DNA of 64,000 nucleotides from Onchocerca volvulus (taxonomy: Eukaryota; Nematoda; Chromadorea; Rhabditida; Onchocercidae), in contig HG738137.1 of assembly GCA_000499405.2 (NCBI GenBank), positions 16,231,601-16,295,600 on the forward strand, given 5' to 3'. A model generated the notes under the pieces. The model was given only the letters and a program-made list of their open reading frames with translations, was not told where the DNA came from and made no database searches. The position numbers and the translations under genes were made by a program. Positions 1-64,000 of the stretch are shown here, in pieces. Within the stretch, counting starts at the first letter, position 1; every line of letters starts with the position of its first letter.

Positions 1-302
1 CTTCTTTTCCATTCATTAATTATCTAGAAAAATGTACTTTTTCTATCGATGGAAAATGTTCTGTCAAAAAGGAAAGTCCAACTTAACCCATATATATTGT
101 TAATCAGATTTTGCGAAATTTTTTCACAAATTTATTTGCCTCATCATGTCAGCTTTCATTTTGGGCCTTGTTTAATGGTCCTAAAAAAGATAAGTTAATA
201 GAATTATATAAATATTATTTAAGATATTCTGTGAATTAATTTCATAGCATATTAGGTAAATTTTCAGTAGCCGTTTTTTTTTTTTTAAACATATAATTTT
301 AG

Positions 303-1085
303 GTATTCGATGCACTTGATCGTGATTTAGCATCATCAAATGCTGGAGAAGTATTGAGGAAAGTGAATATGACTGGTGCACCACCCTCTTCCCATGACAC
401 ACCGAATGAGCGTGAAATTGAGAAGTTGAAAAATTTCACTCAAGAAATACCAGACCGTAGAGAATTCGAAAAGGCTCAAAATCCACCGGTTTTACCACCT
501 CATCTTCTGCAGGTCTTATTGAAATCTTTTTAATGACTTTAATTTCAAGTTATGATAATCTTTCTGTAATCCTTTCTTGTTTGTTTTAATCAATAATCAA
601 TATTTTTACTCTGTTTCAACTTTCCTCTTAGCGATAGTAAAAGCAAAAGGTATTTAATCTTTTTGAGAGATGGAATGAATTTCAAGCTCATAACTGATTA
701 TTGTTGACCGAAGAAAAAATTCTATGACATAATTTTTTTTTTTTTTTTGATTTAGTCGTGATTTGTCTCCTATTTTCATTCCTTTGTTAAGCACATCAGG
801 CTTTTCTAATCTTAGCGTACCATTTTTCATCAGTTGATGCCAAAATTTCATATCGGCGCTGTACTTATCATAATTTTAATATTATGTCAATACCTTATAT
901 AAATACAGGTGATTCTCAATAAGGATACGCCCATGCAGTGTGACCCAAATGTGTTACCGGAGCCAAACCACGTAATGCTGAACCATCTTTATGCTTTATC
1001 AATTAAGGATGGTGTTATGGTACTTTCCGCAACACATCGTTATCGCAAGAAATATGTGACTACGCTACTTTATAAACCAATTTAA
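303..1085 (+). CDS. aakb: AMP-activated protein kinase beta subunit, C-terminal part (5' end outside window)
   Basis: Two exons, 303-512 and 909-1085 (stop TAA 1083-1085), both in phase 0, encode the last 128 residues. The first exon holds the linker that leads into the conserved block PPVLPPHLLQ. The second holds VILNKDTPMQCDP, then LPEPNHVMLNHLYALSIKDG and the terminal TLLYKPI. These are the hallmarks of the AMPK beta C-terminal domain, which binds the alpha and gamma subunits of the cytosolic energy-sensing kinase. The glycogen-binding (CBM48) module should lie in exons upstream of the window; bases 1-302 show only intron. The spacer between the first exon's start and PPVLPPHLL is acidic and charged, as in other beta subunits. 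Intron 513-908 has GT-AG borders. The same-strand gene 870 bp downstream may share an operon. Family identity is very secure. Which nematode paralogue it is (aakb-1 or aakb-2 type) was not resolved. Confidence 0.96.
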
Positions 1086-1695
1086 TTAATATTATATTTT
1101 CATTTCGGTGAATGTAATTTACGGTCTGTTATATTTTCATTTTATGCTAAATCACTGTTTTCTTTCAAAATTTATTCTTTAATATTAGCTTAATTTCGAA
1201 TTTTAACTAATTTGTTTTGAAAAGAATAAGTTTTTATCTTTCAGAGAAGATTAGTAATGTCAGCTGTTCATCATTTATCATCAACTAAATCGATCAAACA
1301 ACTGTCTATGATCAGTTCATTGGGTTTATTAAAATAAGTTAGAGTATAAAATACTAATCAAGATGATATTAAAACAAAATTTATGCGCATTATGCAATTT
1401 ACCGACGACTTGAGATCATTTCGAGATCAATATAGACTTAAAGATTGAATTTGAGAAAGTGAATCAGGCAGCACTTCATATCAAGAATCTGCTTGCTTAT
1501 GAAATAGGCTTGGATAGTTTAAAGAAATAGGAACGATTTATTTCTTCACCGTTTGATTGTTTATGAAAACAGAAAGCTGTCCCTTGTATCTTTCGATTGT
1601 TTTCTATTCTCTCTGTTTGCCATTTTATTTTTGTGGTTTTTATCCGAAATATATTTGTATAGCTTGTATTAATGCCAATTATGTATATAATATGT

Positions 1696-1701
1696 AATAA
1701 A
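1696..1701 (+). terminator. candidate poly(A) signal of the AMPK beta gene
   Basis: An AATAAA hexamer lies about 610 bp after the stop codon of the AMPK beta gene, in otherwise non-coding sequence. It is about 250 bp upstream of the next gene's putative acceptor (AG at 1949-1950), a spacing compatible with nematode operon processing. Other earlier hexamers could be used instead. Confidence 0.4.
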
Positions 1702-1954
1702 CAGCACTTATATTCAGTCATATTGTTTACTGCACTTAATGATTTAGATTTTGAGTTAAAAGCAAGTATCCTTCTACTTCAATTGCAATTTTACATTACA
1801 TGCGCTTGGAAAATGAAATATTATGGATAATTTATAGTTTTGTAGATTTTTAATACCATTATGGAATGAAACTTCATGGGATTGAAGGGTGCTTTTATTT
1901 TCATTAAAATAAAAAATTAGATTTAGTGATTTCCCGATGGTATAACGCAGTAGT

Positions 1955-4900
1955 ATGGAGCAAGCATGGACATTAGAACGCATGTGGAGTGGCGCTGATT
2001 TATCAAATGGATGGTCTTCAGCGGTTTCAGAATATGGATATTGCTGTACGATACAAGTTGGTTTTGCTACTCGTTTGAGAATGCGAAAGTATATTAAATT
2101 TGATTTATTCGCTTTTGAAGTATTGTTTGCTACGGATTGGGCCATTTATCTTACATTTAACATTAAACATTTTAGACGTTGGATTTTTAAAAAATTTTAA
2201 TTACTAGTAAAACACTTGAAAAATTTAGTTACAACTTAAAATCACTTTTGGTATGAAATTCGAATAGCATTGTTATTCTGTTGTCACATTTTGAACATAA
2301 AAAAATGAAATTCTAACTGCTTTACCGCTCGTGTTATTATTCATTTTAGATTTTATAGCTTGTAAATATATCGTTCCCTAAACCTGTGGAATGTTTCACT
2401 CCAGGTTTTAAATTTTCACTATTTCGGTTTTCCGACGTAGGATTTCAGAATTTATGGAATATTTTTTTTATTTATGTTGTTTTTGTAGTTGTTCTTATTA
2501 ATGTACAATGCTTATGACATGTCTTTCCCATCTCATCGTTTTCATATCGTTCTTTTCGGATTAATGAAATTGTTTTAAAAAATTTTGGCTTGTTTTTTTG
2601 TTATTTCTTTTAAATTCTGATGTTTTCAGTGTACAAAGAAGAAATCACATGATGAATGGATATTAAGTGTAAATCCCGAGGAACATTGTGCCTATTCACT
2701 GCTTGTTGATGTTGTGTTATCCGTTGGGGCTTTTCATTTCAAGGTCTTTTATTGTCGTTCTTTTAGTTTGCATGTTTGAATAAAAATCTTCCTTTATTCA
2801 GTTTTTTTTTTTTTTTTCTATGGTTCTAATTTTATCTCAGTATATTAGCATTATTTTCACTGTAATATTTCTCATATCTACGATATTCATCTTATCAATT
2901 ATTATATTCTTAATTTCATCTTAATAATATTCATTCTATTATTTGAATCATATGTTGTGAATCATATTTTCCAATATTTTGTGTTTTACAGGTTTATAGA
3001 GATTTATGGGATACATCGAGTATTGTATTGCAAGAGAAAACACGAAGTGGATCGAGAGTTGATGTAACATTAAGGTTGCGAATCATCGAAACACTCTCAC
3101 CACAAGATCTTAATGGACAGACACCATACAGAGACTTTGAAATAAGTGTAAGTTTTTTCGAAGGTGTAATTACTACAATGAGCAACATCGAAAAATCTAT
3201 CATTGAGTACTGCAATTCTTAGTATTTACATTGCTAAGAGACTCATTATTTTATCTGTAAAACTATTTAAAAAAAAACCATTCATTGTTGATAATTTGAC
3301 ACATTCGCTTTTGAATTTCGCTAAATTAAACTAAAGTTTCGGAAATTCATTTTAAATAAAATTTTCGATGATCATCAGAAGGATTACGAGTTTACTAAAA
3401 GTGGTCTTTGATCTACTTTTTTATGAGATTGAAAATAGTAGTTATAGTGTAAGGGACGTTCATGGTTTGTTGATGTTACATATTTGGCATCCATTGGAGG
3501 GAAACTGTTTACTGAATGGAATGAACAACGATCGAAGGGTATAAAAAAGTGCTGGGTAGATGGCATTTCGACATATGAATTAGACTGTCTTATTGATGCT
3601 ACGGCGAAATATCGACAAATTGTTGTAACAAGGTTTATTATTACATTCAGCTCATGAATCTTGTTGATGTCATTATTTAATTACTGTATTTTCATCATCA
3701 GTTGATTCGTTTTCATACCGGCTTCAATTTTGATGGACAGAAATAATCTTATTGAAAATTAAAATTTTATTGCCATTTAAGCGAATGGAATTAATCTTTT
3801 ATGTAAATTGTTTGTAGCACAAAAAGAACATTTATTTGTAACATTAATTATGTTAATTTGAGACATTTTATCGGAGATAATTGCACGAGTTGCTTGGTTA
3901 AAGAGAGCAGGATTCAGAAAGAATTTTCTTAGTGGTTTTAGTTTAATTCCAGTGTTATATTTTATAGGATGAATTATGATGTTTTGGTCAGTGTTTCATT
4001 TCGGTATAACATTGGGTCAGTATTACGAACCGTGGAATCATTTCTTATGGATGCCGAATGGATTCATCCAATTCGACGACTTGAATACGCTGTTTGTTAT
4101 AAGTAAGTCCACTTCTTTTTGGCAACTTCGACTTTTTTGAAAATTTTCAGTAACTGCTCTAGGATTGTACTAGAAATTAGAAAACTGAAAAAAAAAAGAA
4201 TATGACAAATAAATTTTCTGCGAATTTGTTTTTGGGAAAATAAGATGTGAAGTTGCAAAACCAGTTCTATAAAAAGATATATATTTGTAATGGATTTTAT
4301 TTTCAGATTAGCCAGATTGGGAGATACTATCAGCAGAAAATTAGTATCATCTAATACAGCCATTGAGAAGTTGCACGAATATTTGGCCGAAAATGATGAA
4401 ACCTTAATTCAGGTATTAATTTCATTTATTCCTTAAATATTTAAGGAATCGTTTGCCATTTTTTGTTCTGGAAGGTTGAAATATGTTACTATTGATGTTT
4501 AAATTATGCTAAAGCAATTCAAGACATATTTTATGCCTTTGGCCTTCAAGTAAAAGACTTTTCGTTTTCATCCTATTCATTATTTTTCCTTTACAAAATT
4601 TTGTTTATTATCTGTTCAAGCTTCAGTCATTTCAGATGCATCCTGATGTGCTGATCTCCTTGAATATTCATCCGGATCACGTACTTTCATAATACTGATT
4701 ATACGATAGATTTGTACTTGCTGAATTATGCAATAAATTTATATTGACTAAATTATGAGACGAGTATTAATGTCACTTTCTTTGATTTCAATTTTCCAGT
4801 CCTTTCTAATTTTTTGTTGCTTATTTGTAAATTAAATTTTGTTCAAATTGCCGTCATTTAATTCGCTTTTCGTGCCTTATGGCTTTTTTCTTCCTTTCCG

Positions 4901-5048
4901 TCAGTTGTTTCGTTCCCTATTTCCTTTTTTGCAGCTAAAACGATCTCAGGAATCATTCTCATTGGTTGAAGTTACTTTGTTTCAACACTGTGGTATATTT
5001 GCAATCCTATGCATTGCAAATGAACTATGTCAAATTTTTGAGATTTAA
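1955..5048 (+). CDS. unrecognised multi-exon protein, about 320-340 aa
   Basis: I do not recognise this protein. Proposed exons: 1955 to either 2056 or 2119 (donor uncertain), 2630-2743, 2992-3147, 3448-3632, 3968-4102, 4307-4412 and 4935-5048 (stop 5046-5048). Apart from the first donor, all intron phases agree and all borders are GT-AG. The acceptor before 3448 is weak. The start ATG at 1955 follows an AG by four bases (candidate trans-splice site) and gives MEQAWTLERMWSG. Visible traits: no signal peptide; a Trp-rich N-terminus; a middle block with TRSGSRVDVTLRLRIIETL; a block KKCWVDGISTYELDCLIDA; and a charged helical region TISRKLVSSNTAIEKLHEYL near the C-terminus followed by a more hydrophobic tail (FQHCGIFAILCIANELC). 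Codon use and conserved-looking residues argue for a real gene. It could be the second gene of an operon with AMPK beta. Confidence 0.72.
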
Positions 5049-8000
5049 ATATATTCATACTTGAAAGTATCCGTAAACCTCCGGACCAAAGTTAATGTAA
5101 TAATTTGACATAAATACCATCTCTCTACGATATAAATCTATTTGGTCACTTCACGCACACCGTATCCCCGACTACTAAACAATCTTTGGCTGAACTCGAA
5201 TTTCCTTCCCCAGCAAAACCTACTATGTCGAATAGTGTTGTCACCCACCCTCTCAGCCAATTGTAATTGTTGAGTGACTCTGACCCTTTTCCGGTGTCAC
5301 GGACCGGAAGAGGAACGCCTCTTTTGGAACCTCTCAAATCGTTACTTTCGCATTCCTCAGGTGGAGATTACTCGATTGGTCGACCTAATCTCTGTTTTGA
5401 AATGCCGCTATGTAACATCGCCAACCCTTATTTTACCAAGAGTAGTCTATATGCAGAAAATAATGAATGGTTATTGGAAAAATTCTTTCACTCTCCGCCG
5501 TCTCCATTGTTGACTATGATCTTTTCCCCTTTTTGCAACTTCCAAAAGAATTCGAATTTAAAATTGCTGATTACGGTAAATGTCCTGCATTAACTCGAAT
5601 TTAGAGATCGGAACATCATTGCTTAATCTAAATTGATATTTTGATTTCATTAATTCTTTTTTTAATAGAATCCAAATTATTTGTTGAAATAGTTAGTCGG
5701 ATTTATTCAGATTCAATCAGTGAGTGATAGCTAGTTGTTTAACATAGAAAAGTTTGGATTTGCTAGTCATTTAAAAAATCCTCAAAGTAATTATAAATAA
5801 ACAGGAAGTTTTACGAAACACTTATTGTTTGATATTACGAATTATATGGTTGCGTCAATGAATGTTGGTGACATGCTCCTTAATTTTGATGATTTCTTTC
5901 GCAAAAATTTTGCAAATTCTAAGCGGTATTTCTACAATATTCTGCTAACTGGTCTCGAATAAAAAATTTCCTTACTGAAATTATTTTTCTCGATTTGTTG
6001 CAAGAACTTTCTTGAGGACAAACTTGCATTCTTTCAACATGGATATTTTCGACGAGGCAATTTTTGATAAAAAGACTTATCGAAATTATCTTTATCATAT
6101 CAACAGAAAGATGAAATAAAGGCGATCTAAAATACCATTTGATCTTAAAATATCATTTGTTACAAAGTTCTATTTTTTTACACAATAAATGAATGCTGCG
6201 ATAATTTGGGTTACATTTTTATTAGTAAGATTCCGACATCTGGAATTTTTTTCGATTTGTTTCGTCTTCAAAAGAATCTATTTGAATTTCTGAGTAGTTT
6301 TAATTTTCAATTGCTTGTAAATTTTACTTTTTTTTTTCATTCTCTTTTCTTCGTATCGTTATACAAGTATAACGGGATAAGTATTATTATGAATGCAGTT
6401 TTGCCAATATTAATGATCATCTAAATGTTCATCAGTATTTTCCCGAAGAATCGGCGTATTTCCGTGATATCGATAAACAATTTCAAGTGATTTATGATTG
6501 TACCGATGTATTCAACGTGAAATATTCTTCAAACTATAAATTTTACAAATCAAGTAGAACATTTTTGAAACTTAAAAATAAGATTATTCTTTTTAGTCAT
6601 TAAGTTCTAATATATAAAAAGATCAATGTTGCAGTCTAGAATGAATCAAATTAAATGCCTATGATCGTAAACTTTCTCATTTTCTGCAGTCATCATCCGT
6701 TCAAATCCAAAATGGAAATTTTTTGCAAATGTAGAAAATTAGCACTATCAGACGATTATGTATGACGAAATGAATGAATTATTGCTGAACTTTAACTATT
6801 TGGTAAAAAATGGTATTTTTATTCAGATTTTAGTACAACATTTCCATCCAAATTTCAGTATGTCCATTCTGAAATTTTTGATTGGTCATGACAATCCATT
6901 ATCTTTAGGGGACAATATTATGGTCATAGTTAATAATCATTTGATAAAAAATTGCATATAATAATTTAAGATGAGACGATTAATTATCATAGGCATTAGA
7001 TTAAATTTCATTCTTAAAAACCAATCATTTAATGTCGAATTTTAGCAGAAGATGAAAATTTCAATTAATTTTGTTTCGGTTCATCAAAACTAATCTTCCG
7101 ATGATAAGTAATGAGGTAACGGAAACTAATTTAAAAAAAAAAAACAAAAACAAAAACAAAAGAAAATCTATAAATCAGCTTAAAAGGATTATGATACTAT
7201 GATAAGCATAAAACATTCACAAGGGATTTTAAAGTTTTTTTTTTCTTTTTGAGACTCTATATCATTTGATACTATTTAATTGAAAACAAAATTTTGAGAT
7301 AACAAAATTGAAAATTTATTTGCTTGATAAGCGGAAATAGCAGTTTTTTTTCAAACTGACAAATTTTGTTTATTTCAAATATTTAATTAGAAAAAATATC
7401 GTCAGCGAAGAAAAGGAAATGATTTTATTTTTGGGCTTTGCTTTGCTAATTTCATCCTTATCTTTCTTTCAACAAGACTTTTCTGCATGATATATGTCAT
7501 TTATCACCAACGATTTGACTAATATCTGGTGAATTTAAGGCAAAAGTTTATTCAATACCTTAATGAATTCTAATTTTTAAATCATTTTTAGATTCAGCAA
7601 GAGTTTCAAGTAAAGCTATCCAGATGTTTTAAATTTTTTCATTACTTCAAAACTTTATCCATGAATAAATATTTACTTTAAAAAATATCTGACTTAGCAT
7701 ATGCAATTAAAACAGGAAGCCAAAGATTGCCACATTATGGAATTTGATGTAGATGAATAAATTTTATTTTAATGCATTTCATTTTACTGTATTTAATTCC
7801 TACAAGTTTTATATATTGCAATTAATTAGCCCATACATTCATAAAATTTCGCATTTGTGTGCATGACTTTCGCAAACTTACAACATTTAACATATGTCAC
7901 CAAATTTCACTAATTTTAATATCAAATTTTTAACTTCAAAAAATGCTTCCTTATTATCTTCTTTTCTAATAACCGATAATCATTGGCATAAAATTTGAAA

Positions 8001-9381
8001 TTACAATTTGATTAATCGATAATGCATCCAAAATATTGACGATGGATTTGTTTTACGGCAGAAAAAAATAAACCGTATGAAACAAAATATTATTTTTAAC
8101 ATCGGATGTGCATTTTAGGATAATTTCAGAAAGATGATTCATCTAATTTGACAAATCCCAATGATCTGCTTTATGATGACATAAACAATAAAAGTTCTTA
8201 TTTAAGAATCATTTATAAATAAATACAAAGAAAGAAAAAAAAAAAAACATATTTCGCTAGATAATATGCCAGTATTACAATGAATAAATTTTTTCAAGCG
8301 AAAAAAGCATTGGAAAAAATTAATTGTGAAAAAAGAAAAAAAGCAAAATGCAATATTTTAAAAGCAAAAATAAAAACAATATTGCATTTACTGGGAATGA
8401 TGATCAGCGAAAATATTTAAATCGACGATAATATTTTCGACATACTTGCTGAAATTTTGGCAATATTAAAAATTTAACGTGAAAATTTTTATGACTTTTT
8501 ATTTTAAAAAAGAAGGAGAAGCTAAATAATCATAGAAAAATTAAGGTTTAGTATATCCTATAATTTAATGATAATTTTCGAATTTAAAAATTAATATTTT
8601 GTGTTCACTCAATATAGAGGAAAGTTAATTTGCACATTTATAACGATTATTAAATAGAAGTAAATAATAAATATGTATTAATGAAATAATGAGATTTTAG
8701 ATACAAAATGGTAGCAAAATTAGGCTCGGTCTGTATTCATGCATTTTTCCAATCTTGTAGGACTTTTTTTAATTCAATTTTAAAAATGATTATATTCCTT
8801 TTCCATTTTTTTCATTGCATCTGAAAATTTAACAATAGAAAATAAAAAAAATTTCATCATCTATGACACCAAAAATCATTTCCTAAAGAAATTAATATGA
8901 TTCATCAACATATCAATAAATCTATCTGATTGAATTTTTCGACTTACTTTACTTTTAATTTACCACTAGCTAAAAATAGAAGACTTCGGAATTAATAAAT
9001 TGAGTAATTTCCTTTGTTTCACAATTTCAGTTTATACACAATTTTAAAGTTAAACTATCATTAATCAATGAATGAATGCATCATTGCTTTTTTTAACACT
9101 GTCATTTTGAATACTACCATTTAAAGGATAATTTTTCTCAAATGCTTGATTTGATCGATTTTTTTTTTTAATTTTTCTAAAATTACTTATAAAACTCTAA
9201 TGGCGTCATTTCTGCTTACAATAAATAATTGAAATGATTTCCTTCTTGCTTCCAAAATGAATTAGACGAAATTAATACAGCAAATATTAGTAATTTTCGT
9301 TTCACAGAAAAGGAAATTTATCTAAATGACGATGACTTATAAATATATTGTCAGAGATCTTTTTTCTGAAATTTCAACATT
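5049..9381. other. intergenic region, no supported gene
   Basis: This stretch separates the plus-strand gene ending at 5048 from the minus-strand receptor ending at 9382, so the two genes are convergent. Most of it is AT-rich with T and A runs and short open frames that lack splice context. The part at about 5140-5530 is distinctly less AT-rich and carries open frames on both strands. None of these matches a family I know, so it is left unassigned. Confidence 0.6.
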
Positions 9382-12300
9382 TTATTTGTCGTTTATTTCA
9401 TCAGGATTATGTCTAAACCGAAATGGTATAAGAAAATTCAAAAAATGTAAACGATATTGCGGTAATATGGTAACCGTCAAGAGCGGATTCAGAATCTGAA
9501 AAAAAAGCAATTTTATAATTTTATATTCATCTGCTGAAAGCTTATCTAACATACAATATTAAATGTTATATATATTTTTTTTAACTTATTATTTGAGGAA
9601 CATTAATATTTCGGTACAATATAGGATGTATCTCTTTTTTTTTATGAAATTAAAAAAAAAATCCGAAATCAGAAAATTAGATTTTTTGTCTTTTTTGAAT
9701 CAGAATACATATATATATACCTGATCAAATTTTTTTCCATTTTTCTAATTCTAATATATTTTTTAAATTGAGAAATTAACTAATAGATAATTGAGTCTGA
9801 GAATTAGTTCAATTGTTTCCTTATCATTTAAACTGATTGATTTATACATACCGGATTTAAATCCATTGCATAATAAGTAAGCACACTGATGAAGACACTA
9901 CTACATGTCCGGATTACGGTATCCTTATCAATGATTGTCCTGTAGAGTGTTACCAAACGATACGGTGTTAGCGTTAAAATTGTGAAAATGGTTGAAATGA
10001 AGATAAAATAAAATGTGCGCATTCCAGATTTCAAAGCGTTATTTTTTTTGCATATAGCATTTGCGGTATATAATTTCTGCTCTAAAAAGATGAACTGATA
10101 AGTTATAATGTATAATTTTAAAGCAATTAATTAAGATTAATTACGGTCAATATGATAATTTGCATAATTTGGTGAACGACATGATATCACTTAATCTAAT
10201 TTTTTCGAAGACTACTTTTTATTGATGATAGATGACAAATACATGAAAAGGGAAGAATTAAAATGCTAAAATAATATGTTATTTGATAAGCTGTTAAATT
10301 ATGCCTAGAATTTAAAGAAAAAAGGAAGAAAATTTGAGATGAAATTTTGATTTTAATAATAGATTTATTATCATAAATTTAATTTTAACCTATTCTTAAC
10401 ATTTTGGTTTTTGAGTCTAAACAAACATTAGATCCAATTAATTTATCTTTTTATAGAGTTTCAAAAATTGAAAGCATATTTTTCAAAGTAGCGTTTATAA
10501 AATATTGATAATTTTCAAAAAATTAAAAAAAAATGAAATAAGAGAAAAAAAAGTGCTAATAAATAAATAACCTTCGGCAATTTGTTTCCTATGATTGTTA
10601 ACAATTCGTATTAAATATAGTGCAACCATAAACGATGATAGAGCGGGAAAAGCGGAGACAAAAAATGTAAAAAATAGATACATCAGTGGACCATAGCGAC
10701 TATTATCAGTCGTAAGTCGTTCGCAATTATAGCGACAAATAAGTGCTCGAGTATAAAAAGCTAAATAGATGAAGATGACACTAAAAAACCAAGTAGCAAA
10801 TGCCATCAGATATGCTCGATTTCGTGTCACCAGTTCCGCGTATCTTGAAATAATTTTGAGAATTAAAAACTGGAATAATTAGCAAGTATTATAAAGATAA
10901 ATATATTTTAATATGATACTTAAGGAACAGATGAACTAAAAGATTTTTGAAGTAATATTAGTAGATTATGAGAATAATCCAATTATCTCGTCAGAAACAT
11001 CCTTACAAATGTACAAACCAGGTTTCGCTAACTTTTTAGACGAGCTTGTAAGAATTTCTTATAAGAAATTAATCTATCCTGGTTAATGAATTGACTCAAC
11101 TGTTAATGATTATGATGGAAAATACTCATTATTATCATTAATATCGTAAAAAATCTAATTATTGAAGAAATTAAGAAAAATGATTTTTAAATATAAAATT
11201 AAATAATCATCATCAAAAAACAACTCAAAATAAAATGCACATCTTTTGTTTATTTCTTTGCGCAGAATTTAATTTCAAATTAAACATTCAATTTTATAAT
11301 TTTATAAAAAAGAGCAGGAAAAAAAAGGAATACCTTAAAGGAAATTTGAAAAAAATGAGCTTTTCAACATTTAAAAGCACCAAGTTTAATCCAGATACAG
11401 AAGTGCCGAGCCAAAGGAGAAAATGCATCATCAAATTGACATGATACGGAAATTGCAACGTGATCGTATCAATATCAATCAAGAATTCCATCGGTAATGC
11501 AATACCTGAAATAAAAATGAATCATACGGAAGAAATTTTGCGATGAATGAATGATGAGGAAGTAAATTTGTTACAATTTAGACGGATAGTTTTCAGAATT
11601 GATGGGTCGGATAAATTTTCCTCCATTGAAAAGTTTCAAAAATTACTTACCTGTTAGTAAAAGATCAGCTACAGTCATATTGAGTAGAAAAATATGCATG
11701 TAACATTCGCTTGCATGTTTGCGAATATATTGTAAAGCATGAATGATAACGAGAACTTGAAGACATACTGATAAGAAGCACATAACAAGTAAAACATGCA
11801 TAATAATTGCATTTGCATTTGTTATTGTTAATTCATCAACACCCTGTAATAATGAATAGAACTTATCGATTGATTATTGTTATAGCAAAACAAATTACTT
11901 TGATATTTATTGAAAACTATCTTTTTTAGTGCCTCATAAAATTTATTCAATTAAAGTTTGTTTCTTCATTTCAATGTTAAAGAAATATCATTTATATTTA
12001 ATTGAATTTGATTAAGTGACAAAAAAAAAAAAATTGACTGAAATTTATAAATGTTTAATGATATGAAGAAATGACAAAGGAAAAAAAAAAAATTAACAAA
12101 AAATGAAAAACATAAAATACACTAAATTTAGCTAAAATTTCAAATAAGGATATTTAATTTCAACAAATTTTGTATTTTAGCTTTAATTTTTCGTATTCTT
12201 CGCTTATTGATAATTAATTATTCTAAAAGTTGAGATTTGTAATAATTTTGGAAATTAATATTACAATATATTTGTCATAAAATCAATTCAAAAATATTTT

Positions 12301-12442
12301 AAAGTAATTTTTGAAATTCTTAATCTGCAATTCATTATCAGTATTTATGATCGGTTCGAAAAAAAAAAAAACTTGGAAATAAACTTACCCCAACTTCAAT
12401 GCATTGTTTAATAGTAGTATCATTGTTATTATTGCTAGCCAT
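9382..12442 (-). CDS. rhodopsin-like seven-transmembrane receptor, orphan
   Basis: Six exons on the minus strand: 12389-12442 (start), 11651-11843, 11334-11505, 10572-10843, 9852-10081 and 9382-9495 (stop 9382-9384). All junctions are GT-AG with agreeing phases, giving 344 aa, normal for class A receptors. Seven hydrophobic segments are visible. TM2 carries the conserved LLNMTVADLL signature. The end of TM3 reads NVEKLIFFKFPLRY, so E-K-L stands in place of D/E-R-Y, and I see no cysteine at the usual start of TM3. TM6 ends LTLTPYRLV, lacking the usual CWxP tryptophan. TM7 reads ILNPLLTVTI, keeping NP but losing the tyrosine of NPxxY. The N-terminus is short with an Asn run and NNNNDTT. The likely role is a plasma-membrane receptor for a peptide or chemical ligand, but the ligand cannot be told from sequence. 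It fits a divergent nematode orphan or chemoreceptor-type GPCR. Confidence 0.88.
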
Positions 12443-13413
12443 TTCTTATTGCTTATTAACAGGTATCACATATATCATTATTTTGCTATGCCAAATCATT
12501 TATCAATCATGATAGAAAGTATAATTTCATTATCTTTCGTCAATATCATTATCACTTGATATCGGCAAATATGCAATGAAATGATTATATCAGAATGTGT
12601 AACAACAACTGCTACTCTGATTATTTTCCTGCAACTTTTTCAAATAATCCAAGATTGAAAGTATTATATTTTATAAATAAAATGATAAGCATGGCTAACT
12701 CATATACATATATATTGATATATAACGATCATCATTATCACTGATATTGCACTGATATATAAGAATAGATAGTGTATAAATAACAGATTAAAGTGATAAT
12801 TGTAGTGATAATTAGTGATTTTTTTTAGAGTGATAATTTTATATTTAAATCTATCACATGATTAGATATATTAAGAATAATATTTAGCTAAAAATATGTG
12901 TAAATATATATATTTAATTTTATTTTAAAACAAATAATTCTATGGTTGATAATGAATTTATTTTTTTGCTATAATGCAAATAGAAAGAAAAGATATGATG
13001 AAGAAATTTGGCTCATTTTAAAAAAGCTATTGGAATGAAATGTAATTTTGCCAATTTAAGGATGAAATCAAGTGGAAATTCTTTTTTTTTTTTTCAGAAA
13101 TTAGAAATACAAAGAGTTTTTTTTTTCTTTTTTTTTTCATTTTTGGGATAAAAAGTGATTTAGCAATGTGTTATAAACAAAACACTTTTTGAATTTGTTG
13201 GATTTTTTCTTTTTTTTTTTTTTTTTTTTTTTTTCATCATTATCAAGAGGTTGTTGTTGTCGTCTAGAGAGGTTGTTGCGATGAAATTTGATTCAGAAGA
13301 ATAAGGAAAAAACAGATAGAATTATTTATTTATAGCATTTTAAATCGAATCAAAGATTATATTGCTAAAGGAAAAGTGAAAATTTTTTCGAAAATAGTTT
13401 CAATAGCATTTTT

Positions 13414-13450
13414 TCTCTCTCTCTCTCTCCCTCCCTCTCTCTCTCTTTCT
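13414..13450. repeat. CT-rich microsatellite
   Basis: A near-continuous (CT)n tract with a few CCT interruptions, about 1 kb upstream of the receptor start. A strand-asymmetric polypyrimidine tract of this kind could influence chromatin or transcription, but no function can be shown. Confidence 0.85.
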
Positions 13451-14885
13451 GGATGAATAATTATTTGATTATGAAACGATTTTTCTTTTTTCTCGCATTC
13501 AAAGTTCATTGGTTAACTGAGGAAGTAATATCATAAATCATATTTTTGAAAAATTCATTCAAAGCATAGAAAAAAGAAAAAAAAAAAAGAATGAAAGTTT
13601 TGGTTTCGGAAATTTAGAAAAAAATGTGTCGGAAAAAAAGAAAATGATGCGAACTATTAAGGCGATAGTTTCATTTATATTCCCTTAGCAAAATATTGGG
13701 GAAATAGAAATTCGAAATAAAAAAAAAAAAAAAATGAATCGAATAGCTATTTAAAAAAAAAAAAAAAAAAAAAAATTACGATAAAAATAGAGGAGAAGAA
13801 ATAGATGGAGAAGAAGAAGGAAATGGGAGATGAATCGGATGAAAAATGATCAATGAAGTGTTTTTTTTTTTTTAAAAAGTATTGTGCGGAAATTTAAAAA
13901 AAGTTAAGTTTTAAAATATGACAAAAATTCAATTGACATTTTTTGATTGATTAGTAGCTTAATGATGTGATATTTTGCAAATGAAATGCTACTGTTAATT
14001 ACAAATAAAAGTTACATGTATATAATACCCAATATTAGTATGAATAGATTTTTTTGTTCAAAATTTAATTAAATTATTGGTGAGAAATAAATGATTAAAG
14101 ATTAAATGAATAGAAATTAAAATTTATGAATACAACTAAATCGAAAATTAAATAATCTAAATTTGAACTATTATAATAGTAATAATAATAGTGAACCTAA
14201 AAAACAGTTCTTTATAATCTTAGCAAAAATTAATTAATTTTTATGAATTTGCAAATAAATGAGAATATTAAAGGTAATGTAATGATTAAATTGAAGAAAC
14301 TTTTTTTTTTTATTCCTAAAAAGCTATCTTTCCTTTGAATTATTAATTTATTAACTTTTTTTCTTCTTGAAAGTTGAAATCAAAATAAATGATTATTTGT
14401 TCAATTTTTTCAGCATTTTGCTTGAGTAAAAAGCTAAATTAGGATTTTTATATGTTTTAAAACATTTAAATGCTAGCAAAAGGAAAGATTTTCAATTTTA
14501 AGAAGCATCAAAATAAAATTTCTTTTTTTTTTTCTTTCTTAACAATCAATTTAATCTGAATATATTGATGTCGTATTTCCTCCCATCGTTTATAATTAAT
14601 TAACGATTATTATTTTTCTTTCCTGTTTCTGGTAAAAACACATTTCGATTAATTACTTCTTATCGTTATTTTATATTTTCAAACCGATACATATGAAATT
14701 TTTTTTGAAATTTTGCATTAATCCGTGAGTTTTTAATATCTTAATTGTTTACTACATCATACTGATATTTTATATTTTATTAATTCAACTTTTTCTCAAT
14801 AATTTTATAATAAATTATTAGTTTAGCTTGCAAGAAACAGAAAAAAATTAAAATATTTCAACTCTTTGCGGAAAAAAAATTCGTC

Positions 14886-14891
<6 letters not shown>

Positions 14892-14924
<33 letters not shown>

Positions 14925-14947
14925 AAATTTTTTTTTTTTTTTTTTTT
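14892..14947. repeat. A30 run followed by T20 run
   Basis: Thirty consecutive A (14892-14921) are followed by TTTAAA and then twenty consecutive T (14928-14947). The two runs are complementary and could form a long A:T hairpin around the TTTAAA centre. Run lengths may be affected by sequencing or assembly error. Confidence 0.8.
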
Positions 14948-16537
14948 AATATTTCTTCTTTTGAAAAATATTATCATTTTGCTTTCGTTTAAATTTTTCT
15001 TCAATATTTGGTGGAAAAAAAAAATTGGTAATTATCATTATCATTATTAATGCTTGAATCATAATTATTATCATTATTAAAAATGCTAATCAACTAATGA
15101 TCAGAGTTGCTCGTAAAATTTCTTGAAAAACAGCAAAATTTTACTTAGTAATCAGATGCAGATTTAATAACTAGTTTATAAATATCAACAAGCAAAAAAT
15201 AAATGAACAGAAATGTTTACAGATGAATGGACATTATTTGTTGATCATTTCTTGATATTTTTTTTTTTTTTTAAATTGACAATTGAACAGAAAATTTTCT
15301 AAAATTAGAATTATCAAATGAAATTTCTGAAGCTGAAACTCATCAAAAAATAAATGAAGATTCAACAATGGACTAAAAATAAATATCAATAATAATTATT
15401 CCTTCATTAAAATAACATTGAAATATCAATTCCTATCTGAAATATGAGTAGATGGTTTTAATTTCTTCAATAATAATTCCAATCAGTTTCATTTATTTAA
15501 TTGTGAAAAAATTCACATCTAATCAAAAAGTTTGTAATAAGATAATTGTTGTAATTAGTTTGTGAAATTTAACTTGATAATTCAAAAAAATCTTAATTTG
15601 TTTGATGAATAACAAGTTTGATGGAATGAAAGCAGTTGTTTGAAAGCTCAAACACATCAACAAAATATTTCCTGTCATAACAGTAGTCAGATGATGGATT
15701 TGAAGATTGAAAGTTTTGAAAAAGTCAACAAAACGAAAGTGCGAAACAGAATAATTTTGAAAATTGATATTTTTTAAAATCATTTTATGAAAAGTTCGAA
15801 AAATTAGAAAGCCTAGCATGAAATTTCATATGTGCCTGGATCAATAATAAAAATATATTCATGTTAAAATAATTTCTTCGCTTTAAACTTATTTTATTCG
15901 TCACTATTTTCCCACGTTAAAAGGCGGGAATTTTTAATTTGCGAATATTTTTGCTTAAAATTTTAGTTCAACAAATATTGATTTTGCATTTTAAATCCAA
16001 TTTAATAAAAGCTTTGAATTTATTAAATGAATGTTTTACATAAAAGCTGTGTGAGAAATTATTCGTATCACAATCTGTTAGCGAAAGAAAAAAATCATTG
16101 AAAATTTAAATGGAAAAATAGTTTTAGGAAATTTCTTACTTGTCTTACCATTTAACATTCATTAAATGAATTTTTTTTTTTTTTTTGCCAAACTTAACAC
16201 ATTAAACTGATAACAGTTTAATAACAACTGATAATTGATAATAACTGATAACACTTCATTTCATCATACTAAGATATTAAAAAAAACAATCAAAATTTAC
16301 GCAATTTCTTTCAATTCGCAAAAATTTACTGCTAAAAAGGCCAAGAAAAGCGATAGAGATACTTTAGCAAATTTCTAGACACCAAAATTTATAACCAAAT
16401 TTTTCCTCGTTAATAGCTTCCGACTTTATCATTTAAAGCTTTTTCAAAAATGCCTACTTTTCTTGAGCGATTTTTATTTAGTTCCGCAATTTGGCGGAAA
16501 AAATTGGAAAATTTCGGAAATTAAATTTTTGAAATTC

Positions 16538-16573
16538 ATATATATATATATATATATTCATATATATATATAA
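16538..16573. repeat. TA microsatellite
   Basis: Two (AT)n blocks separated by TTC form a self-complementary tract. It is simple-sequence repeat and nothing else is seen here. Confidence 0.85.
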
Positions 16574-17536
16574 TCAGATCGTTTGCTAGGGAAATTAAAT
16601 TATTGCTTAGTCATGAAAATTTATAACAGACTTCAACGAAATAATCCAACAAGAAAACCGAGAAATGGAATGAAATAACACATTTGAAATGATGGAAAAA
16701 TACTTCATTGATTGATAAAATTATTATAGAATTGCAATAAAATATAAATGTAAATATTTTCGCCTTTCTATCAAAGAAAACATCATTGAAATTATTTTGG
16801 AATAATTTTTGCCGAAGAATTTTTAGACACCATACATTATTCTGTGTAAATCAATCAATAATTTTCCCCGAAAACTGAAAATGATGGTAGTTGAGTGGAA
16901 TTCAAAATTTTAATCATTCCTCGATGTATTTTTGTTATTTTTTAATGACTAGATTAGGAAGATTTTTTTGGAATTTTCAAATTGAAATATTATATTACAG
17001 GCATGAAGGAAATAGTTTGGAACAAAATATTGAAATAATTTGAATTTGAATTGCTATAATTTTAACTACTAGATATTAAATTACACAATTTCGCGAATAT
17101 TTTACAGTTTAATGAAAAATGAAAACTAAAAAATAATATTTGCAGTAAAATAAATTTTGTTAAGTAAACAAATTCTATCACTTTTACAGAAATAGAATTG
17201 AAAAAATGCTATTAAAATTTGTAAATTATTGCTATAATTTTCTTGTCAATTTGAATTTTAAACTTCATTTACTTCTTTCTTGTTTTACAGCTAACAATTA
17301 GTAGAAGGCAAATATGATAAATTAAGTAATTATAAATTTATTTTACTAATGCTCAAATGCTAATGTTTACATTAGTTCTTCCTAATGTTTTCTTTTATAT
17401 GTTTAATTTTCTTATATTTTGTCTTATATTTTGAAAAAAAAATCATAGTAATAATAATCTAAAATCAATAATTTGATATGAAATTATTTGAATGAACATA
17501 CATTTTTAAATATGAACATGCATCTGATAGTGTGAA

Positions 17537-17612
17537 CATGACCTCATAAATGACCTAACATGACCTCATAAATGACCTAACATAACCTCATAAATGACCT
17601 AACATACCTCAT
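17537..17612. repeat. 22-bp tandem repeat built from TGACCT half sites
   Basis: Three 22-bp units (17537-17558, 17559-17580, 17581-17602) plus a 10-bp partial unit. The first two are identical (unit CATGACCTCATAAATGACCTAA); the third differs by one base. Each unit carries two TGACCT motifs, the complement of the AGGTCA half site bound by nuclear hormone receptors. Half sites are spaced by 6 bp within a unit and 4 bp between units, giving a direct-repeat array. This may be a regulatory array or simply a minisatellite. Confidence 0.8.
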
Positions 17613-17751
17613 GAATATGTACTAAAAAGTTAAAAATGAAAATTTTGATAAATAAAAGAAGCACGAAATCTTCTACTAAACATATTAATTTATTGTTACA
17701 TATTCATGCTACTTATGTGGAAAAGTAGCAGGAATCTTAAAACATCCATCT

Positions 17752-17865
17752 TGTGATAGCATGAGCATGCATGCATCTCGTAGTATGAGCATGCATCGCG
17801 TGATAGCATGAGCATGCATCTTGCAGCATGAGCATGCAAAACCTTATAGTAGCATGAATATGCAT
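17752..17865. repeat. cluster of GCATGC-containing repeats
   Basis: About five degenerate units share the core ATGAGCATGCAT; the fifth has diverged to ATGAATATGCAT. The cluster has four AGCATGC cores and several TGCATG hexamers in about 115 bp, an unusual density in DNA this AT-rich. TGCATG is the DNA form of the UGCAUG element bound by Fox-family RNA-binding proteins, but no transcript over this region is evident. The cluster lies about 140 bp from the TGACCT array. Confidence 0.7.
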
Positions 17866-20800
17866 TAAAATGATCAAAAGAATGATGGCAAAGAAAGAAA
17901 AGAGAGAAAAAAGGCGGAGAAATAAGAAATATTAGATATTAAAGTAAACAAAAGTTGATAATTAAATGAAAGATTAAAATAAAAAACTGATTAAAATTGG
18001 ACGAATGATGAAATTTTGTTGATATCAATCAAATGATAATATCCGTTAAAAGAAACGAAATGAATTGAATTTATGAAAAAATAAAAAAAAAGAAAAAAAA
18101 GGAAAAAAAAAGGAAAAAAAGAAAACAAATAACAAAAAGTAGAAAGAATTTTCTTTCAAAGCTTGAAAAATAACTGATAAATATAAATTTAAAAACAGAA
18201 AAAAAATTTTTAAATAATTTTTTTCTTTTTTTGCCACTCTTCAAGTTGAATTACTGAAGTTATAAAATGAAAGTAAATGAATTGAAGCAAAAAAAACTTT
18301 AAGAACAAATATAGTGAATTGATAAGTAGTTCAAAATTTTCTTGTCTTTCAAGAAATCTCAATATTCATTCAAATTTCTTAACGTATTCTCTTTCGCGAA
18401 ATTCTTCTAATATTTAGCATTTTTTCAAAATTTAAAACTACATCAAAAGATAAAGTGAAAACATGAAATGATCGAGATTGTATTAATTCGAATAATACAA
18501 ATTTTAGCCTAAAATGATAGAAATAGATCTTTTCTTCGTTTTTTTCATTTTATTTTTAATATAAATTCAAGAAATGTTAAAAAAAAAAAAAAAGGAAAAA
18601 AAAGAGACGAAAAGAGGAAAAAATTTTTTAATATGGAAAATTTTTGAAACGATTCGTTGATGAATTTAATTTTTTCTAATATCTAAATGTAGGGATGTCA
18701 TTTTTTTTTCTTTTTTCTATTAACAAAAAAAAAAAAAGGGAAGTCTTTCAAAATACTGCATTTATTCGTTTTACAATTTCATCAGCATGTATTGCTATTC
18801 TCAACAATCGACAAAAATTATTTGAAACATGAAGAAAATATTGAGCAAAAGTAAGAGATATGAAGGAAGGAAGAAAAAAAAAACATGAACTTGACAAAGT
18901 TTTATAAACTTAGCTCCAAAAATATTTCAACATTCATTTCGTATGCTGTATATTAATGCAATGCCTATTGGCTATGGCCAAATATGAACTTTTTTTTTTT
19001 TTTTTTTTTTGTTATTTTTATTAAACTTTTTGGCCATTTATATTTTGCCATTTTCATGGACCATTTATCATTATCCTATTTTGTCATTTTATTATCAGTT
19101 GGTATGAATAACTAAATTTTATGTCGAGTCAATATGAGATTTCTTTAAAAAAAAAAAAAAAAAGGAAAAAAGAAAAAAAAAGTTTTATTTTTCTAATCTC
19201 AATATGAGAGAAATTTCTGGACAGAAGTAAAAAACGTTGTCTAGAATGATAGTTATGAATCAATTTTTTTCAACTGCTAATAAATTAATGATTTTTAAAT
19301 GAGCATATTTCATAATTATAAGGCACAATAATTATAAGGTTTATTGATAATATATCTCCCATTGATATATACTTTTTTTAGAAACAGAAAACAAAATGAT
19401 GTTAGTGGAGCAGTTATTTGTGTTTATTTTTATGATTTATTACTTTTTTTTTTCCTCCTTTTTTTCTTCTAAAAAATAAAAACTGATAAATTAAATGAAA
19501 AAAAAATAAATAAAATCAAAGTTTCCGAAACAAACAATTGTTCAGTTACTAATCGAAATGATTAATTCGATTTTTAGATTTTGAAAAAAGATAAGATATT
19601 GTCAATAAATCTTTCTTTCTCTTGCTTCAATTCATAGCTAATTTTGTTAACAATTTTGACATAGTATAAAATTCGGATTATTTTCAACAATTCTAGTATT
19701 TTACGAAAATGAAAAAAATGTAAGAGTAAAAAATGCAAAATTCAATATGAAAAAAAGTTTAAAACAATTTGATGAATAAATTAATTAAATGATCTGATTA
19801 AATGTAAATTTAAGAATAAACGAATGAAAGAAATAAATCGGAATAAGACTTAAATACAATTAGAAAATAATTTCAAAATCAAACTTTTTTTTTTTTTTCA
19901 TTTATCGGAATCAATTTTTGCACAATCGATTTATGGAATTACAGAAATTTTTACTTTTTCTGATCTTTTTTCCCCTATGTTTCTACTGATGAATAATCCT
20001 AATTTTTAATATCAATTATCTCCTTTTTTTTATCGGTATTTTTTAAATTGAAAACTTATACCCAATATTTTATAAACAATTGTTTAATTGTTCACTCAAC
20101 AATTTAAACAGGAAATAAATCAAAATTTGAATTATAAGGGGACAAAATTTGAACTCAATCTGAAAATTATCTCAAAGTTAACAATTTTTCATTTATCTGA
20201 CTCAATTTTGCTCAATTCATTGTTGAAATTCCAGAAATTTTAGATTAAAACTTAATATAATCAGGCATTTTTCAACTTGAAAATCTAGTCAATAACGATT
20301 TATTTCTTTTGATAACAATTTGAAAATATCGTAGAACTTATTTTTATGTTTTTAAGAAATACAGAGAATGAATAATTTTGTTGAAAATAATTAGCGAAAA
20401 GTTTCGATTTTTAAAATACTTTTTACCATTCGAATATTTCTGAACAATTTTTTCAGCCATAACTCTTAAAAATAGCGTTTCTTGCAAAAGTTTACTTTCA
20501 AATTAGCCAAAAAAAAACTTTTCCTCATCTTCTTAGCAGTATTAGCATGGATGTTGGTAAGATGATAAGGGAGAAAAAAAAGATTCATTTTTTTTCAATT
20601 TAAACATTTAGAAGTGAAAATTCATCTTAAATTCAGAAGAAGTAGAGATAAACTAAATTACTGAAATGAAATGAAGAAAATATTCTAAAATTTAAATTTA
20701 AAATACATGACAACTGTGTAAATTGCTGGGAAAAATATTGTTATTTACTGGATTACATCAGTAATGGTTTTTCCACTTTTTTTTTTTAAATTATACAACG

Positions 20801-23671
20801 AAATAAATTAAAACCATAGAATTACTGTACAAAAATTTTGCATTGATAAGAATTGAAACTTGAAATTCAGTGTAACAGGTTGGTAATATCATTAATCAAT
20901 GATAGTCGAATTAAGCGGTATAAAATATCATGTTATATTGTCGTAAATATTTTAATCAATGAAATCATAAATCTCTGATTAGATAATCTTTGATTCTTTG
21001 ATTAGATATCTTTTTTAGGTCAAATATGAAATTTACATTGACCTGGAATGAACTATATTAGGATGATATGATATTATTATATGAAGCAAATCTTTTCGCA
21101 TTTTTTTTTTTACAATAACTTTTCTTTGTACGTAAATATTACGATTGCGTGGGATTTTAGGATTACTTTTTTTTTTTTTAATAACGAAAACTATAAAACA
21201 CAAAAATGAATCATTTATGTATGGCAGTTAATTTTCAAATGAGTAGATAATAAAATACCTTTGCATTGTTAATGGATAATTTTTTCGAATTTTACAAAGG
21301 CACTATTTTGAAAAATTCTTAACTTTTAATTTTAATTTTGTCCCAAATGAATCAGAGAATCGATAGATAAAAAAGTAATCAAAAGCAAATAGAAAGCAAT
21401 TAGATTTATTGCAACAATAAATTAAACTTTTGAAATAGCTTTATTTTATGTAAAAGTTGAATTTTTACAAAATTCACTCATTTTCAATAAATTATTTCCG
21501 AATTTCTCAATCTTGCAAGATAATTGAATCGGAGTCAAAATAATTATTTAATATCATAATTTTATGCTGAGCAATATTTCTTTAAAAATATGAAACAATC
21601 GAAAGAACAATTCGATATTATTGCTTTTCAATCCTAAAGCATGACCAGATAATTTTTTAATCGAAAAAAAAACCTTAAAATTTGAATTTTTCTTTTTTTT
21701 TTGGGAGAAATGAAAAAGACAGGAAATGAAAGAGAATAGTTAGATAAATTAAAACTATTAAAATAAAACAAAATATATTTTTATATGAAAAAAAAAGAAA
21801 TTCTATTTCTAAAATATATCTATAATTAAATATATTAGCATAAAAACGATGTATACGATATTGTCAACGAAAGTTAACAATTTCAGTATTAGAATAAAAT
21901 TAGCATTCCATCATTTCCGCTAAAACATCACTTTTTTTTCTTTTCCATTTAAAAGAAAAAAAAAAAAAAAAAACTCATTAATTTTTATTTCCTATTACAT
22001 TTTATAGGAATTGAAAGAAGTTGAAATTTTTTTCTTTTTATCCTAACGACTACTATTTTTATCTGATAAATGAATGAAAGTAAATTTAATTGAAAATTTC
22101 GAAATTTAAGTTTCAGAATGGAACAAAAAAAGAAAAAAAAAAAGTTGCCATTGCAATATTATTTGTAGATTTTTAATAATTTATTAGCAAGTAAAAATGC
22201 ATATGAAAAAATAGAACAAGTTTTTAAATTGCTATTTAGTTTCGAAATTTTGCAACGAAAACAAATTTTCAAATTTTGCTACAATTTTTATTTCAATAAT
22301 GATACTCATTAATTAATCAAATAGATGAAATATTGAAAAAGAAGATAAATAGAAATCAGAATTATTGAATTAAAGATGTTCCAGTTTATTTCAATTGTTT
22401 CTAAAATAACTAAAAGCATGTAACTTGATATATTTAAATTTCATATTTATGTGAATTTCAAAAGAATACTCGACAAAAAAGAAAAAAGTAAAAAATTCGC
22501 TAGGAAGAAAAAAAAAAAAACTTCAATTTATCACATTTTAGCTATCAATCGTTGCTTTTTCTTTTTTTTCTCGCTGCTTTGAAAATTGAAACTGAGCTAA
22601 AATTTCGTCTTAAAATAGTTTCATGGAAATTTGAAAGATTTATTGTTGGATATAAACGAAATATTACAATAAACTATTTTGTTTGTCGAAAGATACATTT
22701 GCATAAATTTATAGAAATTTTAAACGAAATTCTCGATCAAAAATTTGCAAATCATTTGATCTGATAATTCAATGCAGAAAACCATTTAATATTAATTGCT
22801 ACTATATGTTCGAAATCTAAAATAATTAGTTCCCGAAAATAATTCAAATGTATGAATTAGTGATCAATACTTTCATTCATTTTAATCACCCACTGATTAG
22901 ATTATTATCAAAGGTATGAAAAGTTAAGTTATATGAATGAATCGAAGAAATGAAGCTATATATTAGATTTGAAATATTAAAGAAATTCAAAAATTAAATG
23001 GATTTTAATTTTTTGAAATTTGCATTAAAATAGTGAATTTTTTGTTGTTGCTTTCCAATATTTTTAATATTTATTTCGTAACTTTCCATTGTAAAAAACT
23101 TAATGATAATAATTTAAATAGATTAGTTGAATTTTGCTTCTAAAAATAAAAGAAATATTACATTACGAAAATACACAATAAAATAGAGATAAAATAGCTT
23201 CAAATGCTTTTTTTTAAAAAAAAAAAAAACTTCCAGAAAATAATTTTTTCAAGAAAGGTTAACTAAAAATTTTGTGGAATTTCGGAAGATTTTTGAAAAT
23301 TTTTCAATTTTCTTATTTAATTTGATTGAGCTTTTCTTTTCATTAATTACAGTCATTTTATTCACTCGAAAAGAGCGAAGAATAGAATAAAAATATCTGA
23401 AATTTTGTAATTATTAAATTCATTTCATTTTATCGATTTATTAATTAATGCATTAAATTTGAACGTTCATTTATTCATCAACTAATTTTTGTATTTGAAA
23501 ATATAATGTAAAGTAGAAAAAAAAAAAGAAATCCAAAAATAGTTTTTTTTTTTCCAAAAATTTAGTTAAATATGAAGATAGAAAATGAAGGATAATGCCA
23601 AGGGTAAATGAAATTATTTTGCGTCAATCGAAGACTAAAAAACTGAAATTCAATGTGTAAATATGGAAAGG

Positions 23672-23705
23672 TATTTATTCACCTTTACAAAAAGGTGAAT
23701 AAATA
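23672..23705. repeat. perfect 15-bp inverted repeat, 4-base loop
   Basis: Left arm 23672-23686 (TATTTATTCACCTTT), loop ACAA, right arm 23691-23705 is its exact complement. The stem is GC-poor but perfect. It could be a short structured RNA, a terminator-like hairpin, or the relic of a foldback element. It is too short for a typical pre-miRNA of about 60 nt. No flanking gene depends on it. Confidence 0.8.
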
Positions 23706-24185
23706 GAGATGGAATGATTTAACAATTATTTCGTTATGATTGCATTTTTTCTTTTTTTTTTAAAATTGCCCTTAATATTCATATGATATAATATTTGCAA
23801 AAAAAAAAAAAAAAAAAAAAAAACGAAAAACTTCTAGGAAGAATGGAAATATTTCTAAGCATGATTGTTAAGAAATTTAAAAATTATAAATTTTTTTTTT
23901 TTCTAGACAATATGTTCATATTTAAAGATTATTTATGAAATTTCTTTCTTTTCTTTGAAAAAAATTTCGAATTTGTCATTCTAACACTATGATAAATAAT
24001 TGACCAAAAAATTTGTCGAGCAAAAATGTTATTTGATAAATGTGCTAATTGATTGGAAAAAAAATCCAATACAACCGTCAAATTTTAATTGATTTAGTAA
24101 AATAAATTTTATATTGAAAGAATAAATGATTGAAGAAATTGTAAATTAATGGCAAATTCTTGCAAAAAAAAATCTTCTTCTTCAA

Positions 24186-24404
24186 TCTATATAAATAAAA
24201 ATATAAATGTTCGTTTTGTGGCTTTTGACAAAATTTAACATTTTAAATTTTTCATCGATAGATTTGAAATTTTGAAAATAACGTTACATTCGAATAAGCA
24301 CGTGTTTTTATATAGATTATCTACTTTTTTTTTTTTTTATAATATAGGTAAAATTAAATGATCGAACATTTATATTTATACAGATTACGCTTTGCCTGGC
24401 CTAG
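24186..24404 (+). mobile_element. short non-autonomous Helitron-like element, 219 bp
   Basis: The left end reads TCTATATAAATAAAAATATA after a host A. The right end reads GCCTGGCCTAG before a host T. This gives the A|TC...CTAG|T arrangement known for Helitrons, which insert between A and T, begin with TC and end in CTRR. The TCTATATAAATAAAAAT start is a common left-end sequence of non-autonomous Helitrons in animals. No coding capacity is present. A clear 3' subterminal hairpin is not seen, so the element may be decayed. There are no inverted terminal repeats and no target-site duplication, as expected for this class. Identification rests on termini only. Confidence 0.5.
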
Positions 24405-27400
24405 TTAAGGATAAAAATATAAACTTAGAATTGTATTGTTATCTTCATCATTATACGATTTATCTCCGATTTTCATGAAATGAATATGATTTATCATCTA
24501 TCTTATCTTATTCATTAATTTCCTTTCATTTTTTTATATCATATCTACTAGGCAAATTAAAATTTAGCTATTTTTTATACTTTCTGATATATCTTAATTG
24601 AATTCAATTCATATATGACCTTTAATTTTTGGTATATCTTAATTGGGCTAAATTTAATTCATATATGATAATCAAAAAATAGTAAAATTAATTCAAAATT
24701 TCTATCATATTTAAAATTTCTAATCATAACTTGCATAAATTCAACGAACATATTTATTTGCTTAAAGAAATGAAAAAATAAAACAAATCTTTCAAATTTA
24801 TTTTTATCATAACAATATAATTCACATGCTTATACATACAATGTGCTTTAAAAAAAAAAAAAAAAAAAGTTACGGAACTTTTCGCATCTTATTTTCTATT
24901 AATTTCAACATTTTGCATAATTCGTTGCAATAGTCTAGCCTTATTTCGCAAAAAAAAAAAAAAAACATGCTTTATCCAACAATTTTTTTTATCGCCATAT
25001 ATTTTAAATATTTATGCATCTTCTGCATTCACAATTTATTTGCACAAAATAATTTGAATTATAAAGTAGTATCATTTAAATGGTATAAATAAAAATAACT
25101 TCCATATCTTTATTGGATTAGATTTGCAGAATACTTTGCATTTTCAATTTCACTTTGTTTATTTTCTTTGTAATTATTATGCGTGATTACATTAATTTTA
25201 TTTGTTTTATTCTATTTTTCATCTATTCCTAATTTTTTTTTTATTTTTCTATTTTCCTCAAAAAGCTTATTTGATAAATGAAAATCACGTATAAAGAAAT
25301 TTTGTTATTCATACTTAAACTAATTTAATTTTTCTTTCCTTCATTTTAAATGTCTTTTTTTGAATTATGTGTTTGTTTTTATATGCAGCTTTTGTATTAT
25401 TCATTTCTATGCAGCTTTTATTTGCAGCATGCTAAAAATATCATGTTAATGATTAATAAAGTATGATAAACTTCTAAATTTTAAGAGAATAAAGATATTA
25501 AATCATGAAAAAAGAGATTAAATAATTTTGAGGTTCTCTTCTTTTGATATCATCAAACTGTAACAAGAAAACTGTAATAAAATTGTAAATTAGTTAATGA
25601 CGAAGGAATTATCATCTGCGAATAACGGATATATAATTTTATAGGAAAATTCATCAACATAAGAAGCGAAACCAAAAAAAGTAATGTTAAAAAATTGATT
25701 ATCATTGATAACAAAAAAATCAGAGTAGGGAGTAATAATTATGCAGAATTTTAATAAATGTTCTTAACCAACAAGATTTTTCCAAGTAGTATTTTCGATT
25801 TTTAAAATAAAAAGTAAGAGAGAAAAAAAAAGCCAAATGGACAATTTTTTCCCGATTATATAATTTTATAATTTGCAAGTATTATTCCTTTTATATTTAT
25901 AATATTCGTAATTCTTAATCATAATTTACTATTTTTCCATGATATTATTTATCACTATTATATCAGTTATAATTCTCAATGTTTGATGTTTAAATAAGCA
26001 TGATAATATTGATATTTTAGATTCAAAAAAGGATAATGCTTCAAAATTCTTATAGTTTCATTCAGAAAATTTGGTATTTAATTTTTTCCACAGTTTGATT
26101 GCTAAAATAATTTTCAAATCCAACGAAATTATCATACAGTTGAATAAACAACTGTCGTGAGAGGAAAAAAAAAAAGAAGAGAAGAAATGCAAATAAAATT
26201 AGAAAAATAATTGAAAGAAATAAAAATTAAATTGAAAGGATATTTGTGCAATGAAATGAAAATATTTCCTTTCGAATAAAAATAATTATGTTTTTGATTT
26301 AATTTCACATTAATATTTTCCTTCCCAGACATAAGCATTAATTTATTGCATTTTTCAAAATATATAGGCGTAGAAATCATTTGCATTATAACGTTTATCT
26401 TTCATATCGAAATTAATTTGAATGAATTTAAAAAAAAAAAAATGAAAAAACGTTAGAAAAGTCAATTTCAGTATTTTTGATAAAATATAAGATTATTCTT
26501 GCATAAATTATGAATAGCGATAAGATTGGAATATTAATTATTATTTACATAATGATTATGCCAGAAATATTAACAATAAATAAGGAAAAAATGTTGGAAA
26601 TCATTATGATAAAAATAATTATCATAAATTTATTTGAAATTTATTTCACATTCCCATATCTTCAAATTTAAATGAATTTTAATCATATCATTTATATGAT
26701 TGTAATCAGAAAAATAAAGAAAAAATAATCAAACCACTACTACAATACTACAACAGAAAATGATAAAAATTTAATATGAAATTTAATTGAAACTATTTGA
26801 AAACTTAATTGAAATTATTTCATTATTTAAAAATTTGATCACATTATTGTTAATTTCAATCAAATTGATCGAATAGTTTATCAGATCCAATAACTGACTA
26901 AATTATGAATTATAAATATAGTTAATTTTCACCTGTTATGAAAATATTTGAAATAGCACAACTCTTATTAATTTCAAAGCAAAATCAAGTGATTAATATA
27001 AGATGAAGAAAACTTTCTAGAAAAAAAGAAAAAATTATTATCTTTAGTGATAAAGAAGTTAAAAAAAAAAAGAACTACAATCACTTTTTAAGTAATTAAT
27101 TTATCAGAAACTAATCAATAATCAAGGTAATTGAGATTCAATTGAACGATAAATTTATATTCTCATTAAAAATTAATTTGTCTCTTTAGATAGATGATAA
27201 TTATATTTATTCCAATTTAGATCGATAAATTATTAGTTTATTTCAGTTTTAGTTGCATATTTTCTTTTTATTATTTCAGTGGCATAAATGTTGCATGATA
27301 ATCACCGCTTATCACATTTATCTCTGCCATAAATTTTATCAATTCAGAAAAAAAACGAAATGGTTTTCATTAAAATAGATTATATACTTTTCTTTCAAAC

Positions 27401-28215
27401 AAAATTTTTCCATCATTTCTTCTAGTTTCACAGTATTATATTTATGCATATATTACTTGAGATTATGAATATAGAAATAATCATGATAATAGAATAATTA
27501 AAGATTGATAATTTGGCTAACTTGGCGATGGCTGTCCATTATTATTTCCACAATATCATCATCACCATCGATATCACAATTCATTTCCTTGATAATATTC
27601 ACTTTACAATATTAATTTATTGATGATATTATGATTTTCATTTTATGATATCACTCTGTTTTTATCTATGATATTTATTAGATTAATTATTTGCTTTCAT
27701 TTCATCATACTTAATCGTCATAAAATTATCACAGTCTAAAAAAAATAGAAATAAAATAAAAATAAAATAAAATAAAATGAGTGAAATTAATTAAACTAAA
27801 TCCAAAAAAAAAAAATATAATTCTAGCTGAACGTAATCAAATAAATGTATGCAATTCTAGTCTTAAATCATATTTTAAGGCTCCTAATTAAGACAGATAG
27901 TTAAGAAAGATATTTTAAAGAATAAATTTAAAAAAAAAAAAATTCCTGACAATAGCAAGTCAAGTCAGTAATTCTAAACTTGATCGTATAATAGAGAAAA
28001 GTATTAAATATTAACTTGATTTAACTAAGTTAAGTGCTTTTTTTTCCTGTTTTCTATTATTTGTTACTCAATCTTTCAGAATATTTGCATATTTTGCACT
28101 CTATTTCTTTTTATACGTAAATATTAGTTCTTTCAATATTCTTAATCTTTTTTTTGTTTACTTTATTTTCTCAATCAAATCATTCTATAATAATTTGTTT
28201 GCTTTGACAAATCAT

Positions 28216-28217
<2 letters not shown>

Positions 28218-28252
<35 letters not shown>
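28218..28252. repeat. 35-base T homopolymer
   Basis: Thirty-five consecutive T, the longest homopolymer I found in the window. It is possibly an old poly(A) tail on the minus strand or plain slippage; no retroposed gene is seen next to it. Confidence 0.85.
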
Positions 28253-31200
28253 CTACATAAATCAAACAATGAATAATATCGTTTTTTTTTTTTTTCAAAT
28301 TTTTGAATGTTTAATTTTCTCGAAAAATATTTGGTTGAAATATTTATACAATCATTATTTTTCATTTATACATTTTTCTATTGTGTCAATAAAAAATATA
28401 TAAACAAAACAATAATTGCATAAGTATTTTCATTAATTTTCTGTTTCGTACTTATCTGTCAATTAATAATTTTGCATTCTTTTTTTTTCTCTCATTGTTA
28501 CTCATTTTGTTAATTATTTATCAATCGATAATCTATATGCTAGTATTTTTTCATTATTTCATATATTGAATTCATATATTCACATATTTTTGCCATCAAT
28601 TTCATAACTATCGTTGAAATCCATATGTTTTTCTCATACAATTGATATTTAATATTTGAAAAAAAAAAGAAAAAAAAATTAATAATATCAAATTGAATGG
28701 CCGAATTAATTAAGAAATCACCAACTTTTTTATATGCTACTTGTTTGCAAATAATATGTTATGATATAATTTTAGGTAAAACAATTTATAAGTATATGAT
28801 TATTACTCATTTGAACAGTTTGGTTGCAAGATTTAAGATCTGCTAGGAAATTAATAGAAACCAAGATTAATTGCCAAATGAGATTCTTGTTGGTCATTCA
28901 TCAATAAATAATCTAATAATTTAAGAAAACTAATAACTGATTGGAATTAAATGCAAAAGTTAATTGCATTCAGAAATGATAGAACAATCGCAATAATTAA
29001 AGACTATTTTCATCTGCAGAACTGATAAATGAATTAAAAGTGAGAAAGAGATTCCAAAAAGTTATGATGTATGTGATTAAGAACAATAAATTTAAATTTC
29101 AAATTAAATTAAAATAGACAAACCATAGGGGAATTCCCTTGAAATTTTTACGGTTAATTTTTTATCCTAAAATTAATATTCTAATAATTAATAATTTGGT
29201 ATTAATTTTAAAAAAATATAAATGAATATCTGATTCAAGAAACCAACAAAGGTGTTATAAAAGACCAGAAAAAAAAAAAAAGGAAAATTTTGATTACTAA
29301 AATATGTCGCTTTATGTCAATAAATTCTGTATCATTTAAAAGAATTTCCAAAACAATGTCTTAAACAAAGTCAATTAGATCGATTTTTCTTAACTAAAAA
29401 TCCACTTTAAAAAACTATTTAAAATGATTTCATTACTACTAGCAACACTTTTCTCATTTTTCCTACAATAAACTTTATTAATTAGTTTTACCTTTCGTTA
29501 TAATCAGTATTTTAGATCCACTATGAGTCTGCTAAAGTTTGGAATGACACAATGTGTATAATTTAGCTTTTTCACTAAATTTTTTTTTTTTTAATTAAAA
29601 AAGCTTGTTAACATTATATCCTGTTATTGAGAAAATTGGATAAATATTGTTCCCAATTGCTCAATTCACCTTCATGTATTAATTCAATTACGTGTGCAAT
29701 AAATGCAAATAACAAAGAAATATTTTTATCTCAATATCAAACAGATATTTCCAGTCATAAACAAAATAAACAAAACATTAATTAATGCCTTTTCCTTCAA
29801 GTACAAATAAATTAAAATAATATCAACATTCGGATATTATTACTCGATGATGAACGAATGAAAATAAATGAACTATTATGAAATAATATGAAATGCTTTC
29901 TTCTCTCCAACAAAACTCAAGATTTCATAAGTTCGTTAGAAAACTTAAAAATTCTGTGAATCTCAAAAATTATTAAAAACATAACAGCACGGCAAAACGT
30001 CATTATTTGGAAAAGCATAATAGGAGATTGATTGCTCGGATTGCAATTAAACTCAATATTTAAAGAATACTGGATATTTCTAAAGTTAATTTAAATTTTA
30101 TTACCGCACTAAATTAACCATTTTCCCAGACAGTATTATTACAAAGACCACATGGTAAAAAGCTAGACTGAAATCTAAATATAAACTTTTTGCAGAGTTT
30201 TATTTATTCTGAAGTTTATGTTCCTTATGTTTTTTGACTTGATAACACATGAATTACTTTAATCTAGATAATAGTTCATCTAAATATCTTATTCTTATTT
30301 GCTGCACTCATTTCGACGGTTAAGTTGAAGATTAAAACTCATTTTTAATTTGATAAAAGGAAAATGATAAGATCAGAAATATATTGAGGTCTCAGAAAAT
30401 AATACTAATATAATCCACAAATATGCCACGAAAAAAACTGCACTCATCAATTCTAATTATATAAAATCGTATCATTCTTTTCATTTTCTATAACTATGAA
30501 ATTGAGCTGGTATTTTTTCTATTGCAAAATATATTTTTCACTTTCTCTTTTACATTATTTTCTTCCTTTATTGTGAAAAATTATAAAACTTCTTTCTATT
30601 TTTAACAAACATTATTAAATGGATGAAGAAATACAGCTGAAAGCATTAACAATAATAAAACAGTAAGCCACTCATTCTTTCTAATAGAATTAAAAAAGGA
30701 AAAATATTTTATAATTAAATACCTTCATTTTGCAAGAATATAACGAAATGAGAAAGCAAATACTAAAACGAATAAAAATAAGAAAAGAAGATCAGAATAT
30801 AAAATAGCAATGAAATTGAAAAAATACGCTGATTCTTAAAAATGAAAAAAATATAGAGGCAAAACAGCGATATCATCACAAAATAAGACTTGAATATCTT
30901 TCAGAAAAGATTAAAACCAAGAAGTGGTAGTCAAACTAATGAGAATATTTCTTTGGAAATTTCAGCATAGTCAAGAAAAATATATAGTTTTAGCCAATTG
31001 AGGCCAAAAATGCAATATTTGCAATCTATTTATATAGCGTAGCTACTCGGTTTGGTGTTATGAAATCATCTCAAAAAGATCATATATGTCTCCAGGATAT
31101 TAATTTGGGACAGGATAAGTACACTATGCATCCCAAATAAATTCGCAGATTTTTAGGATCCATGAAAAACCACGCTAATAACTAATAACTATTGTAATTC

Positions 31201-31360
31201 CAAATGAACGTAGCGTGATGTAGGAAAAACGGAAAACATTTCGATCATTGCAATTTTGATTTCGATATTTTCCTACGTAAATTTTGATTGATTTGGAAAT
31301 TAAATTAAGTAACCAACAGTTTCTTACAATTTAACCAGCAGTGAAATAACCGATAGTTTC

Positions 31361-34300
31361 TTACGCTTTCCCATTGTTATTTATCAACTCGACAATCATT
31401 ACATCATCAATTCGCTTACGGAGAAATTTCAATTTAAAAAACGGTTTTTCGCATGAAACAGCATTCATAAAACACAATATGTCATTATCCACACAGCCAT
31501 TAAGACCTATATTGATATCATTTACATCTGATAATAAGCAAGGAATTCCCATAGCTGGATGCATCCTTGTTATTTTGGACTGAAATTTCAAAAAAATTTC
31601 ATTACAAAGATCAAAATTGGTCATAAATATTGTGTTTAATCCCGCTGCATTTTGATCGTATTAAATCATCCACGATCTGAGAAGTTTATGAATTAGTAAT
31701 TCGATAAATTTCAACAAATGATCACGAAATTGCAATCTACTTCGTGTGATATGTAAGCTGAGGAAAACTTATAATCAATTGCTGCTTTCGACATTTCTAA
31801 CAGTAAAACTTAAATTGCTAACTGCTAATAATAGTTTGAATGATGTTGAGAATATTCATTAGAAAGTGAAATAATCTGGTCTATTCAGAACTATACAATT
31901 TATACACTGGTTCCAGTTTTTCGTCATGATGGTAAATCATCCCGATTCAAAAACAAAGAAAATGACTGCCATGAAATTTCTGAATATATTTGAATAAAAG
32001 AATAAGATCTCCAAACCACACTAATTTTTATTGAAAGATAATTTATACTGCTGATGAAAATCAAGCAAGTATGGAAGAACAAATGAAAGCGTAAAAAAGA
32101 AAATAAATTATTAAAATTCAAAATAATGAATATTATTGCATTATTTTCTTGACATCATAATAAAACCAACCTGCTCACTAATAGAGCGAAGATCATTATA
32201 AGATACTCTTTCATAATTCCCATAATCAATATAATGCACTTCAACATTCGTATCATATATTGCAGTAATCACTGCACGAAACATTGCTTGAAACGCATGA
32301 CAATATGAAACGCAAAGAGTGCCTAGTTTCTGAAATATCAAAATTTCATAGACGAAAAGGATTACAAAAGAATATTTGTCGGCGTGAACAGTTAAATGAA
32401 GTACTCAAAAATTTTATTCGCTAAGAGATCCTAGTCTTTCATAGTGACATCTAAAGTGTATCTCTATTGAAATTTGGAAGAGGATTAGACCAAATCGCCA
32501 GAAACTATAGTTGTTACTGCTGATGCCTAGATTATGATGCAGATTGACAAAATACTCAGATCATATTAAAAAATAACGAACAATATTTTCTTTGGGTAAT
32601 GGTTCCGCAGCTGTTAGGCCATTCAAATATTGATCAATAATATCCAACAGCCCATCTTCTTGAATTTGCACGAAAAACAGCGGCCAATTTTGATTTGACC
32701 GATCATCATCGCTTCTTTTTACAGTATGTATTGTCTGTTTTTCCACTTCTATATATGGCATATAACACTGCAAAGATAAAGTAACTACAAAAAGTATTAC
32801 CTCTACAAATATTTTGATTACTTGTGTTATGATGCAATGACTGTAGTAAAAGAAGGTAACTGAGAATTTTGGTCCAAGGTTACAACGATATCATAGACAC
32901 TCAGAAATTATGATCAAAAATATATAGAGCATCATGTAAATGACACGAATTACCAACAACAATAATCGTCTGTTGTAATTTTAAATCTTATTTTTCTATG
33001 CTTCATTTCGTCTTCTCTAAATTTTTTCTAGTACAATTTACTTTTTCTGTTTGATTGATACTAAATTAGAATCCAAATTTCGAATCTCATGCGAATTTCG
33101 GAGCCGAAATTCCGACAGAAAAATTTTAATGGTCGAGCAAACGATTTGTATACTAAAAATAATATAAGTATGCATGAATTGGGGTATAAAAATTCAAATT
33201 TTGCTCAATGTAGGACAATACAGCCGCTATTTTCACTCGTGATAATGCAATGGTGGTAATATAAGTAGCGATTATATCAGTAACATTAATAAAAATGAAG
33301 AACGGTAATAATAATAATGTTCTTGTAATAATAACAACAATAATAAAAACAAGTATTAAAATATAATTGAATTTTGTCACCTCTCAAATTAGCATTTCCT
33401 CATTTAATGCTCAGACACTTCTATTCCCTAGTGATCTATCTTTAGTTCTGATAGTTATAGAATATGGATGAAATAAAAAAATAATAATAACAACAATAAA
33501 AAAAAGTCCACAAGAATTTAGAAAAAAATTTGCTGAAAAAACTACTTTATATTTTAGAGTTCCGATTAAGCCCCCATTACTGAACAACACTGTTGATAGA
33601 TTTCCTGCTTTAAAATTGGTAATGTTTTGGTTACTTTCATCCTGAAATTGATAATTCCAGTGTGCCCGGTTAGAATTCATTCTATTCGGTAAAGTAGTAA
33701 TGATCAGTTCGTCTCTATTCAGAAAAGTCAGTAATCTGGTAAAGAAGTATTCAAAATCTCCTGAAAGTACTTTTAAGAAGCTAATTATTAAATCGTTTAA
33801 TTAATTCACTGAATGAAGCTGTTAATGACATTTATTTACAGGCATTTTACTTCGTGTTCATATATTCTGATTCAAAATCTTCAGTGTTTTATTTCATGCA
33901 GTGGATTAGGAAAGCAGAAAAATAACTTAAAAAGAATTCAGTAGGATACTTATAGTCGCATTTAACTATTTGATAAAAACAATAGCACAAAAAATTTAAC
34001 AGTAACAATCATAAATATTGATGAATTTAATTAGGATCAGTAAGACTTTAAAGATTTACCTCACTCTTTAGCGCTTCTGAAACATCACAAACTGATACGA
34101 ATTGTTGCTTTGTTTTTTGCATCAGGTAGCTATTTTCGTCGCGTGAATTGTGTACGTATAATGGCTTCTGAAAAAAGACTATAACAATTTTATTATAAAC
34201 TGAAAGAATATGCTTACAGAATATTTCAAAATCACTACTTGAAACTTGAATTCAAACTTGGCTACATTTCATTATGTTAAGAAATAATAATTAAATTTTT

Positions 34301-37031
34301 CTTGATATTTTTACATCTTAGTATTCACATTGTTTTGACAGTTCATGATCAACTACATCAAAAAGAATTGATTAAAACCTCCTGCATTTCATGAAGTGAC
34401 ATTGATTCTCCTGAAAGAAATTCACTATCATCAACATTTGATCGAATATGTTTTTCTGATCCTCGTTCAACATGTTGTATAGGATATTTCGTATCGACTA
34501 AGCCAATAATAGATAAGTAAAAGGAAATTATCGGGTAATCACTTTTCCTTCTTTCAAAAAATTTTTACATCATGGCTCAGAAGATAAACGAATATTTCTG
34601 ATCAATATCATGCACTTTGTGATAATTTCACTTTTTCGATTGAATTGACTTTATGCAAAATTTAGTTTTTCTTAGTAGCAATATTCCCACTGAATGCTTA
34701 AACTCATGTAACAATTTTTCTACTGAATGCTTAAACTCATTACTTTTGAAATCAGAAAAGAGCAATTCTTTTAATGAATGCTTACACCTCTGAAATCAAA
34801 AAAGAGCATTAAATGTATCCTGATTAATACTAAAGTACTGCTTGATACCAATGTGAAATGATTTTGAGTTTGAAATTTTCTTTACTTGAGTTATTTTGCA
34901 CCAAAAGATAGAAAATGTGCATGATAGTGATGATGAAACATTGTCTATTTAAACTCTTTGACAGAATCTTTCATACGGTTAAAATGTTTGGTAATTTTAA
35001 TAAATGCATTTCTTGTTGACATAAAAAATCAATAAAAGGACCATTTTCAAACTGATGACATTGTTTCATTAATGCCTGCTGTTGTATACCGACTGAAACT
35101 CCCAGATCAGCTGTATTGTAACATTCATTCAGAACATGAATCGGTGGTTCACCATATTGCGTTTTACATAAAGCTTGTTTTGCTCTATATCCTGTATAAG
35201 ATAGCAGTATTAATAAATAGCTGTAATAATATCAATTTTATGAATTCCCACCTCCATAGATTTAAAAGAAAAATCAATAAATTCTACGCATCGATAATGA
35301 TATATTTACAGATTTCGGATCCTATAAGCTATGATTTTATTACTGCTAAATAGATGGGTAGTTGAATCCCTTGAAACCCCTGCGAGAATAACAATTTAAT
35401 CATTGACGGAAAAATTCCTGCGACTGGTTGATTGCAAAACTAGAGACTAGAAAATGCAGTACGGTATTGGATTGATCATTCGAAAAAAGAATGTTGAAGA
35501 TAATAACATAACTTCAAATATCGCAATTTTTTTCATTCAAGTTCTTCTATTACTCTAAAATACTTATTCATTTCGAAATTAATAATGAATATCAAAATTT
35601 TAATCTATTTTCCAGTTAATCTTATTAGATAAAACAATGGGTGTTACCTCGCTGCTGAAAGTTATTGTTCAAATCCCCCATGAACATTGCCGATGCTTTG
35701 CTATAGGTAGGTCGAGAATGGCCCATTCCTGCATTATGCTAAAATGGCAAAAAATTTAAAAAGTCAAGAGAAATTATCCTGAGATAAAGGGAAAGTGAAA
35801 AAATTAAAAATTCAGAACCGAAGCTAAAGTTGAAATTCGTGATGATGGTCGTGCGCTTTTCGGAACTGTGATCAATGATACTGGACTATTATACATTTTA
35901 GATAAATCACCAACAATGGGATGAGTTGAGCAGGAATTCATTATTTGGGTAGCGGCAGGAGCATGTGCATTCAATTTTCCCTGATCCGGAAATCTGAAGA
36001 AAATAGAAATGGATTTCTTTCTCGATATAGAATTTTGATGTTCGACTAATATTTTCCAAAAGTTTCTATTTTGTTCGTCGTTGTTTCAAATATCAACAAC
36101 AAACCCAGATTCTATTCTACATTTAGTAATAGATCTACATATTATTCGGACTGTCATTGCATTTGTAATCGCAACTCTAGAGCCACTGATTTAAAATCAA
36201 AATAAGGCTTAGCCGTATTAGTTTCCAACAAAGAATAATTTACAATCACTCATAATAGTTCATGAAAAAAATAACATTGGAGATAACTGTTGAACTGTCA
36301 TCGGATCTATCGATAAATTGGTCGATAAATTAGCAGACTGCGACGGATTCGTTGCCTGAGCACGGGCCTGAAATGTTGACAGTGCAGAGCTTGGATTCCA
36401 ACTATTCATATTAGAAGTTAGGTAACTATGAACCTGTACTGGTCGAGAAGTGAGATTTGGAACTGAATTGCAAGTAGTCTGAAATAAAACACATAAAAGT
36501 GTTTTAAAACGGAAAATTCTGGAAGACGTGACAGCTATAGTGGAATATCAAAAATAAGTGGGAGAGAAGATAATGAAAATAAAATGAAAACAAAACAAAT
36601 AAAAATGTAGGAAAGTGAAAACTGCAAAGAGTATGTTGCTAGACTCCAAAAACTCGCAACTCATGATACTTGTTTTTTTGAGGTGAATCTAATTGTCAGC
36701 AAACAATCAGACTTTGCTGAGATATAAATTCAAAATGAAAAATAAAAAGGGAATGAAAGTAATGGAAACTGAGGAAAATCCAAAACAAAAACATCGTAAT
36801 ATTATCAATGTCCCATAGAAGTGATGGAACGGAATGCCAGAAATATCGTGCTTGATAAGAAAAGATGATATAATACGAGAAAAACTCTAAAAAATGATAA
36901 CTTACATTTGTAGCAGGTATAGAGGGCATTGCTATTGTATCCAACCTTTTTAAAATCGTGGCAAACTGCAACTGCAAAGTTTGTAATGCCCAATCTTGCT
37001 CAAATTTCGATCTAAAACTGTTTTCATTCAT
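31361..37031 (-). CDS. Tudor-domain protein (downstream gene of a tandem pair), about 581 aa
   Basis: Eleven minus-strand exons: 36906-37031, 36276-36478, 35819-35993, 35648-35738, 35042-35191, 34379-34497, 34065-34167, 33546-33760, 32582-32767, 32171-32329 and 31361-31579 (stop 31361-31363). Phases agree throughout. The donors at 35042 and 34065 are chosen partly by phase. Residues about 1-330 are polar and Gln/Asn/Ser/Pro-rich and look disordered. The C-terminal part is an extended Tudor fold: MFRAVITAIYDTNVEVHYID, then DYGNYERV (residues about 490-498), then SKITRMHPAMGIPCLLSDV of the SN-like half. The aromatic cage partners Y and D of the DYGN motif are present. Family role: binding of methylated arginine tails, typically in germ granules and small-RNA machinery. 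The ATG follows a TTTCAG acceptor by 24 bases, suggesting SL trans-splicing after the upstream Tudor gene. Alternatively both genes are one transcript. Confidence 0.85.
34689..34810. repeat. diverged short repeats within a Tudor-gene intron
   Basis: The 19-mer ACTGAATGCTTAAACTCAT occurs at 34689-34707 and 34722-34740, with a weaker copy near 34774. A second motif, CTGAAATCAAAAAAGAGCAT, recurs in related form at about 34744-34764 and 34787-34809. Read on the minus strand the array is open for about 50 codons after a TTTCAG acceptor, with repeated FKHSV-like units. It could be an extra exon, but no donor with a fitting phase is convincing, so it is listed as repeat. Confidence 0.6.
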
Positions 37032-37278
37032 TAACACTAAGCTTTGGAGCACTAGCTGAAATATCTTAACATCTCATTGGAGTACATGAATATTTATACC
37101 GAACAGTATGTAACTAAAATATTAAAATGTAAATAACAAATTCTTTACAATTCCATCAAAAGACAATTTACTACATACAAAAAAATACGAAATAATAGAA
37201 ACATGCTGACAAGAAAATAAAATTATGGTGATTTCAAATTATGAATAAGAATTATGAAGAAAATTAGATAGAAATAGA
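37032..37278 (-). promoter_or_regulatory. candidate intercistronic region with trans-splice acceptor
   Basis: On the minus strand the upstream Tudor gene stops at 37279-37281 and the next one starts at 37031. In between lies a T-rich stretch ending in ATATTTCAG at about 37056, exactly what an SL-type acceptor in a nematode operon would need. No AATAAA hexamer is evident in it, which weakens the operon reading and leaves open a single gene with an unusual splice. Confidence 0.45.
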
Positions 37279-40202
37279 CTACTTCTTCAACTCAAATAAT
37301 TCCCTTTCAACTTGCAATCGTTCGTTTTTTTCTCGCAACTTTTCTTCTGAAATTTGATTCAATTGTTCAATCGATGTTACGATCGTATTATTGTCCTCAT
37401 CTTTAATATAATCACAGCAGATATCTTCCATATTTGCTGCAGCATAAGTTTTCTCCATTGCTGAAGGTTGCATTGCTTGTACAATCGTCCCCCAGTAAAC
37501 ATCATCATCACCGATTGTTGCTATGCAAACAGTGTATTCCTTATCGACTTCCAGCTTAAATCATGCCAAAAATTCTCATAATAAATAGCAATATGTTTAT
37601 AGTGAATTGAACAGTATTTAGCATTTAAAACAAATCCAAAAAAAAAAAACTAACATCTCGTAAGTTTCTATTTCGCTGTCTTCTCATCCCAAATTTGAAT
37701 GCTGCTATTGGCATTTTCAGTACATCTGCTGGCTTTAACATAGATCTTGTCAAGATCACAATTATATTAGATGTAATTATAAATTAATTTCAAGTGATGA
37801 ATTTTATGATGTTTAGGAAATATATGAAATATATCGACAGTATGATAAAGTCTATTGGTTTGAAGCTTTTTTGATTTCCTCTTCCATAACTTGAAAAGAA
37901 ACATTTCGATCAGGTAATGAATAAGACATATCAAAAAGAATATTATTCCATTCTATCAAAAAATGCTACCTGTCCGCAAAGATCATATATTGCAAAGGAA
38001 TCGCAGATAATGCGTTGTCCGTAATCGACAAGGAAAACTGAACAAGTCCCATCTTTCATATTGAATTGACTTGCTAACGCTCTGAAAATAGTCTTTTGGA
38101 CTTATACTTTTTTTTTGTTTAAAATTGCTATTTTAATGAATAAGGGAATAGAAACAGTACTGCACAAAAATCCTTTGTGTGATTTGTCTGAAATAAAAAA
38201 AAAAAAAAAATTGCAGCAATAAATGCTTTGCAGCACAGAGGTCACGAACGAATAACTGCCTATCAATCTCGAACGAAGTATAAATATTGATTATTTGAGA
38301 AATGTGTGTTTCATTTAGATGTTTTTTTATTTTTTGATTAATCTCTTAATTATTATATAATTTCTATTTTAGTAATTTTCTTCTGCTTGATATTTTTGTT
38401 AATTCTTATTGTTGAATTAATTTTGTTTCTATATGTTTATTAAAACTTAAGTTTTTATATAAAGTTGTCCTCTGCTCTATGACTTTTTAAAATTTTTTTG
38501 TCGTGACGGCACTAAAGTAGCGTAATGTGTTTTTTAATGATTTCAATTATCAATAAAGTTTTCAACAATTTTTTGCTAATATTTTACTCGAATTATTTTT
38601 TTAATTAAAAATTATTGGTTAGAGTACGACAAAGATAAGTCTTCGGAAACTTCATTTTAAATTTTGAAATTTTTGGTTTCAGCACTTTCTTGGGAACAGA
38701 TTTTAGGGAATTTTTATTATTTAAAAATTAAGCCCGATTTAACAAGACTGTAAAATATAAATTGTTATTTATATTAGTGTGCTGCGCAACATTCATGTTA
38801 AGTATTTTTTATGGGAATGGAGAGCTTTTTCTTTTTTTCTTTTTTTTTTTTCATTCTATTTCGAGACTATTTCAGGAAATTCAACAGCGTGATCTTCTGT
38901 CACAAAAATCTAGGATGGAATTTACGATAATAGCCTGGCAGAATGTTAATCCTGGTAAACTCTAAATTTGACTAAAATCTAGAAATATTCTAATATTTTC
39001 GGATTTAATGAAATGGTAACTATCAAAATTCATCGAGGTTGTTTACAAATAAAAAATGTATAGAAATGACATATAGATAACATTTCTGATTAGATTCTGC
39101 AATGATCATGACTTATTGGACTTAACCGCTTTATCTATCTTAATAGTGATAACAACTTCTCTATTGATAAATTTATTTCGAAAATGAAGTTTCTGATGCT
39201 TTATGTCTTTTCTAATAACTTCCTAAAACGGGTTATCAATATGTGAGCAATGATTTTAAAGGTGAAAAGACAAATCATTAACCTGTAAAAACGACAACGA
39301 CTCGCTCTGGATAAGTTAACTGACCGTGCTACGCGAGCAATGCATGCCACTTCACGTGTAGCATCAAGATACATCGATGGAGACAAGCGCTTTATTGGGC
39401 GTACCATATACTACAATAGATGCAGACAAATAGTTAACAACGAAAGTTCAAAAAAATCATTCAAAAAATCTAAATTTCTTACAGAATAACTTCCAAAAAA
39501 TACACCAAAATTCTCGCTCCAATTATCTCTTGCTGTTATGCAAAGAAGGTAAAGTTGGATAAATCAAAACGTAGAATTCCTTAGCCAAAAAAAAGTACAC
39601 GATAATTTAAATTATACATCTGTTACATCAAATCTATCGATATAGAACAAAAAGTGACATCCGCATATTATTCATTAAAAGACTGAGTTACGGAGCAATT
39701 TAGACTAGTATTCAGGAAGACTTGATTTATAATTTTTTCAGAAATTTTACAAATAAGCAAGAAAATTTCCTTTTCGAAGTGGTGTACAGAATGACATCTT
39801 ACTTCGAAAAGATGTGATCAATGCGATTAGAACTTTTCCGTTATTTTGTATCTTTTATCAAGATTGGCTAGTTTTGTATTACAAATGCTCCAAATTTTTC
39901 TAAAAATCTCATAGCAATATATATTTAATTCAGAAAGCTTTCAACGATAAATTTTTTGAACGAAAATATCAAAAGTTAAAAGAAAAAAAATTTACCTGAT
40001 ATAAAAGAGTCAACTGTTCCGTACTTCTCATTAGGTAGATATCATCGGCCAATTTCTCCGTTACACGCGCAATAAATTTCCGATCTAAAGTAACCTCAAA
40101 GGGCGAGAAAATGAAATTCGTATCATTTTTGGTTTTTTCTACAACAATTGGCGAGGAGATACTTTTCATAGCCATCTGCAATGTATTTTTGATTTCCAAC
40201 AT
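37279..40202 (-). CDS. Tudor-domain protein (upstream gene of the pair), about 266 aa
   Basis: Five minus-strand exons: 39996-40202, 39283-39410, 37970-38081, 37655-37732 and 37279-37554 (stop 37279-37281). Phases agree. The acceptor at 37732 is weak and was chosen because it restores the frame. The extended Tudor domain starts at [16 protein letters not shown] (residues about 32-47), continues through a basic [15 protein letters not shown] strand to [11 protein letters not shown] (about 126-136), and on into [16 protein letters not shown] and [21 protein letters not shown] replaces the canonical DYGN. The C-terminus is a charged, probably coiled helix ([19 protein letters not shown]). The start ATG at 40202 is the first in the open frame, but the frame stays open a further 20 or so codons upstream, so the true start may lie earlier. 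Likely a germ-granule adaptor by family, which is inference. Confidence 0.82.
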
Positions 40203-40323
40203 TATTGTTTCCGACCAATCATCAATTGAAGCAAAGATTAAATCACAAATGAATTTTAAATAAGATATTTAAATTGATATTGGCAGATCGAAACTTAGTA
40301 CAGATTGATGTAAAATTATGATA

Positions 40324-41016
40324 AAGAACTATCATAAAAAATAAGCCGTTATTTATCACAATTTTATACGGAGAAATAAATAAGAACATAGATGAGAATT
40401 CGCTTTGGCTTGTTACTCTCAAATGTTTGAAAATTCCTGTAAATCAGGAAATTATAACTTTTGTAATAAGTTTACGTAAAAAAATAACTCTTAAAGAATC
40501 TTCCCGAAGAGATTCGGACAAGAAAGCTAGAAGGAAACGTACTCGAGAACGAATAAAATACCGTAAAGCAATAATTTGTAGTTCCGTGCACTATAACACA
40601 ACAACAAAAGTTAATTAATGTTTATGTTTAGTAGAGTTGGCAATGTATGATTAAGACAGTACGAGAATACAGGAACTAGACTAATGCGACGATCAATAAT
40701 CTCATCATGCACACATTTTGAGCTATGAATCATTCCGAAGGAATCCTACGTGTAAAAGGATAGCTTCTCGACGACGCGGCTCACAGCATACGTTAAAAAA
40801 GCGATGCGCAAAAATTGCGTCTATCGTAAAGAAGAACAGTATGTGGTAGTTTTTTTTAAAAAATGGCATTAATTAAACGTAGGTATTGCAGAAATCACTA
40901 GAAGCTCTTGGAGAAAAAATCCTGATGATTTGTAATTTGCGTCGTAAATTGATTGATTCGGAAATTGTTCCTTGTCTTTGTGATTCTGTTAGGTCAGCAA
41001 TAGATTTTATTCAATA
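40324..41016 (+). other. coding-like fragments on plus strand, cut by Helitron end
   Basis: Three open stretches look more coding than their surroundings: 40324-40618, with a strongly basic part (DSDKKARRKRTRERIKYRK); about 40700-40850 (RIASRRRGSQHTLKKRCAKI) with a GTATGT donor; and 40891-41016 after a TATTGCAG acceptor (ALGEKILMICNLRRKLIDS and IVPCLCDSV). Phases between them could not be joined cleanly. The last stretch runs straight into the Helitron terminus at 41017, where the stop TAG is supplied by the element. This could be the remnant of a gene divergent from the upstream Tudor gene, or noise. Confidence 0.3.
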
Positions 41017-43050
41017 TTAGCCGTACCCCAGCTACGCGGACCTTTGAAAGGTCCTGTCAAGATTTTTACTTCTACGACATTGTTCATTAATTTTTTACTT
41101 CAAGCCACGTGCCGTTGCAAAGCTTTGGCTGGTTGACATTTCGCAACATGATAATTGGCAAGCCTATTTTCAATTGCAGCACGTGGAGTGGCATTCTTGG
41201 TAGATCGAGTGAATTCAAAAATTCTGTTGGATAATTAGCCGTTTCATCTACTTCCACAATAATGTCGATGGACATATAACTGCTTATACCACAAGATCCA
41301 TGCAACATATTTTTGCCATAGCTTCATGCAAATTCTTATCAACGTCGGTATCGAGTATTTTAGCACATATTACACGTTGATTTCATTTTAAATAATTTAT
41401 TATAGAGCCAGATTAGTACATGTTCATATGGCAATACTTTGTTTTCTTATTCTATTGAGCACATCCAGCAGCGCATAGATCCAAATACTCCATATTTACC
41501 ATGAAATCCATCAGCGATTTCAGTTTCTGTCTGAAAACATGTGCTATGATGCCATACCTATCCATCGGCGATTGCTTAGGGAGAGTTTTTGGTATATCGT
41601 CCCAAGCTGGATTGCATGTCAATGTAACGAGTAGATCTGGACCCTGTAGTTACGAACATATGCGATCACATCTTGAGCATATTCATGCATATGATATGGC
41701 AAAATCATAACTTCCAACGTTCGTTGTTTTACCGTCATTTTACAACTGCATCTTGCAAATGAATGTATTTTTCACAAGGAAGTTTGGTATTATTCAAATA
41801 AGTGAACATCGAACGTTCTGTTTCGATTTTTGCATACATATCTACGATATATTGATAAAAAAACTGACAGCATTTGAAAAAGTGATTCTCTTCATTCTCC
41901 CGAATCATTAATCGGTATGAATAATAGTTCACTGAGTTTGTTTCTTCGCGATTGATGGGATTTACAACGGAATTATCTCAGAAAATTGGAATTGTAGAGC
42001 ATCGTAGCATCGATGAGTTTTTTCAATTTTTGTCAATCGATCGTTTCTCCGGTGAAAAACAATATTTCTAGATTAGAAGTGATCTACGCCAATAAAAATT
42101 GCCATTTAGTCTATAGTTGAAGTATTGAATCTTCGCACGTGTTCTTCCGCAAATGGTTTGTCAACCTGAAGAACAATCTTGTGTGTACTAGATGGCATCA
42201 TGCCAAAAGCTATTTTGAACAAACGCGCTAAACTGTTCTTTTTTTTTTTGTTTTTTTTTTTCATGAAGAAGCTGTTGCAGTTGGGAAATGACAACTCTTT
42301 CTATGTCGGTATGAATTCCGTAGTGTATATTCAATTCATCATTCACCGATGAAGTAATTTGTAGGAATTTGTACTGATCATCTGGCAACGAAGCACGGAG
42401 CCGGCTTTATGATAAATTTGTCCTCTTACTTTGAAAGTTGGCATGAATAGCGTTGATTTCTGCGTCGAACGACATCATTAGGAAGAACGATTTGTATTTC
42501 CTGATTTTAAATATGGAATGGTTTGGTTCGGCGGCATATTCGGTAAGCAAAGTTTTCAATGGCTTTGGCAGTTCTTCAAATTTTTTCCTTTTTTTTTTTT
42601 TTTAGGCGGCGTAATACTTTCGTTTCTTCATTAAATTTCAGAAATTTGCAATAAGAATACACTTCAGTCATGATGCCGCTGAGAATGTGCGGATTCAAAC
42701 CATAATCATCAGCTGAGTTGTACCGAAATGCAAGGCGATGTACTCGTGTGATTGCTGAGCACGGAATCGTGTTTCTTGCTGATCTCCTGTTTCTCATTGA
42801 TCTCTTTCAGTCACTCTCAGCTGTGGCGATTTTGTTGAGAACGAAGCACATCTAAAACTGCAGAACACGATCGTCATACTCGTAACTGTGCATTCTCAAG
42901 TCTGGCTACATTTTGCTCTGCTCCCATTTGAAACATTCTTTTTTTTTTTCGATCGGCTGATGCCCTTCTTCCAGCTTGATTTGCAATCAATCGTCGCAAT
43001 GCTTCGGTTCTACAAGTACAACGACCTAAGTTTGATCTTCTGCGAAGCAT
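41017..43050 (-). mobile_element. decayed, internally deleted Helitron
   Basis: The minus-strand element's 3' end is at 41017: on that strand the sequence reads CCGCGTAGCTGGGGTACGG then CTAA followed by a host T, i.e. a CTRR end preceded by a small GC-rich imperfect hairpin (CCG-GTA against TAC-GG). The Rep-helicase remnant starts at an ATG at 43050. The 5' TC terminus was not located and may lie up to a few hundred bases beyond 43050. The region is less AT-rich than its flanks, consistent with later arrival. Nearly all of the helicase and the last part of the protein are missing. Confidence 0.8.
41049..43050 (-). pseudogene. Helitron Rep-helicase pseudogene, frameshifted and truncated
   Basis: Read on the minus strand from 43050: MLRRRSNLGR and TEALRRLIANQAGRR (N-terminus); NTIPCSAITRVHRLAFRYNS and YSYCKFLKF (about 42800-42600); the Helitron N-domain with MNYYSYRLMIRENEENHFFK and FYQYIVDMYAKIETER (41932-41735); LLVTLTCNPAWDDI and VFRQKLKSLMDF (about 41630-41490); then LPYEHVLIWLY (about 41420). 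The last should be the HUH relaxase motif PHAHIL, so the first catalytic His is lost (PYEHVL). Directly after this come parts of the PIF1-like helicase C-terminus: EFLNSLDLPRMPLHVLQLKI, LPIIMLRNVNQPKLCNGT and VEVKILTGPFK. Helicase motifs in between are deleted. Multiple stops and frameshifts show it is dead. Confidence 0.85.
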
Positions 43051-44958
43051 TATTTGAATCGACTAAAGCAAATCGATTGCACTCAAACTGTCTTCGAAAT
43101 TATTTGAAAATATCCAAGCAAATTGATCACTGGGTTATCCCTTCCTTTGTCACTTGTAAGGAAGAATAGTATCCAAATATGGATATGTGACCCGTTTGCT
43201 TGAGAATACTAGAAATTTCTTCCATACAAATTGCTTGGTTTATTTCGTTCTATTATAAATATTTCAGTTTTTGCCTTGTCATAATAGTGATGATTCAAGA
43301 GGTGTATGAAAAAGACCAAATTTTATTCCCAAAATTTGCAATATTTGTCTTCCTAGTTTCAGTTAAACTTCCTTTGCATCATTAAGTAGATATTGTAATC
43401 GAAGCTTATCACTGATTATTTACTTTCCTCTTGAAATATTATTTCATAAATTCATTTGCAAAACTTTCTTTTGTTTTCTCCACGATCAGAACTTAGTTAT
43501 CTCGATATATCTCTGATAATGTCATAAATGGACACTGGACATAGTTGCATTCGATTTCCGCAGGCACAACTGCCGCAGATATCATCCAATCAATGAAAAA
43601 TAATTAAATTGTTGACGGCATTCGTTTGTTTAGCTTCTAATTATCATTCTGACACTTCGAAAATTTGAAAGAAAAAAGAAAAGTGCTGTATTCAATGGAT
43701 TTCCCTCTTAATTTAAGTAATTTGATTTTTGAAGCTAACTTTCAAATTTTTGTCCTCATCTGCATCTCTTCCATGAAGTATTATACTTTCCTCAAGATTA
43801 TATCTTTTTTAAAATTTCACTGATCACTAAGTTGATTTTTGATAGGAAAGGATACCAGTGCACAAGACCCAAGACACACAAATGACGTGCGCTTATCGTT
43901 TCGTCGCATCAGAAAAAAAGAAAAATGCTCTGTGTGATGGACTTCTCTCTTAATTTACGTAATTTAATTTTTACAGCTAACTTTCAACTTTTTATTATTT
44001 ATTTCAGAATATATTCTTCATGAACAGTTCTTCATGACTTGTTAGATAATTGATGTGATAAATCTGTGAAGCATGCCGTACTAAACACCTCATTTGGAAG
44101 TTATTTTCGAAAACGTTTGTAAAATTATTACCAAAATTTCTTTTGTTAATGATGACTTCCTGTTTGTTTTCAAATGCTGAATTCTTTGTTTTATGGACAT
44201 TTTTATTGCTCAGTGCTAATAATAATCAATTTTTTTTAAATGTTTTAAATGATCATTAAAATCGACTATTTTGTTTGACTGACCAAAAGCATCTTTTGGT
44301 TCTCATTTTCTAATAGATGGAATGATTTATTTATGATGCACTGTCGAATTTGTTGGATAATTTATGAATATATATAATCGGAAAAGATGATAAACAATTT
44401 CAGATTACCAAAGCTTAATGGAAAACAGGACTAATTGATTGAAGTAGAGAAAAAATCGATGTAGACCGGTTGAACTTTGCTAAATTCAATGCAATAAAAT
44501 GTTTAAAGAATTCTGAATCAAAGCACACATTTATACTCAATGAAATGATTTATTCATATAGTTTTTGAATTTCTGATTCCATATGTGAATTCTTTCACTA
44601 CTATCGATGTAATATTTGTGATAAATTTGTAAATTCTTATTTCTTTCAAAACTTTAAATCATATTTTCCGTTTTTTTTTTTTTATCAAGAATATTAATGA
44701 TTATTTACAATTGGCACAATTATCACATCTATTTCTTGTTTTATTATAAACTGTGAAGAGAAAAATTCTATTTAAGTAAAAAGAAAGAAGAAAGCTTTTT
44801 GCAAGTTGCTAGAAAGAGAATTAATCAGTGAATGTTCACTTATGAAAATTATTCATTACTTCATTATTCATCTCACGAGATACTTTCTGTAGGATGCAAC
44901 AATGAATAAGTTACACATTTTTCAAGAAAAAGCGATTTAATTGACGTATCAATTTATT
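43051..44958. other. intergenic region, no supported gene
   Basis: The left part may still contain the 5' end of the Helitron. The rest is AT-rich, with one diverged direct repeat (listed) and open frames that lack acceptor and donor context. No exon is supported on either strand. Confidence 0.5.
43670..43993. repeat. diverged direct repeat, two copies about 80 bp each
   Basis: Copy one at about 43670-43751 and copy two at about 43912-43993 share strings such as CTCTTAATTTA-GTAATTT and CAGCTAACTTTCAA-like ends with scattered mismatches. They look like an old local duplication or the ends of a small unclassified repeat. No coding content is seen. Confidence 0.6.
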
Positions 44959-46141
44959 TTAATGAGGGCAAATGCAAGTGGATGTGGAAAAATTGGTTGG
45001 CATTAGGGAAGTGCTGTTTATCGAGCCAGAATTTAACTCCGATTGTAGCATGAATAACAAACTTGAATTTGATTGTTGAGTGTCTTGATCAGTGTCATTC
45101 TGTGCAAATAAAATTCGAAACTGTAAAGCTAAAGATGAATTCATTTCTTCCATATTCGTATCCTGAAAAGTGATCTAAATGAGGAATTTGATAGAAGTCA
45201 AATTTCATGCTTATAAAAAAGTAGGAAGAAAAAATAGGTCAGTTCTAAATATGTCATGAAAAAGTATCGGGATAATTTTTTATAGCCAATCTGAAATGTG
45301 TTAAAAATACTTTAAACTTATGCAAACATTTCTTAACCGATACATGATAAAACTGTCGGAAAAGAACGAAATAATTTTACCAGAAATATATTTAAATAAT
45401 CAAAATACTGTATTGCAAAAATATTTCTCAAATGATTCATCACTCAACATGAATAATTACAACGAAAAGATAATAATAATAATATATAAATGAATGTTAC
45501 CAAATCTAATAAATTCTCATTTTTAGAAAAAATTCCCATTCTCATTTTTATTTACGGTTACCAAGTTTTATCATCAGTGGTATAGAAAAAAAATTTTGGT
45601 TCAAAACTGATTTGGATAACGCGGCCAGCTGTAGAATTGTATTCCTTCAATTTTCATCGAACATACATCCATCATCAACCAATCTCCCAGAAAATATATC
45701 TTACTAATCTCTCAACGATTATTCCGGCTATTAATAATGAAGAAAAAATTCTATATTCCAACTATCGAGCAATATTCTTATTAACTATCAGCAATATTCT
45801 TATCAACTATCACCAACCCATTCGCTATTGATAAACTTATCAAAGGTAATGTTCTTTGAATAACCAATATTTAGCAATTATTCAAAAAATTATACCTCTG
45901 ATTTTCATTTACATTTGCATATTCACTTATATTTGTTCTCAGTAAAATAAAAGAAAATAATTTTCTTGTTTAGCTAAGCAAGAAAATTATTATCTTTCAC
46001 AACAGAAACCATCATCAAGAAGTCAATTGGGATTCAATCAAAAGAAACAAAAGAACTTGCATTCTGGTTGTGCTGAGCTATAGCACTTCTGAATTCAACC
46101 AATAATAATAGGATTATTATTAGAAATGTCGAATTCTTCAT
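44959..46141 (-). CDS. small predicted secreted Asn/Ser/Thr-rich protein, 98 aa
   Basis: Two minus-strand exons: 46049-46141 (start) and 44959-45162 (stop 44959-44961), joined in phase 0. Exon one encodes a clear signal peptide, MKNSTFLIIILLLLVEFRSA, with probable cleavage near AIAQ. It follows a TTTTAG acceptor 13 bases before the ATG, a candidate trans-splice site. Exon two follows CTTTTCAG and gives a polar chain with many possible N-glycosylation sites (NSS, NDT, NSS, NST, NFS) ending STCICPH. No domain is recognised. The donor (GTTTCT) is weak, and an extra exon in the 886-bp intron cannot be excluded; a coding-like stretch exists near 45600-45770. A secreted or surface product is inferred from the signal peptide only. 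Confidence 0.5.
45769..45812. repeat. 22-bp tandem duplication
   Basis: Two adjacent 22-bp units (GCAATATTCTTATTAACTATCA and a copy with one mismatch) within the intron of the small secreted gene. A simple local duplication. Confidence 0.85.
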
Positions 46142-48265
46142 AACTTCGTGTAAACTAAAAGAAAATTCACATATTCCAGAAGTTTTGTAAATTAAAATAA
46201 TCATTACGTTAACATTTCGTTATTTTGATTTCTATTTCATTATTTTTTTATCTCACTCTCATAATGGCATTTGATCCTTCTCTTTTCTATGAAGTTAAAA
46301 TGCTAGAGATTGCTTAATCATCAGATTAAATTTTCGAAAATTAAGAAACATAGAATGCCTTAAAAATTAAAGAAATGGTAATTTCAAGTATAAAGAAGAT
46401 GAATGGTACAAAACATAATAGACGTTTTATATAGAATTCCACTGATGGAATTGTAAGATTTATGATTAATAATGTAAACTTGATGGAAAATTAACGTGAA
46501 AATCTTTGATTTCTTTGTAAAAACGATTAATTTAATTGTTTTGTTGAATTTCTATGAATTTGAGCTGATTGAATTGTGCAATGGTTAAGTAACAAGTTGG
46601 AAGATTGGAAAAATTTCATCGAAATTTAAATTTATTATCAAAAATTATTAAGCATTATAAGAGAAATAGCTCCGTTGCAAACGACCATAAATTGACTAGG
46701 TTAATATACAATTATAATTTCGAAAATTTTGAGCAGAATAAGAGAATTAATCCTGCTGTAGATAAAAATGAATTAATGATTTTCAGTTAGAAGCAAATAT
46801 TTCAAGAGTGAATGGAAATAGAACTTGAAAATCCGAAAATACTTTCTACTAATTTGATATTTAAAGCAGCCAAACGGATTATTTTCGTTTCTTAATCTGC
46901 AAATAATGATGTTCAAAATAATTGCAAATATGTTCATTACTTGATTTTGTTTTTTTGTTCCAAATAATCAATAAAACGAATTGTACTTATGACGACAATA
47001 TTAACAAGTGATTCAGTTCTTTTTTTAATTTAATAATATTAAATCACCGATATTCATGCCTTGCATAAAAACAATATTAAGGCAAGATTTTTCGTTAAAA
47101 AATAATTCTTTATACTTTATAAATTCCAATTTTAAAACTAAAAGAACGTATGGTTTTATTTTTGAGTTTCTGAATAAAATGACCAATTTATGATATCTAA
47201 TTCCAAATATAAAAAAGACAAAAAACTCCGAAGATCATAAATAATTCTCATTCTGATCTTGTCATCTTCAATCATTAATTTCAATTTGTTTAATATTTAA
47301 TTCTAATTTTTTTAAATTTAAATTCCAATTATCACAGATGAAGTGAAAAAAAAAAAGAAATGAATAAATGTCTAAATTGGTAAGATTTATTTAGTGAATA
47401 TATGCCTTACGATAATTTATTCTTACTAGAAAAGAGTTATATTAGAAATGGTGGAACTTTTTTGAATAGTTTAAATAAAACTATTCAGGCATTATTTGAC
47501 AGTTTTATATACCTTTCTATAACTGCCATTCGCATCATTTTAAATCCTCAAACTTTGAAATATTTTAATGTGGTTTTTTAGTAAAGCTTTTAGTAAAAGT
47601 TAGATTTGATTGAATACTAAATTTTCAAAATTTTTAATTGAAATTTTATGCATCAGGTTTGCTTTATTTATAACATAATATTTGTTAATATTATTATGAT
47701 TGTAATCATCTATTCGATTGCTCATATAATTGTGATTGTTTAATTTTGATGAAAAGTTATGGTAATAAATTTCCAATGTTTTATATTTTGATTTCATATC
47801 CTCACATTGCTAAATAATCTGTTTGTTAGATTCGCAATGTTTTAAAGTTTAATTGAAATATGATAATACTATAATAGGTTGGACTGTAAGCTTTCATTTG
47901 CGAATATGAAAAATTAAAAACCTGTCCGAAATCATCATACAAAGTAAGCAGGAAAATTTTGGCGTTATTTTTCTTTCAATTTGGTTGACTTTAATAATTT
48001 CAATAAATATGAATATATTTTGCTCAATATAACTTATTTCACGACTTCAGATTACTCACTGGAATTATAATTGTGTTAGGATAGTAATTTTGAAAAGTAT
48101 ACGGAAATTTCAGCAAAGATGAAAATTAATCAATTTGTAGATACAGCTTGCTTTGTTAAACTGATGATCATATAATTCAAATAAATTCATTCTACTGATC
48201 TAATTAATTAATAAGTTTCAGTTGAGTGGCAATATTGAAAGCTAATGCAATGAATATCGATTGAA
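46142..48265. other. intergenic region, no supported gene
   Basis: AT-rich sequence between two minus-strand genes. An open frame at 46605-46790 on the plus strand has fairly varied composition (HRNLNLLSKIIKHYKRNSS), but no acceptor, signal peptide or homologous motif supports it. Nothing else is seen. Confidence 0.5.
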
Positions 48266-50650
48266 TTAAATGATCGGCGCGAAGTTTATGCGTCCATCAC
48301 GTGGTTCCAACGTAACACAAAACTGATGGAAGAATGGTATTCCAAGCACGACTGTTTGATCAAAAATATTTCCATGGCTTCTGAATGCAAGTTCGCATTG
48401 CGTATCCTCCTGCTGGAATTCATTTATACGTTATTCATTCCAAAACGGATTAGCGATTCAGAAGCCATTTGGAAGCAGTGTATTAAAGAAATATTTTGAA
48501 TTATTGAAGTGACAATGTCGTCAGAATTTATTCTATTTTGTGAAACTTGGCTATTACTTTGGATGAAATATGTATGAGACTAATGAACACACGAACGAGG
48601 CCTGGCGTTTTTGATTTTGTTACTTCTTAATCAAATATTTCAGTAAGTTAGAAAAAAGGAGGAACTAACATTATGCTTGATGATAAAATGTTCTGGTCCA
48701 AGAGTGTAAATATTCTTAGGGGTATACATCACAAATGGTTCAAACGATCCCTGACAATCTACCATATATTTCTTCATTGTTTCATTCTTCTGAAATATTT
48801 TTATATTGAAAAAAGAACAAAAGTCTGGCATTCAGCGAATCAAAATAGAGATGAAATCAACGAAATTGTGTGCAAGACACGTAACCGTTGCATTAAGATT
48901 TCGAACGATTTGTTGCATAAATTGGTCGGGAACACCGATATATGGCTTGGTAGTATCCGGATATGCATAAGTTTTCAGAAATTTATTAAGAAAGATTGCA
49001 TTGCCCATGTTGATAGACAAATACTCAAAATCATAACGATTTCCAAAATCAACAAGCCACTCATTTTTTTCATTTTCCAAATCGCACAACTTATCATCAC
49101 GTCCGCCAAGCATTAACACAGCTGTTTTATAAGAATCCTGTATTTTCATAAATATTAATATACAGAAATGGTACAATATATGTCACTGATATCGCTAACG
49201 CTATTTATAAAGTCCTAATAAGTCGAAGAAATAATGTTATGCGATAATTGCAAATTTCCGGGAAAATTAGCTAATGATAATTTAACCAACGATAGATTAA
49301 ATTTAACTAATGATAGGATTGAAAGTCTGCTAGCATCGAAAGTTTTTCATCAAAAAGTGCAGTCATCTTCTAGATGCAATTGTCCAGCTTATATTCAAAT
49401 TTCGAATAAAATATGGGAACACATCAGAATAGTTTTCTCTTCCAGAAAACTTTATGTTAATAAAGTTGAAAAACAAAATATTTTTACCAATGATGGCAAT
49501 GCAATGGTAATGATAGGTTCCAGCTGTTTCTCTCGGATAGCTTTCTTTATCGGATTATCAGCGATTTTATCAGTTTCTATTGTTGGCAACTGAAGGATGT
49601 CATCGGTTTTCTTAAGGTATGGGGATGGAAAGCCTAGAACTCCATTTACGGTGTCATTAATATGCAACGCTGATAAACCAAATACGCCATCTATTTGTTG
49701 ATAATCTTCCAATTCGGGCCATTGTAACATGAGTAATGTACCGAAAGGAGAATTTGTGAAATTTAAGCGCTCTTCATCCAACGAATCGATCTGAAAAACA
49801 ATTTTTCAAAACTTTGAGTGCCATTGTAGGAATGATATTTCTTTGAGTTTTTGCTGGGAGTTACCTGCAAGTATTGTTATTAACGAATACGTTACGATGT
49901 TTCACTTACGAAGAGTCACTGAAAGTTTTGATTGCCAATTGAAATAAAATTAATGAATAAATATCAATTACGGCAAAATTATTTTCTTATCAATCATCTT
50001 TGAGAGCGAGAACTCAAGAAACATACCGAAATGTTATCATTCCACATACATACAGTAACTGATTGGCAACCGTGAAGTTGCGTCTGAGGACTTGAAATTA
50101 ATGTAGTGCAGGTACTCGAATTTACCTTTGAGTAGGTAGTTTTACCATGACAGAATGGGTGTCTGTAATTTTGAGGAACTGCTAATTGATATAATTATTG
50201 AAAAATCATATATTGAAATTTGAAAAATTTCATCTCACTTTAATATTTTGTGAAAATTTTGGAATATTTTTCATAAATCTTAAATTTATTCAAAATATGT
50301 GGAATAAAAAGAGACATGCATACTTGGAATCAGGTCCAACGACCCAAAGAAACGCGGTTACAGTATCCAGAAGGACAGAGAATTCTTTTTCCGGATTACC
50401 AATCATCACCTTCACAGCATATCCAGTATGATGCTAAACAAAGATAACGTATCAAATTGGAAAGTAAAATGTGCTTAAATTGAAAGTTTTAATTATTACT
50501 AAAAAAAAAGGTTGAATTTCACGAAATGATTAAATGGCATACATCTGCTTTGTTATAGACAGGATGCAATTCAACTTGATGGCCAGCAAACGTTGGTCTT
50601 GCTAGAAGAGTACAAAGGATGACTGTTAGCTTGATCAATGTATCTCTCAT
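48266..50650 (-). CDS. secreted pepsin-family (A1) protein with altered catalytic motifs, 391 aa
   Basis: Seven minus-strand exons: 50543-50650, 50324-50433, 50027-50162, 49488-49790, 48886-49137, 48670-48789 and 48266-48412 (stop 48266-48268), all phases agreeing. A signal peptide (LIKLTVILCTLLARPTFA) heads the protein, and a TTTTAG acceptor lies just before the ATG. N-lobe: FSVLLDTVTAFLWVVGPDS, aligned to the pepsin FTVVLDTGSSNLWVPS region, so the first catalytic triad is D-T-V (Asp about 59) instead of D-T/S-G. Later come DGVFGLS and DNPIKKAIREKQLEPI. C-lobe: YPDTTKPYIGVPDQFM, so the second triad is D-T-T (Asp about 280). The end is CELAFRSHGNIFDQTVVLGI followed by FFHQF and RINFAPII. The flap segment with its usual tyrosine (YG-G-G type) is not visible between residues 110 and 125. 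Both Asp are kept, but both glycines are lost, so activity is doubtful. It could be a secreted pseudo-protease or binding protein. Confidence 0.88.
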
Positions 50651-53600
50651 CTTTCCTTCTAAAATTAGCCAATTTCAAAAAAGTTGAAAAGTTCAAAGAG
50701 CAAAGAACGATCGAGAACACCTTTTTTTTTTTTAAATCACATTGTCTTTTATGAACGCCAAGAGAGATATAAAATGTCCCTACTCCATATTGTTTAAGAT
50801 GTAATAGTTATTGAATTCTACAAGAAAAAAATTCTATTACTCTTAAAATAAGTCTTTTTGGCTTTTCAAACTGTATTTTTTTAGGGCCAGAACTTATAAC
50901 TTAGATTGATCCCAATTAATAGGAAGTTATTACTATCGGTAAGTACTTCACATATCCTTGATTCATTGGGCAATTTTCGAAGAAACATTAAAGTTGGAGA
51001 GAATTTAGGTCATCCTGAGGTCACCTGTTGCATATGAAACAAAAAGAAAAGAATTTGAAACAAATTCATCAGCTTATTATTATTAAAGCTTAAAGTTGAG
51101 CATTTCAAGTTCGCCTGAACTGATCTGAGTGCTTTAAATTTGCCGTACTAATATTTTGGAAGGGATATCTTTCAGGAGAGTAATTTTCATTTCATACGAA
51201 TTCATATGCTAATTTTTCTAGCAGAGACATAGCTAATAGTTTTGAACTTTATGAGTGAATGATCAGTTTTCGTCCCAAAACTCCCCGATTACTGGTCACT
51301 CGGGATGCTCCCGATGAACTTGCAAATACTATCAGCATTTCTAATAGCTCCCATTCATCCTAGAAGTAGCTTTGATTCTTCCTGGAAAAAAGTTTCGAAA
51401 AAACCAAAGGACTTCGATAATTCAGCCTACTTGGTCTAAAATTTCTGCACATTACTTGGAAATCATTGAGAAACGAAGCCTGAAGAGCCAACTTCAGAGG
51501 AGAAATGAACTGAATTTCTTCTCGACAACAAAGATGCTATTTTCGCTGAGGGGACTTGGCCAACGATTTGGATAGTAAAGTTTGCAATGAATTATTCCAA
51601 AAATTACAGCCACGCTTATATACGCATTTTTCAGCCGACTGATCTATGATATCAGCATTTTCGTCGGATTAACACTCATTGGATTATTTCAGACTGAATG
51701 GAAATGAATTTGCATTTTAGTCTTGCAAATGAAATTATAATTAGTTCAGTTGTGTTATAGTTAGATCTTTAGATGACAATCATTCATCTATCGGAATGTC
51801 TATATAACTTTATTATTCAATGAAAATAATGAAATTAGAAATTCTATTTTCGCTTTACGCCACATTTATCAGTGCAAAGTTCAAATTGATTGACAGAAGC
51901 TAATCATTGACAGCAAATTGAAGAAAATTTGTTGGATATTTTACTGTCAAATTATGATGTGATTTTAATCGATCAAAATTTTGAGTGATAAAAATTGGAC
52001 ATTAAATTTTTTTTTTAATATTTACATTACACTTATCGTAATCAATAATTCTAAAAAATTATGTCATTTTGAATATGTTTTGATACTCTTATGACTTCAG
52101 TATTTATTATTTTATGATTCATAGTTTTGATATTTTCAACTTCTATGATCAATAGAATTTCATTTTTCTTTTTTTGTATTTTACTGATCTTTGAAAAATC
52201 AATAATCTTCCAGAAAGATGTTAACAGGTTTTTTTATGATGTCATAGTTTTGATAAGTCTATTATATAAATACTTCCATAGAGGTTTTTCTGTCTTTATA
52301 AATTTACCAGTTTTTCAATTTGCTCCATCAAATTTTCAATTTTTTTCTATATGTCCCAAACAAGTCAACAAATTCATTCATTACGACAAATATGTATAAG
52401 TTTTTTTCATTTAGTTTGATATAATTTTCATAATCCTAAGTATTATTCTTATGCCAAATATTAGTTTATTTCATTCTATAGAATCTTTCATTTTTGAATA
52501 AAAATAATAAACGAGATTTTTTGCAGAGTTAATACTGCAAATTTTTTTTTTTTGCAAATATTCTTTTTTGTTCTTTTATTTGGTGTTCAAACAATTTAAT
52601 TCAAAAGGTTTAGGCTATTCAAAGCATTCTTTCGCTTTTTTATCAGAATCAAATCACTCCGAATTAGTTTATAAAATAAAATAAAAGGCAAATGCATGGC
52701 TGCAATATTCTTGAATCTCGAAAGGAAAGGCGGAAATAAGGAAGGAAATTTTTTTTTTTTTTTGAATGAAAAATCTGGAAAATCTCTTTATTTCCTTGTT
52801 GAGACACGGATATAAAAAAAGAAATGTTATTGTCAAAGCACATTTTATTCGAATTCTCTATACTGTTTGCAAATTCAGTGTAAAATTTAATTTTAATTTG
52901 AAATTCAGTTTTTTCAAAAAGTTACCTTCCATTGCATTTCGCAGTCATATTTGAAATGTAAGTTAAGTTGCCAGTTAAATCAGAGATATTTGTCCAATAA
53001 TTTTGCGAAAAAGAACGCATAATCACTAAGATATTTGCAAATTTTCACAGAATTTGTCTATTAGATTGGAAAAAATAGCTCAATAAGTTCAGTAAGTGGA
53101 ATCGGGAATCTGAATACAAATTAGAAATGCTGGAATTGCAAAATAATGCATACAAGTTAAATGAATAAAATATGCTTTTTTAATCACAAGAATATCATAT
53201 CATCGAGTTTGTGATACAATCTAATTCGAATAATGGTATAATCATTGTGTTGCTAATCGATATTTGAAATTCTAAATATTACTATCAACTGGCAGTTCTT
53301 TTTGCATAAGCTTATTAATGAAATCATTTGATCGGAGAAGAAAGTTTTATAATAGTTCGGATATATTCGTAACGATGAAATGCATTCCTATCGAATTCGT
53401 TAAAACATTCAAATGAAATTTCCTTCCGTTTCATGTTTATGAATGAAAAAAGAAACATTATAAGAATATTTCATTAATATAGCCAAGTAAATATCATTTA
53501 CGCCAATTTTATTTGTTTACATTGATGTTTTGTTTATGTTTTTATATGCTCTAATGCAGCATATATCTCTGTTGGCTTGTTTTTTTATTTTTCGAATTAA

Positions 53601-53833
53601 TATCAATTCGAACCAAATAATATTATCACTAATTCGAATTAAATCATTCTAGGATTCATTATTTTTATTTACTTTTTTCAAAATGTTATGTGAATCAATC
53701 AAAAAAAGAAAAAAAAAAGTGAATGGAAATAGTTTGCAAGTATTACTGTACAATTGATAATATAGTCTGAAAAATTATTATTATATACATGAATATATCC
53801 ATTTTTTAGCTAATTTTATTGATTTTATTGTAG
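50651..53833. other. intergenic region between divergent genes, no supported gene
   Basis: This lies between the minus-strand pepsin-like gene and the plus-strand peptide gene, so it should hold both promoters. No TATA or known motif stands out against the AT-rich background. A less AT-rich patch at about 51240-51580 is open on the plus strand (AHYLEIIEKRSLKSQLQRRN) but has no splice context and no family match. Confidence 0.5.
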
Positions 53834-54307
53834 ATGTACCGATTCCTGAGATATTTTATACTCGAATTGATAATTATTTCATTTTTATTTGGTGATTTCG
53901 TGGTCAGCGAAGATGAAAAAATTGAAGAAACAAAGTAGGTTGGAGTGATTTCTTGATAATTCACAGTAATGAACAAAATTAATTCAATCTGCCGAATAAT
54001 GAACGGAAAGGTAAGAAATATATAATGTGTTATTAATCATTACTATTGATTAATTAAACTTGGAAAAGAATTATTATTATATTTCAGGATCCGAAAGAGA
54101 CGACAATTTTTTGAAAGTTACAGCAGTTATTCAGGATATTCCGGTCCGCATTTTAGCTCAGGTTGGAGTTATCATGGTGCACGAGCATTTCCACCACCTG
54201 TTTGTTGCTATTATGGCCCACCACCACCTCCTATGTGGTTCTATGGCTATAGTTTTGGCCATGGTCCCATGTACGGTCCCATGTATGGTCCCATTTTTTT
54301 TGGATAA
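53834..54307 (+). CDS. small secreted Gly/Tyr/Pro-rich peptide precursor, 106 aa (paralogue 1)
   Basis: Two exons, 53834-53934 and 54088-54307 (stop 54305-54307), with a 153-bp phase-2 intron. The ATG sits directly after a TTGTAG acceptor, suggesting SL trans-splicing. The precursor has a signal peptide (LILELIIISFLF-type core within MYRFLRYFILELIIISFLFG), a short acidic spacer (EDEKIEET), and a polybasic site K-I-R-K-R-R before QFFESYSSYSGYSG. The mature part of about 67 aa is rich in Gly, Tyr, Ser and Pro, with PPPVCCYYGPPPPPMWFYGY and the triplicated block GPMYGPMYGPIFFG. The adjacent Cys pair could link chains. The layout is like nematode nlp/cnc-type Gly-Tyr-rich epidermal or antimicrobial peptides, but I cannot match it to a named family. 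Function is unproven. Confidence 0.82.
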
Positions 54308-55408
54308 CTAAAAGGCTATCTCAATTGATCGATCTAAATCAAACATTTGAATCGATAGTGTTTATTTATTTTTGTGTGAATATATTTCATTCTACTTAAA
54401 TGTATTAAATCAAATGATTGCTTCTTCGTTTCTGTTTGCAAAATGCGAATGAAATTTTATTGGACACTTGTTTTCAAACTTAAATTTCATAAATTTGAAG
54501 AGTACTTGATCATTGGTTCATAAATAAATATTAGAAGAGAAGTGAAAAAGATTGTTTGCAAGATGGAAATTCAAACAAGTTTTTAATAGTTGTAAACAAA
54601 TTTCATATTGCTAATTATTTCATCCTTTAAAAGTAAAATTACATCATATTAAAAATGTAATATAAATATAATAATTCTGGAAATATTTTTATACCAAACT
54701 ACGCTATCTTCAATTTACGATTTTGTCAAGTTACATGTTTCCTTTTACTGTAAGATTGATGCAAATTTTAGACTAATATAAATTGAAATAAATTTGCTCA
54801 TTTTATTGTTAATTAATATGAATAATTATTTTTTTAGACTATGGAAAAAATATTATTATAATTTAAACCGAGAAACTCAGAAAGAGATAATTCACTGTCG
54901 AATAAATGAATAAATTGTATAACATTAAAAAAAAAAAGAATTAAAATGAGATGAAAAAAAAAAATTAACAGAAAACAAGAAAACAATCAAATACAATAGA
55001 ATTATATTATTTTTGCTTGGAATATTTCTACAATAGAATTATATTATTTTTAAATATTTTTTTTAATATTTTAAATATTTCAAATTAAATATTTCAAATT
55101 TTTAAATATTTCAAATTCTCTACTGAATTAATACTTGTTGTAGTTATCAAAGTGGAAATTTGAATTATTTAATTAATTATCTGATTTTTTTTATTTAACT
55201 ATCCAAAAGTAAGTTAAATCTATTTACGATCGTGATAAAGTTATATTAATTGAAAAACTGCACAAACTTGTATGTAATAACGAATTTCCGTGTTTTTTTT
55301 TTTTAAACTTTCATGAATTAAAAAGGCCCAAGGATCATCACGATCGATTGGTAATAATCGTTCTTCTGAGCTTATATAATTAAAATTATTAGCAGCGAAA
55401 ACTTTCAG
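54308..55408. other. spacer between the two peptide genes
   Basis: About 1.1 kb without coding signal. It holds a duplicated ACAATAGAATTATATTATTT string near 54993 and 55029 followed by several TTTAAATATTTCAAA-like copies up to about 55122. An ATAAATAAA string near 54523 could serve as the poly(A) signal of the first peptide gene. Confidence 0.5.
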
Positions 55409-55757
55409 ATGTCTACGAAAATGTTGTCACATATTCTTGTCATTATTCTTTGTGTAAATCTGATATCGATCACCTGTCGTGAGATATCTGATGTTAACAC
55501 AATAAGGTATTAATTTAAATTTTAGATGTGAAATTTGAATTTTTCCTCTGTTCAAACAAAAATAATTTAGCATTTCGGGTTTAATTATGTTCCAAATTTT
55601 TGCTTATTCTTCCAGAAAACGCGACAAGCGACAATTTTACGGTGGTGGTCGCTTTGGCAGCATATCTGTTCCGTCTTTCCAACATACCTGTTGTAGCCAT
55701 CATAATGGATGGTATGGTCCATATCCTGATTATGGTTTTGGCTATGGCTGGGAATGA
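55409..55757 (+). CDS. small secreted Gly/Tyr-rich peptide precursor, 79 aa (paralogue 2)
   Basis: Two exons, 55409-55506 and 55616-55757 (stop 55755-55757), with a 109-bp phase-2 intron. The ATG directly follows ACTTTCAG, a candidate SL acceptor. There is a signal peptide (MSTKMLSHILVIILCVNLIS), a short spacer, then a polybasic site R-K-R-D-K-R before QFYGGGRFGS. The mature part is about 41 aa, with HTCCSHHNGWYGPYP and the tail DYGFGYGWE. The codon split by the intron is the sixth residue before the mature Gln, exactly as in the gene 1.1 kb upstream. The QF(F/Y) start, the Cys-Cys pair and the following G-P are also shared. These features show the two genes are tandem paralogues that have diverged strongly in the mature peptide. 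Likely secreted and processed by a furin or prohormone-convertase type enzyme (inference). Confidence 0.84.
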
Positions 55758-55884
55758 TTTTTGTGAGACGACAATTCTGGCGGAAGCATTGATTTTAATT
55801 TTGGCTCAGATTTTTGATTCATTTTACAAAGAGATCGAAATGTTGCAAATTTTTTGTATTTATAATATATTATATGATTATTTC

Positions 55885-55890
55885 AATAAA
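55885..55890 (+). terminator. candidate poly(A) signal of peptide gene 2
   Basis: AATAAA about 130 bp after the stop codon of the second peptide gene, in sequence with no competing coding signal. The distance is normal for a nematode 3' UTR. Confidence 0.55.
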
Positions 55891-58800
55891 AATTACATCA
55901 ATACTCGTTCCTGTTTTATGATGTGAATATTTCGAAATATTGGATATATCAAAAACTTTTTCCATCGTTACTTAAATATTGCTCGTCAATTTCTGAAACT
56001 TTCATAATTTGTAGGAACATTCGACATGAATATTATTTATTCAAAATTTCCATAAATTAATTTCGTTGCAATCTTATTTCGCATTTTTATTATTTAATTT
56101 CATATCATTTCGTATTGTGTTAAGCTGACCTATCATAATGAAAACATTCCGAAACTTAAAACTCAAAATCGAAACTTTGAAAGTTAAACTGAAATGTAAA
56201 GTCTAAATGAAGTTCCAGGTATTGCATAATCTTAAATTCGATTAGGAAATGATTTTTTAGGAATAATTGTTGGAATACAAACTATGATATCAGTTTTATA
56301 TTATCAAAGTATAGTGGCAACAATTGTATAACTTTCTCGACTGATAACTTATGTAATGTTTCATTTTTTCTGATCTTTTTTTTTTTGTTTTGCATTTTCA
56401 TTGATATTATTGGATATTATAAATTAAAATTTTCGAATTAAAACTGATAATGACACAATAAGGTGGAGAAGTGATGCTTGATAGAATTAAATATTTTATA
56501 TCAGTTGAATCATATCGCATGGTTTATGATAGATTATAAGATCACTTGTTCATTGATCGGCGTTGAAATAATCCTCAATAAATATAATCCAAGTAAATTT
56601 TGTCAAATATACTTTTCCTGAAAAAGATATAATATACCTATCTTTTATTATCTTCAATTGCTACTTTGAAAATACAAAGCTTTATTGCTAATTATTTGTC
56701 AACCAATTAATCACAGTTCGTTTGTTCTTTTATTTACAATTCATTTCATGTCCCATGTCACCTGTCTTTTTTCCTTTATTAGTACTGATACCTGAACCTA
56801 TATTTCATAATTTGGAAGCAAAATATACTAGAAATACGAATATTGAGATTCTTTTATGTGGCAAACATTGTATTTGAAAGTTTGCTTTCTCATTTAATTT
56901 CTCACTTATATTATAGTAGCAATTTATCACTTATTGAAGTAGTTTGCGAATTTCGCTGCTGAATATTGCATTTTCCAGAAAGACTCGACGAAATTAGTGC
57001 AATATTGAGATAAAAGTGGCCGAAACAAGAAGTTCAACGATGTTTGTAAGCTGAAATTAAATTGAAAAAAAAGCTTAATCATATACCAGATGGATAAAAA
57101 ATTGGGAATTTAAAGCTAAATGATATCAGTTGTACGGGTAGTTTATAATTTTTCTTGGCTAATCTATTTTTCAAATATAATATATTTGATCTTGGTTTTA
57201 TCGAGAAATATACGGAATTTTAATTGCTATAATAATTCTGCTGAAGTATATTTTGTCGTAAAAAAAAATTGCAACAAAACAAGAACGATCGATCATAGTT
57301 CGCTATCGTTGGCCAGAATTTTGAATACATTTTTTTTTTTGAAAGTTACGAAAATTTTATTTAAACGTCGAATCAAATATTTCATCATTCCAATCGATAA
57401 GCTTAGTTTATGCGAATTGAGATAAATATCATGATGCTTTTATTTCTAAAATCAATTTAGTTGTATGTCTATGTGTTAGTGTTGTAACAAAAAGTTAAAA
57501 TGAAGCAATTTGGCCGGAAATGACTTTCATTCATTCGTAATTGAATTTATCGACAAATTTAATTCACTATTTTTACCAAAAAATTGGATCTTTGAAGAAG
57601 CGCAATCGCCCCTATTATGATGAATGAAAAGATGGCAACACAAACGAGCGAGTGTTATTTGAGTGTTTCATACATCCAGTTTTGAGGCTCAACTTAAGTT
57701 GTTTAAGGCCTAGGCTTAGTATAATTTGGATGACATTATTTACATCAAATCTTTCCTATCAATCATTTCTTCTCTTCGCATAATGTTCTGGCAATTCTCA
57801 TCTATAAGCTCTTTTGGAACAATCAAGATGAATCTCTTAAAATGCAATGCATAAGTATCGTAAAAATAGCATGGAATTATATTTTCACAATCATAAATAT
57901 TGATTTCATCCATTTAAATCAATTTCGAAATTAAATACTAAAGCGGAAGAAAAATCGTCTTTTTTTCTTTTAGCAAGAATTTCTATTTAAGCAAGAAAAA
58001 ATTCACTTCTAATCCAATCCATTTATATTTTTTTTTTCTATTCCTAATCTAATTTTTCTCAAAAAATTTACTCATTTATTTGCAAATGATTCCTTCAAAA
58101 ATGAATTCTTTCCCACATATATTTCCCAATAAATTCTCATCCATATGTTCTCATTTGCTTTCTTTTAATTGCTTCATTTTGCGTGCTAAAATTCATTTTT
58201 CATTAGTTGCGACATCTTTTTGAGAAGGAAAAAAGCATTTGAATAAATTCGCAATAATATAATCAGTCAATTTCCCATACTATATGCATTTATATATATA
58301 TATATAAAATATATACATATATGTATATATAATCTTTCTTTAAAGAATTTGCGATGCGTGGCATTGATGAATGTTTAATTTGCAAAAGGCAAAATTAACT
58401 TTAATGGGAAGGGACAGATGGACAAATATCTCTTTGGTCAGATAACTAATTAGTTTGGATTGTTTATCTTACTTCTTCCTTCAGGCCTATTTCTCCATTT
58501 TCTATTTCAAATTTTTCTCTTTCGTTCAACTGAGAAGATGACTAATCTAATATTACTTAAAATATTGTATGCTTTATCGAAATGAAAGTGACAAGATGAT
58601 GAATCCCCAAATTATATCATCGTTTTGTTCAATTTTGAAAATAGTATGAAGTGAATTCGATGGAAATTTGGAATCTGGCCGTCTTTTGCTTTTTTCTTCA
58701 TTTCAATCACTCTTATCATCATTATCATTATTGTCATTATTATTATCGTTATCATATCATTCCAATACAAATTCTCTCTGAATGTCATGCAGTATTTTAT

Positions 58801-58945
58801 ATAATAATTACAAGTTTCCTGAACAATTATAAAATTTTTGTTACTTTTTACAACTATTCATTTCTTCCGCAATGTTGAGATTTAAAGAAATTTCCGGAAT
58901 TTTCCCTAATTATTTCCTTTCTGCTTTTTTCGTCCTCAAATTTTA
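55891..58945. other. intergenic region, no supported gene
   Basis: AT-rich, with T runs and a TA microsatellite. A 12-bp palindrome CAACTTAAGTTG occurs near 57690. Open frames such as 57120-57425 have neither splice nor signal-peptide support. No third copy of the peptide family was found here on either strand. Confidence 0.5.
58290..58331. repeat. TA-rich microsatellite
   Basis: A run of TATATA units with small interruptions, self-complementary. Simple sequence only. Confidence 0.85.
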
Positions 58946-59325
58946 GTGCTTTTTGATTATTTTCTAAGAAAGAAAGCTGAAACTATCGTCAAGAAGAAAA
59001 GCAGCAATAGCAACTTGGACAATGAAATGTCCTCAGCCAGAATAATATGGTAGGCTTTTCTTTTTCTATCTTTACATCATTATTTTTAATAATTTTTTTT
59101 AAATTAAAACCAAATTAAAATTTTTTTTGACTTTTTTGATTAGAACCTTTTTTTTCTTTTTTTGATTGTTTCTTTATTAGCTTACAAGTAAAGCGATAAA
59201 TGTCCTGTATCCAAATAATTCAAATTATACTTTGAAATTTAAAATGCTTTTTGAAACTATTTGTTTTTTTTTCTTTTTTTTTTCTTTCTGAAGAGAAAAG
59301 CAGATTTTTCGAAAATCAAAGAGCA
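58946..59325 (+). other. two possible 5' exons of the LRR gene
   Basis: Segment 58946-59049 follows a TTTTAG acceptor and ends ...AATAATATG|GTAGG. One frame is open (RKKAETIVKKKSSNSNLDNE), but it cannot join the next segment without a stop. Segment 59296-59325 ends at a strong GTAAGTG donor. In phase 0 the ATG that ends the first segment, the ten codons of the second (KSRFFENQRA) and the exon at 61520 join into one open chain with a signal-peptide-like start. This would make the first segment mainly 5' UTR. The model depends on phase logic only. Confidence 0.35.
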
Positions 59326-60220
59326 GTAAGTGGGAAATCTGCTGTGAAAGTGATGAATGAGAAGTGATTTATGACAGTTTTCTTCTTATCTTCGCAATTT
59401 GTTATCATTCATTGATAAGTTTATGTTATTTTAATTCTGTTGTTTGAAGATGAATTTAAAAAAAATAGCTTGCAGTAAATTGGGATAGTTCAAATTTGGA
59501 AGAAATTAACTTATACTAATTTGTAGCGAAATATTTGAAATCAAACTTCCTTTCTCTTCCAATTTCTAGATGAAAATGTTTTACGTGAAGTTTTTAACTT
59601 TTATATAATTTTAAAATGACATTTGCGCATTTCAATAGCAATACTTTTTATGATGAAGTTAGAAAGAGATTATGCTAGAAGATTGTCATATATTCGTTGA
59701 TGAATGAATTTGTGATAGATGATGTTTCTTGTAGATAAGAAGATTGATAAAATTCTTATCAGATATCATCATCTGGTGGTCACTTTTCATATTTTGTTCA
59801 TTCAAAATCTGAAAAAAGTTCCTAAAAAAAAAGTTTAAAATTATTCATAGATTTGGAAACTTTTGGCAAAATTTTGCAATTAAGCATATGTTAAGCACAA
59901 ATTAGTTCATTCATTTGGCCAATCAAAATCTTACTAGGCAAGCCAAATTAGTTTATTCATTTGGCCAAATCAATTTTTACTGGGCTAATTTTAAAGCTCT
60001 CTCTATTCCTTGGTGACAATCCTTTTTTCGATGACTCTTCTTTCCTTTTTTTCCTTATCTTTCTTTCTTCATTTTTGTTACAACAACAATCATTATCAAA
60101 ATCGATCGCTGAATGGATATGTTTAAAGACGAAGTTTGCTTATAAATTTCAGCCTTTAGGGCATAGAACGAATGCCAGTGTGTTGATGATTTCCTTGCTT
60201 ATATTTGCTGGGCTATGTTG

Positions 60221-60244
60221 CCAGCCAGCCAGCCAGCCAGCCAG
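60221..60244. repeat. (CCAG)6 microsatellite
   Basis: Six perfect CCAG copies, notable as GC-rich simple sequence in very AT-rich DNA. Confidence 0.9.
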
Positions 60245-60338
60245 TTCGAATCGATCGTTTTCATCTTCCTCTTCTTGGCCAGACAAACCAAGCGCTTAGA
60301 TACTGCTAGCTTGCTGCTAAACTAACTTGCTGTTTGCT

Positions 60339-60372
60339 AATTGCATACTGCAATTGCATGCAGTATGCAATT
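60339..60372. repeat. perfect 14-bp inverted repeat, 6-base spacer
   Basis: Left arm AATTGCATACTGCA (60339-60352), spacer ATTGCA, right arm TGCAGTATGCAATT (60359-60372). It includes repeated ATTGCA and TGCATG words and continues into TTGCATACATGCAA, giving a nested palindromic cluster. Confidence 0.85.
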
Positions 60373-60763
60373 GCATACATGCAATTTTATTCCCTCCCTT
60401 TTTATCTTATTATTATTATTATTATTGCTCATTTATCAAATTAATGTAAATCATATTCTGACTTCAAATGATTTATACAAATTATCAGTAAAATGAAAAA
60501 GGACGGAATATTTTGTTATTAAAAAAAAAGACTGTTTACTTACCTTGTGCTAAAAGTAAAAAAAATTTTTTTAACTTTTAATTTTTTAGTTTTTTAATTT
60601 TATTTTTAAACTTAATTCGATCAATTTTTTTTGCTTTCAAATTCTATAATATAACTGGACTTTTTTTGGACTATTCATTATTTGATTAAGCTTATTCTAG
60701 AACAAATCATTGTTGCAAAATTATATTGGAAGAAAAATATATGAAAAAAATGCAACAATGAAT

Positions 60764-60800
60764 TTCTCTCTCTCACCCTCTCCCCTCTCTCTCTCTCTCT
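60764..60800. repeat. CT-rich microsatellite
   Basis: A (TC)n tract with CACCCTCTCCCC interruptions, similar in kind to the tract at 13414. Confidence 0.85.
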
Positions 60801-61519
60801 GTTTATATTTTTTATTAAGATTAATTTGTCCATTAAATGATTATTGAAATGAATAAAACATAATTTATTTCGATTATTTTCAAAAAAAATCATAAAATAT
60901 AGGAAAAATGAATAAATTTTCTTAACATATAATTCAAAGTAAATTTCTAAAATATCAAATTTTTATCATTTCCTAAACACTAATTTTAATCAGGTAATCC
61001 AATATAAAAGCAATTTGCATGCTTAATATATCTTCAACTTAGTTTGATAGATAAAAATAACAACTTATTCATTCATATATCTAATCAATTTCAAAATGAT
61101 TTTTTTGTTTAAAATAATGGCACAAAGTATAAACGTTTACCTAAAATTTAAAAATTTTTTTTTTTTTTTAATCAATAATAAATGCGATATAATCTTCAAC
61201 ATTTAATAAGAATATATCTGCAAGAAATTTCATTTCTTTTTTTTTTTTTGCAACTTTTTCAACATTTCCAAATTAAAATTTGGTAGTAGATCAGTAGAAA
61301 TAATAATCGATTAGTGAAAAATGTTATAAACAAAAGATCTAAAAAAATAAATGTATTTATGCTTAATTATGGAGTGATTAGTGAAAGTTAAAAATGAGCA
61401 ATTATTAGTGTCTAGTTAGCTTAAGTCAATATTTTATCACATTATTGATCAATAATTGAATTTCACGAGAAATTTTTCAAAATCAATCAATCAATTCTTT
61501 TCCTTTTTTTTTTTTTCAG

Positions 61520-63873
61520 TCCACTGTCGCATTGTTGCATGTAGTCCGGTTTTTCTTGGCTTTCTGTGCCTTTGGTGCAGTAAAAGCCAAGCGACAGACT
61601 ATTTCAGAAGAGGTGATGTTTTCTTCTTCTTTTTTTTATTGAATTTTTTTTGCATGAATTCCTGAGAAAATTTTTGATTCCTAGAGTGTTTTGGTAGATT
61701 CTGATTTCGTAGATTCTGATTCCTGAAATTGTCATATTTATTTGCATGCTTTCGTTGATTGTTGCATTAGATTGACTTCTGCTGATCATCTTTGAAACAA
61801 TTTTCAGAAATGATTTATAAATCATCGAAAAAAAGGAATGATGGACAGAAAATTAATAGTGATAATTAAAATTAATATTAGTATTTTAGGATCCAAATTC
61901 CCGATATCAGTGTCAAGGATCATTGAGCGATTATGCAGCTTGTCAATGCCGTGAGCAGGAGAGCGAATTATCTTGTATAAATGCTCAATTTGTTGATACC
62001 AATATTTTCCTTCATGTAAATAATCTATATCGGTAAGTATATTAATTAATTAATCAATATTAAATTCTCTTAAATCTCAATGTATTATTTAATTTTTTTG
62101 TATAATAAAAATTAATAATTATTCTTTTCATTTTCAGACATCTCCGAAAAGTAACATTTCATGGGAATAATTTCCAAGATTTACCTAATAGTCCATTATT
62201 TGGACAAAATGAACATAAAAATCTCGAGGTAATTCGAAATAGCATATTACAGAAATAATCATTCAAATTATTTCTTACCAAATGATGACGCTTATATTAA
62301 AGTTTCAAATTAACAAACTGGTAATGGTGACTGTTCTTCATCTCAATTCTGACTTATCTTCAGAGCAAATTTACTTAATTACCGAAAAATCAAAATTCGA
62401 TATGTTGATGCATTGTACTTGCCAAAAAAAAAAATTATGCAATTAAAAAATATATATATAATAATCATTTAATTAAATCTATTTTTCTCTTCCAGTTATT
62501 GAATATCTCAGCAAATTACATTGTGAATTTGCATTCGAATGCACTACGAGGAATGCCAAATTTATTGGTACTTGATTTGAGTAATAATGAAATTGTACTC
62601 AAAGAAGGAGATATCAATTTCTTGTCACATACGCCGAAATTGAAACAAGTAAGCCGAAATTGGAAAAATTTAATTAAAAAAAGGAAAGAAAAGATGGAAA
62701 AGATAATTTGGATTTTGAGAAATATCGATTGATACGAGGAAAAAATGGAACATTATTCTCAAAAAATAGAATTCAGACTGAGTAAAGAAAATTTCATTTT
62801 GTTAAAAAATTCACATATCGATTAAGTAAAAATCGTTTTAAATCTTCATTCCCATATTTTATCTTGTCATGTGATAGCGAATGATAAGTCAGATATTCTT
62901 TGGTAAACTTACTGCTGCTAGTAGTAAGAATTTTGAGACTTTAAATTCGAAAAACGGAAGATAGGGTGAGCTTTGATTTTAATTTGAGCTAATTAACTTT
63001 TAAGCAATTTTAATTTAAGCAATTTTTTAAATTAATTAACATTTTTAATTAATTAACTTTTTTTTAAACTTTTAAGCATACGAAATGTTAATGATAATAA
63101 TTCTAATTCAAACATTGTAAAATTCGAAAGAATACAAAAAATTCCATCCTATTTTATGCCACTTTTTTTCAGCTTTATTTGAGACGAGCATTCACTTCGC
63201 TTGTCAATCGTACCGTACAATTTTCGTTAATGATGCGAATGTTCAAGAAAGCTAATTTACAGCAGTTAAATGTAATTTTTCTTTTAAATTCTAAATTAAA
63301 ATTTAAACTAACTTATCTGATAGCTTTAAACAGTGAAGGATTTTTACGTTAATATTATACGATCAATCAGAGAATTGATATTCGGTCTCTACCGATATCC
63401 AGTTATGCCATTTTTGGAACATCTTAAACATTGATTATCCGCATAAATTCTACGTGATACGTGGAAATTTTTGCTAAAAAATTAAATTCGAAGAAAGCAG
63501 ATTTGCGATGGATTTGTTTTGAATACTTCGTAAAGCTGATGTTTCGTGCCATCTTTGCCTCATTTTAGTGATAATATTTGTGATGAATAGAAAACTTTTT
63601 TTTTAATTTCTTCTCTCTTTCCATCTTCATTGATTGAGGAAATTGTTTTTGCGAAAATCTTTAAATTTTGCGAAGATTTTTAAAAATTCAATTACTACCA
63701 AATATTTCATTACAGTATATTGATCTGAGCTACAATTACTTCACCAAACTACCTTATAATTTACCATGTCCATTCCCGTCCTTGAGGTATCTCGATTTAC
63801 GCCAGAATTTTCTTCAAACAATCAATCTTAATACCACATGTTTATTGAAAATTGAGACCATTGATCTCAGCAG
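61520..63873 (+). CDS. extracellular leucine-rich-repeat protein, N-terminal part (runs off window)
   Basis: Exons 61520-61612, 61890-62032, 62138-62228, 62496-62648, 63173-63271 and 63716-63873, all GT-AG and in agreeing phases. The first carries a signal peptide core (ALLHVVRFFLAFCAFGAVKA) but no ATG, so the start codon must be in an upstream exon (see 58946-59325). Then comes a Cys-rich N-terminal cap (YQCQGSLSDYAACQCREQES and a fourth Cys in ELSC), followed by repeats of LRR type: LNISANYIVNLHSNALRGMP, NLLVLDLSNNEIV, YIDLSYNYFTKLP and LRYLDLRQNFLQTINL. Several NxS/T sites suit an extracellular location. Whether the complete protein has a transmembrane segment or Ig domains cannot be seen. 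By family it probably works in epithelial matrix, neuronal patterning or adhesion, which is inference. Confidence 0.88.
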
Positions 63874-64000
63874 GTAGGGATTTTTATAACATTCATTTTC
63901 TTCGATTTTTGTTATTTTTTTAAACAATAAAAAATTTGTTAAATATAATGAAAACTAAAAATTTTTCTGAAACATTTTTGAAATTTGAAATGCATTGTTA

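What the first reader, a model, noticed from the sequence alone, without database searches (positions are those of the whole stretch)
53834..55757. Tandem pair of undescribed secreted, dibasic-processed Gly/Tyr-rich peptides
Two adjacent same-strand genes share: ATG directly after an AG acceptor, a signal peptide, a phase-2 intron splitting the sixth codon before the mature Gln, a polybasic site ending KR or RR, mature start QF(F/Y), a Cys-Cys pair followed by a G-P, and Tyr/Gly-rich tails. The mature sequences otherwise differ greatly, as expected for fast-evolving effector, antimicrobial or cuticle-linked peptides. I know no named family with this exact layout, though nlp/cnc-type peptides are a loose analogue.
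Basis: partly seen in the sequence, partly recalled or inferred. Interest (0 to 1): 0.75.

Follow-up and report, generated by a model that had tools for sequence, protein, structure and literature searches.

The report
Filarial secreted, furin-cut peptide genes
Two neighbouring genes of a filarial worm (Onchocerca volvulus) are predicted to make small secreted peptides of an unnamed family found in other filarial worms, and these two copies lack parts that most relatives keep.

Summary
Both genes lie at the stated coordinates with GT-AG phase-2 introns splitting the sixth codon before the mature Gln, and both predicted proteins equal Onchocerca volvulus database entries letter for letter. They are true paralogues. 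A profile search listed 15 proteins, all from filarial worms, 8 of them new to the query. All 16 rows examined keep a furin-type site R-x-[KR]-R before Gln.

(1) The pair is half of a duplication: a second pair lies about 610 kb away, followed by a third gene of the same layout. (2) Cys-Cys is not a family trait: 3 of 16 rows have mature Cys. (3) Window gene 2 lacks the Arg/Trp tail (RRRFWRRRW-like) of its relatives. 'Fast-evolving' holds only for gene 1: its mature exon is a divergence island, while gene 2's is no more diverged than nearby intergenic DNA. Positive selection is not shown.

Function is untested. I favour a cationic, antimicrobial-like secreted peptide for the ancestral tailed form; a cuticle or eggshell matrix peptide is the main rival.

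The parts
53834..53934 (+). Gene 1 exon 1: ATG directly after TAG; signal-like hydrophobic stretch and acidic pro-segment
   Evidence: protein equals P0006/A0A8R1TP57; 96% identical to the copy at C2:15.674 Mb
53935..54087 (+). Gene 1 intron, phase 2, GT-AG, splits the sixth codon before mature Gln
   Evidence: 94% identical to the copy
54088..54307 (+). Gene 1 exon 2: furin-type RKRR|Q, mature Gly/Tyr/Pro-rich peptide with CC, ending GPIFFG, stop
   Evidence: mature part 64% identical to the copy plus 21 gap columns
54523..54528 (+). AATAAA, possible poly(A) signal of gene 1
   Evidence: read by eye; not tested
55409..55506 (+). Gene 2 exon 1: ATG directly after CAG; signal-like hydrophobic stretch and pro-segment
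   Evidence: protein equals P0001/A0A8R1XRI7; 97% identical to the copy
55507..55615 (+). Gene 2 intron, phase 2, GT-AG, splits the sixth codon before mature Gln
   Evidence: 109 of 109 bases identical to the copy
55616..55757 (+). Gene 2 exon 2: furin-type RDKR|Q, core ISVPSF, CC in place of WG, short end GWE
   Evidence: O. ochengi protein P0003 (partial) shares CC and the GWE end
55763..55784 (+). Possible out-of-frame remnant of the DNA for the Arg/Trp tail, after the stop codon
   Evidence: 22-base match, 19 identical, to the tail DNA of the copy; 13 of 500 letter-shuffles reached the score, so moderate support only
55885..55890 (+). AATAAA, possible poly(A) signal of gene 2
   Evidence: read by eye; not tested
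48032..55755 (+). Segmental duplication carrying genes 1 and 2; the copy lies at C2:15668378-15676080
   Evidence: BLAST pieces 92% and 86%; 94% over 7541 ungapped aligned bases

Best explanation
Genes 1 and 2 are a duplicated tandem pair from a family of small prepropeptides seen so far only in filarial worms. Shown from sequence: a conserved furin motif R-x-[KR]-R before Gln, a shared intron position in the five O. volvulus genes, a conserved core F(G/A)xISVPFFxxxWG, and in gene-2-type relatives an Arg/Trp tail (RRRFWRRRW or close) that makes the mature peptide basic (predicted pI about 10). Inferred: the signal peptide is removed on secretion, a furin/BLI-4-like convertase cuts after R-x-[KR]-R, the new N-terminal Gln cyclises, and the ancestral tailed peptide acts at anionic surfaces (microbial or other membranes) through its Arg/Trp tail, as short cationic antimicrobial peptides do. 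The window pair are derived copies: gene 2 lacks the tail and gene 1 lacks the SVPFF core, so both are near-neutral and probably do a changed or lesser job. My confidence is about 0.9 in the family and its layout and about 0.35 in antimicrobial-like action; the figure below is for the whole statement and does not exclude all rivals.
For: Exact matches to O. volvulus proteins. Profile search: 15 of 15 listed hits are filarial, 7 of them the query rows themselves. R-x-[KR]-R-Q in 16 of 16 rows and in the third gene. The split codon is sixth before Gln in 5 of 5 O. volvulus genes. Gene-1-type versus gene-2-type E 1.8e-9. The Arg/Trp tail is in 8 of the 9 rows of A4, the window gene being the ninth; 6 have RRRFWRRRW exactly, Elaeophora and Setaria differ by one residue. 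The third gene has a similar VRRFWRRRF. Mature pI is 9.8-11.2 in 11 tailed rows against 6.3 and 7.0 for the two window peptides.
Against: No expression, proteomic or activity data were reachable. No signal-peptide program was run, only a hydropathy scan. The window peptides lack the cationic tail on which the antimicrobial reading rests, and all 3 gene-1-type rows are near-neutral (pI 6.3-7.2; the Dirofilaria row has a suspect tail). An Arg cluster can also be a processing site or a matrix-binding patch. The model has no confident fold beyond part of the N-terminal helix (mean pLDDT 44.8, 9 sequences), which favours no function.
Confidence: 0.45

Rival explanations
1. Structural peptides of the cuticle, eggshell or microfilarial sheath: Gly/Tyr/aromatic-rich matrix peptides released by a convertase (as nematode collagens are, recalled) and cross-linked through Tyr.
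For: Aromatic content 18-33% and Gly 12-23% of the mature part over 16 rows; furin-type site like that of nematode cuticle collagens (recalled, not tested); no confident fold.
Against: A conserved core and Arg/Trp tail rather than the repeats usual in matrix proteins (judged by eye; no repeat tool was run). One paper search on sheath proteins listed 3 papers that I did not read.
Confidence: 0.3
2. Peptides secreted to the host-parasite interface as effectors or immune modulators.
For: Small, secreted-type, filarial only among the hits; gene 1's mature exon is a divergence island.
Against: Point estimates of dN are below dS in both mature exons, with intervals that include zero difference; gene 2's mature exon is not more diverged than intergenic DNA; the core is conserved between Setaria and Onchocerca. 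The passages seen of the O. ochengi proteome paper PMC4974336 (word search) do not mention such peptides; its tables were not readable.
Confidence: 0.15
3. Neuropeptide-type hormones. Gene 1 and its copy both end FFG before the stop, which could be a C-terminal amidation signal.
For: Basic site, N-terminal Gln, and the GPxFFG end kept in both O. volvulus copies although the mature exon is 64% identical; database name 'Neuropeptide-like protein 31' in O. flexuosa. A Brugia head gene, Bma-nlp-77, is reported as highly expressed (PMC9017939, passages); whether it belongs here was not tested.
Against: One long mature peptide (41-94 aa) rather than several short ones between basic sites; gene-2-type ends differ between species; C. 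elegans NLP-31 is given as the example of glycine-rich secreted antimicrobial-group peptides (PMC10506718 Methods).
Confidence: 0.05
4. The window pair is a decaying duplicate without function.
For: Gene 2 has a short end with a possible out-of-frame tail remnant; gene 1 lacks the SVPFF core; dN/dS in the mature exons is not distinguishable from 1.
Against: Both frames are open with intact splice and furin sites; an O. ochengi protein keeps the short form of gene 2 with 45 of 46 residues identical over the part held.
Confidence: 0.15

Closest known systems
Nematode glycine-rich secreted peptides (GRSP; PMC10506718 counts NLP-24 to NLP-34 among them)
   Same: Short secreted-type precursors with a Gly-rich mature part; window gene 2 has 22% mature glycine
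   Different: Conserved furin site, conserved ISVPFF core and Arg/Trp tail; window gene 1 has 16% mature glycine, below the >17% cut-off (criteria from PMC10506718 Methods). [quoted passage not shown]
Database entries 'Neuropeptide-like protein 31' (O. flexuosa) and 'Glycine-rich protein' (Setaria digitata)
   Same: Homologues: profile E 3.8e-31 (a query row) and 2.7e-15
   Different: The names look like automatic labels (my judgement); nothing here tests a neuropeptide role
Short Trp/Arg-rich antimicrobial peptides (recalled; e.g. indolicidin, tritrpticin)
   Same: An Arg/Trp cluster in gene-2-type relatives
   Different: Resemblance of composition only, not tested; absent from both window genes

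Membership tests
Nematode GRSP (criteria in PMC10506718 Methods) | At most 200 amino acids | tested here: met
   106 and 79 aa
Nematode GRSP (criteria in PMC10506718 Methods) | Signal peptide | tested here: inconclusive
   Hydrophobic N-terminal stretch, best 12-residue hydropathy 2.8 (gene 1) and 3.0 (gene 2); SignalP not available
Nematode GRSP (criteria in PMC10506718 Methods) | Mature glycine above 17% | tested here: not met
   Gene 1: 16%, not met; gene 2: 22%, met. So gene 1 is not filed as a GRSP
Nematode GRSP (criteria in PMC10506718 Methods) | A known C. elegans GRSP among the top five BLAST hits | not testable with these tools
   No C. elegans protein set on hand for that test; the profile search listed only filarial proteins
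Neuropeptide precursor (FLP/NLP type; definition recalled) | Several short peptides between basic sites, commonly with amidation Gly | tested here: not met
   One R-x-[KR]-R site before a single mature peptide in both window genes; gene 1 does end in Gly before the stop
This filarial family (defined here) | R-x-[KR]-R before Gln and split codon sixth before Gln | tested here: met
   Both window genes; also the two copies and the third gene. Introns of other species could not be seen
This filarial family (defined here) | Core SV(G)P[FY]F | tested here: not met
   Gene 2 has SVPSF and gene 1 SGPHF; 12 of the 15 database rows fit, the 3 exceptions being the two window proteins and the O. ochengi form of window gene 2. 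Homology rests on the rest of the sequence and on the sister copies
Any Pfam-A family | Match at or above the gathering score | tested here: not met
   0 families at E up to 1 for the two window proteins. Over 14 members of A2, 5 families were each matched by 1 member, best E 0.0019 (Sre chemoreceptor), which I take as composition noise; cut-offs were not shown

The most novel reading that the evidence does not exclude
After duplication in Onchocerca, both genes of this pair gained an adjacent Cys-Cys in mature peptides whose relatives have no mature Cys, while gene 2 shed its cationic tail. The pair may now make disulfide-linked (for example heterodimeric, or vicinally bridged) neutral peptides with a new role.
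Probability: 0.12. Interest if true: 0.55.

Novelty: new variant of a known kind. Interest (0 to 1): 0.4.

Why it matters
A small secreted peptide family shared by several filarial genera, with no Pfam model and misleading database names, becomes recognisable from its furin site, intron position, core and Arg/Trp tail. If the tailed forms are antimicrobial-like, they would bear on the report that filarial worms have a reduced antimicrobial peptide complement (PMC10506718, passage seen). If they are matrix peptides, they are candidate filarial surface markers.

Tried and rejected
CC pair as a family signature: rejected. 3 of 16 rows have any mature Cys: window gene 1, window gene 2 and the O. 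ochengi form of gene 2; the third gene has none.

Positive selection on the mature peptides: not supported. NG86 gives gene 1 mature dN 0.47, dS 0.70, and gene 2 mature dN 0.18, dS 0.27; bootstrap intervals for dN minus dS include zero.

Both mature exons as divergence islands: only gene 1. Its mismatches exceed the intron (p 1.1e-11), 3' flank (p 2.4e-12) and intergenic stretch (p 2.0e-5). Gene 2's exceed its intron (0 of 109 mismatches, p 1.8e-7) and the far 5' flank (p 0.008) but not its own 5' flank (p 0.24) or the intergenic stretch (p 1.0). The pooled test (p 0.0024) for gene 2 was driven by the identical intron. For gene 1 I did not separate patchy gene conversion from unreliable alignment of low-complexity codons.

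Faster change in the window copies: not supported for gene 1 (8 changes in the window copy against 9 in the other, 46 mature columns); weak for gene 2 (8 against 4 departures in 30 conserved columns).

Third gene as homologue: moderate. 1 of 1000 mature-shuffled controls reached its score against A4 and 4 of 1000 against A2; 0 of 1000 fully shuffled ones in each. The protein searches did not find it, so five genes is a lower bound.

Weak extra hits left aside: C4:3865564 (E 0.137; its DNA was printed but not analysed) and four short AT-rich DNA matches.

Pfam and PDB sequences (0 matches) gave nothing usable; AlphaFold2 gave mean pLDDT 44.8, so no fold search was made. Paper searches for gene identifiers found 0 papers. 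Searches listed none that names this family in title or abstract start; lists were partial for (20 of 411; 8 of 24; 8 of 88). Beyond listings I saw passages of PMC10506718, PMC9017939, PMC8764417 and PMC4974336, and one Methods section of PMC10506718. Supplementary tables were not readable, so these genes may be listed there.

Rows dropped: P0003 (partial) from A2; P0003, P0014 (looks chimeric) and P0015 (near-duplicate) from A4. The tail of P0010 after YYY was left out of the count.

Full report
What is there. The window belongs to a 94.7 Mb assembly. Its two gene products are identical to Onchocerca volvulus database proteins A0A8R1TP57 (106 aa) and A0A8R1XRI7 (79 aa), so the organism is O. 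volvulus or an extremely close relative. Gene 1 is 53834-53934 + 54088-54307; gene 2 is 55409-55506 + 55616-55757. Each ATG directly follows an AG, which suits spliced-leader trans-splicing (inference). Both introns are GT-AG, in phase 2, and split the sixth codon before the mature Gln.

The second locus. A block from 48032 to 55755 is duplicated at C2:15668378-15676080, about 610 kb away on the same contig, with 94% identity over 7541 ungapped aligned bases. The copy carries intact versions of both genes, of 99 and 117 aa; O. volvulus protein A0A2K6VS32 equals the first of them. The copy pair is followed by a third gene, spliced 99 aa, with ATG after CAG, a phase-2 intron splitting the sixth codon before Gln, and site RVKR|QFF. 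O. ochengi has proteins of both gene 2 forms: P0003 (partial) differs from the window form at 1 of 46 residues and P0002 from the copy form at 2 of 117. The duplication is therefore best read as real and older than that species split. Whole-genome searches with members of both types gave convincing scores only at these two loci, but they missed the third gene, so more distant members may exist; a search with the third gene found only itself.

The family. Profile A1 (7 sequences) listed 15 proteins at E up to 10 among 2110 candidates, all filarial: O. volvulus, O. ochengi, O. flexuosa, Loa loa, Dirofilaria immitis, Elaeophora elaphi, Wuchereria bancrofti, Brugia pahangi, Setaria digitata. Seven are the query rows; the worst E is 2.2e-7. 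That tool needs shared short words and similar length, so absence elsewhere is not proof. Alignment A2 (14 sequences) shows R-x-[KR]-R-Q and the core ISVPFFxYAWG, written SVGP[FY]F in Dirofilaria gene 2 and Elaeophora. In A4, 8 of 9 gene-2-type rows have the tail RRRFWRRRW, RRRFSRRRW (Elaeophora) or RRRVWRRRW (Setaria); the ninth is the window gene. All 16 rows tested (15 database proteins and the copy-locus gene 2) keep R-x-[KR]-R before Gln; some rows are near-duplicates. Gene-1-type and gene-2-type profiles align over 34 columns at E 1.8e-9, so genes 1 and 2 are paralogues, not look-alikes.

How the window pair differs. Window gene 2 stops at GWE before the place of the Arg/Trp tail; a 22-base match to the tail DNA lies out of frame five bases after the stop (13 of 500 shuffles reach its score). 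Its CC stands where the other 8 rows of A4 have WG. Window gene 1 has YSGPHF where its copy and the Dirofilaria protein have LSVPFF or ISVPFF, and a CC that neither has. Mature Cys occurs in 3 of 16 rows. With 3 gene-1-type rows the history of gene 1 is thin. This parallel gain is the oddest fact here and is unexplained.

Evolution. Against the copy, gene 1 exon 1 is 96% identical, its intron 94%, the mature exon 64% with 21 gap columns, and the 3' flank 89%; gene 2 exon 1 is 97%, its intron 100%, the mature exon 81.5%, its 5' flank 87% and the intergenic middle 81%. Gene 1's mature exon is a divergence island against every neighbour tested; gene 2's is not, its exon 1 and intron being unusually alike instead. 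Silent sites share the divergence. Patchy gene conversion fits; positive selection is not shown. Relative-rate counts do not single out the window copies.

Mechanism. Shown from sequence: precursor layout, conserved processing motif, conserved core, a basic tail in relatives and its absence here. Inferred: secretion, convertase cleavage, pyro-Glu formation. Least certain: action. The 11 tailed rows (pI 9.8-11.2) look like cationic surface-active peptides; the window pair (pI 7.0 and 6.3) does not. AlphaFold2 gives no confident fold, and Pfam and PDB no usable relatives. A matrix role in cuticle, eggshell or sheath remains a strong rival.

Known or not. Published GRSP criteria (PMC10506718 Methods) are met by gene 2 on length and glycine but not by gene 1 on glycine. 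McKay et al. (PMC8764417, passage) left nlp-24-34 out of their parasite search. The passages seen do not name this family, but I read no whole paper and no supplementary table, so a listing there is possible. A highly expressed Brugia head gene, Bma-nlp-77 (PMC9017939, passage), could not be compared. I rate it a new variant of a known kind (secreted Gly/aromatic-rich nematode peptides) with interest 0.4.

Noticed in passing
L018:4436-5130 (C2:15677435-15678129): A third tandem gene of the same layout downstream of the copy pair, strongly basic (computed pI about 12) with VRRFWRRRF; the motif scan found no counterpart in the window.
   Followed up: partly
window 48032-52300: The rest of the duplicated block, 85-100% identical to the copy in 250-base steps, holds open frames on the minus strand at 48832-49182 and 49452-49805 that may be exons of one gene; no Pfam match, and for the second only weak PDB matches (E 0.48 and 0.74).
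   Followed up: partly
window 62409-62732: An open frame with a leucine-rich repeat match (LRR_8, E 4.7e-7, above its cut-off).
   Followed up: no
window 54287-54304 and L002:1953-1970: Gene 1 and its copy both end GPxFFG before the stop, a possible amidation signal kept although the mature exon is 64% identical.
   Followed up: no
P0008, P0010, P0014 (Dirofilaria immitis): Two family members carry misleading database names ('Vacuolar amino acid transporter', 'Fusion glycoprotein'), and P0014 looks like a chimeric gene model.
   Followed up: no
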